Assembly: GCA_030446465.1 (NCBI GenBank)
Contig: JAUJNI010000001.1
Coordinates: 40,322 to 104,321, forward strand
From: Actinomycetota bacterium
GTDB taxonomy: Bacteria > Actinomycetota > CADDZG01 > WHSQ01
Length of the DNA stretch: 64,000 nt
Direction: 5' to 3'
The translations under genes were made by a program, and so were the position numbers. The notes below the pieces were generated by a model that was not told the origin of the DNA, searched no databases, and worked only from the letters and a program-made list of their open reading frames with translations. This document shows positions 1 through 64,000 of this stretch, piece by piece (positions within the stretch are counted from its first letter, which is position 1; every line of letters begins with the position of its first letter).

Positions 1-1
1 A

Positions 2-520
2 GGAATGCGTTTCCTGGTGGGCTTTCTCGTCCTTCACCTCGCCTTTGCATTGAGAAGAGAGGAGCTCAGCTCTGTGGGGCTCGGCCTGCTGGTGGGCTCG
101 GCCGCGCTGGGCTCCCTTCTGGGGGCGTTGATCGCCCCCGCCCTGAAACGCAGGTTGAGGGAGGAGGGGATCCTCGCGGTGGCCTTGATGATCGCCGGCG
201 TGACCGGGGTCCTCGTAGGACGATCCTTTTCGGTTTCCACGGCCGCGCTGTTGGTAGGGATCTTCGGTCTGGCTTCGGGGGCGGGAAAGGTCGCGTTCGA
301 CGCAATCGTTCAACGAGATACGCCACCGGCGGCGCGCGGGTGGGCTTTCGCGCGCTTTGAGTCGGTGCTGCAGGTTGCCTGGGTGCTGGGGGCGCTGATC
401 CCGCTCGGTCCATCGATTCCCTCGGGGACCGGGGTGTTGCTCGCGGGCGTCGGGGCTACTCTGCTTGCCATTGTGTACACGCTCGGCCGACGCAGGGTAA
501 GCGCAACTCGTTTGCCGTAG
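2..520 (+). CDS. MFS transporter, C-terminal part (5' end outside window)
   Basis: This is the last 172 codons of an integral membrane protein; the frame is open to the left edge, so the start lies outside the window. Five or so hydrophobic segments are separated by short basic loops, and the loop ALKRRLREEG followed by further helices and the QRDTPPAARGWAFARFE stretch fits the C-terminal half of a major facilitator superfamily permease, in which such an R-G-[WR]-A/F-R loop is common. The substrate cannot be told. It lies 57 bases upstream of the GCS2-type ligase on the same strand, so co-transcription is possible. Confidence 0.7.
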   Translation, partial: GMRFLVGFLVLHLAFALRREELSSVGLGLLVGSAALGSLLGALIAPALKRRLREEGILAVALMIAGVTGVLVGRSFSVSTAALLVGIFGLASGAGKVAFDAIVQRDTPPAARGWAFARFESVLQVAWVLGALIPLGPSIPSGTGVLLAGVGATLLAIVYTLGRRRVSATRLP

Positions 521-577
521 CATCGGCTTCCCTCGACAACAATCCGTCGAGCTTGCGAGGGGGAGGAGCCTTCCGAA

Positions 578-1771
578 GTGGACATCGCCTTCAACAGGTC
601 AGAGCGGCCGACGCTCGGCGTCGAGATAGAGGTGCAGGTCGTCGATGAGACGGGGGCTCTTGTCACGGACACTGCAGCGACGAAGATCCTCGCAGAGCTC
701 GGGCCTGAGCCCGGCTTCAAGCACGAGCTTCTCGAGTGCACCATCGAAGTCATCACCGACGTCTGCCCTACGGTGAGCGCCATCAGGCGGGAGCTGCGCG
801 AGAAGCTCGACCTCTTGATCAAGGTGGCGTCCAACCACAACTATCGGATCATTTGCTCCGGTACGCATCCCTTTTCGGCATGGGCTGACCAAACGGTGTC
901 GCCAGACCCTCGCTACCACCGGCTGATCGAGGACTGCCAGTGGACGGCTCGCAGGCTTCTCATCTTCGGGGTGCATACGCACGTCGGATTGAAGACCGGC
1001 GAGGAAGCAATAGCGGTTGGCAACAGCCTCGCCACCTTCATTCCACACTTCCTGGCCCTGTCGACATCAAGTCCCTTCTGGCAAGGCCGCGACTCAGGCC
1101 TCGCTTCGATTCGCTCCAAGGTCTTCGAATCCCTTCCGACCGCCGGGCTCCCTTACTCCATGGCCAACTGGGGCCAGTTCCAACGATTCATGCGGACTCT
1201 GATCGGTGCGGGCAGCATTCGCAGCATTCGGGAGGTCTGGTGGGACATTCGGCCCCATCCCGGCTTCGGGACTCTGGAGCTCCGCATCTGCGACGGGATA
1301 CCAACCCTCGACGAGCTCTGCTCCGTGGTTGCGCTGTCCCAGTGCCTGGTCGTGTGGTTGGCCGACCGTTACAACGCGGGGCTCGACATGTTCGAGCACC
1401 AGGCGTGGACGATACGAGACAACAAGTGGCGCGCGGCCCGATACGGATTGGACGCCGAGATCATTCGCGATGAAGAGGGCAATGTCATGGCGCTGCGTCG
1501 TTCCATCGGCGACCTGGTCGAACGGCTAACGCCTACGGCCGAACGCCTTGGCTGTCTCGAGGAGTTGAAGGGAATCCACACAATCATGGACCGCGGCACC
1601 TCTGCCACCCGTCAGAGGGAGGTGTATCAGCAGACGGGTGATCTCTCGAAGGTGGTCGACCTTTTGGTGGAGGAGATGAAGACCGGCAGTCCAAGCCCTC
1701 TTCCCGACAGCGACCTCATTGGCGGACTCGTCTCGCACGGGTCGCCGTTGCCGGGTGAAACAGGGAGATAG
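578..1771 (+). CDS. Carboxylate-amine ligase, glutamate-cysteine ligase family 2 (YbdK/EgtA type)
   Basis: The 397-residue product matches the GCS2 family: GVEIEVQVVD near residues 14-23, an ECTIEV strand, GTHPF followed by DPRYHRL, and FGVHTHVGL, which together form the ATP/amino-acid ligase core. Family members make gamma-glutamyl-cysteine or related amides; YbdK itself has only weak ligase activity, so the product here is uncertain. The GTG start at 578 is preceded by GGGAGGAG at about 561-568. Its position next to selB and fdhD could hint at a thiol role, but that is inference. It is followed after four bases by the convergent end of selB. Confidence 0.85.
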   Translation: MDIAFNRSERPTLGVEIEVQVVDETGALVTDTAATKILAELGPEPGFKHELLECTIEVITDVCPTVSAIRRELREKLDLLIKVASNHNYRIICSGTHPFSAWADQTVSPDPRYHRLIEDCQWTARRLLIFGVHTHVGLKTGEEAIAVGNSLATFIPHFLALSTSSPFWQGRDSGLASIRSKVFESLPTAGLPYSMANWGQFQRFMRTLIGAGSIRSIREVWWDIRPHPGFGTLELRICDGIPTLDELCSVVALSQCLVVWLADRYNAGLDMFEHQAWTIRDNKWRAARYGLDAEIIRDEEGNVMALRRSIGDLVERLTPTAERLGCLEELKGIHTIMDRGTSATRQREVYQQTGDLSKVVDLLVEEMKTGSPSPLPDSDLIGGLVSHGSPLPGETGR

Positions 1772-1775
1772 TGAC

Positions 1776-3605
1776 CTATGGGTTGGGCCCCAGAACCCTC
1801 TCGTCACCTTGCCGCACGGTCGCACCCGTTTGATCGAGCCATTCGGACAACGGCACCGCATACTTCCGTGACGTCCCGAGCAGGTCCCGGATCCCGGCGA
1901 CCGATACGGGTCCGGATCGTTTGATGTGGTCCCGCACCGTTGCCCGGGCCTGGCGCGCCTGTTCGGCGGTCAGGTAGAAGTCGCCAACCTTCACGAGCTC
2001 GCGGCCGTCCGTAAGGGCACGCAGAAGGTCGGCGTCGGCGTCGAGGTCCTTGGCCAGCGGAGGGGTAAAGCCGGCCGACTCGATTTGCGCCAGGACGGCG
2101 CGCCGCACCCTCTGCTGGTCCTGGGACATGACGACCGAGTGAGACGACAGTCGAACGAGGGCTCGCTCCTGCACCACCTCGGGCATAACCTCCAAGAGCG
2201 CGTCGAACCCCTCGGGCGCCAGCTTCGTCGTTGCCCGAAGAGCCTCCCGGGGCATCCCCCGGTCGAGCGGCCGGTTCGCATGGTGACTGCTCAACGCCCC
2301 AAGAACCTGTGTACGGAGGACATCGAGATGCCCCTTGGACACGAGTAGGGGGCCGAGTGCGACGATCTCGTCGGATGGTTCCGTCGCACCCGAGCGGACG
2401 AGTGCGACGCGCGCCTCGACGGCCCCCTCCGCGTTGACGATGGCCGTCAGCGCCTCACTTGGCTCGGCATTCGCGAGCTGCCCGAGGAGCTCTAAACGCG
2501 CATTGTCTGAGCGATTCGTTGCCCGGGGCAAGGGGTCGAGAACCGCTCCACCTCCGAAGGTCAACACGCGGCCGGCGTCGCGTAGTACGAACTTGTCTCC
2601 TCTCGCGAGGGGCAGGGAATCCCTCAGATGAAGCTGGGCGAATCCGCTTTCGCCACCTTTGAGGCTGGCGCGCCCGTACAGCTTTATGCGCACGGGAGTC
2701 TCGGCGGACCCGACGTACAGAAGATGGGCGCCTTTCTCGGATAGCTCGTGCTGGGAACCCGTCGCCCACGCCGGCAGAACCCGTACTTGGGCGTCCACGC
2801 GCCTCGTGATCCTCCATGTGCCCGGGGTCACCACCGCGTCCCCCCGCTCGGCCCCCTGCCTCGACAATCCGACCAGGTTGAGCGCCACTCGATTGCCCGG
2901 CTCGATGAACGCAACCTCCTTCTTGTGGCTCTGAATCGATCGCACTCGAGCACGCCGCGCCTCGGGCGAGATCTCGATCTCCTGTCCTGCTCGAAGAGAG
3001 CCTCCAGCGAGCGTGCCCGTGACCACCGTTCCCGCCCCCGCAATGGTGAAGACGCGGTCGATCCACAGCCGCGGTCGTCCAAGGTCGGGCAGCAGAGGAG
3101 CGGACGCGACGACTCGGTCGATCGCCGCCACGAGGTCATCCATACCGTGGCCCGTTACAGGTGAGCAGGGAACGATCGGCGCATTCGCAAGGGAGGAGCG
3201 TGCGAGCTGCTCTTCCGTTTCGGCGGTGGCAAGCTCGAGGGTCTCGGCGTCGACCGTGTCTGACTTGGTAAGGGCCACTACGCCGGAGGTCACTCCCAGC
3301 ACCTCGAGCACCGCCAGATGCTCTGTGCTCTGGGGCATCCAGCCCTCGTTTGCAGCGACCACGAATAGGCAGATGGACACCCCTCCGGCGCCGGCGAGCA
3401 TGTTCTTGATGAATCGCTCGTGTCCCGGAACGTCGATAAGGCCGATCTCGCGCCCTGAGGGAAGTGGGAGCCACGCGAACCCAAGGTCGATGGTCAGGCC
3501 TCGTCGCTTCTCCTCGGCGAAACGGTCGGGGTCGATCCCCGTGAGTCGCTCGACGAGCGTCGATTTTCCGTGGTCGACGTGACCGGCGGTGCCGATTACG
3601 TGCAT
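1776..3605 (-). CDS. selB: Selenocysteine-specific translation elongation factor SelB
   Basis: SelB is the GTPase that brings Sec-tRNA to the ribosome at UGA codons marked by a SECIS hairpin. Starting at the ATG at 3605 gives 609 residues, usual for bacterial SelB. The G domain shows GHVDHGKST (residues 8-16), RGLTID, DVPGHERFIKN and TKSD, followed by the EF-Tu-like beta barrels and a C-terminal half of winged-helix repeats that in known SelB bind the SECIS RNA. An ATG exists 18 codons upstream (3659), but the extra residues do not resemble SelB and would overlap fdhD, so the inner start is preferred. It is divergent from fdhD with about 50 bases between them. Confidence 0.95.
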   Translation of the reverse strand: MHVIGTAGHVDHGKSTLVERLTGIDPDRFAEEKRRGLTIDLGFAWLPLPSGREIGLIDVPGHERFIKNMLAGAGGVSICLFVVAANEGWMPQSTEHLAVLEVLGVTSGVVALTKSDTVDAETLELATAETEEQLARSSLANAPIVPCSPVTGHGMDDLVAAIDRVVASAPLLPDLGRPRLWIDRVFTIAGAGTVVTGTLAGGSLRAGQEIEISPEARRARVRSIQSHKKEVAFIEPGNRVALNLVGLSRQGAERGDAVVTPGTWRITRRVDAQVRVLPAWATGSQHELSEKGAHLLYVGSAETPVRIKLYGRASLKGGESGFAQLHLRDSLPLARGDKFVLRDAGRVLTFGGGAVLDPLPRATNRSDNARLELLGQLANAEPSEALTAIVNAEGAVEARVALVRSGATEPSDEIVALGPLLVSKGHLDVLRTQVLGALSSHHANRPLDRGMPREALRATTKLAPEGFDALLEVMPEVVQERALVRLSSHSVVMSQDQQRVRRAVLAQIESAGFTPPLAKDLDADADLLRALTDGRELVKVGDFYLTAEQARQARATVRDHIKRSGPVSVAGIRDLLGTSRKYAVPLSEWLDQTGATVRQGDERVLGPNP

Positions 3606-3657
3606 CACCGCACGATACGGCGTGTGGCCCCAAAGTGGACCGTGATTTGATGGGAGC

Positions 3658-4557
3658 ATGAGGGCGGACCGGGCTCTAGGACCACTCGACGCGTCGGGGC
3701 AGCAGCGGGAGGAGAGGGGCGGAGTCGGCAGCGCGATAAAGGCGCGCGTTTACGTCGTAGACGGCGACACCAACCGAGAGCGCTTCGATCGCCTCGCGGC
3801 CGAAGAACCCCTCGAGATCAGGGTGCGATCGGCAGGGGAAGCAAGGACGGCAACCGTCACGATGCGGACGCCGGGCAACGACTTCGAGTTGGTCGCGGGC
3901 TGGTTGCACTCAGAGGGTGTCGCTAGAGGCCGCAAGGACATCGCCAGGATGGCGTACTGCATCGACCGAAGCCGTGGAGAGGAACAGCTCTACAACATCG
4001 TTAACGTCGATCTCGCGCCCGAGGTCGATGCCGACATCCGTTCCTTCGAGCGGAGCTTCTTTACTACGAGCGCGTGTGGTGTGTGCGGCAAGGCGGGGCT
4101 TGAGCAGCTCCAGACCCGCGGCTGCCTGCCTCTCACCGGCGGCCCCACAATAGATCCCGCGGTCATCTACTCGCTGCCGGACAAGCTGAAGGAGTCACAG
4201 CGCGTGTTCGAGGCCACCGGCGGTCTCCACGCGGCCGCGTTGTTCGACTCGAGCGGCGACCTGCTGGCGCTCCGTGAGGACGTCGGTCGCCACAATGCTC
4301 TCGACAAGCTCGTCGGCTGGGCCCTGTTGGGCGGCCGCCTGCCGCTAAAGGATCACCTCGTGATCGTCAGCGGTCGTGCGAGCTTCGAGCTGGTGCAGAA
4401 ATGCGTGATGGCGGGGGTCCCGGCCATGTGCGCCATCTCGGCCCCCAGTAGCCTGGCAGTCGACCTCGCCCGGCACTTCGGTGTGACGCTCATCGGCTTT
4501 CTCAGGGCCAGACGGTTCAACATCTACTCCTGCCCCCAACGGGTTATTGCGCCATAA
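3658..4557 (+). CDS. fdhD: Formate dehydrogenase accessory sulfurtransferase FdhD
   Basis: FdhD carries sulfur from a cysteine desulfurase to the molybdenum cofactor and is needed for active formate dehydrogenase, which is often a selenoprotein. The 299-residue product has the family CxxC motif at Cys140 and Cys143 (SACGVCGK), the GNDFELVAGWLHSEG segment near residue 65, and the DVGRHNALDK and GRASFELVQK motifs toward the C terminus. The first 25 or so residues are not family-like; no better start codon is seen, so ATG 3658 is used. No formate dehydrogenase subunit lies in the window, so the partner enzyme must be elsewhere. Confidence 0.93.
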   Translation: MRADRALGPLDASGQQREERGGVGSAIKARVYVVDGDTNRERFDRLAAEEPLEIRVRSAGEARTATVTMRTPGNDFELVAGWLHSEGVARGRKDIARMAYCIDRSRGEEQLYNIVNVDLAPEVDADIRSFERSFFTTSACGVCGKAGLEQLQTRGCLPLTGGPTIDPAVIYSLPDKLKESQRVFEATGGLHAAALFDSSGDLLALREDVGRHNALDKLVGWALLGGRLPLKDHLVIVSGRASFELVQKCVMAGVPAMCAISAPSSLAVDLARHFGVTLIGFLRARRFNIYSCPQRVIAP

Positions 4558-4683
4558 GTCCCGATCGGGTCTAAAGCGGTCCGGCTGCGCTGCCGATAGG
4601 TCAGGTGCAAGCACCGCTCCTCAGAATTAGTTGGGACGGCACCTTGCCCCCGTCGAGAACCGGGCCCTCCCCCGGTCCGATAG

Positions 4684-4716
4684 AGAGAAGCGGCCGACGT
4701 CCCCGGCCGCTTCTCT
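4684..4716. terminator. Strong hairpin between convergent fdhD and selA
   Basis: A perfect 13-bp stem (4684-4696 with 4704-4716) closes a 7-base loop between the convergent ends of fdhD and selA. There is no clear T-run on either side, so it may act as a two-way hairpin terminator or simply protect 3' ends. The rest of the 4558-4743 spacer shows nothing else I can name; it was checked for tRNA-Sec and has none. Confidence 0.55.
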
Positions 4717-4743
4717 GCTTATGGGGGGGTCCTTGACTCCGAA

Positions 4744-6138
4744 TCACGCTGTGGCCAGCGCGTTGGTGACCAGTGCCAGGAGTTGCGGGTCCTGTCCGGG
4801 TGGGACGCTGCGGAGGTCGAGCAGCAGGCGGTCGTCGGCGATGCGCCCGATGACCGGGGTCTCCGCATGCCTGAGGGCGCGGCCGAGCTCCGCGGCGCTC
4901 CTTTCGCCGTGGTCGAGCGCGATGGCCCACGAAGCCAGCTCCTCTCCCGGCAGTGATCCTCCACCCGTAACCGACGCCACCGGCTGAGCTTCTGCCTTGA
5001 GGCCCTTGTTCGCAGCGGACAGAGCCTCGGCAAGGTGCTTCGCTCGGGCCTCGAGCTCTTCGGTGGCAGCCAGAGCCATGCTCCATAGCGGAAGATCCGT
5101 GAGCCTGTCCTCCATGTGGGCCCTCAAGGTCTCTTCCAGCGCTGCAAGCGTCATCTTGTCGACTCTCACCGCGCGGAGAAGCGGGTGCCGGGCGATCTTT
5201 TCAACCAGGGGGCCACGTCCCAGGATGATGCCGGCTTGCGGGCCGCCGAGCAGCTTGTCCCCCGAGAAGGTCACGATGTCTGCGCCGTCCGAAAGGGCGA
5301 CGTCCACGAGCGGCTCCTCCCGAGCCCAACTGGCTCCGGCGGGGGCGGACATGAAGCCCGAGCCGACGTCGTGGATGAACGGTATGCCCGTGCTCCGAGC
5401 CAGCTCCCCAAGCTTTCTGGCGGGCACCGAGGCGGTGAAGCCGACCACGCGGTAATTGGAGGGGTGAACCTTCAATATCGCCGCAGTGGCGTCGGTCACT
5501 TTCGAGCGGTAGTCGGCAAGACGGGTCCTGTTCGTGGTCCCGACTTCTACGAGCCTGGACCCCGACAGGGCCATGACGTCCGGGATGCGAAACTCACCGC
5601 CGATCTCGACCAGCTCTCCTCGGCTGATCAGAACTTCCTTTTCTGCGCACAACGCGACCAGCGTCACAAGGACCGCCGCGGCGTTGTTGTTGGTGACCAG
5701 TGCGGCCTCCGCTCCGGTGAGGGCGGTTAGCAACTTTGCTGCGTGGTCGTAACGGCTGCTGCGCCGGCCCTCTTCGACGTCGTACTCGAGGTTCGAATAA
5801 GACCCAGCGATCTCGACTACGGCATCTAGCTGCCGCCTGCCCAGAGGGGACCTTCCCAAGTTGGTGTGGATCAATACACCTGTGGCATTGATCACGGGAC
5901 GCAGCAGCGTTTCACTTTCTTGATCGACGATCTTTTTAGTCGCGTCGACGATCTGATCGAACGAGGGCGCAGGCCGGCCCTGTCTAATCGACTGGCGGGC
6001 AAGGTCGATAGCTCGTCGTGCGGCGGGCCCTGCGCCGCGCTGGTCTGCCGACGCACCGAGTCCGCGTAGCACTCGGTCTACCGAGGGCAACGATCGCAAG
6101 CTTTGGTGTACTTCGTCTCGCGCGTGCTCAGGTGGCAT
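4744..6138 (-). CDS. selA: L-seryl-tRNA(Sec) selenium transferase SelA
   Basis: SelA is the PLP enzyme that turns Ser-tRNA(Sec) into Sec-tRNA(Sec) using selenophosphate. The 464-residue product is of normal length. It contains the N-terminal SLPSVDRVL helix region, INATGVLIHTNLGRSPL, VTNNNAAAVLV, and the PLP-binding lysine at residue 295 in SGDKLLGGPQAG, the same number as the E. coli lysine. Its start overlaps the end of the upstream response regulator by 11 bases, so the two are probably translated from one message. selD (selenophosphate synthetase) is not in the window. Confidence 0.96.
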   Translation of the reverse strand: MPPEHARDEVHQSLRSLPSVDRVLRGLGASADQRGAGPAARRAIDLARQSIRQGRPAPSFDQIVDATKKIVDQESETLLRPVINATGVLIHTNLGRSPLGRRQLDAVVEIAGSYSNLEYDVEEGRRSSRYDHAAKLLTALTGAEAALVTNNNAAAVLVTLVALCAEKEVLISRGELVEIGGEFRIPDVMALSGSRLVEVGTTNRTRLADYRSKVTDATAAILKVHPSNYRVVGFTASVPARKLGELARSTGIPFIHDVGSGFMSAPAGASWAREEPLVDVALSDGADIVTFSGDKLLGGPQAGIILGRGPLVEKIARHPLLRAVRVDKMTLAALEETLRAHMEDRLTDLPLWSMALAATEELEARAKHLAEALSAANKGLKAEAQPVASVTGGGSLPGEELASWAIALDHGERSAAELGRALRHAETPVIGRIADDRLLLDLRSVPPGQDPQLLALVTNALATA

Positions 6139-6787
6139 GGTTCAGCAATCGCCGGCGTAACGCCTCCTGGATCGCCGAGACGCGGTTGTTGACATGCAGC
6201 TTTGCGTAGATGTTGGACACATGCGCGCCCACGGTGCGCACCGAGATCCCCAACTGCGGGGCAATCGCTTTATCGGGGAGACCCTCCGACATGAGCTCGA
6301 GCACTTGCCTTTCCCTGCGTGTCAGGGGTTGGTAAGCCTCGGATGATTCTGTGGATTGATACGACTTGAACTGCTCCAGCATCTTCATTGCGAGGGATGG
6401 ATCCAGAACACCCCCGCCCTCCGCCACCAGCCGGATCGTGTCTAGGACGTCCTCGAGCGGGGCTGTCTTCAGCAGATATCCTGATGCGCCCGCTTTCAGT
6501 GCCTCGAAGAGGTAGCGCTGCTCTTCGTGGCTCGAGAGCACAACCACAGAGGTCCCCGGCCACGTCTGCCTCAGAAGGCGAGTGGCCTCGATGCCGTCCA
6601 TGCTCGGCATCACCACATCCATCAAGACCACGTCCGGCAGAGTGTCCTCTATGAGCCCAAAGACCTCGTTGCCGTTCGAGCATTCCCCAACGACCTCCAC
6701 ATCGCCTTCTGCTTCGAGCAGGGTCTTGATACCGCGGCGAACCAGGTCGTGGTCGTCCACCAGCACTACCCGTATCGGCCCAGACAT
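6128..6787 (-). CDS. NarL/LuxR-family response regulator
   Basis: From the ATG at 6787 the product is 219 residues: an N-terminal receiver with the acidic pair D11-D12, phospho-acceptor D57 (VVLMDVVMPSMDG) and a C-terminal LuxR-type helix-turn-helix beginning LTRRERQVLELMSEG and containing GISVRTVGAHVSNIYAKL. A start 34 codons further out (6889) is open but those residues are not receiver-like. No sensor kinase lies beside it. Its 3' end overlaps selA by 11 bases, so selA expression may be tied to whatever controls this regulator; that link is inferred from the layout only. Confidence 0.9.
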   Translation of the reverse strand: MSGPIRVVLVDDHDLVRRGIKTLLEAEGDVEVVGECSNGNEVFGLIEDTLPDVVLMDVVMPSMDGIEATRLLRQTWPGTSVVVLSSHEEQRYLFEALKAGASGYLLKTAPLEDVLDTIRLVAEGGGVLDPSLAMKMLEQFKSYQSTESSEAYQPLTRRERQVLELMSEGLPDKAIAPQLGISVRTVGAHVSNIYAKLHVNNRVSAIQEALRRRLLNHAT

Positions 6788-6911
6788 TGGAGAGATGATA
6801 GCCAGGGCCTCTGTGGAGCATCCCCGAGGACTTCGAAATTCCCCCGATTGGGGGACGAAAACCGGCGAATTGTGATTTACCGCCCCCACGCCGGCGGTCG
6901 AAAATCAAGAC

Positions 6912-7847
6912 ATGAGAGCTTCAAGAGCATACAGATCATTAGTGATCGCTATCGGGGTCCTGCTGCTTCTCGGCATGGTCGCGTCGAGCGCGGCGGCCTA
7001 CCCCTTCCACGGCCGCAAGCTCAAGCCGGGGATGAGTGGCCGTGCCGTACGGGCCCTGCAAGTGAGAGTTGCGGGTTGGTACCCAACCAACGCCCAGAAA
7101 CGCTTTTACATCGATGGCGCCTACGGGGACCAGACAAAGGCGGCCGTGAAGGCCTTCCAAGCGCACTACGGGATGAAGCGGACCGGCATCGCTTACCGGC
7201 GGGTCCTCAGGGAGTTGAACCGCCTGGAGGACGCTGACAACTCGACGCTCCACTTCGCGTGGGGAGAGTTCAAGCAGCATCGAAACCGCGCCTGTTCGGC
7301 ACAGGCCAATGCCTATGCGGGGACCTTTCGCGGCGGCATGACCTCTGCCAAAAGGGTGAGAAGGAACGTCAAGCGGCTGATGTGGCGCCTGGAAGCTGTC
7401 CGAGCCAAGGGGGGCGCCCACCCCATCGGGATCAATTCCGGCTTCCGATCGGTCGCGTACAACAACTGCATCGGGGGGGCCGGCGCGTCACAGCACCTGT
7501 ACGGCACCGCGGCCGACAACCGTATGGCCAAGATCTCCAACCGAACACAGCGATACCTGGCGAAGTCGAGCCAGGTGCACGGGATCGCTTGCTATTCGTC
7601 CCTGACACATAACCACTTCGACTTAAGGATCGAGAACAAGAAGGCTGCCAGCCAGCAGTCGTGGTGGTGGCCCAAGAGAGACTCCCAGGGTCGCGATCTG
7701 GCGGATGACGGGCGACCGTGCTGGGGAGAGGGCGGTACTTCATCCCGCTCGGTGATGACGACCGACGCGTCACTCATCCCAACCCCCGAGGAGATACAGG
7801 CGTTCCAGGACGCCGGTGAGCCCGCCGACCTCGGCGGCTCGGACTGA
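6912..7847 (+). CDS. Secreted peptidoglycan-binding / M15-type D-Ala-D-Ala carboxypeptidase-like protein
   Basis: The 311-residue product begins with a signal peptide (basic start, hydrophobic stretch about residues 10-28, cut after SSAAA). A peptidoglycan-binding domain 1 follows (GMSGRAVRALQ, IDGAYGDQTKAAVKAFQ, about 38-100), then an M15-like zinc peptidase domain with SGFRS, SQHLYGTAAD (zinc His and Asp) and HNHFDLR (second zinc His). It should trim peptide cross-links in the wall. The C-terminal tail is short and polar. It is followed 59 bases later by a lipoprotein gene on the same strand. Confidence 0.85.
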   Translation: MRASRAYRSLVIAIGVLLLLGMVASSAAAYPFHGRKLKPGMSGRAVRALQVRVAGWYPTNAQKRFYIDGAYGDQTKAAVKAFQAHYGMKRTGIAYRRVLRELNRLEDADNSTLHFAWGEFKQHRNRACSAQANAYAGTFRGGMTSAKRVRRNVKRLMWRLEAVRAKGGAHPIGINSGFRSVAYNNCIGGAGASQHLYGTAADNRMAKISNRTQRYLAKSSQVHGIACYSSLTHNHFDLRIENKKAASQQSWWWPKRDSQGRDLADDGRPCWGEGGTSSRSVMTTDASLIPTPEEIQAFQDAGEPADLGGSD

Positions 7848-7906
7848 GCGTCTCCCCAGCTCGCTCGGATCACCGCCCGGCGGGCCTACAACGGCCACGC
7901 TGGGCC

Positions 7907-8995
7907 ATGCCCTCCCGGAAGTGGCTGGTTGTGGGCGTAGTCGCCGTCGCGGTTGCCGGCGGTTGCGGCCCCCAAGGCGGTGATACCGGTCCCCAGCCCT
8001 CGTCTGGAGCCTCCGACACCGCTGCCTCCAGGACTGCCTCAATCGGTGAGCACCGCCGCCAGGAGGCGTTGTTCTACCTGCGAGGAACAAAGATCCGGCG
8101 GCTGACGCTCGAGTCGAACAGGGACGCGCTCATCGCCGACCTGCATACAAAAGACGTCTTCGGGGGTGGGCGATCACCGTGGGTTGCCTACATTGAGCCG
8201 GGAACCAGGTCGAGCGAAACGGAGGTCGACTTTGTCGAGAGCCCGGTGCTCCATCTCTTCAATGTGACGACCAGAAAAGACGTGGTGGTGGGGCCGGGAC
8301 TCGGCCCAGTGTGGGGCCCGCGGACGGCGCTTGCCTACCTGAGGCCGGTCGAACGGCGAGATTGCTCGGGAGAGCGCTGCAGCGGCCGGACCAAGCTGGT
8401 CCTGAGGAACGCGACGTCGGGGGCCGAGGTCGTGGCCCTCTCGGCGGGCCATTGGAGAGTTCTCGGCTGGTTGGGGCACAAGGTCCTCGTCGGTGACGCC
8501 GATCATCTCCGCACCACCCTGCTCGTGGATGCCGATGGAGGCGTCGCCAAGCTGGCGCTGAGCCCCAGCTCGATTTGGGCGGGGGCGCCGAACGGGCGCT
8601 GGCTTCTAACTGTCGATGACAGCTCTGCCCACTTTCTATCGCTCGGTACGGACGGAGCAGTGACCGGATCCGCAAGTGTCTCGCTCGAGGCAGGGATTCT
8701 GGCGGAGGGATCTTGGTCTCTCGATTCGACCAGCGTTGCCGCTGGCCTCCTGAATCGCAGGACGCTCGATTCCAAGCTGGTCGTATTGGGCCCGGACTCC
8801 CAGCGCTTTCGGCGAATCGGGTCGGTGCATCCCGCCGGAAGCGTGTTGTGGTCACGGTCAGGTTCATCCCTGGTGGCGGTTGCAACCGATGGGTCGCAAG
8901 GGCTCCGGGCGGTTCGATGCCTCACTGGAGAGACTTCCGGTTGTTCGACCCTTCTCAGGTGGAAGCAAGGAGTGGCTCTGCTCTCGCTTCGCTGA
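7907..8995 (+). CDS. Lipoprotein with beta-propeller-like repeats, function unknown
   Basis: The 362-residue protein starts with a short signal peptide ending in the lipobox AGGC (Cys at about residue 20), so it should be anchored on the outer face of the membrane. The mature part has repeated beta-strand patterns with W-G/P and D-G turns (WVAYIEPG, VWGPRTALAYL, LGWLGHKVLVGDADH, APNGRWLLTVDD) like TolB/WD40-type propellers. No catalytic motif is seen. Its last 41 bases overlap the convergent spermidine-synthase-like gene. Confidence 0.65.
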   Translation: MPSRKWLVVGVVAVAVAGGCGPQGGDTGPQPSSGASDTAASRTASIGEHRRQEALFYLRGTKIRRLTLESNRDALIADLHTKDVFGGGRSPWVAYIEPGTRSSETEVDFVESPVLHLFNVTTRKDVVVGPGLGPVWGPRTALAYLRPVERRDCSGERCSGRTKLVLRNATSGAEVVALSAGHWRVLGWLGHKVLVGDADHLRTTLLVDADGGVAKLALSPSSIWAGAPNGRWLLTVDDSSAHFLSLGTDGAVTGSASVSLEAGILAEGSWSLDSTSVAAGLLNRRTLDSKLVVLGPDSQRFRRIGSVHPAGSVLWSRSGSSLVAVATDGSQGLRAVRCLTGETSGCSTLLRWKQGVALLSLR

Positions 8996-10940
8996 CTGGA
9001 GTCGTCGTGAATGCGAGCAGATAGAGCACGGCTACAACTACCAGCAACGCCCGGTATCCAGTTAGCAGGGCCAGGTACTCGAGCATGCCGCCCACCATCG
9101 CGCCGAGGAGGTTCGCACCAAACGCGCTCGTCGACCGAGATGTGTTCTTGAAGCGCTCCGCGAAGATCAGATTGGCGATGAAGATCGGGAAGAAGGCAAC
9201 GGCCGTCGCCGCAAGGAACCGCAAGGGCAGAGCGAGTTCCAACAGAGCTTCCTGTGGAACTATCCATGCCAGCGCCAGAGCGATCATGAGAGTGACGTAT
9301 AGATACCTCGGCGTGCGCACGACCTTGCGTCGGCTCACCTCTACTGCGGCCAACACAGACACTAGTATGCCGGCGAAAACCAGGGCATTGACGAACCAGG
9401 TCGTCCCAAACAACAGAGCGAATTGCACGACGCTCTTCGTTTCGAGCAACAAGAACGCGGCCCCCATGAAGAAGAGGTCGAGGTACGGCCGCATCGTCCG
9501 AACGGGTCCCCCCACCGCTCTGGTTGCCACGAGTGACACCGCGATGATCAACGCGAGGGTGAGCAAGTAGAAGCCCGGAATCGACGGCTCTCGCAAATAG
9601 AGGAACGGGTAGTCGTCGGTTGCCGGTTCGGGCACGGGTTGCGTAACGGCTCTCCAGGTCTGCTCGCAGCTCAGCGCGTCCGGTTGCGTGCTTGTTGTCA
9701 AGAGCGCGAGACGTCCGACCACACCTACGGAGTCAATGCAAGGCGGCCGCCCATAGGTCTGCTCCAAGGTTCCCGCCAGACGATCGAGCAACCAATCCTC
9801 CCGATAGTAGTTGTACATGGCGAAGACGCCTGCGGGCCTCAGGTGCTCTCGAGCTTGCTCCATCGCCTCCCGAGTGAAGAGGTAGCTCTCCAGTCGGATG
9901 GATGACTGACCCGCGACGAGCGTCAACGAGTCTGGCAAGGCAAACAGAATGAGGTCGTAGTTGCGCCCGCTTCGTTCGAGGAAGGCACGGCCGTCGTCTA
10001 TGTGAACCCGTACCCTCGGGTCGGAATAGGGACTGTCGGGATGAAGCTCTTGCCCCAGGCGGTACAGCCTCGGGTCGATCTCAACTGCGTCGACCGATCG
10101 GGCGCCCTGTTCCAGGGCGATGGCCACGTCGGTTCCGTTGCCTGCACCTATCACCAAGACGTCGCCCGGTGAACTCGCCTTCTTCCTCTGGTAGGGCAAG
10201 AAGTAGATCGGCTCGAGAGAGCGTCTTGTCTCTGTGCTCTCAATCGCTTGATGGGGTATCCCGTTGACGCTGACGTCGATTCCCGACGGCTGTTCTTTCA
10301 CGGTCACCTTGTAGTAGGGAGACCAGCTCGAGTCTGGAGCGAGGGACTCGGCGCCGAGCATGACCACCAGCCCGAGCAACGCAACAAGTTGCAAAGGAGC
10401 GATCCGTCGCCATTCCAGCAGCGCGAACACGATTACCACCACCATCCCCCACACCACCGGCGGCGATCCGGCAAAGGCGAGCAGGGAGAAGGCTGCGATG
10501 CCTGCAAGGCTTCCGACGACATCGATCCTGTAGGCCTCGAGTGGCTCGAATCGCTCGAAGACGCGCGCCACTCCATGAGCCAGCATCGCCATGACGGCTG
10601 CCACCGCCGCGAACAGCACCGGAAGGGTGATCCACGTCGGTAGCCCAGATTGCTCGAACGCTCCGAAGTAGATCAGCTCGCTTCCCGACCGATCGATCTC
10701 GACGGGGAAGGCAAGAACGAACGCAACCAGGAGGGCCAAGGCTATGGGGGCCCAGCGAAAAAGCTCGGTCCACCGACCGGCGCAGAGGAAGCCAAGCCCG
10801 ATGCCGAGAAAGCTTCCGAGGAGCACGAAGTTGGAGAAATACGAAAGGTACACGACGTCCGAGCCGGTCCACCTGATAAGGGCCAGTTCGACGAAAAGAA
10901 GCAGGAAGCTGAGCAAGCTCAGCCGAATGCGGTCGCTCAG
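8955..10940 (-). CDS. Membrane protein with spermidine-synthase-like methyltransferase fold
   Basis: About six N-terminal membrane helices, a central Rossmann domain (VLVIGAGNGTDVAIALEQGA, VDAVEIDPRLY, DDGRAFLE), and about seven C-terminal helices make this a polyamine-synthase-like membrane protein of roughly 660 residues. Such proteins are common in actinobacteria; their reaction is mostly unproven, and the central domain lacks a clear polyamine-binding signature. In frame, a TTG at 10916 has no ribosome site, but a CTG at 10940 sits 5 bases after AAGGAG (10946-10951), so CTG is proposed as the start. A terminator hairpin separates it from csbD upstream. Confidence 0.75.
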   Translation of the reverse strand: MSDRIRLSLLSFLLLFVELALIRWTGSDVVYLSYFSNFVLLGSFLGIGLGFLCAGRWTELFRWAPIALALLVAFVLAFPVEIDRSGSELIYFGAFEQSGLPTWITLPVLFAAVAAVMAMLAHGVARVFERFEPLEAYRIDVVGSLAGIAAFSLLAFAGSPPVVWGMVVVIVFALLEWRRIAPLQLVALLGLVVMLGAESLAPDSSWSPYYKVTVKEQPSGIDVSVNGIPHQAIESTETRRSLEPIYFLPYQRKKASSPGDVLVIGAGNGTDVAIALEQGARSVDAVEIDPRLYRLGQELHPDSPYSDPRVRVHIDDGRAFLERSGRNYDLILFALPDSLTLVAGQSSIRLESYLFTREAMEQAREHLRPAGVFAMYNYYREDWLLDRLAGTLEQTYGRPPCIDSVGVVGRLALLTTSTQPDALSCEQTWRAVTQPVPEPATDDYPFLYLREPSIPGFYLLTLALIIAVSLVATRAVGGPVRTMRPYLDLFFMGAAFLLLETKSVVQFALLFGTTWFVNALVFAGILVSVLAAVEVSRRKVVRTPRYLYVTLMIALALAWIVPQEALLELALPLRFLAATAVAFFPIFIANLIFAERFKNTSRSTSAFGANLLGAMVGGMLEYLALLTGYRALLVVVAVLYLLAFTTTPVSEARAEPLLAST

Positions 10941-10996
10941 TGTGGCTCCTTCTGCCTCCAGCCCGGCCCCCGCCAGACCGGGCTCTGCGGCGGCGC

Positions 10997-11027
10997 AAAA
11001 AGAGAGCCGGCGCGAAGGCCGGCTCTC
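10997..11027 (-). terminator. Rho-independent terminator after the CsbD gene
   Basis: Read on the minus strand, a perfect 10-bp stem (11018-11027 with 11002-11011) with a 6-base loop is followed by five T residues (complement of 10997-11001). It lies 22 bases after the CsbD stop codon and before the spermidine-synthase-like gene. Confidence 0.85.
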
Positions 11028-11048
11028 AGCTCGATTCGATGGCTCGAG

Positions 11049-11237
11049 TCAGTCCTTGAGCTTGTCCTTCGCGCCCTCGACCATCCCCTTTGCCTTGCCG
11101 CTGGCCTCCTCGAACTTTTCCTTGCCCTCTTCGGTGCTTCGCTGGGTGCGACCCTCGCTCTCCATCTCGTCGTCTCCGGTCAGCTTCCCGGTGACCTCTT
11201 TCGCCTTGCCCCCCAACTTGTCCGACTGGTCGGTCAT
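11049..11237 (-). CDS. CsbD-family stress protein
   Basis: This 62-residue, highly charged helical protein begins MTDQSDKLGGKAKEVTGKLTG, the typical CsbD start, and ends in KAKGMVEGAKDKLKD. CsbD proteins accumulate under general stress (sigma-B control in Bacillus); their molecular job is unknown. The ATG at 11237 has an AAAGGAG site a few bases upstream; the longer open frame upstream is not coding in character. A perfect 15-base palindrome lies 20 bases before the start and a good terminator follows the gene, so it is a single-gene transcript. Confidence 0.88.
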   Translation of the reverse strand: MTDQSDKLGGKAKEVTGKLTGDDEMESEGRTQRSTEEGKEKFEEASGKAKGMVEGAKDKLKD

Positions 11238-11256
11238 TGACGCTCCTTTCGATGTG

Positions 11257-11271
11257 GTGGACACTGTCCAC
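11257..11271. promoter_or_regulatory. Perfect palindrome GTGGACA-C-TGTCCAC upstream of csbD
   Basis: Seven-base arms (11257-11263 and 11265-11271) flank one central base. It sits in the divergent region between the CsbD gene and whiB-like gene, 20 bases before the CsbD start, so it could be an operator or a short hairpin in the leader. The regulator is unknown. Confidence 0.45.
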
Positions 11272-11385
11272 GTCTCTTCTCCCCCTCGGGCAACTTTTCT
11301 CACCGGCAGAGCGTCATTTCCTCTGTAGGCAAGCCCAATGGAGCCTCCGAGGGGAATAGTAGGGCAGAAAGCGCAGTTTAGGTGA

Positions 11386-11413
11386 TTGACGGTTGGCCAC
11401 AATAGATATGTAG
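11386..11413 (+). promoter_or_regulatory. Possible promoter for the WhiB gene
   Basis: TTGACG (11386-11391) and TATGTA (11408-11413) with a 16-base spacer resemble a vegetative -35/-10 pair, 42 bases before the proposed GTG start. Weak -10; assignment by eye only. Confidence 0.35.
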
Positions 11414-11454
11414 GGTGGCCGGCCGCTTCAAGATCGAAGGAGGACTTGTCCACC

Positions 11455-11733
11455 GTGATGGACCCCGCAGACAGGCTCGATTGGCAAGAGAGCGCAGCCT
11501 GTCGCGCCTTTGAGAACACGCTCTTCTTTGGGCCAGACCAGGGTGAGTCCGAGCTAGAGAAGCAGTCTCGGGAAGCGCGTGCCAAGGCGGTGTGCCACCG
11601 GTGCCCCGTCGCGGAACCATGCCTCGAGTTCGCCATGGAGACGAATCAGAAGTACGGGATCTGGGGCGGGCTCACCGACAAGGAACGCGCCTCTCTCAAG
11701 CGCCGCCGGGCCCGCGCTCGCCGCGCTTCGTAG
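11455..11733 (+). CDS. WhiB-family iron-sulfur transcriptional regulator
   Basis: WhiB-like proteins hold a 4Fe-4S cluster and work with the principal sigma factor; they are confined to actinobacteria and their phages. The 92-residue product has the four cluster cysteines C16, C47, C50 and C56 (C..CxxCxxxxxC), the GIWGG turn and a basic C-terminal tail (KRRRARARR). AAGGAGG at 11437-11443 is 11 bases before GTG 11455; the ATG right after it (11458) is an alternative. The subclass (WhiB1/WhmD-like by its motif layout) is not certain. The F420 oxidoreductase gene starts 14 bases after its stop. Confidence 0.92.
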   Translation: MMDPADRLDWQESAACRAFENTLFFGPDQGESELEKQSREARAKAVCHRCPVAEPCLEFAMETNQKYGIWGGLTDKERASLKRRRARARRAS

Positions 11734-11747
11734 CGCCCAGACCGTCT

Positions 11748-12701
11748 ATGCCTGAAATCGGCTACAAGCTCTCGAGCGAAGAGCACCCGCCTAACGATCT
11801 CGTTCGATACGCGCAGCGGGCCGAAGCCATCGGCATGAGCTTCGGGTCTATCTCGGACCACTTCCACCCGTGGATAGACAAGCAAGGCCACAGCCCGTTC
11901 GTGTGGAACGTGATTGGAGCGATCGCGCATGCGACCACCGACTTCAGGGTGCTGACGGGGGTCACCTGCCCGACCATCCGAATCCACCCCGCCATCGTCG
12001 CTCAAGCCGCCGCAACCTCGGCGGCCATGATGCCCGGCCGGTTTGCCTTGGGCGTGGGCTCGGGGGAGAACCTCAACGAGCACATCTTGGGGGATCATTG
12101 GCCCTCGACCGATACGCGCCTCGAAATGCTCGAGGAGGCGATCGAGATCATCCGCAAGCTGTGGGCCGGCAAGCTGACGAGCCACAGCGGCACCCACTAC
12201 ACCGTCGAGAACGCGCGGCTCTACACGCTTCCCGATGAACTCCCTCCGATCATGGTCGCCGCCGCAGGGGAGAAAGCGGCGAAGCTCGCGGGAAAAGTCG
12301 GCGATGGGCTCGTGTCCGTAGGACCTGCCGAAGACTCGGTCAAGACCTTTGAGGCCAGTGGGGGTCGGGGGAAGCCTCGATACGCCGAGGTGCAGGTCTG
12401 TTGGGCGGCCACCGAGGAACAAGCCAAGCAGATCGCGCACGAATGGTGGCCCAACGTGGGCATAAAGGGCCAGCTGAGCCAGGAGCTCCCGCTGCCCACG
12501 CACTTCGGCCAGGCCGCGGAGATGGTGAGGGTCGAGGACCTCGAGGGCTCTATTTCGTGGGGGCCGGATCCCGACGTCCACGTCGAGGGAGTGAAGAAGT
12601 TCATCGACGCCGGGTTCGACCACCTGGCGATTCACCAGATAGGACCCGATCAGGACGGTTTCTTTCACTTCTACGAGCGGGCCATCCTTCCCCGGCTCTG
12701 A
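11748..12701 (+). CDS. F420-dependent LLM-class oxidoreductase, G6PDH-like subfamily
   Basis: The 317-residue product is a luciferase-like (beta/alpha)8 barrel: DHFHPW near residue 35, GVTCPTIRIHPAIVAQAAAT, GVGSGENLNEHILGDHWP, and EMLEEAIEIIRKLW. These are the signatures of coenzyme F420-dependent oxidoreductases close to F420-glucose-6-phosphate dehydrogenase; the substrate here is not fixed. It implies that the organism makes F420. ATG 11748 matches the family N terminus. No F420 synthesis genes are in the window. Confidence 0.88.
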   Translation: MPEIGYKLSSEEHPPNDLVRYAQRAEAIGMSFGSISDHFHPWIDKQGHSPFVWNVIGAIAHATTDFRVLTGVTCPTIRIHPAIVAQAAATSAAMMPGRFALGVGSGENLNEHILGDHWPSTDTRLEMLEEAIEIIRKLWAGKLTSHSGTHYTVENARLYTLPDELPPIMVAAAGEKAAKLAGKVGDGLVSVGPAEDSVKTFEASGGRGKPRYAEVQVCWAATEEQAKQIAHEWWPNVGIKGQLSQELPLPTHFGQAAEMVRVEDLEGSISWGPDPDVHVEGVKKFIDAGFDHLAIHQIGPDQDGFFHFYERAILPRL

Positions 12702-12816
12702 GAGTTCAATCGGCTCACCGGCCGGTGCTCGTGGCAAGCGTCTCCTTGAACACTTGTTCAGAGCGCGTGAACGATTGCCCAAAGTGATATCGGTCGAGCG
12801 GGGCGACAATGGCACC

Positions 12817-13263
12817 GTGATCTCGTTTCAAGAGTTCGAGACGAAGACCGGCGGCCGGCTGGATGCGCTCGACATCACGGAAGAAGTCGTCGAAGTCACG
12901 CGCGCCTCGGGCATAAGGCAGGGCAATGCCCTGATCTTCTCGCCGCACACGACTTGCTCGGTCCTGATCGCCACGGGAGGGAACCAGACCGTCGAATTGC
13001 TCGAGCGAATGATGCGTGCTCTTGCTCCAGACGAGGACTACTACCAACATGACGATTTCTCGGTTCGAACGGAAAACATGACCGAGGAAGAGCCGCCCAA
13101 CGCTCCGTCCCACCTCTTCCATGTTTTTGCCGGCAAGGCGTCCGAGTGCATTCCGATAGTTGAAGGTTCGCTGAGCCTGGGAGATGGGCAGAGAGTGCTG
13201 TTCATCGAGCTCGACTCTTCACGGGCGCGTCGATACTGCATACAGGTGGTGGGAGAGCAATGA
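12817..13263 (+). CDS. YjbQ family protein (UPF0047)
   Basis: The 148-residue product carries SFQEFETKTGGR, DITEEVVEV, FSPHTTCSVLI and the DDFSVRTENM segment typical of the YjbQ/UPF0047 fold, a small trimeric barrel with conserved His residues. E. coli YjbQ has secondary thiamine-phosphate synthase activity; the true role is unclear. No ATG is in frame before the domain; GTG 12817 is chosen, with GTG 12784 and TTG 12754 as longer options. Its TGA overlaps the ATG of the polyprenyl synthase gene (ATGA), so the two are translationally coupled. Confidence 0.8.
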   Translation: MISFQEFETKTGGRLDALDITEEVVEVTRASGIRQGNALIFSPHTTCSVLIATGGNQTVELLERMMRALAPDEDYYQHDDFSVRTENMTEEEPPNAPSHLFHVFAGKASECIPIVEGSLSLGDGQRVLFIELDSSRARRYCIQVVGEQ

Positions 13264-14237
13264 GCCGCTCCCAGCGGATCGCTTCCCGCAGCGTCATCAC
13301 CATCCCTTACTGGCTGGAAGATGACATGGAGCGGGCGGAAGCGTTGCTGACGGCCACGGCGGGCGCGTCGGCCCACCCTTTGGTGAGTGAGGCCTGTCTC
13401 CATTTGGCTAAGGCAGGTGGAAAACGGCTCCGTCCAGCGCTCGTGCTTCTGGCTTCGCGCGCCGGGCAACGGGGACGGCGCACTACCGACATGTCGGCAG
13501 CAGCCATCGAGTTGCTTCACCTTGCATCGCTCTATCACGATGACGTGCTGGACGAGACGGAGACGCGTCGAGGGGTGCCGACGGCGCACAACAAGTGGGG
13601 CGTCCAGGTTGCGGTTCTTGCAGGCGACTATCTGTTCGCGGCCGGCTGTGCTCTAGGCGCCGACGCCGGCGGCGAAGTGCCGGGAATTCTTTCGAGGGCC
13701 ATCGTGGCCGTTTGTGAAGGCGAGATCGTCGAAACGGCGGCGTTGAGCGACCCGCGCCGCGCCGTCGAGGATTACTTCCAAACCATTCGGCTCAAGACGG
13801 CGTCGTTGTTCTCGGCGGCATGTGAGCTCGGAGCCGTGACCTCGGGGGCCTCTGCTGAGGTCCGCGCCGCCCTTATGGCCTACGGGGAGAAGCTTGGGCT
13901 TGCGTTCCAGGTGGTAGACGACGTGCTCGATCTCATTGCAGGTCCCAATGACACGGGCAAAGGCCGCGGCACCGACTTGCAAGAGGGGGTGTTCACGCTC
14001 CCTGTGCTTTTGGCGTGCGCACGGGACCCTGAGCTTGGCACCCGGCTGGTCGCCGGCGACCGAACACTCGACTCGATTCTTCCCACAGTGAAGGCCACGG
14101 GTGGTCTCGAAGATGCCATTTCCATGGCGAGGGACTTGGGGGCCGGCGCCCTCGAAGAGATCACCGGCGTCGGCAGCGCAGCTTGGCGCGAGGGCATGGA
14201 GACGATCGTGGAGGGCGTGCTCGGTCAACTGCGCTGA
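13260..14237 (+). CDS. Trans polyprenyl diphosphate synthase
   Basis: This 325-residue all-helical prenyl synthase has GGKRLRP, the first aspartate-rich motif D94-D95-x-x-D98 (HDDVLDETETRRG), and the second at D220-D221-x-x-D224 (VVDDVLDLI), which bind Mg-diphosphate. The layout matches long-chain (C30-C50) synthases of menaquinone side chains rather than GGPP or FPP synthases, but chain length cannot be fixed by eye. It begins inside the stop of the YjbQ gene. Confidence 0.88.
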   Translation: MSRSQRIASRSVITIPYWLEDDMERAEALLTATAGASAHPLVSEACLHLAKAGGKRLRPALVLLASRAGQRGRRTTDMSAAAIELLHLASLYHDDVLDETETRRGVPTAHNKWGVQVAVLAGDYLFAAGCALGADAGGEVPGILSRAIVAVCEGEIVETAALSDPRRAVEDYFQTIRLKTASLFSAACELGAVTSGASAEVRAALMAYGEKLGLAFQVVDDVLDLIAGPNDTGKGRGTDLQEGVFTLPVLLACARDPELGTRLVAGDRTLDSILPTVKATGGLEDAISMARDLGAGALEEITGVGSAAWREGMETIVEGVLGQLR

Positions 14238-14254
14238 GCGAACCCTCGGGGGGC

Positions 14255-14297
14255 TTGCACCGCCCGTTAACTGTTGCTAGCATAATGCTAACAGTTG
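14255..14297 (+). promoter_or_regulatory. Promoter overlapped by a TGCTA-type repeat/palindrome
   Basis: TTGCAC (14255-14260) and TAGCAT (14278-14283) with a 17-base spacer form a likely promoter for the next gene. The -10 region is covered by an imperfect palindrome (AACTGTT..AGCAT / ATGCTAACAGTT, 14269-14297) that also reads as direct repeats TGCTAGCA and TGCTAACA 11 bases apart, a good place for an operator. The nearby TetR protein is one candidate binder. Confidence 0.45.
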
Positions 14298-14327
14298 CAA
14301 GCACGACCCGGACCCTAGGAGGAAACG

Positions 14328-15032
14328 ATGCTCAAACTGCCTGAGAGGGTTGAGCGCTTTCGCACCACGGCCATGGAGCTCGGTCTCTATTTGCCACTCG
14401 GCGTCTACAGCAAGGCCAGGGATCAGCTGACCGGGCTCAGCCGCCGTCGGATCGAGAATGCCTTCACCGACCTGATCGACCGGGGGCAAGAGCGGGCTCA
14501 GCCGATTGAGCGGCGCGTGCGGCGCAGGGCAAGTTGGATGGAGCAGGAGGTAAAGGACACCGCAACGAGGGCCGCATCGTCCGCAACAGAGTCGGGTAGC
14601 GCCGCCCGGGACTCTGCACAGAAGGCCGGGCGAAAGAACGTGAAGAGGGCCACTGCTGCGGCCGCCAGTGCCGCGCCCACGAGGTTGCCGCGCGTCGCCG
14701 CACCACGCGCGGCCAAGGATCTGCCGATCCCCAACTACGGTTCGCTAACCGCCGCCGAGATCACCGGCAAGTTGGCAGGCCTCACCCAGACGGACCTCGC
14801 CAAGGTCTATAAGTACGAGCAGAGCCACGACAACCGGCGTACGGTCCTCGATGCGATCGAAGGCAAGCTCATCGAGCTGCCGATCCCGACCTATGACGCC
14901 CTGACTGCAGAAGAGATCATTGCGCGTCTCGACAACCTCTCCAAGGACGACCTGAAGACGATTCACCGCTACGAGTCGGCTACGAAGTCGCGGTCGACCG
15001 TGATGGAGAAGATCGACTCGTTGCTCGCTTAA
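14328..15032 (+). CDS. Hypothetical protein with two C-terminal helical repeats
   Basis: The 234-residue product starts after a clear AGGAGG site. Its first ~70 residues are a predicted helix, the middle (about 70-130) is Ala/Arg-rich and basic, and the end holds two copies of a ~50-residue unit: LPIPNYGSLTAAEITGKLAG.. and LPIPTYDALTAEEIIARLDN.., each with a YExxxxxR and a TVxxxI helix. Such units are seen in actinobacterial proteins of unknown function and recall small Rho-N/SAP-like helical domains. A role in lipid granule or nucleoid binding would be a guess. Confidence 0.7.
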   Translation: MLKLPERVERFRTTAMELGLYLPLGVYSKARDQLTGLSRRRIENAFTDLIDRGQERAQPIERRVRRRASWMEQEVKDTATRAASSATESGSAARDSAQKAGRKNVKRATAAAASAAPTRLPRVAAPRAAKDLPIPNYGSLTAAEITGKLAGLTQTDLAKVYKYEQSHDNRRTVLDAIEGKLIELPIPTYDALTAEEIIARLDNLSKDDLKTIHRYESATKSRSTVMEKIDSLLA

Positions 15033-15048
15033 AGGCTGAGGTCCTTCG

Positions 15049-15693
15049 CTAGCGGACCAGCGCAGGCCCGGTTGGTTTCGGCCGACCGGGCCCCAGCCTT
15101 TTCACGACCATGTCGACGAGGTGCTCTATGTAGGTGTTCTCGTCGGCCGGCAGCATGTGCTTGCCCCCCAAAATCTCTTGCTCCACGAAGAAGGCCAGCA
15201 ACGAGTTGAAGAACAGTCTCGCGACGACGCCGGGATCGACTTGGCTTCTCGCCTTGTCGCTCATGCGAGCCTCGAGGATGTCGCCGAGCTCCAGGATGGA
15301 CCTGCCCACCATGTCTGAGAAGAAGGCCTCCTTCTCCTCGGGGAAGACCTGCACCTCTTGCAATAACAGTCGTGTCAGCTGGGTGTTCTGTCGCAACACG
15401 TCGAAGAACCCGCGGGCAAGGACTATGAGCAGACCGCGAAGGTCAAGCTGCTCGGCGAGATCGGGGAGTGTCCGAAGCAACGATAGGAAGGAGTACTCGT
15501 CGATGATGGCGCGAAAGAGATCTCTCTTTCCTGCGAAGTAGTGATAGATGAGGCCCTCCGTAATGTCGGCCTCCCGGGCGATGTCGCGCATCGACGTCCC
15601 ATGGAAACCCTTGGTTGCGAAGAGCTGAAGGCTCGCCTTGAGGATGTCTTCCCGCCGGTCCCTTCTCTGCGGCTGCGGCTCGCGCGAGGTCAT
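15049..15693 (-). CDS. TetR/AcrR-family transcriptional regulator
   Basis: The 214-residue protein has an N-terminal TetR helix-turn-helix (ILKASLQLFATKGFHGTSMRDIAREADITEGLIYHYFAGKRDLF, about residues 18-62) and a variable helical ligand domain. Its ATG overlaps the stop of the upstream HPF-like gene (ATGA), so it is the last gene of a minus-strand group with that gene and perhaps the glycosyltransferase. The ligand and targets are unknown; the palindromic promoter at 14255-14297 is a candidate target. Confidence 0.88.
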   Translation of the reverse strand: MTSREPQPQRRDRREDILKASLQLFATKGFHGTSMRDIAREADITEGLIYHYFAGKRDLFRAIIDEYSFLSLLRTLPDLAEQLDLRGLLIVLARGFFDVLRQNTQLTRLLLQEVQVFPEEKEAFFSDMVGRSILELGDILEARMSDKARSQVDPGVVARLFFNSLLAFFVEQEILGGKHMLPADENTYIEHLVDMVVKRLGPGRPKPTGPALVR

Positions 15694-16004
15694 GTGTGCT
15701 TGCTGAACGAGCTATGCCCCCGGCGCGAGCGATCGTTGATCTGTCTGAGAATCTCTTCGCGTGCGGCGCGCACCGCCTGGCCCAGGTTCTCGTGCTCGGC
15801 CTTCGCGATCAGGTGCCGGCGTCCATAGTGGAGCTCGATCAGCGCCTGTTGCAGCGGGACTCCATTGCTTTGAGAGATGCGAACGTTGGCGACGACATGC
15901 TCGTGATCGCTCAGCCGGCGGCCGAGCTTGTCGAGGTCCCTGGCTATTCGGTCGATGTCTTCATCGGTCAGGTGGTTACCCGGCGATGCGAGATGAAGCT
16001 CCAT
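15690..16004 (-). CDS. HPF/RaiA-like ribosome-associated protein
   Basis: This 104-residue protein has the beta-alpha-beta pattern of short hibernation factors: ITDEDIDRIARDLDKLGRRL-like first helix, a HVVANVRISQ strand, IELHYGRRHLIAKAEHENLGQAVRAAREEILRQI, and a basic tail. Short HPF/RaiA proteins bind the 30S decoding region in stress. Similarity is moderate, so other roles are possible. Its stop overlaps the TetR start. Confidence 0.65.
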   Translation of the reverse strand: MELHLASPGNHLTDEDIDRIARDLDKLGRRLSDHEHVVANVRISQSNGVPLQQALIELHYGRRHLIAKAEHENLGQAVRAAREEILRQINDRSRRGHSSFSKHT

Positions 16005-16034
16005 GGCCCCTCCTCGAGTCTTTCGAGTGTCTGG

Positions 16035-17171
16035 TCATCGTATGTCGTCTTCGAGCCACGCGAGAAGCCGGGCGGGTAGCCGGCGATTGGAGAAGCGCTC
16101 GGCGACGTGCACTCGCCCTGCCCTACCCATCGCGGCGGCCTCTGCGGGTTGCTCGAGCAACCTCACGACCGCTTCGACCAACTCGTCTTGTTTGGTCGCG
16201 TCCACGACATGCCCCGTTCGGCCGTCGATCACCGCCTCGGGTGTGCCGCCTGAGCGACCTGTGACGCAGGGCGTGGCGCACGCAGCAGCCTCCAACAGCA
16301 CGACCCCGAGGCCTTCCGCCTCCAGCCCCCACAAGCGATCGGCGACGGGCAACAGGAAGATATCCGCCAGCCCATAAAGGGCGGGCGCGTTGGCGTCGGC
16401 GACTCTTCCCGCGAATACGACTCTGCCCTTGGTTCGAGCTGCCAGCGCCTTCAGGATTCGCTCCTGGGGGCCGGTTCCCGCGATGACCAGGACGGTCCGG
16501 GGAACTCTCGCGGCGATCGATGGAAGCGCCCGAATGGCCCGGTCGACTCCCTTGCGCCTGACCAGGCGGCCGAAACAGAGCACCACCCTGTCATCTCGTG
16601 TGAGGCCGAGGCTCTTCGCCGCAGGTCCAACATCGACGTCCGGGTGAAACCTTTGGAGGTTCACTCGGGCGCGAAGCGTCTCTCGAGGTGGGACAGGCAG
16701 GTCGCATTTCTCGATGACCCGGGCCAAGCTCCTTGACGTGTAGTCGCTCACCGGAAACAGCAAATCGGCCCCCGCCATGGCCCGTCCCAGGATCCTCCGC
16801 AGCCCCGGAACCGCGGACGGCACGGTGAGCTCGGCGCCGTGGATGATGGCCGCGTAGTGCATGCCTGTCTTCTTGAGCTGTGGCCCGAGCAGGCCCAGTG
16901 GCCACGGCGTACCGAACAACACCTTGTTGGTCCGGTGCCTTGTCGCGGCTTCTCTGATGGCCTGGAGCACCGACCTCGTCGGCCATAACATCGACCCCGC
17001 GTGGCTTTCGGTGGGATAGGGCAGATCACTGGGGATGGCCATTCCTTCTCGTGTACGGGGGGCCAGCACCGCGAGCCGCGGTGCCAGATCGCTGCACAGC
17101 TCGGCCAGGTAGCTCTCGATCCCCCCTCGTCCGGGCAGGAAGGAAGAGGTCACCATCAGGGCGTCGGCCAC
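16035..17171 (-). CDS. Glycosyltransferase family 4 (PimB-like mannosyltransferase)
   Basis: The 378-residue product is a GT-B fold enzyme: SSFLPGRGGIESYLAELC at the start (nucleotide-binding G-rich loop), the linker region, VVLCFGRLVRRKGVDRAIRAL, VIAGTGPQ, and the C-terminal PVADRLWGLEAEGLGVVLLEAAACATPCV motif with the E-x7-E pattern. It resembles actinobacterial phosphatidylinositol-mannoside mannosyltransferases such as PimB; the exact acceptor is not certain. GTG 17171 is used; an ATG four codons in is also possible. It leads the minus-strand group with the HPF-like and TetR genes. Confidence 0.83.
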   Translation of the reverse strand: MADALMVTSSFLPGRGGIESYLAELCSDLAPRLAVLAPRTREGMAIPSDLPYPTESHAGSMLWPTRSVLQAIREAATRHRTNKVLFGTPWPLGLLGPQLKKTGMHYAAIIHGAELTVPSAVPGLRRILGRAMAGADLLFPVSDYTSRSLARVIEKCDLPVPPRETLRARVNLQRFHPDVDVGPAAKSLGLTRDDRVVLCFGRLVRRKGVDRAIRALPSIAARVPRTVLVIAGTGPQERILKALAARTKGRVVFAGRVADANAPALYGLADIFLLPVADRLWGLEAEGLGVVLLEAAACATPCVTGRSGGTPEAVIDGRTGHVVDATKQDELVEAVVRLLEQPAEAAAMGRAGRVHVAERFSNRRLPARLLAWLEDDIR

Positions 17172-17221
17172 GGCTCGATTATCCGTGGCCCTGCGGCGAG
17201 CGCTGCGTATACCCTCGGGTG

Positions 17222-17533
17222 ATGACCGAGCCGGAAGAGGTCGAACAACTGAGGGCTCAGGCCCGCGACGACCGCAAGCTGCTCAAGAGGGCTGCGGATG
17301 CCCTCGCCGAGATCGATCGGGAGCAAGGGCTGTCGGATCGACACGCCGACGTGCTTGCAGCCGTGCGTATTCGGCTTGAAGGCAAGAGGCGGGCGTCGCT
17401 CGAGGAGCTTCTGACCGCGACTGGAGATATCTCAGGCAAGAAAGATCTCGGAGATGTCCTCGGTCCGGGTCAGGGGGCAGCTTCAGAATGGCCTGCCGTG
17501 CAAGAGAAGAAGAAGGACTGGCCCGGGCTCTAG
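17222..17533 (+). CDS. Hypothetical charged protein
   Basis: A 103-residue soluble, helix-rich, charged protein (EEVEQLRAQARDDRKLLKRAADALAEIDRE) with no motif I recognise. It is divergent from the glycosyltransferase gene (50 bases) and convergent with the PAC2 gene (6 bases). GTG 17219 directly before the ATG is an alternative start. The frame is open further upstream, but that part is antisense to the glycosyltransferase start and not credible as protein. Confidence 0.6.
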   Translation: MTEPEEVEQLRAQARDDRKLLKRAADALAEIDREQGLSDRHADVLAAVRIRLEGKRRASLEELLTATGDISGKKDLGDVLGPGQGAASEWPAVQEKKKDWPGL

Positions 17534-17539
17534 TCCCGG

Positions 17540-18436
17540 TTACGGAAGGGGCGGCCCTCCTTCGTTCTTGTCCCTCAGAAACCGCTCGAGCTCGGCCGCC
17601 AGCTCTTCTCCGCTCGGCATCTTGGATGGGTCGAGCTCCTCGACTGCTTGCTCATCCGTCTTCTCCTCGAGCAACCGCACGTAAGCTTCGACATCCTCGT
17701 CGGAGGCAACCATCTCCGACACCCGCTCCTCGTAGGTCCCGGTTGCTCGTCGGAGATCGTCCACTTCGACGGTGACGCCGACCAGTCGGGAGGCTTTCTC
17801 CACAAGAGCTAGGGCCGCCTTGGGATTGGGCGTCACCGCGAGGTAGTGAGGCACTGCGGCCCACAAGCTGGCCGAGTCGATGCCACTGCGTGCAAAAGCG
17901 TCATGGAGAACGCCGACGATCCCGGTTGGACCTTCGTAGCGCGAGCGTTGCAAATCCAAACGAGCGACGAGCTCTGGATCCACGGCAGTCCCGGTGATGG
18001 GCACCGGGCGGGAATGTGGCACGTCTGCAAGCAGGGCTCCGAGCGTCAGGACCAACTTCACGCCATGTTTCTTGGCGAGATCGACGATCAAGCCGCTGAA
18101 GGTTCGCCAGCGAACATTCGGCTCCGTGCCCACAAACAACAGCGCATCGTGCGCCGAGCCCTGCAGACGAGCCGCCCACAGCTCGTTGCTAGGCCATGTG
18201 ATCCGCCGGGTAATGCCGTCGACCAACTCCACCTGGGGCCGAACCGCCTGGAAGTCGTAGAACTCCTCGGGATCGATCGAGGCGACCCTTTCTGCCGACC
18301 ACACTCGGCCGAGATGCTGAGCCGCAAATGAGGCCGCGTCACCGGCGTCGTTCCACCCTCTGAACGCGACGACCAGCACGGGGTCCCGCAGTGGGATCTG
18401 GGAGTGCTCTGTGACTTTGTCGTCCAGTTCCGCCAT
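17540..18436 (-). CDS. PAC2 family protein (proteasome-assembly-chaperone-like)
   Basis: The 298-residue product shows the PAC2 family pattern: VVAFRGWNDAGDAASFAAQHL near residue 22, YDFQAVRPQVEL, LFVGTEPNVRWRTF, LGALLADVPHSRPVP and a GPTGIVGVLHDAF segment. Actinobacterial PAC2 proteins resemble eukaryotic and archaeal proteasome assembly chaperones, but no proteasome genes are in view and the function is unproven. The C-terminal region is acidic. Confidence 0.88.
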   Translation of the reverse strand: MAELDDKVTEHSQIPLRDPVLVVAFRGWNDAGDAASFAAQHLGRVWSAERVASIDPEEFYDFQAVRPQVELVDGITRRITWPSNELWAARLQGSAHDALLFVGTEPNVRWRTFSGLIVDLAKKHGVKLVLTLGALLADVPHSRPVPITGTAVDPELVARLDLQRSRYEGPTGIVGVLHDAFARSGIDSASLWAAVPHYLAVTPNPKAALALVEKASRLVGVTVEVDDLRRATGTYEERVSEMVASDEDVEAYVRLLEEKTDEQAVEELDPSKMPSGEELAAELERFLRDKNEGGPPLP

Positions 18437-18498
18437 CGCGTCTCTAGGCTACTCGCGCGGAAAAACTTCCAGCTCGAATCTTGGATAAAGACGCCTGA

Positions 18499-19161
18499 TC
18501 AGACGAGGACGTTGCGCTGATCGAGGTGCTGCTGGAGCTTGCGCTTGACGCGTTGGAGCGCGTTGTCGATGGACTTCACATGGTTGCCGAGAGTTCCAGC
18601 GATCTCTTCATAGGACTTGCCGTCCATGTACAAGGCCAGGACGTCTCCTTCGAGGCGGGTGAGGTTGTCGCACATCGAGGTCCTGAGGGCCTCGATCTCT
18701 TGGGCCGAGATCACCAGCTCGACCGGATCGGAGAGAACGATCGGAGTCATCAGCTGATCCATCACCGAGCCGGGATCATCGTCTCCGTACAGGGAGGCGT
18801 CCAGTGAGATCGAGCCATTCAGGACTTGGTGCTTGTTGCGATTTGCCGTCTTTATGGCGGTGAGGATCTGACGGGAGATGCAGAGCTCAGCAAAGGCACG
18901 GAACGGAGTCTTTTGGCTGGCATCGAAGTCCCGGATCGCCTTGAAGAGCCCGATCATGGCCTCCTGAATGACGTCTTCCTTCTCGGAACCCGCCAGGAAG
19001 TAAGAACGCGCCTTGCGGCGAGCGAACGCACGGTAGCGCTGCAAGAGGACCTCGATCGAGCGGTCGTCGCCCCACTGGGCGCGGCTTACGAGCTGTGAAT
19101 CTTCAAGCGTTTCCAGACTCGAGAGCTCGACCTCTAGGTCGTCAACCCAACTGACTGGCAT
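18499..19161 (-). CDS. RNA polymerase sigma factor, SigH (Spo0H)-like
   Basis: The 220-residue protein has sigma region 2 (ARRKARSYFLAGSEKEDVIQEAMIGLFKAIRDFD, about 50-85) followed by FRAFAELCISRQILTAIKTANRNKHQVLNGSISLD, the run that marks the Bacillus SigH group, and a region 4 helix-turn-helix at the C terminus (MDGKSYEEIAGTLGNHVKSIDNALQRVKRKL). It is longer than an ECF factor and lacks region 1.1. In Bacillus this class directs the post-exponential switch; in actinobacteria its role is unclear. Upstream lie two CTAGTC palindromes and then selC. Confidence 0.88.
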   Translation of the reverse strand: MPVSWVDDLEVELSSLETLEDSQLVSRAQWGDDRSIEVLLQRYRAFARRKARSYFLAGSEKEDVIQEAMIGLFKAIRDFDASQKTPFRAFAELCISRQILTAIKTANRNKHQVLNGSISLDASLYGDDDPGSVMDQLMTPIVLSDPVELVISAQEIEALRTSMCDNLTRLEGDVLALYMDGKSYEEIAGTLGNHVKSIDNALQRVKRKLQQHLDQRNVLV

Positions 19162-19283
19162 GTGTTTCTTTCTTTAGTTGGCCCACGCCTCTGATGGCGT
19201 AGATCCCCTCACCCACTCGAGTAGCTTAATCGTCCCATAGGGGGAAGCCAATGACCCATCTGGGTTATTTTTACAGTGGAGCC

Positions 19284-19330
19284 TGACTAGTCCGATGCCC
19301 TGCTCTGCAGCGTAAGACATGACTAGTCAT
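19284..19330. repeat. Paired TGACTAGTC palindromes between sigma gene and selC
   Basis: TGACTAGTC at 19284-19292 and the perfect 12-base palindrome ATGACTAGTCAT at 19319-19330 lie in the 250-base spacer between the divergent sigma gene and selC, with a third, partial copy (GGCTAGTCCAT, about 19354). They could be operator sites for either gene. No clear promoter for selC is visible. Confidence 0.4.
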
Positions 19331-19411
19331 GCAGAAGGTGTTGGGGTCTCCGGGCTAGTCCATACGCGTCAGGAGCAATGATTCCGAGGCCATCTAACAT
19401 CACTCCAACGA

Positions 19412-19502
19412 GGAGGCGAATGGGGGCTGGTGTCCCTCCCGGTCTTCAAAACCGGTGCGCCGAGGAGACTCGGTGGGCGGGTTCGATTCCCGTCCGCCTC
19501 CG
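19412..19502 (+). tRNA. selC: tRNA-Sec (anticodon TCA)
   Basis: A 91-nt selenocysteine tRNA folds by eye. The anticodon stem 19439-19443/19451-19455 holds loop CTTCAAA with anticodon TCA (19446-19448). The acceptor GGAGGCG (19412-19418) pairs with 19495-19501 and discriminator G19502 follows. The T arm has loop TTCGATT (19482-19488). Acceptor plus T stems stack to 13 bp, the Sec hallmark, either as 7+6 or as 8+5 with an A-C mismatch. The D arm is G5/CCCTC with a short loop, and a long variable arm (19460-19464/19469-19473, loop GAGA) is present. CCA is not encoded. It pairs functionally with selA and selB at 1.8-6.1 kb. Confidence 0.95.
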
Positions 19503-19690
19503 CTACAACGCTCCGGCGGACCTGAACACTCGACGGCAACCGCTGTTAGAGCGTTTCCGAATGTAGAACGCGCCTTTCAGGTGCTGAGCTCGGTCGCGGT
19601 GAGCGCTGATCTCGTTTCTTTGGGTGAGACTGTCCTCTAGGCGGACAGCCGTCGGGAAAGAAGGCACAGGCTCTTGTCCTCGCCGCGTCC

Positions 19691-20593
19691 CTAACGTTTG
19701 TCGAGCACGGGCGAGAGAAAGTCGATCAACAGGCGGTTGACCGCTTCTGGCTCGTCCAGGTGGACCCAGTGGCTTGCGTTTCGAAATCTCTGCATCTCTA
19801 GGTTGGGCACCCATTTCGAGTCCGGCTCTGCCAGAGCGCCTTCTAAGTAGCGATCCTTCTCGCCCCATATGACGAGAGCTGGTTGCTCGATCACCGTGAG
19901 ATCCCTTGCAGCTTGGCGAGGATTCCTTCGCAACAAGGCCCTGTAATAGTTGAGCGCGCTCGTGAGTGCTCCGGGCCGGGCAAGGGCCTCGACGTAACGT
20001 TCTATGTCCTCTGGTGTGAAAGCCTCGGGGTTCACCGGGTCCGACCGGAACAGGCGTCTGAGCATCCAGAAGTCATTGGCGCGAATCATCGCTTCCGGTG
20101 CACCAGGCAATTGGAAGAAGGCGATGTACCAACTCTTTAGCAGCTGCCGAACGTTGATGGGGCCGTTTAGAAAGCGGGAAGGATGAGGAGCGTTAAGGAT
20201 CGCCAGCCGCCCCAGCTTGTCGGGATAGTGCATCGCGAAGAGCCAGGCAACGATGGCTCCCCAGTCGTGGCCCACGATCGAGGCACACTGCTCACCGAGC
20301 GCCTCGATCAACAGAGCGATGTCGCGGGTTAGCAGCTCGGTCTTGTAAGAGCCGACTCCAGGGGGCTTGTCGGACAAGTTGTAGCCGCGCATGTCCGGAG
20401 CGACGACTCTGAATCCTGCGTTTGCCAGCGCGGGGATCTGGTTGCGCCACGAGTACCAGAAGTCGGGGAACCCGTGCAGCATCATCACCAGTGGGCCGGC
20501 CCCCGCCTCGACGTAGTGGAGGCGCACCCCTTCGAGGTCGACGAACTCATGCCGGAGCTCGGCCCCACTAATCGCCCCAAACGAATCGTTCAC
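19691..20593 (-). CDS. Alpha/beta hydrolase, epoxide-hydrolase-like
   Basis: From GTG 20593 the product is 300 residues with HGFPDFWYSW (oxyanion loop, residues 40-49), the nucleophile motif GHDWGA with Asp110, an acidic residue in IWGEKDRYL, and the C-terminal ASHWVHLDEP histidine. An aspartate nucleophile with HGFP is the pattern of epoxide hydrolases and haloalkane dehalogenases; the lid helices here fit epoxide hydrolase better. The start overlaps the TGA of the DUF2071 gene (GTGA), so the two are coupled. A longer open frame upstream is antisense-like and rejected. Confidence 0.85.
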   Translation of the reverse strand: MNDSFGAISGAELRHEFVDLEGVRLHYVEAGAGPLVMMLHGFPDFWYSWRNQIPALANAGFRVVAPDMRGYNLSDKPPGVGSYKTELLTRDIALLIEALGEQCASIVGHDWGAIVAWLFAMHYPDKLGRLAILNAPHPSRFLNGPINVRQLLKSWYIAFFQLPGAPEAMIRANDFWMLRRLFRSDPVNPEAFTPEDIERYVEALARPGALTSALNYYRALLRRNPRQAARDLTVIEQPALVIWGEKDRYLEGALAEPDSKWVPNLEMQRFRNASHWVHLDEPEAVNRLLIDFLSPVLDKR

Positions 20594-21321
20594 CTGAGAG
20601 GTCGCGGAGGATGGAGGGTGAAGCGAACCGACGGCTCGACGAGGACCGAGTACGCCGGCACGACCTCTTCCGGCTGGAGGATCTCGAGGCGCTCCCAGAA
20701 GTCGAAGCGCCCCGACAGAAGAGTGCCCGACCATGGGCTCATCCGCCGGTGCTCGACCGGGCCATAGGTCTGGAAACCTAGGGGGTTCCTGGCAAACCCG
20801 TGAAGGCGATAGGTGATGAACTGAGCGTGCTCATCGCCGGTCTCGAAGGGGTGCACGGCCTCTGGATGGTTGGTCGCCTCGATCACGAAGCTGCCTTCGC
20901 CGTGACTCGTTGCCGCCACCGTCGAGTACGCCGGGTAGCCGGTCGGTCCGCCATTGACATCGACCTGAAAAGAAGCCAGATACGAGTTCGCGGCGACGGC
21001 GCTCTGTCCGAGAAATGACAGGCGGGTGCTCACATAGGTCCCGAAGAAGTACGAACCTCGCCGTCCCTTGTGGCTGACGTAGGTGCGAAAGTTCATCTGG
21101 TCGAAGTCGTGCGCGGGATGCCGCGCCGCCGACCAGTGCAACTGGCGATTGCAAAAAGAGGTCACGGAGATCAGGCACATTTCTTCCCCACTCTCCGAGG
21201 TGAAGGTCTCGAGATGGAAGTAATCGGGAACGTGGGCGCGTAGCCGGCTCGCAGGGACGGCATGCGTCACCAGTACGAAATTGTCGACATCGACCTGGGC
21301 TGTCGTCAGGGCTCGCCGCAC
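20590..21321 (-). CDS. DUF2071 (YqjF-like) family protein
   Basis: The 243-residue product carries FVLVTHAVPASRLRAHVPDYFHLETF at the start and the FRTYVSHKGRRGSYFFGTYV strand pair typical of DUF2071/acetoacetate-decarboxylase-like barrels, ending in VLVEPSVRFTLHPP. No activity is established for the family. It is coupled to the downstream hydrolase by a 4-base overlap and is divergent from the selenoprotein gene (195-base spacer, in which I see no other gene). Confidence 0.78.
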   Translation of the reverse strand: MRRALTTAQVDVDNFVLVTHAVPASRLRAHVPDYFHLETFTSESGEEMCLISVTSFCNRQLHWSAARHPAHDFDQMNFRTYVSHKGRRGSYFFGTYVSTRLSFLGQSAVAANSYLASFQVDVNGGPTGYPAYSTVAATSHGEGSFVIEATNHPEAVHPFETGDEHAQFITYRLHGFARNPLGFQTYGPVEHRRMSPWSGTLLSGRFDFWERLEILQPEEVVPAYSVLVEPSVRFTLHPPRPLR

Positions 21322-21516
21322 GACTGGAGTCTCGCGTGTTTACGGCAACTGGTTCCCCTGAGAACAGTCTCGTTCGTGAGTTCGCTCCACCTGCGGTATG
21401 AAGACATGGTTCAGCAGCAGAGCCGCTCAGGTACGGCAGTCACCAACCTTTCCGAATCTCTAGACCGCCCGTTTGTGGTCGTCACCGACCCCGATGCCAT
21501 GAAAGGAGGGTCAAGG

Positions 21517-21966
21517 ATGGATGAGACGCCTCGAGAGGCTGCACAAGAGCGCGTTGGCCGGCCCCCCGCCGATGAGCGCCTAAAACGGCCCCTTCTCCTT
21601 TACGAGGACGACTGACCGTTCTGTAGCGCGGCGGCGAGGTTCGTCGCCAAGGTCGATAAGAAAGAGCGATTGTCGATGCTGCCCTACGACGATCCAGAGG
21701 CGGCACGCTGGGTGGTTTTCCTGACGGAGGGAGAGGTCGAGGGCTCGTGGCGCCTGGTCGAGCCGGACGGACGTCGCCTGACCAAGGGGGAGGCGGGCAT
21801 CGCCTTGCTCGAGCACATCGATGCGACCAGGTGGCTGGGGCGCCTTCTTGGGATGCTGCACCTCACCCGGGTGGTTGGCGCGATTGATTGGGTTATCTCC
21901 AAGCTGAGACCGACCCTCAGCCGGTTCGTCGACAAGGGCCCGCCGTTTAGACGGCCTCCGGTATAG
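21517..21966 (+). CDS. Probable selenoprotein: DCC/DUF393 thioredoxin-like protein with Sec at residue 33
   Basis: Read through the TGA at 21613-21615, this frame gives 149 residues. The ATG has an ideal AAAGGAGG site (21502-21509, 7-base spacing). Just before the TGA the protein reads LLLYEDD and just after it PFCSAAARFVAKVD, i.e. the DCC family motif D-C-x-F-C with the first cysteine replaced by selenocysteine (Sec33, Cys36). Homology to DUF393 continues on both sides (LPYDDPEA, SWRLVEPDGRRLTKGEAGIALLE). Downstream of the TGA is a SECIS-like hairpin. The window also encodes selA, selB and selC. DCC proteins are thought to be thiol-disulfide oxidoreductases; a UxxC centre should be more reactive. 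A broken gene or base error is the alternative, judged unlikely. Confidence 0.88.
21613..21648 (+). promoter_or_regulatory. UGA-Sec codon and candidate bacterial SECIS hairpin
   Basis: After the UGA (21613-21615) an 8-bp stem, GGCGGCGA (21630-21637) with UCGUCGCC (21641-21648) including one G-U pair, closes a GGU loop (21638-21640). The loop begins 22 nt after the UGA and has G in its first two positions, which meets the known bSECIS pattern (spacing about 16-37 nt, small loop with a leading G). SelB would bind here. The fold was found by eye. Confidence 0.8.
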
Positions 21967-22028
21967 AGAAACCTTTGCTTCGCAGGGCCGCCTCCGCTTT
22001 GTGGCTGTGTGGCTGCCCGCCAAGGTAG

Positions 22029-22358
22029 CTAACGCGCGATCTGCTCCAGCAGCGCGCCGATCTGCGTGATCCGGTCCTTTCTGAGGTGAGCGTCGGCCCA
22101 CTCAGGAGTCCTTTCCACCGATCCCGAGAAAGCGACGATGGTCGTGCCCGGCACCTGAGCCTTGATCGACCTGGCGGCAGTCGCTCCGTCCATTCCGCCG
22201 GGCATCCTGTTATCAACGATCACGAACGCCGGCCTCGAGGCGATCGCAGCGGCCAATCCGTCGGCACCTGTCTCCGATTCCGCGCGCACGTCGAACCCGT
22301 CCATCTCTAGCAACAATCGGAGCGCGTGACGCACGTCAGGGTCGTCATCGATAATCAC
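22029..22358 (-). CDS. Stand-alone response-regulator receiver domain
   Basis: The 109-residue protein is a receiver only: VIIDDDPDVRHALRLLL with acidic residues at 4-6, phospho-acceptor in FVIVDNRMPGGMDG, and the TTIVAFSGS strand with the conserved Ser/Thr. The usual lysine after it is not obvious, so output may be altered. The GTG start at 22358 has GAGGAG just upstream. No kinase or output gene is adjacent; it is convergent with the selenoprotein gene. The 22359-22549 spacer upstream shows nothing I can name. Confidence 0.78.
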   Translation of the reverse strand: MIIDDDPDVRHALRLLLEMDGFDVRAESETGADGLAAAIASRPAFVIVDNRMPGGMDGATAARSIKAQVPGTTIVAFSGSVERTPEWADAHLRKDRITQIGALLEQIAR

Positions 22359-22549
22359 GACGCTCCTCGCACCGTCAGTAATGTCGGTTGTTCCTTTCGC
22401 CGGCGTCCCTTCCTCGCTTGTTGCATCGTCCGTATTTGTCCAAAGTTGACCTCCCCTGGGGCGAAATTCAAGTCCTCGGCGGAGCAGTCCCTCGGCAAAC
22501 TGGGGATCGAAGGGCTCGAGAAATCGAGTGCTTGCTTAGTCGAGCCGCG

Positions 22550-23320
22550 CTAGCCGCCTTCTTGCAGCTCCAGCATCCGGGCGAAGGCATCGGCAACCGC
22601 CCGATGACCGGCAGTGCTCGGGTGAAAACCGTCCTCGGCGACCAGGCGGAGGTAGGAGTTGGTTCGAACCGCGGCCACGCCGAGGGCGTGGAGATCCACC
22701 ACCGTCGCGCCCGAGCTGGCAGCAGCGCGGGCAATTGCCTCGTTGTAGCGGGTGACAACCGAGTCGATCGCTCTTGGCCGGGGCAGCGGGCGGCCGGTAA
22801 CGCACGAGGGACCGCCAGGTGGAGAGTGGGGCAGGCAGGCCCGAAATGCGGGCAGATGCTCAACCGGAGGAGTGTTGGCCACGAGCACTTCGGTGGACCC
22901 TCCGGCTCGGAGGCGAGTGAGCAAGCGGTCGAGGTTGCGCTCGTAGGAGGCTGGGCTGACGCCCGCAATGATGTCGTTGACGTTCAGCCACACCGTGACG
23001 ATGTCGGGTTGGAGGCGCAGTGCATAAGGGACCTCTGCCCGCAACGCGTCTGCAACGGTAGCTCCTGGGATCCCTAGATTCACGAAACGTGTCTGCTGAG
23101 GAAGCGCGGCGGAGTAGAGGACCTGTGGCCATGCTTCCCGTAGCGGATTGTCCGCTCCTATTCCGACGGTCTCGCTTGCGCCCACTGCGACGTATAGCAG
23201 CGGCGGCCCCGTAGCGCCCTTGAACTCGAGCTCCTCGGACGTCGAGTCGTTCGAGGACCCAGTGCAGGCCGCGCCGGCAAGCAGCAGCGCGATCAGTGGT
23301 AAGGACATGATCCGGTTCAC
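22550..23320 (-). CDS. SGNH/GDSL-type hydrolase lipoprotein
   Basis: A 256-residue lipoprotein: signal peptide MNRIMSLPLIALLLAGAAC with the lipid-modified Cys at about residue 19, then an SGNH hydrolase domain with block I VGASETVGIGADN (Ser in GAS), block III LNVNDII (Asn) and block V DGFHPSTAGH (Asp, His). It likely removes acyl or acetyl groups from a lipid or sugar outside the membrane. Its GTG overlaps the stop of the ABC permease (GTGA), so it is part of the exporter operon and may process or receive the exported compound. Confidence 0.85.
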   Translation of the reverse strand: MNRIMSLPLIALLLAGAACTGSSNDSTSEELEFKGATGPPLLYVAVGASETVGIGADNPLREAWPQVLYSAALPQQTRFVNLGIPGATVADALRAEVPYALRLQPDIVTVWLNVNDIIAGVSPASYERNLDRLLTRLRAGGSTEVLVANTPPVEHLPAFRACLPHSPPGGPSCVTGRPLPRPRAIDSVVTRYNEAIARAAASSGATVVDLHALGVAAVRTNSYLRLVAEDGFHPSTAGHRAVADAFARMLELQEGG

Positions 23321-24654
23321 ACGACCCCCATGGCTTCTTTCGCGGGCAGCCTCGCCGCACGCCGCGCTGGGACCGTGCCGGCTGCAAAGGCCAGCACAGT
23401 CGACCCGATGACGCCTCCCGCAATGATCAAGGGACTCAGGTCTAAATCGATTGGCAGCAGGCCCTGGCCGATCAGGTACCCGTTGACGACAGAACCCACC
23501 GCCTGGGCAATCAGCGCGCCGGCCAGCGTGCCCACGGCGCCCCCTATGGCCCCTATCAATGAGGCCTCGATCAAGAAGATCCGCAAGACGTCGCGGTCCC
23601 TTGCTCCGATCGCCTTCAGCACGCCGATCTCGCGCCTTCGTTCGCGAATCGCAGCCAGAAGCGCGCTGGCGATGCCGAGGGAAGCGATGACGAGCGCGAT
23701 CGCACCGATCGACGCGAGCACGATCTCGATTACTCGTAGGTAACGCTGCACCGAGGCGATCAGGTTCTCCGGTGCGCTCGTCGAATAGCCGATTCGAGTG
23801 ATCTGGGTGCGAACCTTGCCGATGCTATCGAGGCCCCGAGCGACCACAACTAGGCCGCTGTAGGGCGAGGTCGGAATCGAGAAGTCGCCCTCCGGTTCGG
23901 CATCGCTTTGGCGGGTCCAGTCGCGACCTAGGGTCGCCTGTTGGATGGGGGCCAGGACCTGGCCGGGCGCCGCCTCCTGTGCAACGACTCCGACGATGAC
24001 CGTACGTTGCCACTGCGCGCGCAGTGGTTGATCGCCTAGCGACTCGAAAACCCTGGGAGAGCCCATCTCGAGCTCGGTGCCGAGGACCGCCTCGGGCTCG
24101 AGCGGATTCAGCTCGAGTCGCTCGAGGTAGCCGGTTGTCACCGCCACTTCGGTGAGGGACTCCGCGGAGGGGAGGCGCCCCGCCAGGAGCGTCACCGGCA
24201 GCAACGAGGACTTGTTCATGTCGACGCCCACCATGGTTTCGAAGAAGAAACGGGGAACTTTTGCTGAGGGCTGCTTAGGTGTGTCGGCGCGCACGGGAGG
24301 GTCGGGCGGCAAGAAGATCATGCGGCTCGTGACTACGGGCACGACCGAGTCGACCTCCGGCAGCCCGGCGATGGCGCGCACCGCGTCGTCCCCCAGGTCC
24401 TTGGGGGGGCCGGGCCGCGCGTTGTCATTCGCGATCTGCGCCGGGTCGGGCGCTGCAGCCACCACCTTGATCCCTGCCAGCGGGCCCCCCTTGGCAAGCT
24501 GCCGAAGCACCTCGGTCCTGCCGGTTTGGGCGATGGTCAGAAGAGCAGTGAGCAGAGCCGCCGCCAGAGCCACGGACAGCACTGTGAGAAAGGCGCGGCC
24601 TAGTCGTCGCGTGACTCCCTTACGGGCGAGCGCCAACGCATCGCGCCAGCTCAT
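23317..24654 (-). CDS. ABC transporter permease, MacB/FtsX type
   Basis: From ATG 24654 the protein is 445 residues: one N-terminal membrane helix (FLTVLSVALAAALLTALLTIAQ), a large outside domain (about residues 50-290), and three C-terminal helices in an FtsX domain (EIVLASIGAIALVIASLGIASALLAAIRERRREIGVLKAIGA). This is the mechanotransmission type (MacB, LolE) that works on envelope substrates rather than moving them through the bilayer. It starts inside the stop of the ATPase gene (ATGA) and ends inside the start of the SGNH lipoprotein gene. Confidence 0.88.
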   Translation of the reverse strand: MSWRDALALARKGVTRRLGRAFLTVLSVALAAALLTALLTIAQTGRTEVLRQLAKGGPLAGIKVVAAAPDPAQIANDNARPGPPKDLGDDAVRAIAGLPEVDSVVPVVTSRMIFLPPDPPVRADTPKQPSAKVPRFFFETMVGVDMNKSSLLPVTLLAGRLPSAESLTEVAVTTGYLERLELNPLEPEAVLGTELEMGSPRVFESLGDQPLRAQWQRTVIVGVVAQEAAPGQVLAPIQQATLGRDWTRQSDAEPEGDFSIPTSPYSGLVVVARGLDSIGKVRTQITRIGYSTSAPENLIASVQRYLRVIEIVLASIGAIALVIASLGIASALLAAIRERRREIGVLKAIGARDRDVLRIFLIEASLIGAIGGAVGTLAGALIAQAVGSVVNGYLIGQGLLPIDLDLSPLIIAGGVIGSTVLAFAAGTVPARRAARLPAKEAMGVV

Positions 24655-25397
24655 GCGGGGGTCAGCTTGCCGCCGGTCAACAGCAGCCGTTGGTCGGCTC
24701 TGGCGGCTATCGATGGGTTGTGGGTAATCAACACGAGGGTGCACCGGCTTGTTGCGTGAAGCTCTTCCAGCAGCGCGACCACACGCTCCGCCGAAGCCTC
24801 GTCCAAGTTGCCCGTAGGCTCGTCGGCCAGCACCAGGCCCGGGCGGTTCGCAAGTGCCCGAGCTATCGCCACCCGCTGTCGCTCCCCTCCCGAAAGCTGG
24901 GCAGGTTGGTGTATGGCGCGCTCGCTCAGCCCCACGGCGCTCAACAGCGTCTTGGCCTTGTGCCGCCTGCGTCTCTGTGACGTCCCGGACAGCGTGAAGG
25001 CCAGCTCCACGTTCTCCAGGGCGGTCAGGGTTTCTAGAAGCCCCGAATGTTGAAAGACGAAGCCCACAGAGGACCGCCGGTACGCGGCTAGATCGTCTCC
25101 CGACAGCAGCCTCAGGTCATAGGACCCAACCTGCACGCAACCGGCGTGGGGTGGCTCGAGGCCCCCGAGCAGCGTGAGCAAGGTCGTCTTTCCGGCGCCG
25201 GATGCGCCGGTTATCGAGGTATAGCCACCTGGTTCTACGTTGAAGTCAAGGTCACCGAGCACGCGCAGCTCCCGGCCGTCGCTTCTGTACGAGTGCGTCA
25301 GGCCCCGGACCTCTATGGCGAGGCCCGACTCGAGGGGTCGAGGTGTTGAGAGTGACACCGAGGCGAGCCTAAGGCGGCAGGCGGCTCTATTGGGCAT
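24651..25397 (-). CDS. ABC transporter ATP-binding protein, MacB/LolD type
   Basis: From ATG 25397 the product is 248 residues with Walker [12 protein letters not shown], the Q-loop [21 protein letters not shown], signature [15 protein letters not shown], Walker [14 protein letters not shown] and the H-loop ITHNP. It is the motor for the permease encoded downstream with a 4-base overlap. A much longer open frame to 25961 runs antisense to the sigma gene and is not real. It is divergent from the SigE-type sigma gene. Confidence 0.92.
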
Positions 25398-25574
25398 GAC
25401 CGTCGCGTGCAACCTTTGAGGCGGGCGCAGCGTTGGTGATTGGTGACCACGCTGAGCAGGGGAAGGCTGCAAAGGCATGCGCCGCTCGATGCCCTTCAAC
25501 CGACGACGGCTATCGACCAGGATGGGATCACCCCGTTCGATGACGGGCTTACGAGTGACCGGAGCAGGATCGGG

Positions 25575-26072
25575 TTGAGCACGAGAGACGAGGAGTTCAG
25601 GGCCTTCTTCGTCGCGGAGAGCGAGAGTCTCCAGCGTTTCGCCACCCTCTTGACCGGAGACCCTCATCAGGCCGCGGATCTCGCTCAAGAGGCGATGGTG
25701 AGGACCTATAAGCACTGGCGCCGGATAAGAAACGAAAGACCCGGCCCCTACGCGCGCAGGATCGTGGTGAACCTGGTTCGGAGCGCGCATCGCTACAAGA
25801 AGGTTCGCGAGCTGAAGCCGGTGGGCCACCAAAGCGACAGGGTGGAGGCTCAGGGTGGTCGCGTCGACGAGTGGTTGCGGATCTCGGCGGCCCTCGAGGA
25901 GCTGTCGCCGGTTCGCAGAGCGACGGTGCTGCTGCGGTTTTACGAGGACATGAGCGAGCACGAGATCTCTGCGGTGTTGGACCGCCCACTCGGAACCGTC
26001 AAGTCAGACATTCACAGGGCGCTGAATCAACTGCGCCCCTTGCTCGACGACACGACCAGGGAGAAGGCATGA
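25575..26072 (+). CDS. RNA polymerase sigma factor, SigE family (ECF)
   Basis: The 165-residue core starts at TTG 25575 (STRDEEFRAFFVAESESLQRFATLLTGDPHQAADLAQEAMVRTYKHW), which matches the usual N terminus of actinobacterial SigE-family ECF factors; region 4 is the C-terminal ELSPVRRATVLLRFYEDMSEHEISAVLDRPLGTVKSDIHRAL. GGAGCAGGA lies six bases before the TTG. An upstream TTG/GTG at 25440 is possible but adds unrelated residues. The stop overlaps the ATG of the next gene, the likely anti-sigma or effector. Confidence 0.88.
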   Translation: MSTRDEEFRAFFVAESESLQRFATLLTGDPHQAADLAQEAMVRTYKHWRRIRNERPGPYARRIVVNLVRSAHRYKKVRELKPVGHQSDRVEAQGGRVDEWLRISAALEELSPVRRATVLLRFYEDMSEHEISAVLDRPLGTVKSDIHRALNQLRPLLDDTTREKA

Positions 26073-27163
26073 ACTTCGAAGAAGGACTCCGAGCGAGCCT
26101 CAAGCGAGCCGGCGCAGCCAACCCCGTGAGTTCCGTCAGCTTCGAGGAGACCCTGGGTCGCGCGCGCCGGGAGCGGAGGATCTACATGGCCACGGTTGCC
26201 GGCGCCACCGCCGCACTCATCGCCGGAGGCGTCGTGGGTGCCCGCGCATTGACCTCTGCCCCCGAACCCGAACCCAAGCTGCCACCGGTTGCCTCCCTGA
26301 CGCAAGAGTCTTCGCCCCGCGTCACGAAGAGCGCCACACCTTCTGAGGAGTCGGTTGGAGAGCTAATGCCGGCCCCAAGTGAGTCGCCGACCGCTTCTCC
26401 AAGTCCCACGCCGTCGGTAATCAGACCGACGGCTAGCCCCTCGCCCGGTCCGAGCCCCACCGTGACCGAGGCGCCGGGGGAAGAGGCGCCGCCGGAAGAG
26501 GGCCAGAGCCTCGCCTCCACGATTCCAACGGTAAAGACGTGGATAGACGCGATCGCTCAGGGGGACGCGCGCGGAGCCTGGGCCCTGATGTCTGCGGGCG
26601 CCAAAGACCGCATCGGCAGCTTTGAGGAGTTCGAAGCCCGGCTGCCTGAGCTCCAGGAAGGCCTGGGGGCCTGGGCTGAGTCCCCCGACGTTCGCTACTA
26701 CCTCAGCGTCGTCGTCTCGTCGGACCGGGAGGCCGTCGCCGTGGTGACGCTGGCCGGCGAAGTCATGCAGGAGGGCACGATCACAACAAGGGCCCAAGCG
26801 GTGCCGGTGCTCGTGACCAACAACGTCGCCTACGTCGACCAATCTTTCGAGGGCGCCTACTTCATCACTCCGAAAACGCCCAGCGAGAACTCCGCCGAAG
26901 GGGCCAATAGCGTGGGCCCTGGCGACACCTTCGCCGCCTACGTCTCGCCGTCCACGGGCGTGCGGCAGGTTTACTTTGCGGTCGACGGCGACGAGGTCAA
27001 CCTGATGGCCAAAACAGATGTCATCGACAAGCAAAAGCTGTTCGCGTTTGTCGAGCACTCCGATTGGCCACTAAAGCCCGGTATGCATGTGCTGACCATT
27101 GCCGCGGAAACCGGAACGGGGCAAATCACCGCCAAATCGTTGATTTTCGAAGCTCGTGGGTAA
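26069..27163 (+). CDS. Membrane-anchored protein coupled to the ECF sigma factor (anti-sigma-like)
   Basis: The 364-residue protein has a short cytoplasmic N terminus (FEEGLRASLKRAG), one membrane helix (about residues 34-54), a Pro/Ser/Thr-rich linker (about 60-145), and two extracellular parts: a region like a SnoaL/DUF4878 fold around IPTVKTWIDAIAQGDARGAWALM, and a C-terminal Ig-like domain (about 275-364). The 4-base overlap with the sigma gene and the topology fit an anti-sigma factor or sensor, although the N terminus lacks a zinc-anti-sigma motif. Confidence 0.65.
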   Translation: MNFEEGLRASLKRAGAANPVSSVSFEETLGRARRERRIYMATVAGATAALIAGGVVGARALTSAPEPEPKLPPVASLTQESSPRVTKSATPSEESVGELMPAPSESPTASPSPTPSVIRPTASPSPGPSPTVTEAPGEEAPPEEGQSLASTIPTVKTWIDAIAQGDARGAWALMSAGAKDRIGSFEEFEARLPELQEGLGAWAESPDVRYYLSVVVSSDREAVAVVTLAGEVMQEGTITTRAQAVPVLVTNNVAYVDQSFEGAYFITPKTPSENSAEGANSVGPGDTFAAYVSPSTGVRQVYFAVDGDEVNLMAKTDVIDKQKLFAFVEHSDWPLKPGMHVLTIAAETGTGQITAKSLIFEARG

Positions 27164-27233
27164 CCCTCAACCGGTCGCAACCTTTCGGGCTGCGGCTCCG
27201 TCTCAAGTGAAGGGGAAACCGACGGAGACACTT

Positions 27234-27491
27234 ATGGTCCGGACACCCAACGACGAGGCATCGAACGGTCCCGACGGGCGGGCAGTGCTCCGCTGGGTGG
27301 TGGCGGGGATCCTGGCCTTCGTCGCGTTGGTCGGTGCAGTGAGCATCTTGACGATATTCGTGTTGGCGGCAGAGGACATACCGGGCTGGCTGACCCTGGT
27401 TCTTGGTGGCGGGCTCGCTCTGGGCACAGCTGCGTTCGCCTGGGTGATCGCCTCTGCCCTTCGCTCCATCGATCGGTCTCGGGACCGCTAG
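27234..27491 (+). CDS. Small two-helix membrane protein
   Basis: An 85-residue protein with two hydrophobic segments (VVAGILAFVALVGAVSILTIFVL and TLVLGGGLALGTAAFAWVIAS) and a basic end (RSIDRSRDR). No family is recognised. ATG 27234 is chosen; the frame is open a little further upstream. It follows the sigma-linked gene by 70 bases on the same strand. Confidence 0.55.
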   Translation: MVRTPNDEASNGPDGRAVLRWVVAGILAFVALVGAVSILTIFVLAAEDIPGWLTLVLGGGLALGTAAFAWVIASALRSIDRSRDR

Positions 27492-27548
27492 CTCTTTCTG
27501 AGTATGGTTCGGGGGCTCGTCTGACTCGAGCCCCCGTGGGAGGAGCCG

Positions 27549-28253
27549 ATGTGGTTGTTTCCGCTAGCGGCCGCCGCCGTCAGCGGTTACTTAGCCGGAA
27601 TCCTTGCGGCGCAATGGCGCGCCCGGCACAGGTCCCATCTGCTTGCCTGGTCGCTCGCCTTGGTGATGTTCGCAGTCGCCTCCGCGGCGGCAGGGGTCGG
27701 CTTGCTCGCAGGATGGACGACGAGCCTTTATCGCGCCTACTACTTGTTCGGCGCGATCCTGAACGTTCCCGTGCTTGCGCTCGGAACTATCTACTTGCTC
27801 GCGCCTCGCCCGGTCGCGCACCTGTTTGCGGTCATCGTGCTGGTTGCAGGGGCCTCCGCAACCGTGGTCGTCACGACGGCGCAGATGAACGCCGGTGGCT
27901 TGGACACCAGCGGGATCCCAAGAGGCAGCGAGGTCTTTCCTGCAGACGTTCGCTTGTTGTCCCGCTTCTACTCGATCAGCGGGTTTCTGGTGGTCGTTTC
28001 CGGAGCGGTGTGGTCGGCAGTGCGGCTACTCAGACGAGGAGAAGCGCACCTACGAAGGCTCGCGCGCGCCAATCTCCTCATTGCAGGGGGCACGACGGTG
28101 GTCGCGGCGGCGAGTGAGGTTGCCAGGATCGGCACCGGGTCGGCGCAGGGGTTCATCTTCGCCGTCGGTCTGCTGGTTGGGGTCTCGCTGATGTTCCTCG
28201 GATTCATCAGGACCCGGCCTCCGAGCAGCGCAGCTTCGAGTCCTAGGGAATGA
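27549..28253 (+). CDS. Seven-helix membrane protein of unknown function
   Basis: A 234-residue protein with about seven hydrophobic segments and few charged loops; the ATG follows GGGAGGAG closely. No motif points to a function. It recalls actinobacterial membrane proteins annotated only as hypothetical. Its stop overlaps the ATG of the next gene (ATGA). Confidence 0.7.
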   Translation: MWLFPLAAAAVSGYLAGILAAQWRARHRSHLLAWSLALVMFAVASAAAGVGLLAGWTTSLYRAYYLFGAILNVPVLALGTIYLLAPRPVAHLFAVIVLVAGASATVVVTTAQMNAGGLDTSGIPRGSEVFPADVRLLSRFYSISGFLVVVSGAVWSAVRLLRRGEAHLRRLARANLLIAGGTTVVAAASEVARIGTGSAQGFIFAVGLLVGVSLMFLGFIRTRPPSSAASSPRE

Positions 28254-28837
28254 ACGACCGCCCAGATCCCCTGGAAGAGGGTTGGTATCTCATGAGTGAT
28301 CGAGACCTCGAGTTAGAGCTGGCCCGGTGGCGGTCGGGAAACGCGCCGCCATCCGCTGCAATGCCGCTTGGGATCGAGGAGGCGCTCGAGTACCGCAACG
28401 CCGGCAATGTGCCGGACGACAAGGGGAGAAGCCTGCGCCTCGTCTTGCGCGTCAACGACTCCTCTGAGCTGCTGAGGTTAGACGCAAAGCGTTTGATGTA
28501 CGAGCCCGACTACCACGATGCTCCCGCATGGAGAGTCGATGGATCGAGACCGGTCAACGTGGTGCCGCTTCGGGGGCCGGATGCCGGCCCGCCCGCAACC
28601 GGACCGTGGTGGGAGCGCCCCGAGCTCGCGGCGCTCGAAGCAGAATGGCGGCAGCAGGGATCGGTTGCCGGAGTTCGTGTTCCCGAGGGCTACCGCAGCT
28701 TCGTGTTCAAGACGGTTCTGAGCTTGCGGGCCGCGGGCAAGGAGGTCACAGCCTCGTCGATTGCAGATTCGGTCCAGCGCTGGTTGCCGCCGGACGACGC
28801 GCTCCGGATTCGGACCGCCCTAGAAGAGGCGAATTAG
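28250..28837 (+). CDS. Hypothetical soluble protein, translationally coupled to a membrane protein
   Basis: The 195-residue protein is soluble: MNDRPDPLEEGWYLMSDRDLELELARWR, a middle with PVNVVPLRGPDAG and WWERPELAALEAEWR, and a helical C terminus. I recognise no family. The 4-base overlap with the preceding membrane-protein gene suggests the two act together. It ends 7 bases before the convergent AI-2E-type gene. Confidence 0.65.
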   Translation: MNDRPDPLEEGWYLMSDRDLELELARWRSGNAPPSAAMPLGIEEALEYRNAGNVPDDKGRSLRLVLRVNDSSELLRLDAKRLMYEPDYHDAPAWRVDGSRPVNVVPLRGPDAGPPATGPWWERPELAALEAEWRQQGSVAGVRVPEGYRSFVFKTVLSLRAAGKEVTASSIADSVQRWLPPDDALRIRTALEEAN

Positions 28838-28844
28838 GAGGGGC

Positions 28845-29888
28845 TCAGGTCGTCTCCAGCTTTGGCAACACGACCTCCTGGGCGATCAGCTTGATCGAGG
28901 CCGCTACCGGGATCGCCATGAGGGCCCCGACAAATCCCAGCAGGCTGCCCCCGATTAACGCGGCAAGCAGCACGGCGGCGGGCGAGATGTCTACCGCTTT
29001 GGTCATGACCCGCGGCTGGAGGATGTAGTTCTCGATCTGCTGGTAGACGATGAAGTAGACGAGGGTGGCGATACCCAACGGGATCGACGTGAAGAAGGCG
29101 ACGATGACCGCAGGTATGGCCCCAAAAGTGGCTCCGACCAAGGGAATCAATGCTGCGATCGAGACCCAGAGCGCGAGCGCGATCGGCGAAGGCACGCCGA
29201 TTATCGCGAGGAAGATGAATGCGAGTGCTCCTGCAATCAGAGCTATCGTTATCTGCCCCGCGATGTACCCACCAATTTTCTCGAGGATGGGGTCCGCGAG
29301 CTTCTGAACCCTCGCTCTTCTGCTCTGGGGTACGAGCCTCATCGACCCGTGCCTCAAGCGCCCGAAGCTCAGCAGGAAGTAGATCGTGAGGATCAGAAGC
29401 GTGAGGAACTTGAAGAGCGAGCCGAGCACCGAGCCGGCCACTCCCACCACTCGTCCGAAGGAGCCACCGATAACGCTTGGGATCTGGCTGGTGGCCGATT
29501 CGAGCTTCGAGGAAATCTCGTTTTGGTTGACGTACTCGCGAATCCGCGGGTTCTCGTCCGCCAGGTCTTGGAGGTAGGAGGGAAAGTTCGCGGCGAAGGT
29601 GGTCACCTGCTCGACCAGGCTCGGAATGACGGCCACGGCAAAACCCACCAGGAACAGCGTCATGGCGAGGAAAATCGCAGCCACCGCCTGGCCTCTCTTG
29701 AGCCCGACTCTCTCCAACCTCCGAACCGCGGGGTCGAGCCCGGCGGCCAGGAAGGCTGCAACCAAAACCAGCGTGAGGACCGCTCGCACGAGGTAAACGG
29801 CGTAGAGCAGGAGCAGCACCCCGGCGATCACGAGGACGATGCGCGCGACGGTTGCGTTCGTTGGCCTCTCGCGCTGGACGCTCGCCAT
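28845..29888 (-). CDS. AI-2E family transporter (UPF0118)
   Basis: The 347-residue protein has about eight hydrophobic segments in the AI-2E (TqsA/PerM) pattern: two N-terminal helices, a soluble stretch with PSLVEQVTTFAANFPSYLQ, then the C-terminal membrane block with GALAFIFLAIIGVP.., the family loop PLVGATFGAIPAVIVAFFTSIPLGI and QQIENYILQPRVMTKAVDISP. Substrates range from autoinducer-2 to ions; not predictable here. ATG 29888 fits the family start. Confidence 0.9.
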   Translation of the reverse strand: MASVQRERPTNATVARIVLVIAGVLLLLYAVYLVRAVLTLVLVAAFLAAGLDPAVRRLERVGLKRGQAVAAIFLAMTLFLVGFAVAVIPSLVEQVTTFAANFPSYLQDLADENPRIREYVNQNEISSKLESATSQIPSVIGGSFGRVVGVAGSVLGSLFKFLTLLILTIYFLLSFGRLRHGSMRLVPQSRRARVQKLADPILEKIGGYIAGQITIALIAGALAFIFLAIIGVPSPIALALWVSIAALIPLVGATFGAIPAVIVAFFTSIPLGIATLVYFIVYQQIENYILQPRVMTKAVDISPAAVLLAALIGGSLLGFVGALMAIPVAASIKLIAQEVVLPKLETT

Positions 29889-30002
29889 TTACGATAGGCA
29901 ATCACGCTCCTGGAGTGCTGATATGGATTTGGCCACGGGGCTCAAGACCTTGGCTGGCGGTCCATGCGAGGCAGGGCAGGCATCGAGCGAGAGGAGAGGC
30001 GA

Positions 30003-30467
30003 ATGTCGAGCATCGAACAGTCGATTGACGTCGAGGTTCCGGTCCGGACGGCTTACAACCAGTGGACCCAGTTCGAAGAGTTTCCCCGCTTCATGGAGGG
30101 AGTCGAGAGCGTTCACCAGCACGATGACAAGCGACTTCACTGGACCGCCGAGGTCGCGGGCCAGCGGCGCGAGTGGCTTGCGGAGATCACCGAGCAGTCA
30201 CCCGACGAGCGGATCGCGTGGAGAAACGTCGACGGCTCGACCAACGCGGGAGTGGTCACGTTCCACCGTCTTGGCGACGGCTTGACCCGAGTCATGCTGC
30301 AGATGGAGTTCGAACCGGAAGGCCTGGCGGAGAAGGCCGGAGACGCCCTCGGCCTCGTCGAGCGGCGCGTGAAGGGTGACCTCGAGCGGTTCAAGGAGTT
30401 CATCGAGAGCCGTGGGCACGAGACCGGCGCATGGCGAGGCGCGGTCGACCAGGACCCAACTCAGTAG
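30003..30467 (+). CDS. SRPBCC-family protein (polyketide cyclase/COQ10-like)
   Basis: A 154-residue START/Bet v1-like domain: SIEQSIDVEVPVRTAYNQWTQFEEFPRFMEGVESV, LHWTAEVAGQRREWLAEITEQSPDERIAWR and a long C-terminal helix (GLVERRVKGDLERFKEFIESRG). This subgroup is often found in actinobacteria and may bind a lipid. GAGAGGAG precedes the ATG. It is divergent from the AI-2E-type gene. Confidence 0.88.
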   Translation: MSSIEQSIDVEVPVRTAYNQWTQFEEFPRFMEGVESVHQHDDKRLHWTAEVAGQRREWLAEITEQSPDERIAWRNVDGSTNAGVVTFHRLGDGLTRVMLQMEFEPEGLAEKAGDALGLVERRVKGDLERFKEFIESRGHETGAWRGAVDQDPTQ

Positions 30468-30508
30468 TCCCGATGCCGTCGCAGGTGTGGCAGTGACTGG
30501 CAGGGCTC

Positions 30509-30588
30509 CGCTGCGGCGAAGGGTCCGCTTCGCTCAGGCACCCCGCTTTTTCAGCCTTCGCTTCGGGACCCTTCGTCCTCACGGCGCC
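30509..30588 (+). repeat. Dispersed intergenic repeat, copy A
   Basis: This spacer element contains a 10-bp inverted repeat (30517-30526 with 30566-30575) around the core CTTTTTCAGCCTTCGCTTCGG. A clearly related sequence occurs on the minus strand at 40563-40643 (about 80% identical by eye over the core). It is noncoding and lies before the BtuF-like gene; no cobalamin riboswitch box is present. Confidence 0.7.
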
Positions 30589-30614
30589 CGCGCCATGTTT
30601 CTTGAGCTGATGCT

Positions 30615-31544
30615 GTGAAGATCGTTTCGCTGTTGCCTTCGGCCACCGAGATCGTCTACTTCCTCGGCCTCGAGGATCAGCTCGAGGGAGTCACCTTTGA
30701 ATGCGACTACCCTCCGGAGGCTAGGACTAAGCCGGTCGTGTCCAACACCTCGCTGCCGCTTGACGAGGAATTATCCGCCGGTGAGATCGACGCGCTGGTG
30801 ACGGAGAAGATGAGACGCGGCGAGCCCCTCTATACCCTCGACGAGCAGCTGATTCGGTCGATCAAGCCGGACCTCATCCTGGCTCAAGACCTCTGCCATG
30901 TGTGCGCGGTCCCCTCCGGGCAAGTCACAGACGCTTTGGCGAAGCTGGGATCCAGCGCCCGGGTGATCTCGCTCGATCCGCACTACCTCCCGGACATCCT
31001 GGACGGGATCGAGCAGGTCGCGCAGGTTGCGGGCGCGGGTGATGCGGTCGAGCGCGTGGCTTCGCTGCGCCGACGCGTCGAGCGGGTGCGAGTTGCAGCG
31101 GCCGAGCTTCCGAGGCCGCGGACGGTCGCTCTGGAGTGGGCCGAGCCTCCTTTCACCGGCGGCCACTGGCTTCCCGAGATGATCGAGGTGGCGGGGGGCA
31201 GAGACGTCTTGGGCCAGCCGGGCCAGAGGTCCACCCGCCGCACCTGGGAGGAGATCGTCGAGACCCAGCCCGAGGTCTTCGTCTTCATGCCTTGCGGTTA
31301 TGGGCTGACCGGGGCGCTCGGGCAGGTCGGCGCCCTTTATGAAGTGCCCGGCTTCGCGGACACCCCGGCGGCAATCAACGGAAGGGTCTACGCGACCGAT
31401 GCTTCCGCTTACTTCTCGAGACCGGGCCCCCGGATCGTGGACGGGCTCGAGATCCTCGCCTGGATTCTCCACCCCGAGACGTTCGCCGAACCGCCTCCTG
31501 AGCGGGTGAGCCGGGCCCTGCTCAGCTCCTCCGGAGCTATATGA
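30615..31544 (+). CDS. BtuF-like cobalamin-binding protein
   Basis: A 309-residue protein with the helical-backbone metal-receptor fold: IVSLLPSATEIVYFLGLEDQLEGVTFECDYP, SIKPDLILAQDLCHVCAVPS, VISLDPHYLPDILDGIEQVA and WEEIVETQPEVFVFMPCGYG. It is close to BtuF-type binding proteins but has no signal peptide, so it is probably cytosolic and not part of an importer. GTG 30615 is the start. Neighbours are unrelated. Confidence 0.8.
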   Translation: MKIVSLLPSATEIVYFLGLEDQLEGVTFECDYPPEARTKPVVSNTSLPLDEELSAGEIDALVTEKMRRGEPLYTLDEQLIRSIKPDLILAQDLCHVCAVPSGQVTDALAKLGSSARVISLDPHYLPDILDGIEQVAQVAGAGDAVERVASLRRRVERVRVAAAELPRPRTVALEWAEPPFTGGHWLPEMIEVAGGRDVLGQPGQRSTRRTWEEIVETQPEVFVFMPCGYGLTGALGQVGALYEVPGFADTPAAINGRVYATDASAYFSRPGPRIVDGLEILAWILHPETFAEPPPERVSRALLSSSGAI

Positions 31545-32577
31545 ACCGATAACGGTAAATGGTGGCGTCGCCGACGGTCGCGTAGCTCAGCTCTACCCCG
31601 GGCAGAAGGACGATCTCCTGAATGACCGCCTCGGGCGTGGTCGCGGTTGCGGCCGCGGCCAGCTCGGGGACGAGCAATGACCACTCCGAGTAGGACGAGC
31701 GGCGGAGGTAGTCGAGCAGAGCCTCGGCTCGCCCGTGTGGACGTGCCGGCCCGTGGAGTGGAGCGGGTGGGACCCGCGGGGGAATGGGAGGAGGCGGCGG
31801 CGGGCGTTCTGCCGGTGGCTTCGACGCAGCAAGCGTCCGATGCAGCTCGACCACTACGGCCGCTAGGGTCGCCGAGGCGTCACTCATGGACTTCAGGATC
31901 GCGGTGTGGCTCCTCAGGTGCCCCCCGTACTCGGTGACCGCCGACACGAGCTCCTCGAGCCTCGTTCTTATCAGTTCGAACTCTTCAGCCTCAGAGGGAA
32001 GGAGGGGCCGCGGCGGACTCACGGGGGGTTCCGCGGCCGCAGAGGGCGCAGGTGGGGGTGGGGGCGCAACCCTCGGAGGCGGGGGGGGCGGTGCGCAGGT
32101 AGCGCGAGGCGGCGGTGGAGGAGCGACCCGCGCCGCCCTTGACGGCGGCGGGGGCGGAAGGCTGACCCGAGCCGGAGGTCCAGGTGGTGGAGCAACGAGG
32201 TGAAGCGGAGGCGGTGGCGGCGGGCGCCGGATAGCGGGCGGCGGAGGCGGAGGTGCGAGCCGTGCCCTGGTGGGAGGCGGCGGTGGGATAGCGAGGCGGC
32301 TAGGAGGTGGTGGGGGGAGCCGTTTGCTCGGTGGGGGTGACGGTTGTGCCATGAAGCGTGGTGGTGGAGGTGGTGGCGCTTTAGATGGCCGCGACGGCGG
32401 AGGTGGAGCCGCCTTGGTCACCCGGGGCGGAGGTGCAGGTGCCTTCCTCACTGGTGGTGGAGGTGGGCCCGCCCTTCCGGACTGCCCCTTTGCCCGCCGT
32501 CTCAGCGCCGCTGCCGCAAGCAGGACGGCTACTCCCAGCAGGAGACCGGCGAGCACCGCTGTTTGGATCAAGGTCAT
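31537..32577 (-). CDS. Proline-rich membrane-anchored protein
   Basis: From ATG 32577 the protein is 346 residues: one N-terminal helix (IQTAVLAGLLLGVAVLLAAAAL), a ~170-residue run of PPPPP blocks broken by Ala, Arg and Lys, then a compact C-terminal part with a predicted helix (AEEFELIRTRLEELVSAVTEYGGHLRSH) and LLDYLRRSSYSEWSLLVPELA. The proline stretch may span the wall or bind partner domains. Low-complexity DNA here makes the exact length sensitive to sequence error. Its last 8 bases overlap the BtuF-like gene end. Confidence 0.65.
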   Translation of the reverse strand: MTLIQTAVLAGLLLGVAVLLAAAALRRRAKGQSGRAGPPPPPVRKAPAPPPRVTKAAPPPPSRPSKAPPPPPPRFMAQPSPPPSKRLPPPPPSRLAIPPPPPTRARLAPPPPPPAIRRPPPPPPLHLVAPPPGPPARVSLPPPPPSRAARVAPPPPPRATCAPPPPPPRVAPPPPPAPSAAAEPPVSPPRPLLPSEAEEFELIRTRLEELVSAVTEYGGHLRSHTAILKSMSDASATLAAVVVELHRTLAASKPPAERPPPPPPIPPRVPPAPLHGPARPHGRAEALLDYLRRSSYSEWSLLVPELAAAATATTPEAVIQEIVLLPGVELSYATVGDATIYRYRFI

Positions 32578-32668
32578 TACTGAAGATGATGATGCGGCCG
32601 AGGTGGGGGTCACCGGATTTAGTGGACGGCGTGGAGGGCTCGAGCTCCGTCTGTGAGAGCCTCGGGTC

Positions 32669-33583
32669 ATGAAGGAGCAGACCCTGTCGAACATCGACCA
32701 CCAGGCTCGCCGGTGGCCCCTCGCCGAGGTGGGCCTCATCGGGGTTGCGGCGGTGTGGGGCCTGACCTTCGTGATGGTGAAGGACGCGATCGAGACCCTT
32801 CCCGTGATGACCTTCCTGGCCTATCGCTTTCTTGCGGCGGCTGCCCTGGTCGGTGCAGTGTGGGGACGACGAGTCAGGACTCTGTCCTCCGACGGTTGGA
32901 GGGCAGGCATCGTGATGGGGATCTTCCTGACTGCCGGTTACATCCTTCAGACCGTGGGGCTTCGCTATACGTCGGCCTCCAACGCCGGATTCATCACGGG
33001 GATGTTCGTGGTCCTCACCCCGCTGTTCGGAGCGTTAGTGCTCCGCCAGCGCGCAGGGCGACCGGCGTGGATCGCCGGAGCGGTGTCGGCGGTTGGTCTC
33101 TTTCTATTGTCGGGAGCCGGAAGCGTTCATCTGCTTGGGGACCTCCTTGTGCTGGGGTGCGCGTGCTCGTTTGCGTGGCACATCCTCGTTACGGACAAGG
33201 GCGTCAGCCGGCACCATTTCGGAGCACTTCTCGTGGTGCAGCTGGGGGTTTGCGGGCTGTTTTCGCTCGCCGTCGCAGCAGTTGCGGGTGACTTGGAAAT
33301 TCCGCGCTCGGGCCCGGTATGGAGCGCCCTGATCGTCACGGCAGTGTTTGCGAGCGCCCTTGGCTTCTTCATTCAGACCTACGCGCAGAAGCATGCGCCC
33401 CCGGCCAGGACCGCTCTAATCCTTGCGAGCGAGCCGGCCTTCGCCGGACTGTTCGCCTTCATCCTCGCCGGTGAGACACTCGGTCCCCTCGGCTGGACGG
33501 GGGCAGGCCTCATCCTTGCGGCGATCTTGACCGTGGAAGTGGTCCCGTACCTCAGGCCCGTTCGGCCGCTGCCCGAGCGCTAG
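32669..33583 (+). CDS. DMT-superfamily (EamA) transporter
   Basis: The 304-residue protein has ten hydrophobic segments in two EamA repeats: LIGVAAVWGLTFVMVKDAIETLPVMTFLAYRFLAAA in the first and TDKGVSRHHFGALLVVQLGVCGL in the second, with the conserved FIQTYAQKHAPPARTALILASEPAFAGLFAFILAGE at the end. It should export a small metabolite; the substrate is not clear. Its 3' end overlaps the convergent hypothetical gene by 32 bases. Confidence 0.9.
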   Translation: MKEQTLSNIDHQARRWPLAEVGLIGVAAVWGLTFVMVKDAIETLPVMTFLAYRFLAAAALVGAVWGRRVRTLSSDGWRAGIVMGIFLTAGYILQTVGLRYTSASNAGFITGMFVVLTPLFGALVLRQRAGRPAWIAGAVSAVGLFLLSGAGSVHLLGDLLVLGCACSFAWHILVTDKGVSRHHFGALLVVQLGVCGLFSLAVAAVAGDLEIPRSGPVWSALIVTAVFASALGFFIQTYAQKHAPPARTALILASEPAFAGLFAFILAGETLGPLGWTGAGLILAAILTVEVVPYLRPVRPLPER

Positions 33584-34235
33584 CCTCGGGCAGAAATCGC
33601 TCTGCACCCTCCAGCAAGGGGGCGCACCTGACGAGTGCCGGCACGCGAGGAAACTCACTGAAGCCGAAGTCGACGCGGGGCTCGAGGGGGCCGAGCGATC
33701 CCAGGTCCACTCCATTCAACTTGGCGTGGCCGGAGACGACGCGGCGATAGCCGTCGACGCAATACCACTCCTTGACTCCGGATGGGCTCACTCCGTAGGC
33801 CCTCACGCCCTCTGCCCCCTGAAGCACGAAGCGACCGACCAGGCGTCTCAGCACCACGTCCTCGAACCTCACCCACGCCGGCGAGCGTCGCAGCCATCGT
33901 GGCCTCAGCGCGAAGAGACGCAGTGGCGGCCCCCCGACCAAGTTGAGCTCGAGCTCGCCGGCCTTGATCTCCACCCCGTCGTCGCCGGAGGAGAGGACTG
34001 TCATCGGCGTCACTCGGATCTCGTCGAAGGCGTAGACGCCGCCGACGAAGCGCGCCGCTTCCGGTGAGTCGGCCAACAAGATCTTCGTGCCGTCAGGGCG
34101 GGCCCACATCACATCAGTCATGGGGCCCAGGGGGCCCTTGGCCCACCGTCCCACCACAAACCTGTCTCCCGACGAGAACCCGGCCCCCGCGATGACCCCG
34201 TCAAGCCTTACCCGCCCCCGCCGTGCTTCGAACAT
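33552..34235 (-). CDS. Hypothetical protein, beta-rich
   Basis: From ATG 34235 the product is 227 residues without membrane segments. It looks beta-rich (GDRFVVGRWAKGPLGPMTDVMWARPDGTKILLADS, VKEWYCVDGYRRVVSGHAKLNGVDLG). No family is recognised. It starts 21 bases from the truncated radical SAM copy on the other strand, which suggests that it once shared a divergent promoter region with that gene. Confidence 0.65.
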   Translation of the reverse strand: MFEARRGRVRLDGVIAGAGFSSGDRFVVGRWAKGPLGPMTDVMWARPDGTKILLADSPEAARFVGGVYAFDEIRVTPMTVLSSGDDGVEIKAGELELNLVGGPPLRLFALRPRWLRRSPAWVRFEDVVLRRLVGRFVLQGAEGVRAYGVSPSGVKEWYCVDGYRRVVSGHAKLNGVDLGSLGPLEPRVDFGFSEFPRVPALVRCAPLLEGAERFLPEASARAAAERA

Positions 34236-34256
34236 GTGTTCTATGATTTCAATCCC

Positions 34257-34412
34257 ATGGCCGACCAACTGTTCGAGCTCCGTCGCAGAACCTTCGACAC
34301 GCCCCACTTCCGGGGGATCACCTTCATCGAAACCGAAGCCAAGTCGATCATCAACCACGTACCCGGCAACTGCCTGCCTTTCAACTGGACGATTGATGAG
34401 CTGAGTACATGA
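34257..34412 (+). pseudogene. Truncated duplicate of the radical SAM gene's 5' end
   Basis: The 51-codon frame starting at ATG 34257 closely copies the first 46 codons of the gene at 34890: FDTPHFRGI, SIINHVPGN and LPFNWTI are shared, and the last ~45 bases are nearly identical. Homology stops at about 34394, and the frame ends at a TGA (34410-34412) before the cysteine cluster. It is a fragment left by a partial duplication or insertion. Confidence 0.8.
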
Positions 34413-34452
34413 CCGGGGACGATGTCTTTGCCTTCGTACGATGGCATAAGAG

Positions 34453-34893
34453 ATGACCGAGCGAGAGATCGAAATCTATAGAGGCACGGGTGGTGAGCTG
34501 GAGCAAGCTTTCTACGAGAATGCACTACGAGAAGCGGGCATCGACTACCTCACCAAGAGCGAAGGTGTCGCTCAACATCCGGTGAGCATCGGCCCAATGA
34601 GCTCGTTCGTCATCTTCGTCAGCCCCGAAGACGAGAGTCGCAGTCTTGAACTGGTTCGCAGCCTCCAGAAGGTCCCAATTGTGAGCGATGGGGACGATGG
34701 AGACAACGAGGCCGCGCCAGAGTTGTTCTTCAGAAAGCGGAAGCAAACGGCGCGAGACAGGAAAGCGCTCCTGGCCTTCGGAGCGGCCTCTGCTGCTGTC
34801 AGTCTCTACTTCCTCATTCCGTACCGAGACGTGAGCGTCCTTGGGATCCTCATCCTGATCTGCTCGGCGCTCTTCTTGGCGGCCTCTCGATGA
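34453..34893 (+). CDS. DUF2007-like protein with C-terminal membrane helices
   Basis: A 146-residue protein: an N-terminal ~70-residue region (EIYRGTGGELEQAFYENALREAGIDYLTKSEG, then SFVIFVSPEDESRSLELVRSL) like the DUF2007 putative signal-transducing fold, a charged linker, and two hydrophobic segments (about 99-143). It sits between the truncated and the full copy of the radical SAM gene and its stop overlaps the ATG of the latter. It may have entered with the duplication. Confidence 0.65.
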   Translation: MTEREIEIYRGTGGELEQAFYENALREAGIDYLTKSEGVAQHPVSIGPMSSFVIFVSPEDESRSLELVRSLQKVPIVSDGDDGDNEAAPELFFRKRKQTARDRKALLAFGAASAAVSLYFLIPYRDVSVLGILILICSALFLAASR

Positions 34894-35876
34894 GCGAGAA
34901 GCTCTTTGAATTGCAACGCCGGAGCTTCGATACGCCGCACTTCCGGGGCATCGAATTCATCGAGGTCGAGGCGAAATCGATCATCAACCACGTACCCGGC
35001 AACTACCTGCCTTTCAACTGGACGATCAACCCGTATAGGGGTTGTTCTCATGCGTGCAGCTTCTGTTTCGCTCGTGTCACGCACACCTACATGGACATGA
35101 ACGCCGGCAGGGACTTCGAGAGCAAGATCGTTGTGAAGGTCAATGCTCCCGAGTTGCTCAGGAAAGAGCTTCGTGCCAAACGGTGGAAGGGCGAGCACAT
35201 TGCCATGGGGACCGCCACCGATCCCTATCAGCGGGCCGAAGGGAAGTACCAAATCATGTCGCGCGTGATCACGACGCTGACCGAGTTCAGGAATCCATTC
35301 TCGATCCTCACCAAAGGGACTCTGATACTGCGCGACCTCGAGCTCCTGATGGAGGCCGCGGACGTCACCCAAGTGTCGACGGCGTTTTCGGTTGCAACGC
35401 TGGACGAAGAGGCATGGCGCCGAAGCGAGCCCGGAACGCCTCATCCTCGAAAACGGCTGGAGGCCGTTGCCAAGCTCAACGACGCCGGCATCCCCTGCGG
35501 CGTCATGCTGGCACCGATCCTTCCGGGTATCACCGACGATCCGGCAAAGATGCGTGACGTCATCGTCGCCGCCCTCGACGCCGGAGCTACCCACGTCTCA
35601 CCGATCCTTCTTCATCTGAGGCCCGGAGTGAAAGAGGTCTACATGGAGTGGCTCCAGGACAACTATCCCGATCTCGTCCCTCGCTACACGTCCATGTACG
35701 GAGCCAAGGCATATGCGAGCAAGGCGGATCAGAAGGCGCTGTCGGACGAGGTCGGCGGGATCATCCGCTCGGTTCCGCCCTCCCAGAGAAAGCGGGAGCC
35801 CAAACCGCGGCCCCGGTGGCAAGAAAAGGGAGGGCCGGACGCCCGCCGCGAGCCCGAGCAACTGAGCCTGATGTAG
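34890..35876 (+). CDS. Radical SAM protein, Rv2578c family
   Basis: The 328-residue protein has the SAM cluster cysteines C52-x3-C56-x2-C59 in NPYRGCSHACSFCFAR, followed by GTATDPYQRAEGKYQ, FSILTKGTLILRDLELL and GVMLAPILPGITD. It belongs to the family of M. tuberculosis Rv2578c, distantly related to spore photoproduct lyase; the reaction is unknown. The family begins with LFELQRRSFDTPHFRG-like residues, which fixes the ATG at 34890. The C-terminal tail is basic and polar. Confidence 0.9.
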   Translation: MSEKLFELQRRSFDTPHFRGIEFIEVEAKSIINHVPGNYLPFNWTINPYRGCSHACSFCFARVTHTYMDMNAGRDFESKIVVKVNAPELLRKELRAKRWKGEHIAMGTATDPYQRAEGKYQIMSRVITTLTEFRNPFSILTKGTLILRDLELLMEAADVTQVSTAFSVATLDEEAWRRSEPGTPHPRKRLEAVAKLNDAGIPCGVMLAPILPGITDDPAKMRDVIVAALDAGATHVSPILLHLRPGVKEVYMEWLQDNYPDLVPRYTSMYGAKAYASKADQKALSDEVGGIIRSVPPSQRKREPKPRPRWQEKGGPDARREPEQLSLM

Positions 35877-35882
35877 CCGGAC

Positions 35883-35931
35883 CTTCTCTGTTGCACGGTG
35901 GTCGCATAGCGCCCACGGTGCAGAAGAGAAG
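35883..35931. terminator. Hairpin between convergent radical SAM and GNAT genes
   Basis: An imperfect stem of about 16 pairs (35883-35901 with 35912-35931; outer part CTTCTCT/AGAGAAG) fills the 61-base gap between two convergent genes, consistent with a two-way terminator. There is no long T-run. Confidence 0.5.
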
Positions 35932-35937
35932 CGAACG

Positions 35938-36528
35938 TCATAGCTCTCGCTCATAAAGCCGGCACTCGTGCACACGTCGGAATCGCCGCCTTATGTCATC
36001 TCTGTCTGTGCCTGTGTAGTGAGCGAACGACCTCATCACCTTGAGATGGTCCACGGTGCTACTCAATATCCCTTGAGCTTCGTCAGCCTCATCGATGTAG
36101 ACGTGGAGATATGAGTAGATCTCCGTAAACCCGCTCCGTTCATACCAAGCCTTCGTTCCGGGGTCGTCTCTGGTCCAGGCCTCGAACCGGGTAACACTCA
36201 GATCCTTCGCCGAGGACTCAGCAGCGAGAAGTAGTTCCTTTCCAACACCCTGGCGTTGGTATTCGGGATGCACGGCAAGGTTCCATATGACTCCCCCGAG
36301 GCCCTCCGGCCGAAAGCAGATGGATCCTGGGGTCAGCTCGCCCTCCACGTCGATCAGCCCAACGATGCGTCCTCTGCTTTCGGCAACAAGCTCTATGGAG
36401 GGGTTGTCGTAATGCGGCTTGCTTTGCAAGACGTCATCGAAATATGCGGTCTGCAAGAAAGAGAGCACCCTGCATTCCAGCCACGCCTTTTCATCGCGAC
36501 GCTCGTAGGGACGGATCATCAAGTCCAT
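35938..36528 (-). CDS. GNAT-family N-acetyltransferase
   Basis: About 196 residues with the GNAT core: IRPYERRDEKAWLECRVLSF, GGVIWNLAVHPEYQRQGVGKELLLAA (acetyl-CoA loop Q-R-Q-G-V-G-K) and VTRFEAWTRDDPGTKAWYERSGFTEI. The substrate is unknown. ATG 36528 is used; ATGs at 36552 and 36519 are also possible. Confidence 0.87.
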   Translation of the reverse strand: MDLMIRPYERRDEKAWLECRVLSFLQTAYFDDVLQSKPHYDNPSIELVAESRGRIVGLIDVEGELTPGSICFRPEGLGGVIWNLAVHPEYQRQGVGKELLLAAESSAKDLSVTRFEAWTRDDPGTKAWYERSGFTEIYSYLHVYIDEADEAQGILSSTVDHLKVMRSFAHYTGTDRDDIRRRFRRVHECRLYEREL

Positions 36529-36679
36529 TGTTCGTCGACTCACTTCTCCCATGGATGGAGGCTAGCGCTGTGGTCTTTCCGGAGAAAGTGCCGTTTTCCG
36601 GTCGTTTCTGCGTAAGGAACCGGCTAGCGTTGGGGAGCTCAGGCATGCGGCTGCAGTCCCTCGTGTATCAATTACGACA

Positions 36680-37693
36680 GTGACCCCGAACGGTTGGACC
36701 CTCAGGCCCGTAGCGATCGACCTCCCGCTTGCCGAGCGGTTCACCATTGCGACCGAATCATGGGACGCGGCCAACAACGTCTTCGTCGAGGTCGGCTACG
36801 GGGGTGAACGAGGCGTCGGCGAGGTGTCACCAGACGCTCGTTGGGGCGAGTCACAGACCTCCGTCCTCGACGACCTCCAGGGAGTGGACCTCGGTGGCCT
36901 GGCCGGTCCCTTCGACCTGCACGGGATTCTCGGTCTGCTGCCCCCCGGCTCGGCTCGGAGCGCTCTGGACATCGCATTGCACGACCTTGCAGCGAGGCTC
37001 GCAGGGATCTCAGTCGCGGAGCTGATTGGGACTGGCGGCCGAACCCTCCCGCCCACCTCCGTCACGATTCCGATCGCGGAGGTCGACGCAATGGTTGATC
37101 GGGCGAAGAGGCTGTCGGATCACCCGGCGCTCAAGATGAAGGTCGGGTTCGAGGGTGACGTCGAGGCCGTGACCGCAGTGAGGTCCATCTATAGAGGGCG
37201 CATACGCATCGACGCCAACGAGGGCTGGTCGACCGAGCAGGCAATCGAGAGGCTGCGGGCCCTCGAGGGTCTGGACATCGAGCTGTGTGAGCAGCCGATC
37301 GTGCGGGCGCAGCTCGACGACTTGGCAGAGGTCACCAGGGGCACCTCGATCCCCATCTTTGCCGACGAAGATGCGTGCACCTCGGGCGACGTAGCGCGCC
37401 TCAGGGGCGTGGTCGACGGGGTCAATCTCAAGCTGAGGAAGACGGGCGGGATACGGGAGGCCCTGAACGCCGTCTCTGCCGCCAGGACTCTCGGCATGAG
37501 CGTCATGCTGGGTTGCGACCTCACCTCCGGGGTCGCCGCGACCGCCGAGGCGTCGATTGCATCGTTGGCCGACTACGCGGACCTCGACGGTCCCCTGCTG
37601 TTGGCTTCGGACCCTTACCCGGGGGTTCGCTACGACAAGGGCCACATGACGCTTCCGCGAGGTCCCGGCCTCGGCACCCAGGTGGAGCTGTGA
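36680..37693 (+). CDS. Enolase-superfamily epimerase (dipeptide epimerase/DgcA-like)
   Basis: A 337-residue muconate-lactonizing-subgroup enzyme: N-terminal cap (RPVAIDLPLAERFTIATESW), KMK acid/base lysine motif (ALKMKVGFEGD), and metal ligands in RIDANEGWS, ELCEQPI and IFADEDACT, with a C-terminal MLGCDLTSGVAATAEA. It resembles L-Ala-D/L-Glu epimerases and DgcA, an N-acetyl-Glu racemase. Its stop overlaps the GTG of the DUF1611 gene, the same pairing as dgcA-dgcN, which supports a role in D-glutamate or wall-peptide recycling. Confidence 0.87.
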   Translation: MTPNGWTLRPVAIDLPLAERFTIATESWDAANNVFVEVGYGGERGVGEVSPDARWGESQTSVLDDLQGVDLGGLAGPFDLHGILGLLPPGSARSALDIALHDLAARLAGISVAELIGTGGRTLPPTSVTIPIAEVDAMVDRAKRLSDHPALKMKVGFEGDVEAVTAVRSIYRGRIRIDANEGWSTEQAIERLRALEGLDIELCEQPIVRAQLDDLAEVTRGTSIPIFADEDACTSGDVARLRGVVDGVNLKLRKTGGIREALNAVSAARTLGMSVMLGCDLTSGVAATAEASIASLADYADLDGPLLLASDPYPGVRYDKGHMTLPRGPGLGTQVEL

Positions 37694-38739
37694 GGTCGTG
37701 GCTCGTGCTTACCGACGGGTTCCTGACCGCCCGCAATGCAAAGACTGCGCACGGGGTCATCCGCTACACCTCGGATCGTATTGCTGCGATCGTGGACCGC
37801 GACCACGCGGGGTCCTCGCTCCATGCCGTCATGCCCGAGCTGGGACGAGATGCGCCGGTCGTGGCCTCGGTGCAAGAGGGTCTCCAGTACGCTCCCACTT
37901 CTCTTCTTCTTGGAGTCGCCACCCCTGGTGGCTGGATCCCCGAGCATTGGCGAGCGTGGGTGATCGAGGCGATAGAGGCGGGGCTCGAGATCGCCAACGG
38001 CCTCCACGGGTTCCTCAACGACGACCCCGAGCTGGTGCCACTCGCCACCCGCCACCAAGCGCGTTTATGGGACGTCAGGGAGCCCCCCGCCGGCATCCCG
38101 TTGTTCTCGGGCAAGAGCCTCGAGCTCGACAAGCGAATCGTGCTGACGGTGGGCAGCGACTGCGCGGTGGGCAAGATGACCGCCGCGCTCGAACTCGAGG
38201 CTGCCGGGCGCGCCGCCGGCCGAAGCACCGAATTCATCGCCACGGGCCAGACAGGCATCCTTATCGCGGGCCGCGGTATTGCGGTGGACCGGGTGATATC
38301 CGACTTCATCGCCGGGGCGGCAGAAAAGCTGGTGCTCGAGAGCTCTGCCGAGTCCGAGGTGCTGGTGGTCGAGGGTCAGGGGAGCCTGTGGCATCCCGCT
38401 TACTCGGGCGTGACCTTGGGGTTGCTGCACGGGACTGCTCCTGAGGTCCTCGTCCTCTGCCACCAGGCGGGGAGGGCCGCGATCGAGGAGCCTCCCTATT
38501 CCACCCTTCCTCCTCTTCCGGAGATGATCGATGTCTACCAGTCGATGGCGGCGACCGTCCGTCCTGCGCCGGTGGCGTGCGTCGTCGTGAACTGCCGCGG
38601 CCTCGATCCCGGGCAAGCTCGCAGGACGATTGAGGAGGTCGAGGACGACACGGGTCTTCCCGCCGGCGACGTCTTTAGGGGAGACGCTCCGAAGCTGTGG
38701 CAGGCCGTGGACCGGCGTCTAGCCGAGATAGCCGGTTGA
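37690..38739 (+). CDS. DUF1611 / DgcN-like P-loop protein
   Basis: From GTG 37690 the protein is 349 residues with a Rossmann-like N terminus (DGFLTARNAKTAHGVIRY), then a P-loop domain VGSDCAVGKMTAALELEAAG, and ATGQTGILIAGRGIAVDRVISDFIAGAAE plus VEGQGSLWHPAYSGVTLGLLHG. Family member DgcN acts with DgcA in D-glutamate breakdown (N-acetylation step). It is coupled to the epimerase by a GTGA overlap. Its end overlaps the convergent membrane protein gene by 21 bases. Confidence 0.87.
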   Translation: MRSWLVLTDGFLTARNAKTAHGVIRYTSDRIAAIVDRDHAGSSLHAVMPELGRDAPVVASVQEGLQYAPTSLLLGVATPGGWIPEHWRAWVIEAIEAGLEIANGLHGFLNDDPELVPLATRHQARLWDVREPPAGIPLFSGKSLELDKRIVLTVGSDCAVGKMTAALELEAAGRAAGRSTEFIATGQTGILIAGRGIAVDRVISDFIAGAAEKLVLESSAESEVLVVEGQGSLWHPAYSGVTLGLLHGTAPEVLVLCHQAGRAAIEEPPYSTLPPLPEMIDVYQSMAATVRPAPVACVVVNCRGLDPGQARRTIEEVEDDTGLPAGDVFRGDAPKLWQAVDRRLAEIAG

Positions 38740-39363
38740 CACGTTCTTGTAGACACTGGCAGCAAAGCGCCAGGTGGACATGCGCCCGGCGACCGCGCGC
38801 CACAGGATGATGCTCACCAGCGCGTTCACCGCGGCGAGGATCGGCGTCTCCCAGCCGACGACGAAGCGCTGCAGGATGGCATCGATCAGGAAGTAGGCGC
38901 TGGAAAAGGCGAACAGCACCGCGATCACCGCCACCACCATCGGCCCCCACACCCAGGCGACCGCAAAACGAGACTGAAGCCTCTCCGAGCACGCGGCGAG
39001 GGCATCGGCGGCGTCCTCGTAGTTCGGTCTCTCCGTGAGGGGTCGTTGCCACGGCTCCCTCAATCTCTGAATCAGCGACATGATGTTCTTGCGCTTCACC
39101 AGCGCGATCAGCGTGCACAGCGCGACCAGACCGAGCAACACGTATGCGGGCCACCCGCTCCGAAATGCCGTTGCACCCGGGCTTCCAAACCGCGACGGGG
39201 TGATAAGGCCAATGAGCCCGAGGGCGATGACTCCTGCGAAGAAGCTTCGGACGAAAGAACGGAATGCGAAGCGGCTCTTGTCGATTCGGTCGGGCCGCGC
39301 GAGGCGGACCCACGACACTGCATCGGAATAGGCGCGTCGCCGATCGAGAGCCACCGATGCCAC
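38719..39363 (-). CDS. Four-helix membrane protein of unknown function
   Basis: The 214-residue protein has four hydrophobic segments in two pairs (FFAGVIALGLIGLI, WPAYVLLGLVALCTLIAL, WGPMVVAVIAVLFAFSSAYFLI, ETPILAAVNALVSIILW) with a charged loop between the pairs (KRKNIMSLIQRLREPWQRPLTERPNYEDAADAL). No family is recognised. GTG start. It is divergent from the sigma/ogt pair. Confidence 0.6.
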   Translation of the reverse strand: MASVALDRRRAYSDAVSWVRLARPDRIDKSRFAFRSFVRSFFAGVIALGLIGLITPSRFGSPGATAFRSGWPAYVLLGLVALCTLIALVKRKNIMSLIQRLREPWQRPLTERPNYEDAADALAACSERLQSRFAVAWVWGPMVVAVIAVLFAFSSAYFLIDAILQRFVVGWETPILAAVNALVSIILWRAVAGRMSTWRFAASVYKNVSTGYLG

Positions 39364-39448
39364 ACTAGTGGGCTGTCTAGCAACGTGAGGCTTGTTTCGG
39401 CGAGCGTTCTGCTCACATTTCGGGGCCCCCGTCGGTTACACAAGCGAG

Positions 39449-39937
39449 ATGAATCACAGCGCAAGAGTCGTGTCCGGCACGACCTCGCTTCCCCCCTTTT
39501 GGAGGCTGGTCGAGCTACACGGCGACGAGATCCTGACTTACGCACGAAGGCTCGTGCGAGATGACGCCGAAGATGTGGCGCAGGAGGCCTTTTTGAGGGC
39601 GCTCCGTTCTTACCCGCGGGTTACCAGCGGCGACCACTTGAGGGCATGGCTGTTCCGTATCGTGACCACTGCTGCGTTCGACCACTCTCACAAGCGATCC
39701 CGCCACGGACGGATGCCCGCGGGTGAAACGCAAACGGTTGTCGACGATCCCTTTGAGCTCGAGCGCTTCAACGATCTCATCGGCGGTCTTTCTGTCTCCG
39801 CACAGGCCGCACTACGACTGCGTTTCATAGACGACCTTGGGTATGACGACATCGGCAAGAGGCTTGGCTGCACATCGGTTGCCGCGCGCCAGCGCGTCTC
39901 CACTGCAGTTAGAGCGCTGAGAAAGAGGCTGACATGA
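39449..39937 (+). CDS. RNA polymerase sigma factor (ECF-like), coupled to ogt
   Basis: A 162-residue two-domain sigma factor: region 2 (FWRLVELHGDEILTYARRLVRDDAEDVAQEAFLRALRSYP, then LRAWLFRIVTTAAFDHSHK) and region 4 (LSVSAQAALRLRFIDDLGYDDIGKRLGCTSVAARQRVSTAVRALRKRL). No anti-sigma gene lies next to it. Its stop overlaps the ATG of a DNA-repair methyltransferase gene (ATGA), so the sigma factor and Ogt are co-translated; this suggests control of an alkylation-stress response, by analogy only. Confidence 0.85.
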   Translation: MNHSARVVSGTTSLPPFWRLVELHGDEILTYARRLVRDDAEDVAQEAFLRALRSYPRVTSGDHLRAWLFRIVTTAAFDHSHKRSRHGRMPAGETQTVVDDPFELERFNDLIGGLSVSAQAALRLRFIDDLGYDDIGKRLGCTSVAARQRVSTAVRALRKRLT

Positions 39938-40503
39938 TTCCCACCACCGAATGGCTCGAGCAGCTTGCCGACGCGGCGATCGATCAGGGGCTGGCCGAAG
40001 TGACCTACGCCCATGTCGACACGCCGATCGGCCGGCTCCTCGTGGCCGAGAGCGATCGAGGGGTGTGCCGCGTTGCCTTTCCCGAGGAGGGCGTAGATGA
40101 GGTGCTCCAGGAGATCGCGCAGCACCTTGGCCCCCGTGTCGTTCGTTCCGACCGAGCGACCGGGCGCATCAGGTCCCTGATCGAAGGCTACCTCCTGAGC
40201 ACGACGAAGATCATCGACTACCCGGTGGACCTCAGGTTGATGCGCTCCCCCTTCAGGCGAGGCGTGCTGAAGGAGCTGACCAAGGTGACCCGAGGTGCGG
40301 TCGTCACCTACGGACAGCTCGCGGCCCGGGCGGGGCGGCCCGGCGCAGCCCGCGCAACCGGCACGGCCTGCGCGCTGAACCCCGTCCCCATTGTCGTTCC
40401 GTGTCACCGAGTGGTGCCGAGCGCAGGTGGAGTGGGCAGCTACGGCGGGGGCCCGGAGAGAAAGCGACTCCTGCTCGAGCTGGAAGGAGCCCTGACCCCG
40501 TGA
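39934..40503 (+). CDS. ogt: Methylated-DNA-[protein]-cysteine S-methyltransferase
   Basis: This suicide enzyme repairs O6-methylguanine by moving the methyl group to its own cysteine. The 189-residue product has the N-terminal ribonuclease-H-like part (YAHVDTPIGRLLVAESDRGVCRVAF) and the C-terminal helix-turn-helix with RGVLKELTKVTRGAVVTYGQLAARAGRPGAARATG and the active site IVVPCHRVV with Cys157. Length fits Ogt, without an Ada domain. It is coupled to the sigma gene upstream. Confidence 0.93.
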   Translation: MIPTTEWLEQLADAAIDQGLAEVTYAHVDTPIGRLLVAESDRGVCRVAFPEEGVDEVLQEIAQHLGPRVVRSDRATGRIRSLIEGYLLSTTKIIDYPVDLRLMRSPFRRGVLKELTKVTRGAVVTYGQLAARAGRPGAARATGTACALNPVPIVVPCHRVVPSAGGVGSYGGGPERKRLLLELEGALTP

Positions 40504-40526
40504 TGGTCCAACACCGAGACATAGGT

Positions 40527-40643
40527 CGCTGCGGGCGGCGGCCGTCGTTCGGCACACACAAAGGCGCGAGGACGGCGGGCGTCCCGGAGCGAGGGCTGAA
40601 AAAACGGTGTGCGCGAGCGAAGGGATGCCCGCCGCCCGCAGCG
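40527..40643 (-). repeat. Dispersed intergenic repeat, copy B, with a long inverted repeat
   Basis: A perfect 15-bp inverted repeat (40527-40541 with 40629-40643) encloses 87 bases that hold a second possible stem (GCACAC 40552-40557 with GTGTGC 40607-40612) and an inner hairpin (GGACG 40570-40574 with CGTCC 40580-40584). Read on the minus strand, 40643-40563 aligns with the repeat at 30509-30588. It lies between ogt and a DMT transporter. It may be a mobile palindromic unit or a structured RNA. Confidence 0.7.
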
Positions 40644-40725
40644 CTAACCCACAGCGTGGCTTTGGAATCTTCGGACTTTTGGGCGGGGCGGAATCGGAAG
40701 TGAACCCTGCCGGTTGCCACACCAC

Positions 40726-41703
40726 GTGAGCATCTCCGTTCAACGACCCGACAAAGAAGCACCTGCGTGGCTGGTGTGGGCCGCGCTCGGCGTGGTCTAC
40801 GTCGTGTGGGGCTCCACCTATCTGGCAATCCGGGTGACCGTGGAGACGCTTCCTCCGCTGCTTGCTGGGGGAGTCAGATTCCTTCTCGCCGGCCCCCTTA
40901 TGTACGCGTGGCTGCGCATGCGTCGGGGACCACAGGGAGTCAGCGTCACCGCCTCTGAGCTCCGCGCTTGTGCGGCGGTCGGCACCGCGCTGCTTCTCGG
41001 CGGCAACGGTTTGGTGATGATCGCCGAGCAACGGGTGCCGTCCGGGCTCGCAGCCTTGATCATCGCTTCGACCCCTTTGTGGATCGTGGTGCTGAGGCTG
41101 CTGTTCGGCGACACGGTCAAGAGGGCGACCCTCGTCGGGGTGATCGCGGGCTTCATCGGGGTTGGGATCCTCGCCTTGCCGGGGGCAGGAGGGGAAGGAG
41201 TGTCTCTCGGTGGCGTCTTGCTGCTTCTGGCGGCGTCGGGCTCCTGGGGGAGTGGATCTTTCTTTTCCAAGCGGTTGCCCCTTCCGGAAGACCCCTTTGT
41301 CTCGACCACGATGCAAATGATCTGCGGAGGAGCGGTCCTCACGATCGCTGGGGTCCTTTCTGGCGAGGCGTCGAATATCGACATCGGCTCTTTCTCCGCG
41401 GCGTCGATGTGGGCCCTCGCATACCTCGTCACCATTGGATCGCTGCTTGCGTTCACCGCCTACACGTGGGTTCTCCAGCACGCGCCGATCTCCAAAGTGG
41501 CCACCTACGCGTACGTCAACCCGGTGATCGCGGTGTTTCTCGGGTGGGCGATCCTGTCCGAGGACATCACTCCGACCATCGCCCTCGGTGCTTTGGTGAT
41601 CGTGGCCTCGGTCGCGTTCATCGTTCGCCAGGAGGCAGCTCCTAAGGCACCAGAGTTAGCAGACCCAGCTCCCCAGCCGGCGCTGTCCGTCGACCGGGCC
41701 TAG
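40726..41703 (+). CDS. DMT-superfamily (EamA) transporter, YedA-like
   Basis: About 325 residues with ten hydrophobic segments: WLVWAALGVVYVVWGSTYLAIRVTVETLPPLLAGGVRFLLAG is the classic EamA start, and QHAPISKVATYAYVNPVIAVFLGWAILSEDITPTIALGALVIVASV the classic end. Substrate unknown. GTG 40726 is used; TTG 40714 is an alternative. The upstream spacer holds the structured repeat. Confidence 0.9.
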   Translation: MSISVQRPDKEAPAWLVWAALGVVYVVWGSTYLAIRVTVETLPPLLAGGVRFLLAGPLMYAWLRMRRGPQGVSVTASELRACAAVGTALLLGGNGLVMIAEQRVPSGLAALIIASTPLWIVVLRLLFGDTVKRATLVGVIAGFIGVGILALPGAGGEGVSLGGVLLLLAASGSWGSGSFFSKRLPLPEDPFVSTTMQMICGGAVLTIAGVLSGEASNIDIGSFSAASMWALAYLVTIGSLLAFTAYTWVLQHAPISKVATYAYVNPVIAVFLGWAILSEDITPTIALGALVIVASVAFIVRQEAAPKAPELADPAPQPALSVDRA

Positions 41704-42563
41704 CACCGGCTTCCAGAGCCAACGGGCGCTCCGGTGGCCGGCGGAGCCACCCGACGAGGCTCACCCACTGTTTCCCGGGACCTTCTCTGGAGCCACCAAG
41801 CGAGGGCCGCGGCACCGGCGAGGCCCCCGGCTCCGGCGGCCGCGAGCGGGCCCGGGGCGGCGGCAGGACGTCTGATCGTGGGCAGCCGCTGGCGCAGCGA
41901 CACCGGGTTCCTGAACGACTCGATGCGCCATCCTCGCTCTACTGCAACGCGCCGCAGCTCCTTGTCGGGATTCACCGCCACCGGGTTGCCGACGACCTCG
42001 AGCAGGGGCAGATCGGTAGCCCGAGTCCGAGTAAGCAAACGACCCGGCGAGGTCGATATCTTTGGCGACGGCAAGCTCCTTGATGGCTTCCGGCTTGTTC
42101 ACTCCGTAGCAATAGAAGTCCAGCTCGCCGGTGTAGCGACCGTCGACGATCCTGGGCCGCGTGGCGATGTAGGTGTCGATCCGAAGCATGGTCGCCAGGG
42201 GCTCGACGATCTCTTCGGGCGACGATGAGACGATGCAGATCAACCGTCCTGCGGCGCTGTGGTCGTGGATCAGCTCGAGCGCCTCTGCGTAGATGAGGGG
42301 CGAGATAACCTCCTCCAACACCTCTGCCACGATGTCGCGCACACGCTCCTTGTCCCACCCCTCGGTCAGCCTCAAGGCTTGAAGCCGAACCCGCTCCATC
42401 TTCGCCTCGTCGGCCCCCATGAGTTGGAACACGAGCTGTGCATAGGCTGCCTTCAGGAGTAGCGAGCGGCTGATCAAACCCTCACGAAAGAAGGACCGGC
42501 CGAGCGCGAGGGGGCCCGATCGGGCGAGAGGGTCTTGTCCAGGTCGAAAAAGGCTGCCTCCAT
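41700..42563 (-). pseudogene. HAD-IB family phosphatase, interrupted by two frameshifts
   Basis: Taken together three frames give a 287-residue HAD-IB (SerB-like) hydrolase. MEAAFFDLDKTL (start 42563) holds the catalytic D-x-D; near 42526 one base is missing and the protein goes on in another frame (LGRSFFREGLISRSLLLKAAYAQL ... SFAYSDS); near 42021 one base is extra and the rest (ATDLPLLEVVGNPVAVNPD, then a C-terminal helix) follows in a third frame. Rv3661 stands divergent to ssd in M. tuberculosis just as this gene does here. The two shifts cancel out, so sequence error is as likely as real decay. Confidence 0.75.
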
Positions 42564-42684
42564 CACTTCGATTGTCGCGGGCTGCGCCCGGCCCGGCCAC
42601 CGCTGACTGTGGTGCCGATATGTCGCGCAACGCATGGTGGCGGGTGCCACAGCCCTGGCTCCGAGGCCGCAGCAGGATGCCGGG

Positions 42685-43578
42685 GTGACCGGACTCAAAG
42701 TCGCCGTCGTGACTCACGACGAAGCAATGAAGTTGGAAGTGGCGCGAGCCTTTGACAGTGCGCCGGCGTCCTGGGCGATAACGCTTCACGACTCACCCCC
42801 GGGCGATGCGGACGTGCTGGTCTTTGGGCCGGACGTCCAAGCAGGCGGTGGCATCGTGTTCGACCCGCTCCAACCGTCAGCGGTCGTACAGTCGGTCGCG
42901 GCCCAGGCCGAGCGATCCCGCTCGACCGCCATTGTCGTCACGAGCGCAAGCGGAGGCACCGGGGTCACCACGCTGGCCCTTCACCTCGCCGCTGCGACTG
43001 CAGAATGGTCGAAGACCTGCTTCGTCGACGCCGATGTCCTCTCGGGTGCTGCCCTGAGGCTTCATCTCGAGGAAGGCGCCCATCGCACATGGGCGGACCT
43101 CGAAGAAGACGAGGACCTGCTGAAGACTGCCCTGCCGCTGCCCCACGGGTTCAGGGCTCTGTTTGCGCCTCAGTCGTGGGCGGGCGATCCGTTCGGCCAT
43201 GCGGTGACTCGAGCGCAGGCCCGCTTCGAGACGGTGGTCATCGACGCGCCGTTCTCTTGCCCGTGGCCCCTCGTGCCCGAAGGCGCCGCCACGGGAGTCC
43301 TCGTTATGAGTCCCACGCTCCCGTCCGCTCACAGGACGCGCGCCTTCCTGGACGAGCACTGCTCCACCATGTGGGCGGTTGTGTGCAACCGGCTGGGCCC
43401 CGGAGGTGAGATGACTCGCACGGAGCTCGAGAGGATCGTGGAGCACAGGATCGGCCTGGAGCTTCCCTGCACCCCTGCCCTGCGCGACGCCGAGGACGAG
43501 GGCAAGCTTCTGGGCCTCCGCGTGAGCCGCTATTCGCGCCGGGTGGTGCAGCTGGCACGGGCGTTGCGTTCCCCATGA
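42685..43578 (+). CDS. Ssd/CpaE-like MinD-family protein of the Tad locus
   Basis: About 297 residues: a receiver-like N-terminal part (LKVAVVTHDEAMKLEVARAF) and a MinD-type ATPase part with TSASGGTGVTTLALHLAAATAEW, a Walker-A-like loop lacking the usual lysine, then CFVDADVLSGAALRLHLEEG and VVIDAPFSCPWPLVPEGA. It matches Ssd (septum-site-determining, Rv3660c) and CpaE, which place the pilus machine and affect septation. GTG 42685 is chosen; GTG/ATG near 42634 is an alternative. It overlaps the tadA gene by 4 bases. Confidence 0.82.
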   Translation: MTGLKVAVVTHDEAMKLEVARAFDSAPASWAITLHDSPPGDADVLVFGPDVQAGGGIVFDPLQPSAVVQSVAAQAERSRSTAIVVTSASGGTGVTTLALHLAAATAEWSKTCFVDADVLSGAALRLHLEEGAHRTWADLEEDEDLLKTALPLPHGFRALFAPQSWAGDPFGHAVTRAQARFETVVIDAPFSCPWPLVPEGAATGVLVMSPTLPSAHRTRAFLDEHCSTMWAVVCNRLGPGGEMTRTELERIVEHRIGLELPCTPALRDAEDEGKLLGLRVSRYSRRVVQLARALRSP

Positions 43579-44615
43579 AACCGGAGCTGTTCGACCTGGT
43601 GCTCGAGCGGGACGACCTCGCGGAGCTCGATCCGGCCGCCAGAAGACTTGCCTTGAGGGACGTTCTGGCGCCGTCGGTCGACCATGCTGTCCTGGCCGAC
43701 GCAGTTGCCGAGATGGCCGATGCGATCGACGGCTACGGGCCGCTCACCTGCTTCATGCGCGACGACGACATCACCGACGTGCTTGTCAATGGGACCGAAC
43801 CGGTATGGGTGGAGCGAGCCGGGGCGCTCCAGAAGACCCACGTCTCGTTCTCCTCCCGGGAGGAGCTGCTGGCTTTCACAGAGCGGATGGTCGGCTTTGC
43901 CGGCGGGCGGGTGGATGTCTCCAAGCCGATTGCCGACGCTCGGCTGAGGGATGGCTCCCGCCTTCATGTCGTGCTGCCGCCGATCGCGCCGGCAGGGCCG
44001 CTGATCTCCATTCGCAGGTTCGGTCGTAGACGTTTGGGCATCGACGATCTCGTCGCTCGCGGCTTCATCGATGATCTGCGGGCAGAGGAGCTCGTCGGCT
44101 GCGTGCACCGGCGGGCGAGCATAGCCATCAGCGGCGCCACCGGCACCGGTAAGACGACGTTGTTGAACGCGCTCCTCGGTCATGTCGGCCCCGACGAGAG
44201 AGTGGTGTGTGTGGAGGAGGTCGCCGAGCTACAGCCAGGCTGTCCTCATGCCGTCTCACTTCTGTCTAGAGGGTGCAACGTCGAGGGCGTCGGCGAGCTC
44301 GATCTTGCGTCTCTGGTGCGAGCGGCTCTGAGAATGAGACCCGACCGCATCGTCGTTGGAGAGGTGCGGGGGCCGGAAGCCCTTGCTGCGTTAGGCGCGA
44401 TGGCCACCGGCCACGAAGGCTCGATGGTTACGATCCATGCTCGTTCGCCCGCAGATGCGCTCGACCGGCTGGTGATGCTTGGGCTTCAGGCGTCCTCGGG
44501 CGCCTCCGAGGCGTCGCTCGAGCGCCAGGTGCGAAGAGCGATCGACGTGGTCGTGCAACTGGAGCGCGACGACCGAGGAGCGCGGCGGGTTTCGGCAATC
44601 GCCGAGATCGGTTGA
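43575..44615 (+). CDS. TadA/CpaF-family secretion ATPase
   Basis: The 346-residue hexameric ATPase powers Tad pilus assembly. It has the N-terminal domain (ADAVAEMADAIDGYGPLTCFMRDDDITDVLVNG), ISIRRFGRRRLGIDDL, Walker A GATGTGKTT (187-195, Lys193), the Asp box EEVAELQ, Walker B-type RPDRIVVGEVRGPEALAAL and the His box GHEGSMVTIHARSP. Start and stop both overlap neighbours (ATGA with ssd, TTGA with tadBC), so the set is one operon. Confidence 0.92.
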   Translation: MKPELFDLVLERDDLAELDPAARRLALRDVLAPSVDHAVLADAVAEMADAIDGYGPLTCFMRDDDITDVLVNGTEPVWVERAGALQKTHVSFSSREELLAFTERMVGFAGGRVDVSKPIADARLRDGSRLHVVLPPIAPAGPLISIRRFGRRRLGIDDLVARGFIDDLRAEELVGCVHRRASIAISGATGTGKTTLLNALLGHVGPDERVVCVEEVAELQPGCPHAVSLLSRGCNVEGVGELDLASLVRAALRMRPDRIVVGEVRGPEALAALGAMATGHEGSMVTIHARSPADALDRLVMLGLQASSGASEASLERQVRRAIDVVVQLERDDRGARRVSAIAEIG

Positions 44616-45583
44616 CCCCCTTCGCATGGCGGCGGCGCCATAAAGATCTCGTTGGAGCACTTCCACTGGCGCTGCGGGGGTTGGCGTCGCTGTTGCGCGC
44701 CGGGATGTCGCCTCGAGCCGCGCTGGCAGCCTTGCCACAAGAGGCACCCGATGAGCTCCGCCCCCATCTTTGCCGCGTGGAGCGCCGCTTGCGCCTCGGC
44801 GACACCATCGAGCGCGCCGTCGGCAGTCTTGAAGACGAGCTGGGCCCCGACATCCGAGCGCTCCAGAGCATCCTGGCGATCGGCCTTGCCGTCGGAGGAG
44901 ATCTTGCCCGCATGCTCGACTCACTGGCCGGCTCGATCGATCAGAGGCTGGAGGCCCACAGCGCCGCAGCCGCCTCGACTGCAGGCGCGAAGCTGTCCGG
45001 GCGCATGGTGGCCACTCTGCCGCTTCTGTGCGTGCCCCTTCTTCCAGCTACCCGGGCCCCGCTGTTCGACCCTGTGGGCATCGCCCTCTTGATGGGGGGG
45101 ATGACTTTAGCGTGGGGCGGCTTGAAGTGGATGAGCCGGCTGGTGCCGGCGCCCGATCGATCCGACGACGGAGCGGCAACGGTCGCGGACGTGGCGGCCA
45201 GCGCCATCCGTGGCGGAGCGGGGCTTCATACGGCTTTGAATGCCATCGCCGAGCACCCTCCGGTGGGTGTCGAAGAGCCTCTCCGGCGAGCGGCCCGCCT
45301 AGTGCGCTTCGGGGTCAGCTGGGGGAGAGCATTGCAGCGCAGCTCCGACGCCTCGCTGGCCGGGCTCGGGCGCACGTTGGTGCAGTCGGAGAGCAAGGGC
45401 CTCCCCGTGACGCCGAGCCTCGGGGCCTATGCCGCCGCGAGGAGAGCGGACAGGGCGCGCGAGCTCGATGCGGCGATCAAGCGGGCCCCCGTGCTGATGA
45501 TTGTCCCGCTCGTGACGTGCGTCCTGCCCGCCTTTGTCCTTCTGGGACTCGGCCCGTTCATTCGGGGGCTCGGCGCCGGTTGA
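44612..45583 (+). CDS. TadB-TadC fused type II secretion F-domain protein
   Basis: Starting at TTG 44612, inside the tadA stop, the product is 323 residues and holds two T2SSF-like halves in one chain: residues ~13-150 (GALPLALRGLASLLRAGMSPRAALAAL ... ILAIGLAVGGDLARMLDSLAGSIDQRLE) with two helices, then ~185-322 (VADVAASAIRGGAGLHTALNAIAEHPP ... RRADRARELDAAIKRAPVLMIVPLVTCVLPAFVLLGLGPFI). In most Tad loci these are separate TadB and TadC proteins. It would form the inner-membrane platform. Confidence 0.8.
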   Translation: MTPFAWRRRHKDLVGALPLALRGLASLLRAGMSPRAALAALPQEAPDELRPHLCRVERRLRLGDTIERAVGSLEDELGPDIRALQSILAIGLAVGGDLARMLDSLAGSIDQRLEAHSAAAASTAGAKLSGRMVATLPLLCVPLLPATRAPLFDPVGIALLMGGMTLAWGGLKWMSRLVPAPDRSDDGAATVADVAASAIRGGAGLHTALNAIAEHPPVGVEEPLRRAARLVRFGVSWGRALQRSSDASLAGLGRTLVQSESKGLPVTPSLGAYAAARRADRARELDAAIKRAPVLMIVPLVTCVLPAFVLLGLGPFIRGLGAG

Positions 45584-45590
45584 GCCTGTC

Positions 45591-45609
45591 GGGGCGGGGG
45601 GGCCGCCCC
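45591..45609 (+). terminator. GC hairpin after tadBC
   Basis: A 7-bp G/C stem (45591-45597 with 45603-45609) lies 8 bases after the tadBC stop with no T-run. It could weaken transcription into the following lipoprotein and pilin genes. Nothing else is seen in the 45584-45735 spacer. Confidence 0.35.
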
Positions 45610-45735
45610 CGGTGCCGTCTTGCGTCCGTTGTTGATCGGGCCCCGGTGAGGGGTGTCGGACTCACATTGGACGGGGGCCATCGGAGCCCAAGGCTGCACG
45701 GCGGCGAAACTCCGTCTAGGTGGCAAGCTGGTTTC

Positions 45736-46257
45736 GTGCGACGTTTCTTGATCGTCCCGGTCTGCGTCTTGCTGTTGGGGCTGAGCGCCTGCTACGGAAG
45801 CGAGGAAACGGACGCGGCCGGCGCCCCTAGTCCCGTGGCATCTCCTTCGTCGGAAGCGTCGCAGGGACCTACGTTTGCGAGAGGAAAGGTGATCATCGAC
45901 ACGGGCGACGACTCCGTCCTGCTGGACGTTGAGATCGCGCAGACGGACGAGCAACGAGGATACGGGCTGATGAACCGGGACTCGCTCGACCCCGACTCCG
46001 GAATGGTCTTTTTATACCTCGACGGCAACTCCACGGGCAGCTTCTACATGAAGAACACCCGCATTCCGCTCTCGATCGCCTTCTTCGACGTCGACGGCCG
46101 CATCCTCGAGATCCTGGACATGGAGCCTTGTCTCAAAGAGCCTTGTCCGACATACGACCCCGGCGTTGCGTACCGGGGGGCGCTCGAGGTGAACCAGGGC
46201 GCCTTCGACCAATGGGGCGTTCGTACAGGCGACACAATCAGCCTCGTCCATAGCTAG
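45736..46257 (+). CDS. DUF192 lipoprotein
   Basis: A 173-residue lipoprotein (signal peptide with LGLSAC lipobox, Cys about residue 19), an Ala/Ser/Pro linker, and a DUF192 domain: VLLDVEIAQTDEQRGYGLMNRDSLDPDSGMVFLY, FYMKNTRIPLSIAFFDVDGRILEI, AYRGALEVNQGAFDQWGVRTGDTISL. DUF192 function is unknown. GTG 45736 start. It interrupts the Tad genes between tadBC and the pilin. Confidence 0.87.
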   Translation: MRRFLIVPVCVLLLGLSACYGSEETDAAGAPSPVASPSSEASQGPTFARGKVIIDTGDDSVLLDVEIAQTDEQRGYGLMNRDSLDPDSGMVFLYLDGNSTGSFYMKNTRIPLSIAFFDVDGRILEILDMEPCLKEPCPTYDPGVAYRGALEVNQGAFDQWGVRTGDTISLVHS

Positions 46258-46364
46258 CGTTCTTTTTGCCTTTGAGTGGCTGCGGTCACAGTCGCTCCTG
46301 AGGGCTCCTGCTGACATTGACGCAGCGGTCGGCGCAGGGCCGATCCCTAGTTGGGAGGTGCCGC

Positions 46365-46544
46365 TTGGAGCGCATCAAGTCCATCGCATATGGGTGCGGG
46401 GGCCAAACAACAGCCGAGTACGCGCTGGTGCTGTTGGTGGCGGGGCTCGTCGTTGGAGTCCTTGCCGTGTTCGTGAAGTCAGGTTCGCTCGCATCCATGT
46501 TCGAGTCGATCGTCGGCGGCCTCGTGGAGCGCGCGGGCGGTTAG
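46365..46544 (+). CDS. Flp-type pilin (DUF4244-like)
   Basis: The 59-residue protein has the prepilin motif GCGGQTTAEYALVLLVAGLVVGVLAVFV: a short basic leader, the conserved Glu and Tyr, and one hydrophobic helix. It would be the main pilus subunit. The TTG start at 46365 has GGGAGG (46353-46358) upstream; the open frame further up is not coding-like. It is followed by tadE-like genes. Confidence 0.82.
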   Translation: MERIKSIAYGCGGQTTAEYALVLLVAGLVVGVLAVFVKSGSLASMFESIVGGLVERAGG

Positions 46545-46547
46545 CCG

Positions 46548-46925
46548 GTGAAGAGGTCCGATCAGCGAGGCCAGGCAACGGTTGAGCTAGCCCTCTGCTT
46601 GCCCATCCTGATCCTCGTGCTGGCCTGTCTGGTCGAAATCGGGCTCCTGATCGGCGACCAGGTACGCCTGTGGCATGCCGCTCGAGAAGGTGCTCGCATA
46701 GCCGTTGTCGATCCTGCGGTGGAACCGGTTGAAGCCGCCGCTGAATCGGCCGGCCTGGAACCATTGGAGCTCGAGATCACGCCCGGCCCTACCGAGAGAG
46801 GGCCGGGCGAGGCGCTCACTGTGGCGGTCCGCTACCAGCCGCGCTCCGCGGTCCCCTTGCTCGGTGCATTGTTCGAGCGGACAGAGCTGCACGCGTCCGC
46901 CACCATGCGAATTGAACAGCCATGA
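46548..46925 (+). CDS. TadE-family minor pilin-like protein
   Basis: A 125-residue TadE protein: RGQATVELALCLPILILVLACLVEIGLLIGDQ (pseudopilin-like leader and helix), then a short extracellular domain (LWHAAREGARIAVVD ... ALTVAVRYQPRSAVPLLG). GTG start 3 bases after the pilin stop. The stop overlaps the ATG of the next gene. Confidence 0.86.
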   Translation: MKRSDQRGQATVELALCLPILILVLACLVEIGLLIGDQVRLWHAAREGARIAVVDPAVEPVEAAAESAGLEPLELEITPGPTERGPGEALTVAVRYQPRSAVPLLGALFERTELHASATMRIEQP

Positions 46926-47578
46926 GCCTGATCTTCGTTTCCATAGGCTTGCTGCTTACTCTCTTGCTCGCTCACTTCAGTGCGGATCTCGCAGACGCCT
47001 CGGCACTCAAGGCGAGGGCACAAGTGGCGGCGGACGCTGCCGCCCTCGCTGCTGTTGCGGAGTCGGGGCCTTATGGCACGGGACAACCCGAGCGCGTCGC
47101 CACGGCATTCGCCCGCGCCAACGGGGGCCGGTTGCTCGATTGTGAGTGCCGGCCGGGCGCGGTCGAGATGGAGGTGACCGTCGCGGTGCACGACGTAGTG
47201 GCCCGGGCTCGCGCGCTTCTCGACGTCGAGCTGCTTGGTCCCGCATCCTTCAGTGGAGCGGTTCACGGGCTTGATCCGAAATTGGCGGTCGCCGTCGATC
47301 GGTTGGTCGAGGCATCCGAGGGGGCCGTCACAGTCACATCCGGATACAGAAGCCGCGAGCAGCAAGAGAGACTTTACCGAGCCGCCCTCAACGAGTATGG
47401 ATCCCCGGAGATTGCCGACAACTGGGTAGCGCCGCCGGGCGGTTCGATGCACGAGAGAGGGCTTGCCGTCGACCTGGGCGGCGATCTCGACTTAGCAGTC
47501 CGGCTGATCGAGAAGCTCGGGCTTCCTCTGTACCGACGGCTCGACAACGAGCCGTGGCATTTCGAGTTGGTGCCCTGA
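46922..47578 (+). CDS. TadG-like (Rv3654c-type) helix fused to a VanY D-Ala-D-Ala carboxypeptidase
   Basis: The first ~85 of 218 residues (MSLIFVSIGLLLTLLLAHFSADL, then ALKARAQVAADAAALAAVAES) are the Rv3654c/TadG-like pilus part seen at this locus position in other actinobacteria. From about residue 115 the protein is an M15B/VanY peptidase: VTVTSGYRSREQQERLYRAAL, zinc residues His177 and Asp184 in SMHERGLAVDLGGD, and His213 in EPWHFEL. It would place a wall-peptide carboxypeptidase at the pilus base. All catalytic residues seem present. Start overlaps tadE stop (ATGA). Confidence 0.85.
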   Translation: MSLIFVSIGLLLTLLLAHFSADLADASALKARAQVAADAAALAAVAESGPYGTGQPERVATAFARANGGRLLDCECRPGAVEMEVTVAVHDVVARARALLDVELLGPASFSGAVHGLDPKLAVAVDRLVEASEGAVTVTSGYRSREQQERLYRAALNEYGSPEIADNWVAPPGGSMHERGLAVDLGGDLDLAVRLIEKLGLPLYRRLDNEPWHFELVP

Positions 47579-47606
47579 CCGACGAGGGACTTAGGATGCC
47601 GGGCTC

Positions 47607-49205
47607 ATGACGGGTCTTCCGCCGCACCGCTTGGTCACCACACTTCAGGATCGTTTGCGCGACCTCGAGGTCGAGTTCCATGAGGCGTACTGGGACTCGC
47701 AGGTGGAGGCGACGCCGGAACGAGACGCTCGCCGGGAAGAGCTCGAGTTAGAGCTGCGTCGCGTCAAAGGCGATACCGATGCACTCGACGCGGTCAACGC
47801 CGCCCTCTCCGAAGAGATCCACGATGCGGTTCTGCGCAGGCAGCTGGAGGTGCTCCGGTTGTCGTTCACGGCAAACCAGATGGACGACGCAACCCGCGAG
47901 GAGGTAGTTGCCCTCTCGAGCGCGGTAGAGAGCGAGTTCGCTACTTATCGTCCCGAAGTGGACGGCCGGCGACTGGACGAAAACACGGTTCATCGCATCT
48001 TGGCCGAGTCTGACGACGTCGCTCTTCGGGAACGTACGTGGGCAGCATCGAAGGAGATCGGGGCGCTTGTCGAAGAGCGCGTGCGGGAGCTTGCGCGCCT
48101 TCGCAACTACGCCGCCCACCAGCTGGGATTTGCGGATTACTACAGAATGTCGCTCGAGCTCGAGGAGATGCCGGAGGAGTGGCTCTTCGGCGTGCTGGAC
48201 GAGGTCGAGCGATTCACCGACGAGCCCTTCAGGAGGTGGAAGGAAGAGCTCGATTCGAGACTGCGGCGTCGGTTCGAGGCCGACGTCCTCTATCCCTGGC
48301 ACTACGGCGATGCGTTCTTTCAGGAGCTCCCCCAGGACGGCCGGGTGAGCCTCGACTCGCTCGTCGCCAAGAGCTCGGCCGTGGATCTCGCAGAGAAGAC
48401 CTTCAAGCTTTGGGGCATCGACCTTTCAGGGGTGATGGCGAACAGCGATCTCTACCCCCGTGAGCGCAAGTGCCCGCACGCTTTTTGTCTGGACGTCGAT
48501 CGCTCGGGGTCAGACGTTCGGATCCTCGCCAACGTCGTGCCTGGTGAACGCTGGACGTCTGTGATGCTGCATGAATCGGGCCACGCGGCCTATGACATGG
48601 CCATCGATCCCAGGCTTCCCTACCTCCTGCACCGGCCGGCCCACATCTTCACAACCGAGGCGATGGCGATTCTGTCGGGCCGCCTCGTGCGCCGGCCCGG
48701 GTGGCTGACTCAGGTGGCGGGAGTGCCCGAGGCCGAGGTCGAACAGCTCGCAGATCGCCTTGCCGCCGCCAACGCGGCTCAGGACCTGTTGATGGCGAGA
48801 TGGATCCCGGTGATGGCTCACTTCGAACGCGAGCTCTACTCCGACCCAGAGGGTGACCTCAATTCCAGGTGGTGGGAGCTCGTGCAGCGTTTTCAGCTGG
48901 TGACGCCCCCTCCGGGCCGAGATGCCCCCGATTGGGCGGCGAAGATCCACATTTCGGTGGCCCCGGTCTACTACCACAACTACCTGCTGGGAGCGATGCT
49001 GGCGTCTCAGCTGGAGGCCGCTTGCACTGCAGAATCGGGCAACCGCATAGAGGACCAGGCCACCGGCGAGTGGTTGACCCAGCGGCTGTTCAGGCCCGGT
49101 TCTGTCTTGAAATGGAGCGCTCTGGTGGAGGAGGCCACGGGGCGCCCGCTCTCGGCGGACGACTTTGCTACCCACGTATCGGGTTCCGGCCACTCGGCCA
49201 CGTAA
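47607..49205 (+). CDS. M2/M3-type zinc metallopeptidase
   Basis: The 532-residue protein is a helical gluzincin with the zinc motif HESGH (His322, Glu323, His326) in SVMLHESGHAAYD and the third ligand Glu in IFTTEAMAILSGR. Conserved YPRERKCPHAFCLDVDRSGSDVRI and IHISVAPVYYHNYLLGAMLA lie on either side, as in M3-like oligopeptidases and carboxypeptidase relatives. It is cytoplasmic (no signal). It starts 28 bases after the TadG-VanY gene. Confidence 0.87.
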   Translation: MTGLPPHRLVTTLQDRLRDLEVEFHEAYWDSQVEATPERDARREELELELRRVKGDTDALDAVNAALSEEIHDAVLRRQLEVLRLSFTANQMDDATREEVVALSSAVESEFATYRPEVDGRRLDENTVHRILAESDDVALRERTWAASKEIGALVEERVRELARLRNYAAHQLGFADYYRMSLELEEMPEEWLFGVLDEVERFTDEPFRRWKEELDSRLRRRFEADVLYPWHYGDAFFQELPQDGRVSLDSLVAKSSAVDLAEKTFKLWGIDLSGVMANSDLYPRERKCPHAFCLDVDRSGSDVRILANVVPGERWTSVMLHESGHAAYDMAIDPRLPYLLHRPAHIFTTEAMAILSGRLVRRPGWLTQVAGVPEAEVEQLADRLAAANAAQDLLMARWIPVMAHFERELYSDPEGDLNSRWWELVQRFQLVTPPPGRDAPDWAAKIHISVAPVYYHNYLLGAMLASQLEAACTAESGNRIEDQATGEWLTQRLFRPGSVLKWSALVEEATGRPLSADDFATHVSGSGHSAT

Positions 49206-49241
49206 CTGGGGTGCTCCAAGCTCCGCCCAAGCAGGGACGGC

Positions 49242-50123
49242 CTAGAGGCGGGCCGTCTTCCTGAAGCGCTTGAAGATGTCCTGTGCGCGCGGCTCGATGA
49301 AGACGACGCTTGCGGCGCCGGCGAAACCGATTCTCACCGGGATTGTGACGTTTCCTACGTCTCGGGCAGAGACTTGAGACGCCAGAACGCCCAAGCGGAA
49401 TAGCTCGTCGGCCGGTATGTCGAGTCGGGCAAATCGGCGGGTGACCGCCATCCACCGCAACACGCTCGCCGGGTTGGTGTGGACCTCCCCTCTGAGTTTT
49501 CGCAGCAAGCCGATCAAGAACCTGCCCTGGTTGGTCGAGCGACCGATGTCGCCGGACGGCAGTGATTTCCTGGCCCTCACGAAAGCGAGTGAGCTCTTCC
49601 CTCCCAGGCGCCTCGTCCCCGCCCGAATGTGGGCGCCGGAGCCGGTGTCGAAGAGTGGCTCGTTGAAATGGATTCTGACGCCTCCTAGGGCACTCACGAT
49701 TCCCTGGAATCCTTCAAACCCCACCATGACCCAGTAGTCGATTCTGATGCCGGTGATCTTCTCGAGCGTGCGGGCAAGGAGCTGCGGCCCCCCGTAAGTC
49801 AGGGCCTCGTTGATTCGTCCCGAGCCGTGGCCGGGGATCGAGACGTAGGTGTCGCGCGGGAAGTTCAAGATTCCTCCCCGCATGCTCTTCGTGTCGATCC
49901 CGGCGATGTGGATGGCATCGGCGCGGGAGCTATTCGGGTTACCCGACCTGGCGTCATTGCCGATGACCAGTACGAAGATCTTGCCGTCGGTCGGTTGGAA
50001 CTGAGCGTGCACTCGTCCCGCGGTGACAGATGACGCTTGAGTGGCATCCGGCGCCCCGATCAGTGGAACGGTGACGGCCACGGTGGCTACCAGCGCAACA
50101 AGGCCGATCGACCGTTTGATCAT
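49242..50123 (-). CDS. LytR-CpsA-Psr (LCP) family protein
   Basis: LCP proteins attach glycopolymers to peptidoglycan. The 293-residue product has an N-terminal anchor helix (IGLVALVATVAVTVPLIGA), then the LCP domain: KIFVLVIGNDARSGNPNSSRADAIHIAGID, NFPRDTYVSIPGHGSGRINEALTYGGPQLLARTLEKITGIRIDYWVMVGFEGF, and FVRARKSLPSGDIGRSTNQGRFL, with the catalytic Asp/Arg residues. Its ATG overlaps the stop of the upstream gene (ATGA). A small hairpin (49236-49257) lies at its end, shared with the M3 peptidase gene. Confidence 0.9.
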   Translation of the reverse strand: MIKRSIGLVALVATVAVTVPLIGAPDATQASSVTAGRVHAQFQPTDGKIFVLVIGNDARSGNPNSSRADAIHIAGIDTKSMRGGILNFPRDTYVSIPGHGSGRINEALTYGGPQLLARTLEKITGIRIDYWVMVGFEGFQGIVSALGGVRIHFNEPLFDTGSGAHIRAGTRRLGGKSSLAFVRARKSLPSGDIGRSTNQGRFLIGLLRKLRGEVHTNPASVLRWMAVTRRFARLDIPADELFRLGVLASQVSARDVGNVTIPVRIGFAGAASVVFIEPRAQDIFKRFRKTARL

Positions 50124-50851
50124 GGCTTCTTGCTCCTTGCGCCCTTAGCCGAACGCTCGGGGCGTCCACTGCGGTCGGAACGGCGCGAGCGCTCCTTGGC
50201 CCCACCCTCGGAAGGATCAGAGTCCCGCCGTTGCCTCCCGGTCCGTGCCTTGTCCGGTTGCGTGGCGCGACGCCAAGGTGCTTGGTCGATCTGGAATCCG
50301 ATTACCTTCCAGCGTCTCGCCTTGCGCGCCAGCCACAGGTCGGCATCCTGGCGGACGGCGAAGCGTTCCCCGTTGAGGAGCCCCTTTGCGATGACCCGAA
50401 CCTTGGCAGCAGCGCGCGTTGCTCCCGAGACGTCGACCCCGATGCGCGCTGTTCGTCGCATGATCTTGATGTCCGACACCCGGCGCGGCAGACCCGCCTT
50501 CGACCTCTTCAGCGAGACCTCTGCCTCTTCGGAGAAGAAACGGTTGACAACCCGGGCCACTTGGTTGGGATACAGAAAAATGGCGTTGAAAAGGCGACGA
50601 ATCCTCGGCGTCAGCGCCCGAGCCTGCCTTTGGATTCTTCTGCGGTCGTCTCGATGAACCGAGTGGATCACCCCTGCCGGCTCCGTCGTGATCCTCCAGC
50701 GTGGTTGCCGCACTCCCGGGGCCGCGATGCTGATGCGCCGCGGGGCGTCTCCCTCTCCGAGTGGCCACACGAACGCCAGAGCACCTGCGCCAACGATTAC
50801 CGCAACGATGGCTCCAATGAGCAATCGCTTGCCGGTGGTCGGCCGTGGCAC
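50120..50851 (-). CDS. Hypothetical membrane-anchored protein with basic tail
   Basis: A 243-residue protein: one N-terminal helix (LLIGAIVAVIVGAGALAFVWPL), an outside domain of about 150 residues (RRLFNAIFLYPNQVARVVNRFFSEEAEVSL, VIAKGLLNGERFAVRQDADLWLARKARRWKVIGFQID) that looks like a DUF4878/NTF2-type fold, and a strongly basic tail rich in Arg, Lys, Ser and Gly. It is co-translated with the LCP gene, so a wall-polymer role is plausible. Confidence 0.65.
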   Translation of the reverse strand: MPRPTTGKRLLIGAIVAVIVGAGALAFVWPLGEGDAPRRISIAAPGVRQPRWRITTEPAGVIHSVHRDDRRRIQRQARALTPRIRRLFNAIFLYPNQVARVVNRFFSEEAEVSLKRSKAGLPRRVSDIKIMRRTARIGVDVSGATRAAAKVRVIAKGLLNGERFAVRQDADLWLARKARRWKVIGFQIDQAPWRRATQPDKARTGRQRRDSDPSEGGAKERSRRSDRSGRPERSAKGARSKKP

Positions 50852-51040
50852 CTCGGTGCTCAGCTGGTTCCTCCTCGTGGTCGTCTGTGGTCGGGGCCGG
50901 GCGATTGCCCGCCGGGTTCTGGGCCAGTCGTGAGGTTAGCGAAGGTCGGTGGTTAGGGACCGGATTCGCCGGGCAGACGCAAGGTTTATGCTCACCTGCC
51001 GTTGCAAGCGACTCCTGGTGTGGGTAAGGAAGGGACTTAG

Positions 51041-51376
51041 ATGGAGCTCGGGATCGATGTCGGAAAGGTCGGCTCGCATGCAGTGGTCGATGTCAAGGGA
51101 GAGATCGACGTCTACACGGCCCCCAAGCTGCGCGAAAAGCTGATCGAGCTCGTGTCGGAGGGCTCCTCCGACATCGTGGTCAACCTCGAGGGTGTCGATT
51201 TCCTGGACTCAACAGGACTCGGCGTGCTGGTCGGTGCGTTGAAGCGAGTCAAGGCGCACGAAGGCAGCCTCTCTCTCGTGTGCACCCAGGACAAGATCCT
51301 CAAAATCTTCAAGATCACCGGACTGACGAAGGTCTTTCCCATTCACGACACTGTCGAAGACGCAGCGGGCAGCTAG
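51041..51376 (+). CDS. STAS anti-sigma-factor antagonist, BldG/SpoIIAA-like
   Basis: The 111-residue STAS domain contains [24 protein letters not shown] strands and the phosphorylatable serine in [18 protein letters not shown]. It is the BldG-type antagonist that frees a sigma factor when unphosphorylated. The kinase gene follows 17 bases later. A long (189-base) leader precedes it, with a GGAAGGGA site before ATG. The same gene pair stands upstream of the pyrophosphatase in Streptomyces. Confidence 0.9.
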
Positions 51377-51393
51377 TCGAGGGGGCCGGCCCA

Positions 51394-51816
51394 GTGGCGC
51401 GAGTCGAGATGGCCATTCCCAGCCGGCCGGCGTACGTAAGGTTGGTGAGGCTTGCTCTCGCTTCGCTGGCCCGCTCCTCAGGGCTGCCGGAAGAGGCGAT
51501 CGAGGACCTGAAGACCGCGGTCGGAGAGGCTTGTGCGAACGCCGTCCTTATGACATCGGAAGCAGGAGGCGACGATCCGTTGCGGGTCAGGTGGAACGAC
51601 GAGCCGGAGCGGATCGTGGTCGAGGTCGGAGAGCGCGTCCCTGAAAGGGAGACGGCCGTGGACACCTCCAACGGCGTGGACTCGAGCGGCTTCGACACCC
51701 GTCTGGTCATGTCGGCGGCACTGCTCGACACACTGGTCGACCAGTGCGAAATGGTGCGGTATCAGGGTGGCGGCCTCTACGCCCGCCTCACACTCGACCT
51801 CCCGGCGCCCGTTTGA
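51394..51816 (+). CDS. RsbW/SpoIIAB-like anti-sigma kinase
   Basis: From GTG 51394 the 140-residue protein is a GHKL ATPase: RPAYVRLVRLALASLARSSGLPEEAIEDLKTAVGEACANAVLM (N box EACANA with Asn), VVEVGERVP (G1-like), and GFDTRLVMSAALLDTLVDQCEM. It should bind a sigma factor and phosphorylate the STAS protein next door. The G boxes are less standard than in RsbW, so activity may differ. Confidence 0.82.
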   Translation: MARVEMAIPSRPAYVRLVRLALASLARSSGLPEEAIEDLKTAVGEACANAVLMTSEAGGDDPLRVRWNDEPERIVVEVGERVPERETAVDTSNGVDSSGFDTRLVMSAALLDTLVDQCEMVRYQGGGLYARLTLDLPAPV

Positions 51817-51861
51817 CCACCCAGCGGTGCTGGGGCTATCTTTTGGGACATCAAAACCAGA

Positions 51862-52539
51862 ATTGAGCCTCTTAGCAAATCAGACCGCGAAACGCTCAAG
51901 GCCATCTACCGCCTGTCTCGCACCGGCGCGGCTGCTCACACCGGCGCGCTGGCCGAGTCCCTAAACGTCTCCCCCGGGACCGCTACCGCTGCGGTGAAGA
52001 AGCTTGCCGAGCGGGGTTTTCTGGAGCACCAGCCCTACCGCGGAGTGGAGCTGTTGCGATCCGGGCGGAGGGCGGCGGTGGCCGCCATTCGTCGCCACCG
52101 GATCGTCGAGCGTTTCCTGTCGGACATGCTCGGCTATCCATGGAACGAGGCGGATCGACTCGCCCGGGGGTTTGAGCACGAGCTTCCCCAAGAGGTCGAG
52201 GATCGCCTCTTTCTTGCGCTTCACCGGCCCTCGACGTGCCCCCATGGCTTTCCCATTCCCGACCCCGATGTGGTCGACATCCCGGACATGCCACCGCTGT
52301 ACGGGCTCGAACCGGGGGACGCCGCAGTGGTCGCGGTTCCCGGCTCGACCGACCCCGAGGTGATCAAGTTCCTCGACACGCTCGGTCTGCGCCCGGGCGT
52401 CAGGGTCGAGGTGCGCGAAAAGCACCCGTTCGAGGGGCCACTCGTCCTGCGGGTCGACGGCAGGGACAGGACCATCGGCGAAAAGGTCGCCAACCAGATT
52501 TTTGTCAAAAAGGAACAACAGGAGGAGCAATCGGCATGA
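51862..52539 (+). CDS. DtxR/MntR-family metal-dependent regulator (non-standard start)
   Basis: The frame is open from 51817 and encodes the entire DtxR helix-turn-helix (EPLSKSDRETLKAIYRLSRTGAAAHTGALAESLNVSPGTATAAVKKLAERGFLEHQPYRGVELL), the dimerization part (HRIVERFLSDMLGYPWNEADRLARGFEHELPQEVEDRL) and a C-terminal FeoA/SH3-like domain. No ATG, GTG or TTG lies before the helix-turn-helix; ATT 51862 (then EPLSKSD) is the best start, ATC 51850 the next. A GTG at 51994 would cut off half the DNA-binding domain. Likely sensor of iron or manganese. Confidence 0.8.
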   Translation: MEPLSKSDRETLKAIYRLSRTGAAAHTGALAESLNVSPGTATAAVKKLAERGFLEHQPYRGVELLRSGRRAAVAAIRRHRIVERFLSDMLGYPWNEADRLARGFEHELPQEVEDRLFLALHRPSTCPHGFPIPDPDVVDIPDMPPLYGLEPGDAAVVAVPGSTDPEVIKFLDTLGLRPGVRVEVREKHPFEGPLVLRVDGRDRTIGEKVANQIFVKKEQQEEQSA

Positions 52540-52552
52540 GGAGAGGACGAAC

Positions 52553-54796
52553 ATGAACGGACTGACTTTTGCTGCGGGGGAGGCCACCAGTCTCGATCTC
52601 CCACCGTTTTCCACCTTCGAGGACGTCGCGCTGTGGGCCGTTCTCGGCATCTCGCTGGTGGCCCTGGTGTACGCCTACATGCTCGTGCGCGATGTCCTCG
52701 CCAAAGATGAGGGCACTGAGAAGATGCAACAGATCTCGCTGGCGATCCGAGAGGGGGCCAACGCCTACCTCACCCGTCAGTTCAAGACGCTGTCGGTCTT
52801 CGTGGTGCTGTTGACGTTCGTGCTTCTGCTTCTGGAGGCGCCCAACTTTGGCATCCGCATCGCTCGCTCCGTGGCGTTTCTCTTGGGAGCAGTGTTCTCG
52901 GCTACCGTGGGTTTCGTCGGGATGGGACTCGCGGTAAGGGCGAACGTGCGCGTTGCGAGCGCCGCTCGCCGCGGGCTGCGCGAGTCGATGACCATCGCTT
53001 TCCGGGCCGGGGGCGTTGCGGGGATGTTCACGGTCGGCCTGGGGCTACTCGGCGCCACCGCAATCTTCATCATCTTCAAAGGCGACGCCCCGCTGGTCCT
53101 CTTCGGCTTCGGCTTTGGCGGCGCCTTGCTCGCGATGTTCATGCGAGTGGGCGGCGGGATCTTCACCAAGGCGGCCGACGTGGGAGCGGACCTGGTGGGC
53201 AAGGTCGAGCAGAACATCCCCGAGGACGATCCTCGCAACGCCGCAACGATTGCCGACAACGTCGGAGACAACGTCGGAGACTGCGCCGGGATGGCCGCCG
53301 ACCTCTTCGAGTCCTACGAGGTGACTCTCGTCGCGGCGCTGATCCTCGGCTTCGTCGCGTATCAGGGCACCGGCTCCGTCGTGGCGGCAGTGCTGTTCCC
53401 CCTGTTCGTTCGTGCCATCGGGGTAATCACCTCGATCATCGGAATCGAGGCTGTGAAGCCGAGGAGCGAGACGGAGCACGGCATGAAGTCGATCAACCGC
53501 GGGTTCGTCATCTCTGGCATTGCATCCGCGGTGGCGGTCTTCTTCGTCTCGGCTTTCTACGTCGGCGACGTCAACACCTTCTGGGCGGTCGTCATAGGTC
53601 TCGTGCTTGCCGCCGCCATCCACTTCCTGACCGAGTACTACACCTCGACCGAGCGGGGACCGGTCAAGGAGATCACCAGGGCGACTCGAACCGGTCCCGC
53701 AACGACGATCATCTCGGGCTTCTCGATCGGGATGGAATCAACGGTCTATGCGATCCTCACCATCGCCGCGGCAATCGGGGCCGCGTTCTTGCTGGGCGGC
53801 GGGGACCCACAGCTCTCGCTCTATTACATCGCTCTGACGGGCATGGGCATGTTGACCACTGTCGGCGTCATCGTATCTATGGACACTTACGGCCCGATAT
53901 CGGACAACGCCCACGGGATCGCCGAGATGTCGGGCGGACTCGGCGAGGAAGCCGACCGGATCATGGCCGGTCTGGACGCAGTGGGGAACACGACGAAGGC
54001 GATCACGAAGGGACTGGCCATCGCGACCGCAGTGCTGGCCGCCACTTCTCTGTTTGGCTCCTTTCGTGACATCATCGGAAACGTCAGCATCGACATCTCC
54101 AATCCGAAGGTCCTAATCGGATTGCTCATCGGGGGGGCCGTTCCCTTCCTGTTTGCGTCGCTCACCATCCGGGCGGTGGGCCGGACGGCAGGGACGGTCG
54201 TGATGGAGGTGAGAGACCAGTTCCGCAATAACCCCGGGATCATGGACTTCTCGGTCAAACCGGATTACGCGCGGGTCGTCGACATCTGCACCAAGGCGTC
54301 GTTGCGCGAACTGGTTACGCCGGGCATTCTGGCGATCGTCACACCCATAGTGGTTGGGTTCGGCCTTGGTGCCATACCTCTCGGGGCCTACCTCGCCGGC
54401 GCGATCCTGTGCGGGCAGTTGCTTGCGGTCATGTTGTCGAACTCGGGCGGGGCCTGGGACAACGCCAAGAAGCTCATCGAGGAGGGACAGTACGGGGGCA
54501 AGAACTCTCCCGCTCACGAGGCCGGCGTCATCGGCGACACCGTCGGGGATCCCTTCAAGGACACGGCCGGTCCCGCTCTCAACCCCCTCATCAAGGTCAT
54601 GAACCTGGTGGCTCTGCTGGTGGCGGCTTCGGTCGTAACCACGTTGGAGGAGGGCAACACGGTTGTAAGAGTCACGGCCGTGGTGGTTGGCCTCGCCGTG
54701 CTCATCGGAGCGCTGTGGTTCTCGGCCAAGAGCCCCCAAGCGGACTTTGGTGGAGATCAGACCGAGCCGGCAGAGACGGTTGGTGCGGTCGCCTAA
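52553..54796 (+). CDS. hppA: Membrane-bound proton-pumping pyrophosphatase, K+-independent type
   Basis: A 747-residue protein of about 16 helices that pumps protons using PPi. It has the substrate motif VGADLVGKVEQNIPEDDPRN followed by DNVGDNVGDCAGMAADLFESY, and the C-terminal GDTVGDPFKDTAGPALNPLIKVMNLV. GNTTKAITKG carries Lys where K+-dependent enzymes have Ala, marking the K+-independent subtype. ATG 52553 follows GAGAGGA. It comes right after the DtxR-like gene (13 bases). Confidence 0.95.
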   Translation: MNGLTFAAGEATSLDLPPFSTFEDVALWAVLGISLVALVYAYMLVRDVLAKDEGTEKMQQISLAIREGANAYLTRQFKTLSVFVVLLTFVLLLLEAPNFGIRIARSVAFLLGAVFSATVGFVGMGLAVRANVRVASAARRGLRESMTIAFRAGGVAGMFTVGLGLLGATAIFIIFKGDAPLVLFGFGFGGALLAMFMRVGGGIFTKAADVGADLVGKVEQNIPEDDPRNAATIADNVGDNVGDCAGMAADLFESYEVTLVAALILGFVAYQGTGSVVAAVLFPLFVRAIGVITSIIGIEAVKPRSETEHGMKSINRGFVISGIASAVAVFFVSAFYVGDVNTFWAVVIGLVLAAAIHFLTEYYTSTERGPVKEITRATRTGPATTIISGFSIGMESTVYAILTIAAAIGAAFLLGGGDPQLSLYYIALTGMGMLTTVGVIVSMDTYGPISDNAHGIAEMSGGLGEEADRIMAGLDAVGNTTKAITKGLAIATAVLAATSLFGSFRDIIGNVSIDISNPKVLIGLLIGGAVPFLFASLTIRAVGRTAGTVVMEVRDQFRNNPGIMDFSVKPDYARVVDICTKASLRELVTPGILAIVTPIVVGFGLGAIPLGAYLAGAILCGQLLAVMLSNSGGAWDNAKKLIEEGQYGGKNSPAHEAGVIGDTVGDPFKDTAGPALNPLIKVMNLVALLVAASVVTTLEEGNTVVRVTAVVVGLAVLIGALWFSAKSPQADFGGDQTEPAETVGAVA

Positions 54797-54820
54797 CTTG
54801 TCATAAGTGGATCAGCATTA

Positions 54821-54847
54821 AGAAGGGGCGCCCATGGCGCCCCTTCT
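54821..54847 (+). terminator. Perfect hairpin after hppA
   Basis: A 12-bp stem (54821-54832 with 54836-54847) closes a 3-base loop, 25 bases after hppA. No T-run follows; it likely terminates or protects the hppA message and may also serve the convergent APC permease gene. Confidence 0.65.
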
Positions 54848-54911
54848 CACACCTCAGGCCGGAGCGGTGACCTCGCTTGCGTTCTCCGACAGGTGATAGG
54901 GGGTGGCTCCC

Positions 54912-57161
54912 TCAGAGGTGGTACGGAACCGACACGACCACGACTCCGTTCTCGAAGAGAAGCCTCCGCTTCACGATCAGAGCGGTGTGTCCGTGCAGCA
55001 CCTGGTGTCGCTGCTTCGAGACGATGAACTCCGGTATCACTACCGTCACAACTCGGTTGACGCCATCGGGATCGAACCGCTCGATGTAACGGATCACCGA
55101 TTCGCCCAGGTCGCGATAGGGCGACTCCTCTATCTCCAGTGGATGTGGGATCCGCGCCTCGAGCCACCGGTCACCCAAGCGCTCGGTTTCCTCCGGGTCG
55201 AGACCGAAGGAGACGGCGCGGATGTCGGTAGGCCTTAGCGTTTCGGCGTATTCGATGGCCTCTAGGACCGCGTTATGGACGGCCGAGATCAGGACGACCA
55301 CGTGGTTGCGGGCCGGCTCCTGGGCCTCGTCCACTCCTGGACCGATGTCGGTGGCTAGGAGGGGGATGTCCAGCACTTGGATGTTGGGTTCCTTGACGAG
55401 CTTCGCTTTCAGCCGGTGAAGACCTGGATGGCGGATGATCTCGTACCAACCCTCCGCGGCCAACACTTCGGGCGTCATCACGGTCAGGAAGTCATTTCGA
55501 GGAAGAGAGGCGCGTCGCTCCCGCAGGTGTGTCAAAAGGAAGTCATGCCCCTGAGTCCGCAGCGTCTCAAGCGGGATGTCGGGGGCCAGCCGGCGCCAGG
55601 GAGCGTGGTTGGCTGCATCGAATGTGACTGCCGAGATGTCGGCCGATCTAGTGGCGCGCGCGAATCCGACCGCTCGAGCTGCAGCTGCATCAACCCTCCT
55701 GACGAGGATCACGAAATGCGCGTTGCCGGGCCTCCTATCGAGGGGCTTCCTATCTGGATGGGCCAGCTGATCGCTCACGTACGTGTAGTGCTTGTAGACC
55801 GCTCGCATCAGGAACATCACTAGGGGCGTCGCCAGGATGATGATCCAGGCACCGGTCTTGAATTTGGTCAAAATGACGACCACGAGGACGATCCCCGTCA
55901 CTGTTCCGCCAAAGGCGTTGATGGCGGCGCTCTTCCGCCACCCCGGCTCCCGCGTCCTTCGCCACCTCATCACGGTTCCGGCCTGGGCGAGCGTGAAGGA
56001 CAAGAACACGCCGACCAGGTAGAGCTGGATCAGCTTGTTGAGGTTTGCGTCGAAGATAACGACGAGCAGCGACGCCGATATCGCCAGTATCACTATCCCA
56101 TTTGAGAAGACGAGCCGGTCCCCGCGGTTCCTGAACTGGCGCGGCATCATCTTGTCCTTCGCCAGGATCGATGCAAGGACCGGGAACCCGGTGTACGCGG
56201 TGTTGGCCGCCAGGATCAAGATCAAGGCGGTCAGAATCTGGATCACATAGAACATCGGTCCACCGCCGAAGATGGCGTGCGCCACCTGCGCCACCACTGT
56301 TCGAGCCGCCTCTTCGGTGTAGACGACGTTCGTGTGATCCGTGAGCCATGAGACTCCGATGAACATGGAGATCGACAGCACCCCCAGGATCCCGAGCGTT
56401 GTGGCTGCGTTCTTCGATTGCGGGAACCGGAACACCGGGACACCCTCAGCTATCGCTTCGACCCCGGTGAGTGCGGTCGTTCCTGCCGCAAAGGCCTTGA
56501 GCAGAACGAAGGCGGTTAGCATCGCTTCAGGTTCAAGGTGCTCCCCTGCGCTTTCCGCCTGAGGGCAACCGCCAACACACTTCACTAGTCCGGTGATTAT
56601 CAGGATGTAGATTGCGACCACGAATCCATAGGTAGGCACGGCGAAGATCCGGCCTGATTCCTTGGAACCCCGCAGGTTCGCGAGTGTAACGAGCGCAATC
56701 AGCGCCAACGTGAGCCCGACCTTTTGATCCGCCAGACCCGGCATGGCCGAGACGATCGCGTCGCCGCCCGCAGTGATCGAAACCGAAACCGTGAGGATGT
56801 AGTCGAGCAGCAAAGCCGCTCCCACGGCCAGGCCTGAGGTGAAGCCAAGGTTCTCGTATGCGACGACGTACGCCCCGCCACCCCCCGGATACGCTCGGAC
56901 GATCTGGCGGTAAGAAACGATGACGATCGCGAGCAGAAGGGCCACTGCGATAGCGATGGGCACGACGAGCGAGAGTGCAGCGACGCCAACCAAGGCGAGG
57001 ACCAACAGGATCTCCTGGGTCGCGTAGGCCATGGAGGAGAGCGCATCGGATGCGAACACGGGAAGGGCGATGCCCTTTGGCAGGAGGGTGTGCCCGAGCT
57101 CCCCCGAGGACATCGGGCGACCGACGATCAGCCGCTTCAGTGCGGTCGCGCTCCTGGACAT
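54912..57161 (-). CDS. APC-family permease with C-terminal cytoplasmic domain
   Basis: From ATG 57161 the product is 749 residues: about 12 helices in the APC fold (LPVFASDALSSMAYATQEILLVLALVG, AYPGGGGAYVVAYENLG, AFAAGTTALTGVEAIAEGVPVF), then a ~270-residue soluble part with USP-like segments (VVLISAVHNAVLEAIEYAETL, VVTVVIPEFIVSKQRHQVLHG). Such fusions in actinobacteria are called amino-acid or K+/amine permeases. Location beside two TrkA-type proteins suggests ion transport. Start lies 2 bases after the OB-fold gene stop. Confidence 0.87.
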   Translation of the reverse strand: MSRSATALKRLIVGRPMSSGELGHTLLPKGIALPVFASDALSSMAYATQEILLVLALVGVAALSLVVPIAIAVALLLAIVIVSYRQIVRAYPGGGGAYVVAYENLGFTSGLAVGAALLLDYILTVSVSITAGGDAIVSAMPGLADQKVGLTLALIALVTLANLRGSKESGRIFAVPTYGFVVAIYILIITGLVKCVGGCPQAESAGEHLEPEAMLTAFVLLKAFAAGTTALTGVEAIAEGVPVFRFPQSKNAATTLGILGVLSISMFIGVSWLTDHTNVVYTEEAARTVVAQVAHAIFGGGPMFYVIQILTALILILAANTAYTGFPVLASILAKDKMMPRQFRNRGDRLVFSNGIVILAISASLLVVIFDANLNKLIQLYLVGVFLSFTLAQAGTVMRWRRTREPGWRKSAAINAFGGTVTGIVLVVVILTKFKTGAWIIILATPLVMFLMRAVYKHYTYVSDQLAHPDRKPLDRRPGNAHFVILVRRVDAAAARAVGFARATRSADISAVTFDAANHAPWRRLAPDIPLETLRTQGHDFLLTHLRERRASLPRNDFLTVMTPEVLAAEGWYEIIRHPGLHRLKAKLVKEPNIQVLDIPLLATDIGPGVDEAQEPARNHVVVLISAVHNAVLEAIEYAETLRPTDIRAVSFGLDPEETERLGDRWLEARIPHPLEIEESPYRDLGESVIRYIERFDPDGVNRVVTVVIPEFIVSKQRHQVLHGHTALIVKRRLLFENGVVVVSVPYHL

Positions 57162-57163
57162 TC

Positions 57164-57550
57164 CTAGCCGTGTTCCGGGGCGGGAAGCAGCTGGTATTCG
57201 GGGTTCAGTACCTGCAACCGTTTGCGCGGTCCTTCCCCAACGGTGCCCTCGAAGATGAGGCCCGCTCCGAGCCGGATCCCAGACAGCTGCTGTCGCCCGA
57301 GCCACTTCACGACCATGCGCCCGGTGCCGTCGTTGACGGTCGCTTCAATGGAACCACTTGCCTCACGGGGGTCGATACGGATGTTCTGGATGACGCCTGC
57401 GATCTTGCAGCGGCAGCGGCACTGTGCCTCGGCGATCGGGACCGTGCCCTCAATCGAGCGAGCCCATTCCTGCAGGCGTTCTGCCCGGATGTCATGTACC
57501 GGTCGCGCCAGCTTGTCGACCAGTTCGCGAAGGAATGCCACGGAGGGCAA
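57164..57550 (-). CDS. OB-fold nucleic-acid-binding domain protein
   Basis: The 128-residue protein carries an OB-fold like that of RecG/tRNA-anticodon type: CRCKIAGVIQNIRIDPREASGSIEATVNDGTGRMVVKWLGRQQLSGIRLGAGLIFEGTVGEGPRKRLQVLNPEYQL. In other actinobacteria a protein of this kind sits between TrkA-type genes and the APC permease. The role is not known. It is divergent from the first TrkA gene (81-base spacer). Confidence 0.8.
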   Translation of the reverse strand: MPSVAFLRELVDKLARPVHDIRAERLQEWARSIEGTVPIAEAQCRCRCKIAGVIQNIRIDPREASGSIEATVNDGTGRMVVKWLGRQQLSGIRLGAGLIFEGTVGEGPRKRLQVLNPEYQLLPAPEHG

Positions 57551-57631
57551 GTATGGCAGTATCGCCCGCGCTACCGGGTGCTTTCGTCAGGGCCGGGAGC
57601 ACCGAGCCGATGCCAAGGAGCCGCTCTAACG

Positions 57632-58294
57632 ATGCACGTGATCATTGCCGGATGCGGGCGTGTCGGTTCTGCGCTCGCCAGCAATCTGGAGAGCCTCGAC
57701 CACACCGTGACGGTCATCGACAAGAACGTGAAGGCGTTTGAGCGGCTGAAGCCGGGCCTCAAGGGACAGACGATCGTCGGATTCGTCTTCGACCGGCACA
57801 TCCTCGAGGAGGCGGGCATCAAGGAGGCAACTGCGTTTGCAGCAGTGACCAACGGCGATAACTCGAACGTCGTCTCGGCGCGGGTGGCGAAGGAGCACTA
57901 TCGGGTGCCTCAGGTGGTAGCTCGGATCTACGACCCTCGGCGGGCTCAGATCTACCAGCGCCTGGGTATCCAGACGGTCGCGACCGTTCGTTGGACGACC
58001 GATCAGGTCATGCGCCAGCTCATCCCCGAGGAGGCGCCTGCCGAGTACACGATCGACAACGGAGAGGTGATCATCAGCTCCGTCCCCGCGCCTCCCGAGA
58101 CGGTCGGCAAGAGCGCGAAGAACCTGGACGTCGACGGAATGTGGAGGGTCGTCGCGGTTAGCCGTTTCGGAGTGCCGCGAGTTCCGGACCAGCGGTTGAG
58201 CGTGCAGGACGGCGACATCCTCCACATCGCGATAGTGCGCGGCGAAGCCGGCCGTTTGGCAGAGGAGCTAAAGAAGGTGGGTGAGCACGGGTGA
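57632..58294 (+). CDS. TrkA-family K+ channel/uptake regulator, first copy
   Basis: A 220-residue RCK protein: Rossmann N domain MHVIIAGCGRVGSALASNLESLDHTVTVIDKN (NAD-binding GxGxxG), AAVTNGDNSNVVSARVAKEHY, and a C domain with PAEYTIDNGEVIISSVP. It should gate a K+ transporter, perhaps the APC-type permease next door. Stop overlaps the GTG of the second copy (GTGA). Confidence 0.9.
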   Translation: MHVIIAGCGRVGSALASNLESLDHTVTVIDKNVKAFERLKPGLKGQTIVGFVFDRHILEEAGIKEATAFAAVTNGDNSNVVSARVAKEHYRVPQVVARIYDPRRAQIYQRLGIQTVATVRWTTDQVMRQLIPEEAPAEYTIDNGEVIISSVPAPPETVGKSAKNLDVDGMWRVVAVSRFGVPRVPDQRLSVQDGDILHIAIVRGEAGRLAEELKKVGEHG

Positions 58295-58974
58295 CGCGCA
58301 AGAGGTCGATGCGCATAGCGGTCGCGGGGGCCGGCGCGGTGGGGCGCTTCGTCGCCCGCGATCTGTTGGAGCGAGGTCACGACGTCACTCTCATCGAGCA
58401 GAACAAGGACCTCGTTGAAGCGCAGAAGGGCTCGCTAGGGGCCAACTGGGTGGTGGGGGATGCATGCGAGCTCTACACGCTCGACGCGGCAGTGTTGTCG
58501 TCGTGCGAAGTAACCGTGGCCGCCACCGGCGACGATGAGGACAACCTGGTGATCTCGCTGCTGGCCAAGCAGGAGTTCGCGGTGCCTCGGGTGATCGCAC
58601 GAGTGAACCATCCCGACAACGAGTGGCTCTTCAACGAGACCTGGGGCGTCGACACGTCCGTGAGCACGCCACACCTGTTGACCTCCCTGGTTGAGGAGGC
58701 CGTCTCGGTCGGCGATCTGGTGAGGCTCTTGAACCTCGAGCAGGGGAAGGTTTCCTTGCTCGAGGTGACATTGGACGAAGGCTCTCCCGCAGAGGGAAAG
58801 ACGGTTGCCGACCTTTCCATCCCACCCGACTGCACTCTCGTAGCCGTGGTGCGCGAGCGTCACGTCATTACTCCACGCGGGGAGACGCCGCTCCATGCCG
58901 GCGACGAGGTTCTGGCGCTGGCCGCGGCCGAGGCTGAGATCGATCTCATGCGAGCCCTTACCGGGCAGGAATGA
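58291..58974 (+). CDS. TrkA-family K+ channel/uptake regulator, second copy
   Basis: A 227-residue RCK protein with RIAVAGAGAVGRFVARDLLERGHDVTLIEQN, AATGDDEDNLVISLLAKQEF and a C domain (LDEGSPAEGKTVADLSIPPDCTLVAVVRERHVITPRGETPLHAGDEVL). The two copies likely form a hetero-octameric ring. Coupled on both sides by 4-base overlaps. Confidence 0.9.
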   Translation: MTRKRSMRIAVAGAGAVGRFVARDLLERGHDVTLIEQNKDLVEAQKGSLGANWVVGDACELYTLDAAVLSSCEVTVAATGDDEDNLVISLLAKQEFAVPRVIARVNHPDNEWLFNETWGVDTSVSTPHLLTSLVEEAVSVGDLVRLLNLEQGKVSLLEVTLDEGSPAEGKTVADLSIPPDCTLVAVVRERHVITPRGETPLHAGDEVLALAAAEAEIDLMRALTGQE

Positions 58975-59546
58975 GCACGGCCCCCACCGAAGCCATGGAC
59001 CGTGAGCGGGCGCTCGAGCTCGTTCACAAGTATTGCGACAAGGACATCACCGTTCGCCATCTCATCTCGGTTGAAGGTGTCATGCGCGCTCTCGCTCGAC
59101 ACTTTGACCAAGACGAGCAACGCTGGGCCCTGGTTGGTCTGTGGCATGACCTCGACTACGACCGCGTGGAAGAAGACCTGGAACGTCATACGAAGCTGAC
59201 GCTTCAGTGGTTGCGCGAGGAGGGCTACGACGACCCAGAGGTCTTCAATGCCATCAAGGCTCATCTTCATGAGGAGTACCAGACCGACCTCATGTCAAAG
59301 GGCATTGTGCATGCGGATGGAGTGGCGGGTTTGCTGGTGGCGTGCGCACTCGTGCGTCCCGACAAGGCAAACGGAATGAAGGTCTCGTCGGTGAAAAAGA
59401 AGCTGAAGGAGAAGTCCTTCGCACCGGGTGTCGAGCGGGACAAGATCTGGGGCGTCGAGGACTCGATTGGCATCCCGATGGATGAGTTCATCTCGATCTC
59501 GATCGGAGGCCTCCAGCTGGTCGCCGCGGAGATCGACCTCGCATGA
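58971..59546 (+). CDS. HD-domain protein
   Basis: A 191-residue HD phosphohydrolase-like protein: DITVRHLISVEGVMRALARHFDQDEQRWALVGLWHDLDYDR with the metal-binding H..HD signature, then KAHLHEEYQT and a basic helical end. The substrate is unknown; it is linked to the TrkA pair by an ATGA overlap. The C-terminal MDEFISISIGGLQLVAAEIDLA is also typical of this hydrolase subgroup. Confidence 0.82.
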   Translation: MSTAPTEAMDRERALELVHKYCDKDITVRHLISVEGVMRALARHFDQDEQRWALVGLWHDLDYDRVEEDLERHTKLTLQWLREEGYDDPEVFNAIKAHLHEEYQTDLMSKGIVHADGVAGLLVACALVRPDKANGMKVSSVKKKLKEKSFAPGVERDKIWGVEDSIGIPMDEFISISIGGLQLVAAEIDLA

Positions 59547-59556
59547 GCTAGTCGGC

Positions 59557-60192
59557 TTAGTCGGCGCCGACTCCTGCGTTCTCTTCGGCCGTTTCTCGGC
59601 GTTGCCTGCGTCGTCTGAAGTACCAGAGCGCGGCCCCCCCAACCAGCAGCACCACGATGATCAAGGTCGGAATGTTGAAGTAGTCGAGCACTCGTTCCCA
59701 GTTGTCGCCCACGACCACGCCGGCATAGGTGAGGGCGTAGGTCCACGGGATGACTCCCAGAAAGGTGTACGCGGTGAATTTCCCGAACGGCATGCGGGCA
59801 ATTCCCGCCGGCAACGAGATGAAGGTTCGGATGACCGGGAGCAGCCGGCTGAAGAAAGTGGCGGCCTCGCCGTGCTTGTCCCACCAGACCTCGGCCCTAT
59901 CGACGTCGTGGCCCCTGATCAGGACGTAACGTCCGTAGCGGTCCAGGATCTCTCGCCCGGTGGCGCGTCCGATGCCATAGGCGATCCAGGACCCGACCAG
60001 GTTTCCCAGCACGCCCGCGACGCCGACCCAGAAGAAGTCGAGGCGGCCATCGGCCGCGTAGAAGCCTCCCACCAGCATCGTGACCTCGCTGGGAAACGGA
60101 ATGCACGCGGATTCGGCCAACATGAGCAGGAAGATGGCGGCATACCCATAGTGGGTGATGAATTCCTCCATGAGTCTGACCAGGCTCTCCAC
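59557..60192 (-). CDS. DedA-family membrane protein
   Basis: From GTG 60192 the 211-residue protein has ESACIPFPSEVTMLVGGFYA, GNLVGSWIAYGIGRATGREILDRYGRYVLI, FFSRLLPVIRTFISLPAGIARMPFGKFTAYTFLGVIPWTYALTYAG, all DedA/VTT signatures, plus two more helices and a basic C terminus. DedA proteins flip undecaprenyl phosphate or other lipids. ATG 60171 is an alternative start. Confidence 0.9.
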   Translation of the reverse strand: MESLVRLMEEFITHYGYAAIFLLMLAESACIPFPSEVTMLVGGFYAADGRLDFFWVGVAGVLGNLVGSWIAYGIGRATGREILDRYGRYVLIRGHDVDRAEVWWDKHGEAATFFSRLLPVIRTFISLPAGIARMPFGKFTAYTFLGVIPWTYALTYAGVVVGDNWERVLDYFNIPTLIIVVLLVGGAALWYFRRRRQRRETAEENAGVGAD

Positions 60193-60270
60193 GGCGACCG
60201 ATGGTAGTGGACAGGGGCTGGAATGGCGCTCTCGGATGTGGGAACAATGCCCAGGACAGGACCGTTGGGC

Positions 60271-60300
60271 TTGACAGCCAGCTGCCGGGGATGCGATAAC
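60271..60300 (+). promoter_or_regulatory. topA: Probable topA promoter
   Basis: TTGACA (60271-60276) and GATAAC (60295-60300) with an 18-base spacer, 52 bases before the topA GTG. A consensus -35 and a fair -10. Confidence 0.5.
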
Positions 60301-60351
60301 CGGCGCCCCCATCCCAAGCGAGGGCGGGGTTGCACTGAAAAAGGGAGTTGA

Positions 60352-62460
60352 GTGGCGAAGAACCTGGTGATCGTCGAGTCGCCTGCCAAGGCCAAGACGA
60401 TCGAGAAATATCTCGGCAAGGACTACAAGGTGCTTGCCTCTATGGGGCACGTCCGGGACCTCCCGAAGAGCGATTTCGGCATTTCCGTCAACGGCGGAGT
60501 GAGCTTCTCCTATGTCGGCCTTCGCACAGCGAACGCGCGCAAGGCGATGGCGGCCATCAAGAAAGAGGCCAAGGAGGCCCAGGCGGTGTGGCTGGCGACC
60601 GACCCCGACCGGGAGGGAGAGGCGATCGCATGGCACGTCGCCGAGCTCGCCAAGCTCCGTCCGGAGATGACGAAACGCGTCGCCTTCAACGAGATCACGA
60701 AAAGCGCGGTGACCCGGGCGTTCGAGAAACCGCGCGAGATCGACATGAATCTCGTCGACGCTCAGCAGGCGCGCCGTGCGGTCGACCGCATCGTCGGCTA
60801 CAAGCTTTCTCCACTGCTGTGGCGGACCGTTGGCCCCAACCTCTCCGCCGGCCGCGTGCAGAGCCCCACGCTGTGGCTGGTGGTTGAGCGGGAGCGAGAG
60901 ATAAGGCGCTTCACGCCGCGCGAGTACTGGGACCTGACGGCCCATCTAGCCACCGACGGCGCCGAGACCTTTTCTGCGGTTCATCCGGTGGGCGAGAAGG
61001 ACAAGTTCTCGTTGCCGGACGAGGGCTCGGCCCGAGAGGTCGCAGACCGCGCACGCCCGGGTCCGTGGACCGTGTCGCGGGTAAGGAGAACGGAGAAGAA
61101 GAAGAAGCCACCGGCGCCGTTCAAGACATCGACGCTTCAGCAATCGGCCTCCAGCAAGCTGGGATTTCCGATGTGGAAGACCATGAAGGTTGCCCAAGCC
61201 CTCTACGAGTCCGGTCACATCACCTATATGCGAACCGATTCGACAAACCTCTCGGCGGATGCCCTTGCCGGCATCGGCCGGCTAATCGAAGCAGACTTCG
61301 GCACGACCTATCACGAGCCCCGCACCTTCACAGCCAAGACAAAAGGTGCTCAAGAGGCGCACGAGGCGATCCGCCCCAGCTTCGTCGACCGCAAGCCCAC
61401 CGACCTCCACGGTCAGTTGGACCAAGACGCGCTGCGACTCTACGAAATGATCTGGCAGCGAACGATCGCTTGCCAGATGGCCGACGCCGTTTACGACGCG
61501 ACCGCGGTAGACATTGAGTCCAACGCCGTGCCGTTCCGCGCGACCGGCCAGATCCTGAAGTTCGACGGGTACTTGAGGGTCTACCGGGAGGTTGCCGACG
61601 ACGAGTCCGAGGAACGTGAAGGAGTGCTGCCCGAAGTCGGGGAGGGTGACGTCCTTAGTCTGAGGTCGATCGAGCCCGCTCAGCACTTCACGCAGCCCCC
61701 GGCGCGCTACACCGAGGCGACGCTCGTCAGAAAGATGGAGGAAGTGGGAATCGGGAGACCCTCGACCTACGCCCCAACCGTGAAGCTCCTCGGCGATCGT
61801 GAGTACGTGCGCACCGAGAGCCGTCGTCTCTTCGTCGTTCCTCGAGGTGAGGTGGTCACCGAGCTCATGGAGTCTCACTTCGCCGAAGTGGTCGACGTGG
61901 AGTTCACTGCCCGCATGGAAGAGGACCTCGACGAGGTGGCGGAGGGATCCAAGCCAATGGCTCCCGTGGTCAGCGACTTTTACAACGCATTCACGTCACA
62001 TCTCGAAGAGCAAAAGGACAAGATGACCCGCCCGGAACGACCCACCGACAAGACCTGTCCCGAGGACGGACGGCCGGTGGTCGAGAAGTTCGGAAAGCAT
62101 GGTCTCTGGTTCCTGTCGTGCTCGGGATGGCCCGAATGCAAGTGGAGCCAGCAACTCGACGAAGAGGGCCGGCCGCTGCCGGAACCCAAGGGCACGGGGG
62201 AAAAGTGCCCCAACTGCGGCGAGGGCGAGCTGGTCGCAAAGACCGGACGCTTCGGGCCCTTCGTCGGCTGCTCCAACTATCCGGCATGCAAGTACATCAA
62301 GAAAGAGCCGCCAAAGGAGATCGACGAGAAGTGCCCCAACTGCGGCTCGCCGCTGGCGGAGAAGCGGGGTCGCTTCGGGCCCTTCGTCGGCTGCTCCAAC
62401 TATCCCCAGTGCAAGTACATCAGGAAGGACAAGACAAAGAGGGCCAGGGCGGCTTCCTGA
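60352..62460 (+). CDS. topA: DNA topoisomerase I (type IA)
   Basis: The 702-residue enzyme relaxes negative supercoils. It has the Toprim domain (KNLVIVESPAKAKTIEKYLG; ATDPDREGEAIAWHV), the active-site Tyr292 in HITYMRTDSTNLS, GRPSTYAPTV, and three C-terminal topoisomerase zinc ribbons (four-Cys each: CPEDG..C..C; CPNCGEG..CSNYPAC; CPNCGSP..CSNYPQC). GTG 60352 follows AAAGGGAG. It is next to the MFS-Tmk gene as in Streptomyces. Confidence 0.96.
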   Translation: MAKNLVIVESPAKAKTIEKYLGKDYKVLASMGHVRDLPKSDFGISVNGGVSFSYVGLRTANARKAMAAIKKEAKEAQAVWLATDPDREGEAIAWHVAELAKLRPEMTKRVAFNEITKSAVTRAFEKPREIDMNLVDAQQARRAVDRIVGYKLSPLLWRTVGPNLSAGRVQSPTLWLVVEREREIRRFTPREYWDLTAHLATDGAETFSAVHPVGEKDKFSLPDEGSAREVADRARPGPWTVSRVRRTEKKKKPPAPFKTSTLQQSASSKLGFPMWKTMKVAQALYESGHITYMRTDSTNLSADALAGIGRLIEADFGTTYHEPRTFTAKTKGAQEAHEAIRPSFVDRKPTDLHGQLDQDALRLYEMIWQRTIACQMADAVYDATAVDIESNAVPFRATGQILKFDGYLRVYREVADDESEEREGVLPEVGEGDVLSLRSIEPAQHFTQPPARYTEATLVRKMEEVGIGRPSTYAPTVKLLGDREYVRTESRRLFVVPRGEVVTELMESHFAEVVDVEFTARMEEDLDEVAEGSKPMAPVVSDFYNAFTSHLEEQKDKMTRPERPTDKTCPEDGRPVVEKFGKHGLWFLSCSGWPECKWSQQLDEEGRPLPEPKGTGEKCPNCGEGELVAKTGRFGPFVGCSNYPACKYIKKEPPKEIDEKCPNCGSPLAEKRGRFGPFVGCSNYPQCKYIRKDKTKRARAAS

Positions 62461-62537
62461 CGCCTGTTGTGGGCGCCACCTCTCATCTGTAGCGTTGCAC
62501 CACTAACATGAGACGGTAGGCGACCAGGAGGACGAGC

Positions 62538-64000
62538 ATTCAGCAAGCTCAGCAGCGCCCCGACCTTCGCGTCCTGACCGCTTCTGATGAGGGAGAGGAG
62601 CGGCCCTCCTATCTCACGCTTCTCAAAAGCGGCAACTTCTTTCGGTTCTTCTTGGCGCAGTTCGTGTCCAGTCTCGGGGACTGGACGGGCGTGATAGCCA
62701 TCGCCGTCTACGCCCGCGAGTTGGGCGGCGACGCCGGAGTCGGAATCGTCATGACCGCCAGAGTGCTTCCAAGTTTCATTGTCGGACCCATAGCCGGCGT
62801 CTTCGCCGACCGCTGGGATCGCAAGAGGACGATGATTGGGACAAACGTCGGGCGAGCGGTGTTGATCTTCACCCTGCCGCTGTTTCCCAACCTCATCTAC
62901 CTGTTGGTTGCGTCGGCCGTCATCGAGAGCCTTACGTTGCTGTGGGGGCCGGCGAAGGACGCCTCGATGCCGCATTTCGTCCCACGAGGGCAATTGCAGC
63001 ACGCAAACTCCCTGTCCCTCATTGCCATCTATCTGCCCATGCCGCTCGCGTCCGTGCTGTTCGCGTCTCTTGTGCCGCTGGCGACATTCCTTGGCAAGAA
63101 TGTGGCCATCTTGAGGGGACTCACAGACAACCAAGAGTCCCTGGCGTTTTTCCTCCAGGCCATCGCCTTTGCATTTGCGGCGGCGATGATCTACACGCTG
63201 ACCATTCCGCAGTCGCGCCGCAAAGCCGGAAAGCTCGACTTCAGCGAGGGCAAGCGTGACTTGCTCGAGGGTGTGGCCTTTGTTCGTGATCACACCCAGG
63301 TCCGGCCGTGGTTGTTGGGCATCGCCTTCACTTTCACCGCGGCGGGCGGCGTCTTCTCACTGGGGCCGGGGTTCATGCAAGACGTCTTGAACGCCGGGAA
63401 GTCTGGTTTCGGGCTATTGATCGGCTTTCTCGGCACGGGAATGATCGTCGGTCTGCTTGCTTCGAACCTTCTGACGAGATGGCTGCAGAAAGACGTGCTC
63501 TTCTCCTCATGTCTGCTGTTATTGGGCCTCAGTTTGATTGCGCTCGCGACGATGGGGAGCTTGACGGGCGCCCTCCCCATCGCGAGCGCCCTGGGTTTTT
63601 TCGGGGGCGCTGCCTACTCCACGGCCTACTCACTGATGCACGAGACCGCAAGCGATGAGTTGCGCGGCCGGCTCTTTTCCACCGCTTACACGATCATTCG
63701 TATCGGCACATTGGTCGGCTTAGGGCTGTTTCCCTTCCTGGCCCATGCGATCGGCGACTATCAGATCGGCTCTTATCCGATCCCCGGCACCCGCATCACG
63801 CTGTGGACGGCCGGCCTTGTTGTGATTGGTGGAGGAGTGGTGTCCATGCGCGCCATAGAGACTGCACGAGCAGCAGCGACGCCGCGGAGGCGGCGTTCCT
63901 TCTTCGTTGTTTTCGAGGGAGGAGAGGGGGCCGGGAAGTCAACCCAGATGGAGGCGTTCGTCGAGTGGCTCAGCGAGGGCGGTCAACAGGTGGTTAGGAC
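62538..64000 (+). CDS. tmk: MFS transporter fused to thymidylate kinase (3' end outside window)
   Basis: Residues 1-~440 are a 12-helix MFS protein (SYLTLLKSGNFFRFFLAQFVSSLGDW, GPIAGVFADRWDRKRTMI, RPWLLGIAFTFTAAGGVF). At about residue 455 a thymidylate kinase begins with FFVVFEGGEGAGKST (Lys467), which phosphorylates dTMP; the gene runs past the window end. The frame is open only from a TAG at 62517. The single good start is ATT 62538, six bases after AGGAGG (62526-62531); no ATG/GTG/TTG comes before the conserved MFS start. The topA-tmk order and such membrane-Tmk fusions are known in Streptomyces. Confidence 0.9.
   Translation, partial: MQQAQQRPDLRVLTASDEGEERPSYLTLLKSGNFFRFFLAQFVSSLGDWTGVIAIAVYARELGGDAGVGIVMTARVLPSFIVGPIAGVFADRWDRKRTMIGTNVGRAVLIFTLPLFPNLIYLLVASAVIESLTLLWGPAKDASMPHFVPRGQLQHANSLSLIAIYLPMPLASVLFASLVPLATFLGKNVAILRGLTDNQESLAFFLQAIAFAFAAAMIYTLTIPQSRRKAGKLDFSEGKRDLLEGVAFVRDHTQVRPWLLGIAFTFTAAGGVFSLGPGFMQDVLNAGKSGFGLLIGFLGTGMIVGLLASNLLTRWLQKDVLFSSCLLLLGLSLIALATMGSLTGALPIASALGFFGGAAYSTAYSLMHETASDELRGRLFSTAYTIIRIGTLVGLGLFPFLAHAIGDYQIGSYPIPGTRITLWTAGLVVIGGGVVSMRAIETARAAATPRRRRSFFVVFEGGEGAGKSTQMEAFVEWLSEGGQQVVR

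Follow-up and report, generated by a model that had tools for sequence, protein, structure and literature searches.

Predicted selenocysteine-containing members of the DCC thioredoxin-like family in Actinomycetota, with likely recurrent exchange of Cys and Sec

DCC1-like thiol-disulfide oxidoreductases (PF04134) are deposited in databases as DUF393 or YuxK proteins, and Arabidopsis DCC1 is presumably the namesake of the family. In the accessible part of its description, Arabidopsis DCC1 is a functional thioredoxin that limits ROS (PMC6603150); it differs from the proteins considered here in being a plant protein, and that part of the text mentions no selenocysteine (Sec). Sec is found in other thioredoxin-like proteins (Trx, Grx, DsbA-like and Prx-like selenoproteins), with which the present proteins have a UxxC or UxxU redox motif in common (PMC13188914), but those selenoproteins belong to other Pfam families. 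In the accessible part of this review of May 2026, DCC/PF04134 is absent from the 119 entries of Table 1. Neither DCC nor DUF393 was found in the main text of PMC12013277, PMC9312934, PMC2398784 and PMC1088965, and a literature search linking selenoprotein or selenocysteine with DCC, DUF393 or YuxK, with most subscription papers and preprints outside its range, returned no paper. A DCC selenoprotein family is thus likely missing from the published lists checked, in line with the first-pass annotation of the locus, which had called the family perhaps undescribed.

The locus lies in a stretch of 64,000 nucleotides of an Actinomycetota bacterium (GCA_030446465.1, contig JAUJNI010000001.1, positions 40,322 to 104,321), hereafter the window (Table 1). 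Its protein shares with PF04134 proteins the profile match, the position of the DxxCxxC-type motif and the length. Pfam and the full-length database entries contain Cys forms, whereas in the genes described here the first or both Cys codons are TGA. Judging from its sequence, the gene very probably encodes a selenoprotein, a small thioredoxin-like DCC oxidoreductase in which the TGA at the first catalytic Cys would be read as Sec.

Table 1. Features of the predicted selenoprotein locus and of the Sec machinery in the same genome (window positions unless stated otherwise)
Feature	Position	Strand	Basis
Predicted selenoprotein gene of the DCC family (149 residues, predicted Sec33)	21517..21966	+	frame, profile match, Cys relative, coding signal
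Ribosome-binding site AAAGGAGG	21502..21509	+	sequence; ends 7 nt before ATG 21517
In-frame TGA, predicted Sec33, at first Cys of CxxC	21613..21615	+	frame and alignments
TGT, Cys36, predicted resolving residue	21622..21624	+	frame and coding signal
SECIS-like hairpin with a stem of 8 pairs; GGU apical loop opens 22 nt past TGA	21630..21648	+	fold; published bSECIS criteria
tRNA-Sec	19412..19503	+	found in window
selB	1776..3659	-	TIGR00475, 329 bits (cut-off 242)
selA	4744..6138	-	TIGR00474, 520 bits (cut-off 268)
selD	G000:C4:510091-511011 (L093 5092-6012)	+	same genome, outside window; own in-frame TGA

The translation of the gene (MDETP...LLLYEDDUPFC...RRPPV) contains a single TGA, at codon 33, followed by 116 sense codons and a TAG. 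The first-pass annotation had claimed that the frame and its codon use continue past the TGA, and this is what the coding signal indicates, with log-odds 3' of the TGA of 21.5 in the frame of the gene vs. at most 5.7 in the other five frames; GC3 of the same frame after the TGA is 0.80. Upstream, the frame stays open as far as ATG 21262, but the start was taken at 21517 because the ribosome-binding site, rightly described earlier as a good one, and the N-terminus of the database protein P0002 support this position. When read through with Cys, the window protein matches PF04134 with 37.1 bits (gathering score 27.8), and in six-frame genome scans the locus reaches 27.2 bits, just below the cut-off of 27.8. 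For the four proteins tested, none of the NCBIfam models (June 2026) reached its cut-off. The structure model of the window protein is confident and has the order strand, motif, helix, with residue 33 directly preceding helix 34-46; matches in the structure library were weak, and three matches of a PDB sequence search (E 0.03 to 0.41) were taken as chance. A scan for a promoter and a terminator found neither. Across the window, coding frames are broken by TGA at 10 places, and only that at 21613 was judged Sec-like, by eye.

The first-pass annotation had placed the TGA exactly on the first Cys of the motif and had advised looking for homologues with Cys at residue 33. Both points are borne out by P0002, which has 149 residues like the window protein, is 72% identical to it and carries Cys at positions 33 and 36 (YEDGCPFC vs. 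YEDDUPFC in the window), the TGA aligning with Cys33. Moreover, both motif positions are Cys or TGA in all 73 DCC rows read (window and duplicates counted). The window lineage of the DCC protein is isolated: nothing was found in 15 other genomes of its own family or 23 others of its own class, nor were relatives found in the searched genome contigs and viral sequences.

An alignment-query search returned 546 database proteins at E 1e-6 or better, the best 120 of which were classified together with P0010. Within this set, 60 of the 64 proteins with at least 45% identity begin after the motif, the remaining four being full-length and all CxxC. Below 45% identity (n = 57), 47 proteins are CxxC, 8 begin after the motif and 2 were not readable at both motif positions. 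A similar search with the Rubrobacter protein gave, among 120 of 145 relatives, 93 proteins that begin after the motif and 27 CxxC forms. Such starts just after the motif would be expected because gene callers cut there when a stop breaks the frame, these relatives being seen as protein entries only. The entry for the window locus, P0003 (96 aa), is one of the 60; the first-pass annotation had expected either a gene ending at 32 residues or only the C-terminal part, with its start at 21670, whereas P0003 begins at ATG 21676. The 60 shortened entries, together with the usable start codon of the C-terminal piece, agree with the gene model deposited in databases, in which the TGA is a true stop ending a 32-residue leader ORF and a separate protein starts at ATG 21676. 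This protein would nevertheless be devoid of the first strand and of the redox motif, both of which lie in the N-terminal part of the structure model, while P0002, which has Cys here, is a single uninterrupted protein. In addition, relatives are under selection on either side of the TGA, and stops at the motif are TGA only, with no TAA or TAG. We consider a true stop at this codon extremely improbable, and a selenoprotein remains the preferred reading.

The TGA recurs in genome DNA. Of 396 genomes of the phylum searched with the PF04134 profile, 94 contained a match. An in-frame stop inside the match was found in 14 of these 94 genomes (the window genome, 12 Rubrobacteraceae and G303), and it was TGA in all 14 cases, never TAA or TAG. 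Among the 39 Rubrobacteraceae genomes searched, the 12 matches all have TGA at the motif (U-GF-C in 2, U-[GH]F-U in 10), and no Cys form of DCC was matched; the motif of G303 is U-GL-U. In the class of G303, a match was present in 115 of the 395 genomes searched, which added G668 (U-RF-C) and G614 (U-GF-C); scoring covered the ten best candidates in most of these genomes, and the Sec forms in this class are at least those found. The G668 protein has 42% identity with that of the window, and its database entry is a shortened hypothetical protein (P0185, Acidimicrobiia bacterium). No Sec form was detected in the class of G090, where 16 of 27 genomes have a match. Overall, TGA occupies the first codon of the motif in 16 genomes from five families. 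Five of these genomes are UxxC; the other 11, ten from Rubrobacteraceae plus G303, have a second TGA at the other catalytic codon (UxxU). The UxxU loci (L047-L056 and L091, 2002-2013) display two TGAs nine bases apart with a single hairpin after both.

Other stops were rejected as Sec codons. Three of the 14 match rows with a stop in the class of G303 have it at the motif (G668, G614 and G303); in the other 11, of which the DNA of 8 was retrieved, stops precede the domain or are situated towards the C-terminus. The TAG or TAA of L014, L018, L019 and L031 are all upstream of the motif, and the TGA of L017 is placed at the end. L047 has an in-frame TAG and an additional TGA upstream of position 1540, shortly 5' of its domain.

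These counts bear on another explanation, a pseudogene or a sequencing error in which a Cys codon was turned into, or misread as, TGA. The codon is indeed one base from TGC or TGT, and the family and class of the window genome yielded no near orthologue of the window protein. However, the same codon is TGA in 15 other genomes, and a read error is disfavoured because it would not recur at one codon in all of them. The lack of TAA or TAG among the stops internal to PF04134 in the 396-genome scan, the coding signal that persists 3' of the TGA and the purifying selection in relatives also argue against this explanation, which we regard as very unlikely. Such repeated occurrence of the TGA rather supports the selenoprotein proposed by the first-pass annotation; the UxxU forms and the recurrence in separate branches are additions to it.

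A comparison of the 12 Rubrobacteraceae loci gave a pN/pS of 0.44 for the 14 codons that precede the motif and of 0.46 for the part that follows it. By this measure, purifying selection acts on either side of the TGA in these relatives, and the genes are not decaying; decay of the frame in close relatives, which the first-pass annotation had named as a point against Sec, was not observed. The Rubrobacteraceae genes terminate with TGA, TAA or TAG, after a conserved Cys-containing tail (PYC-x(2-3)-P-x-EC in L045-L056) that the window protein does not have. The two extra Cys of this tail could act with the motif. In a tree of 81 rows built on 130 columns, in which G303 forms a long branch, the window protein and P0002, a Cys form, are sisters (support 100/100). 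This tree contains 7 changes of Sec state, undirected as to gain or loss, and a single grouping of all 16 Sec rows was rejected (p-AU 4e-5). We read it as likely repeated exchange between Cys and Sec. In our reading, DCC is likely a selenoprotein family not described before, in which Cys and Sec have probably been exchanged more than once and one branch would have two Sec residues.

A bSECIS-like hairpin had also been announced by the first-pass annotation. According to the accessible part of PMC13188914, a bSECIS has a loop of 3-9 nt, a stem of 4-16 bp, G in the first two loop positions, a spacing of 16-37 nt and an energy of at most -7.5 kcal/mol. The window hairpin, GGCGGCGA-GGU-UCGUCGCC, agrees with these published values (GGU loop, 8 pairs, loop opening 22 nt after the UGA, -14.1 kcal/mol for 21613-21652). 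The element is present as announced, but its free energy does not by itself stand out (z from -0.3 to -1.2 in four cuts), and as stand-alone proof of Sec the hairpin was ruled out (z about -1.2). An equally long stem is obtained in 4.3% of synonymous recodings; in 13 ORFs of the window, such a stem comes after 235 of 5813 codon positions. G668 has a hairpin at the matching place, in which one stem pair is A-U vs. G-C in the window (pairing read by eye). In the 12 Rubrobacteraceae loci, pairing and covariation score above 500 of 500 shuffles, and in three sequences one pair is C-G instead of G-C. Of five measures, two did not exceed the shuffles, and an uninterrupted-stem test gave no signal in these loci (P 0.07 to 0.78). 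In a synonymous-recoding test, mean z was -1.95 for 14 Sec loci vs. 0.03 for 52 Cys loci (p 4e-7, a value that overstates independence because 12 of the 14 Sec loci come from one family), and the signal was absent in G303 (z -0.02).

In the proposed mechanism, the window hairpin would bring SelB with Sec-tRNA-Sec to the UGA at 21613. Sec33, which the model places just ahead of the first helix of a presumed thioredoxin-like fold, would react as a selenolate with a substrate disulfide or peroxide; Cys36 would resolve this intermediate to a selenenylsulfide, which a cellular thiol system may re-reduce. The UxxU proteins of Rubrobacteraceae and one further lineage might instead use a diselenide couple, and the single hairpin of their genes has a spacing that would be usable from either UGA. 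It seems rather probable that DCC proteins form an undescribed selenoprotein family of Actinomycetota with repeated Cys/Sec exchange, present as UxxC and UxxU in five families, in which UxxU proteins are diselenide oxidoreductases and one hairpin serves to decode both of their UGAs, which lie nine bases apart. If so, one more family would be added to the 119 prokaryotic selenoprotein families and subfamilies tabulated in 2026. With CxxC, UxxC and UxxU all occurring naturally in one small protein, the benefit of selenium to a redox enzyme could be tested, and also whether two neighbouring UGAs can share one SECIS. Sec-DCC loci would also reveal where annotation pipelines truncate real genes; Rubrobacter marinus, with a genome at single-contig scale, carries a Sec-DCC gene under a shortened annotation.

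The tRNA-Sec, selA and selB reported in the window by the first-pass annotation were all recovered (Table 1). The selD of the same genome has its in-frame TGA in SHGGGUACKL and is likely the Sec form of SelD, which is present in the selenoprotein table of PMC13188914 (accessible part). This complete set is relevant to a third explanation, in which the UGA is read through as another amino acid by near-cognate suppression or an altered code. The sequence of the gene alone would be compatible with such read-through, but the genome possesses tRNA-Sec, selA, selB and selD, its selD has a TGA at a known type of Sec position, and all Cys-form relatives that were read have the catalytic Cys at this motif position. 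Insertion of another amino acid is thus highly implausible compared with that of Sec.

For selA, 80 of the 94 DCC-matching genomes were searched (14 Sec-DCC and 66 Cys-DCC). Among the Sec-DCC genomes, 11 have selA over cut-off, a twelfth (G326) has a fragment, and G289 (75% complete) and G393 (60% complete) have no match; among the Cys-DCC genomes, selA is over cut-off in 33. A selB over cut-off was found in 29 of 39 Rubrobacteraceae genomes, including 9 of the 12 with Sec-DCC. tRNA-Sec was searched in 35 genomes; of the three Sec-DCC genomes among them, the window genome and G335 gave results over cut-off, and G289 did not. In the stretches of G668 and G614 that were covered, tblastn found no sel genes and no tRNA-Sec was found; selA is present in G127, from the same genus as G614. 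Rubrobacter xylanophilus has a tRNA-Sec (PMC5330540, accessible part) and is listed with the number 5, which we read as a count of selenoproteins, in the accessible part of PMC1794560. Within the window, selB adjoins fdhD (3658-4557, + strand), and the tRNA-Sec gene adjoins a sigma factor gene (18499-19161, - strand) whose product passes the cut-off of one NCBIfam model for sporulation SigH.
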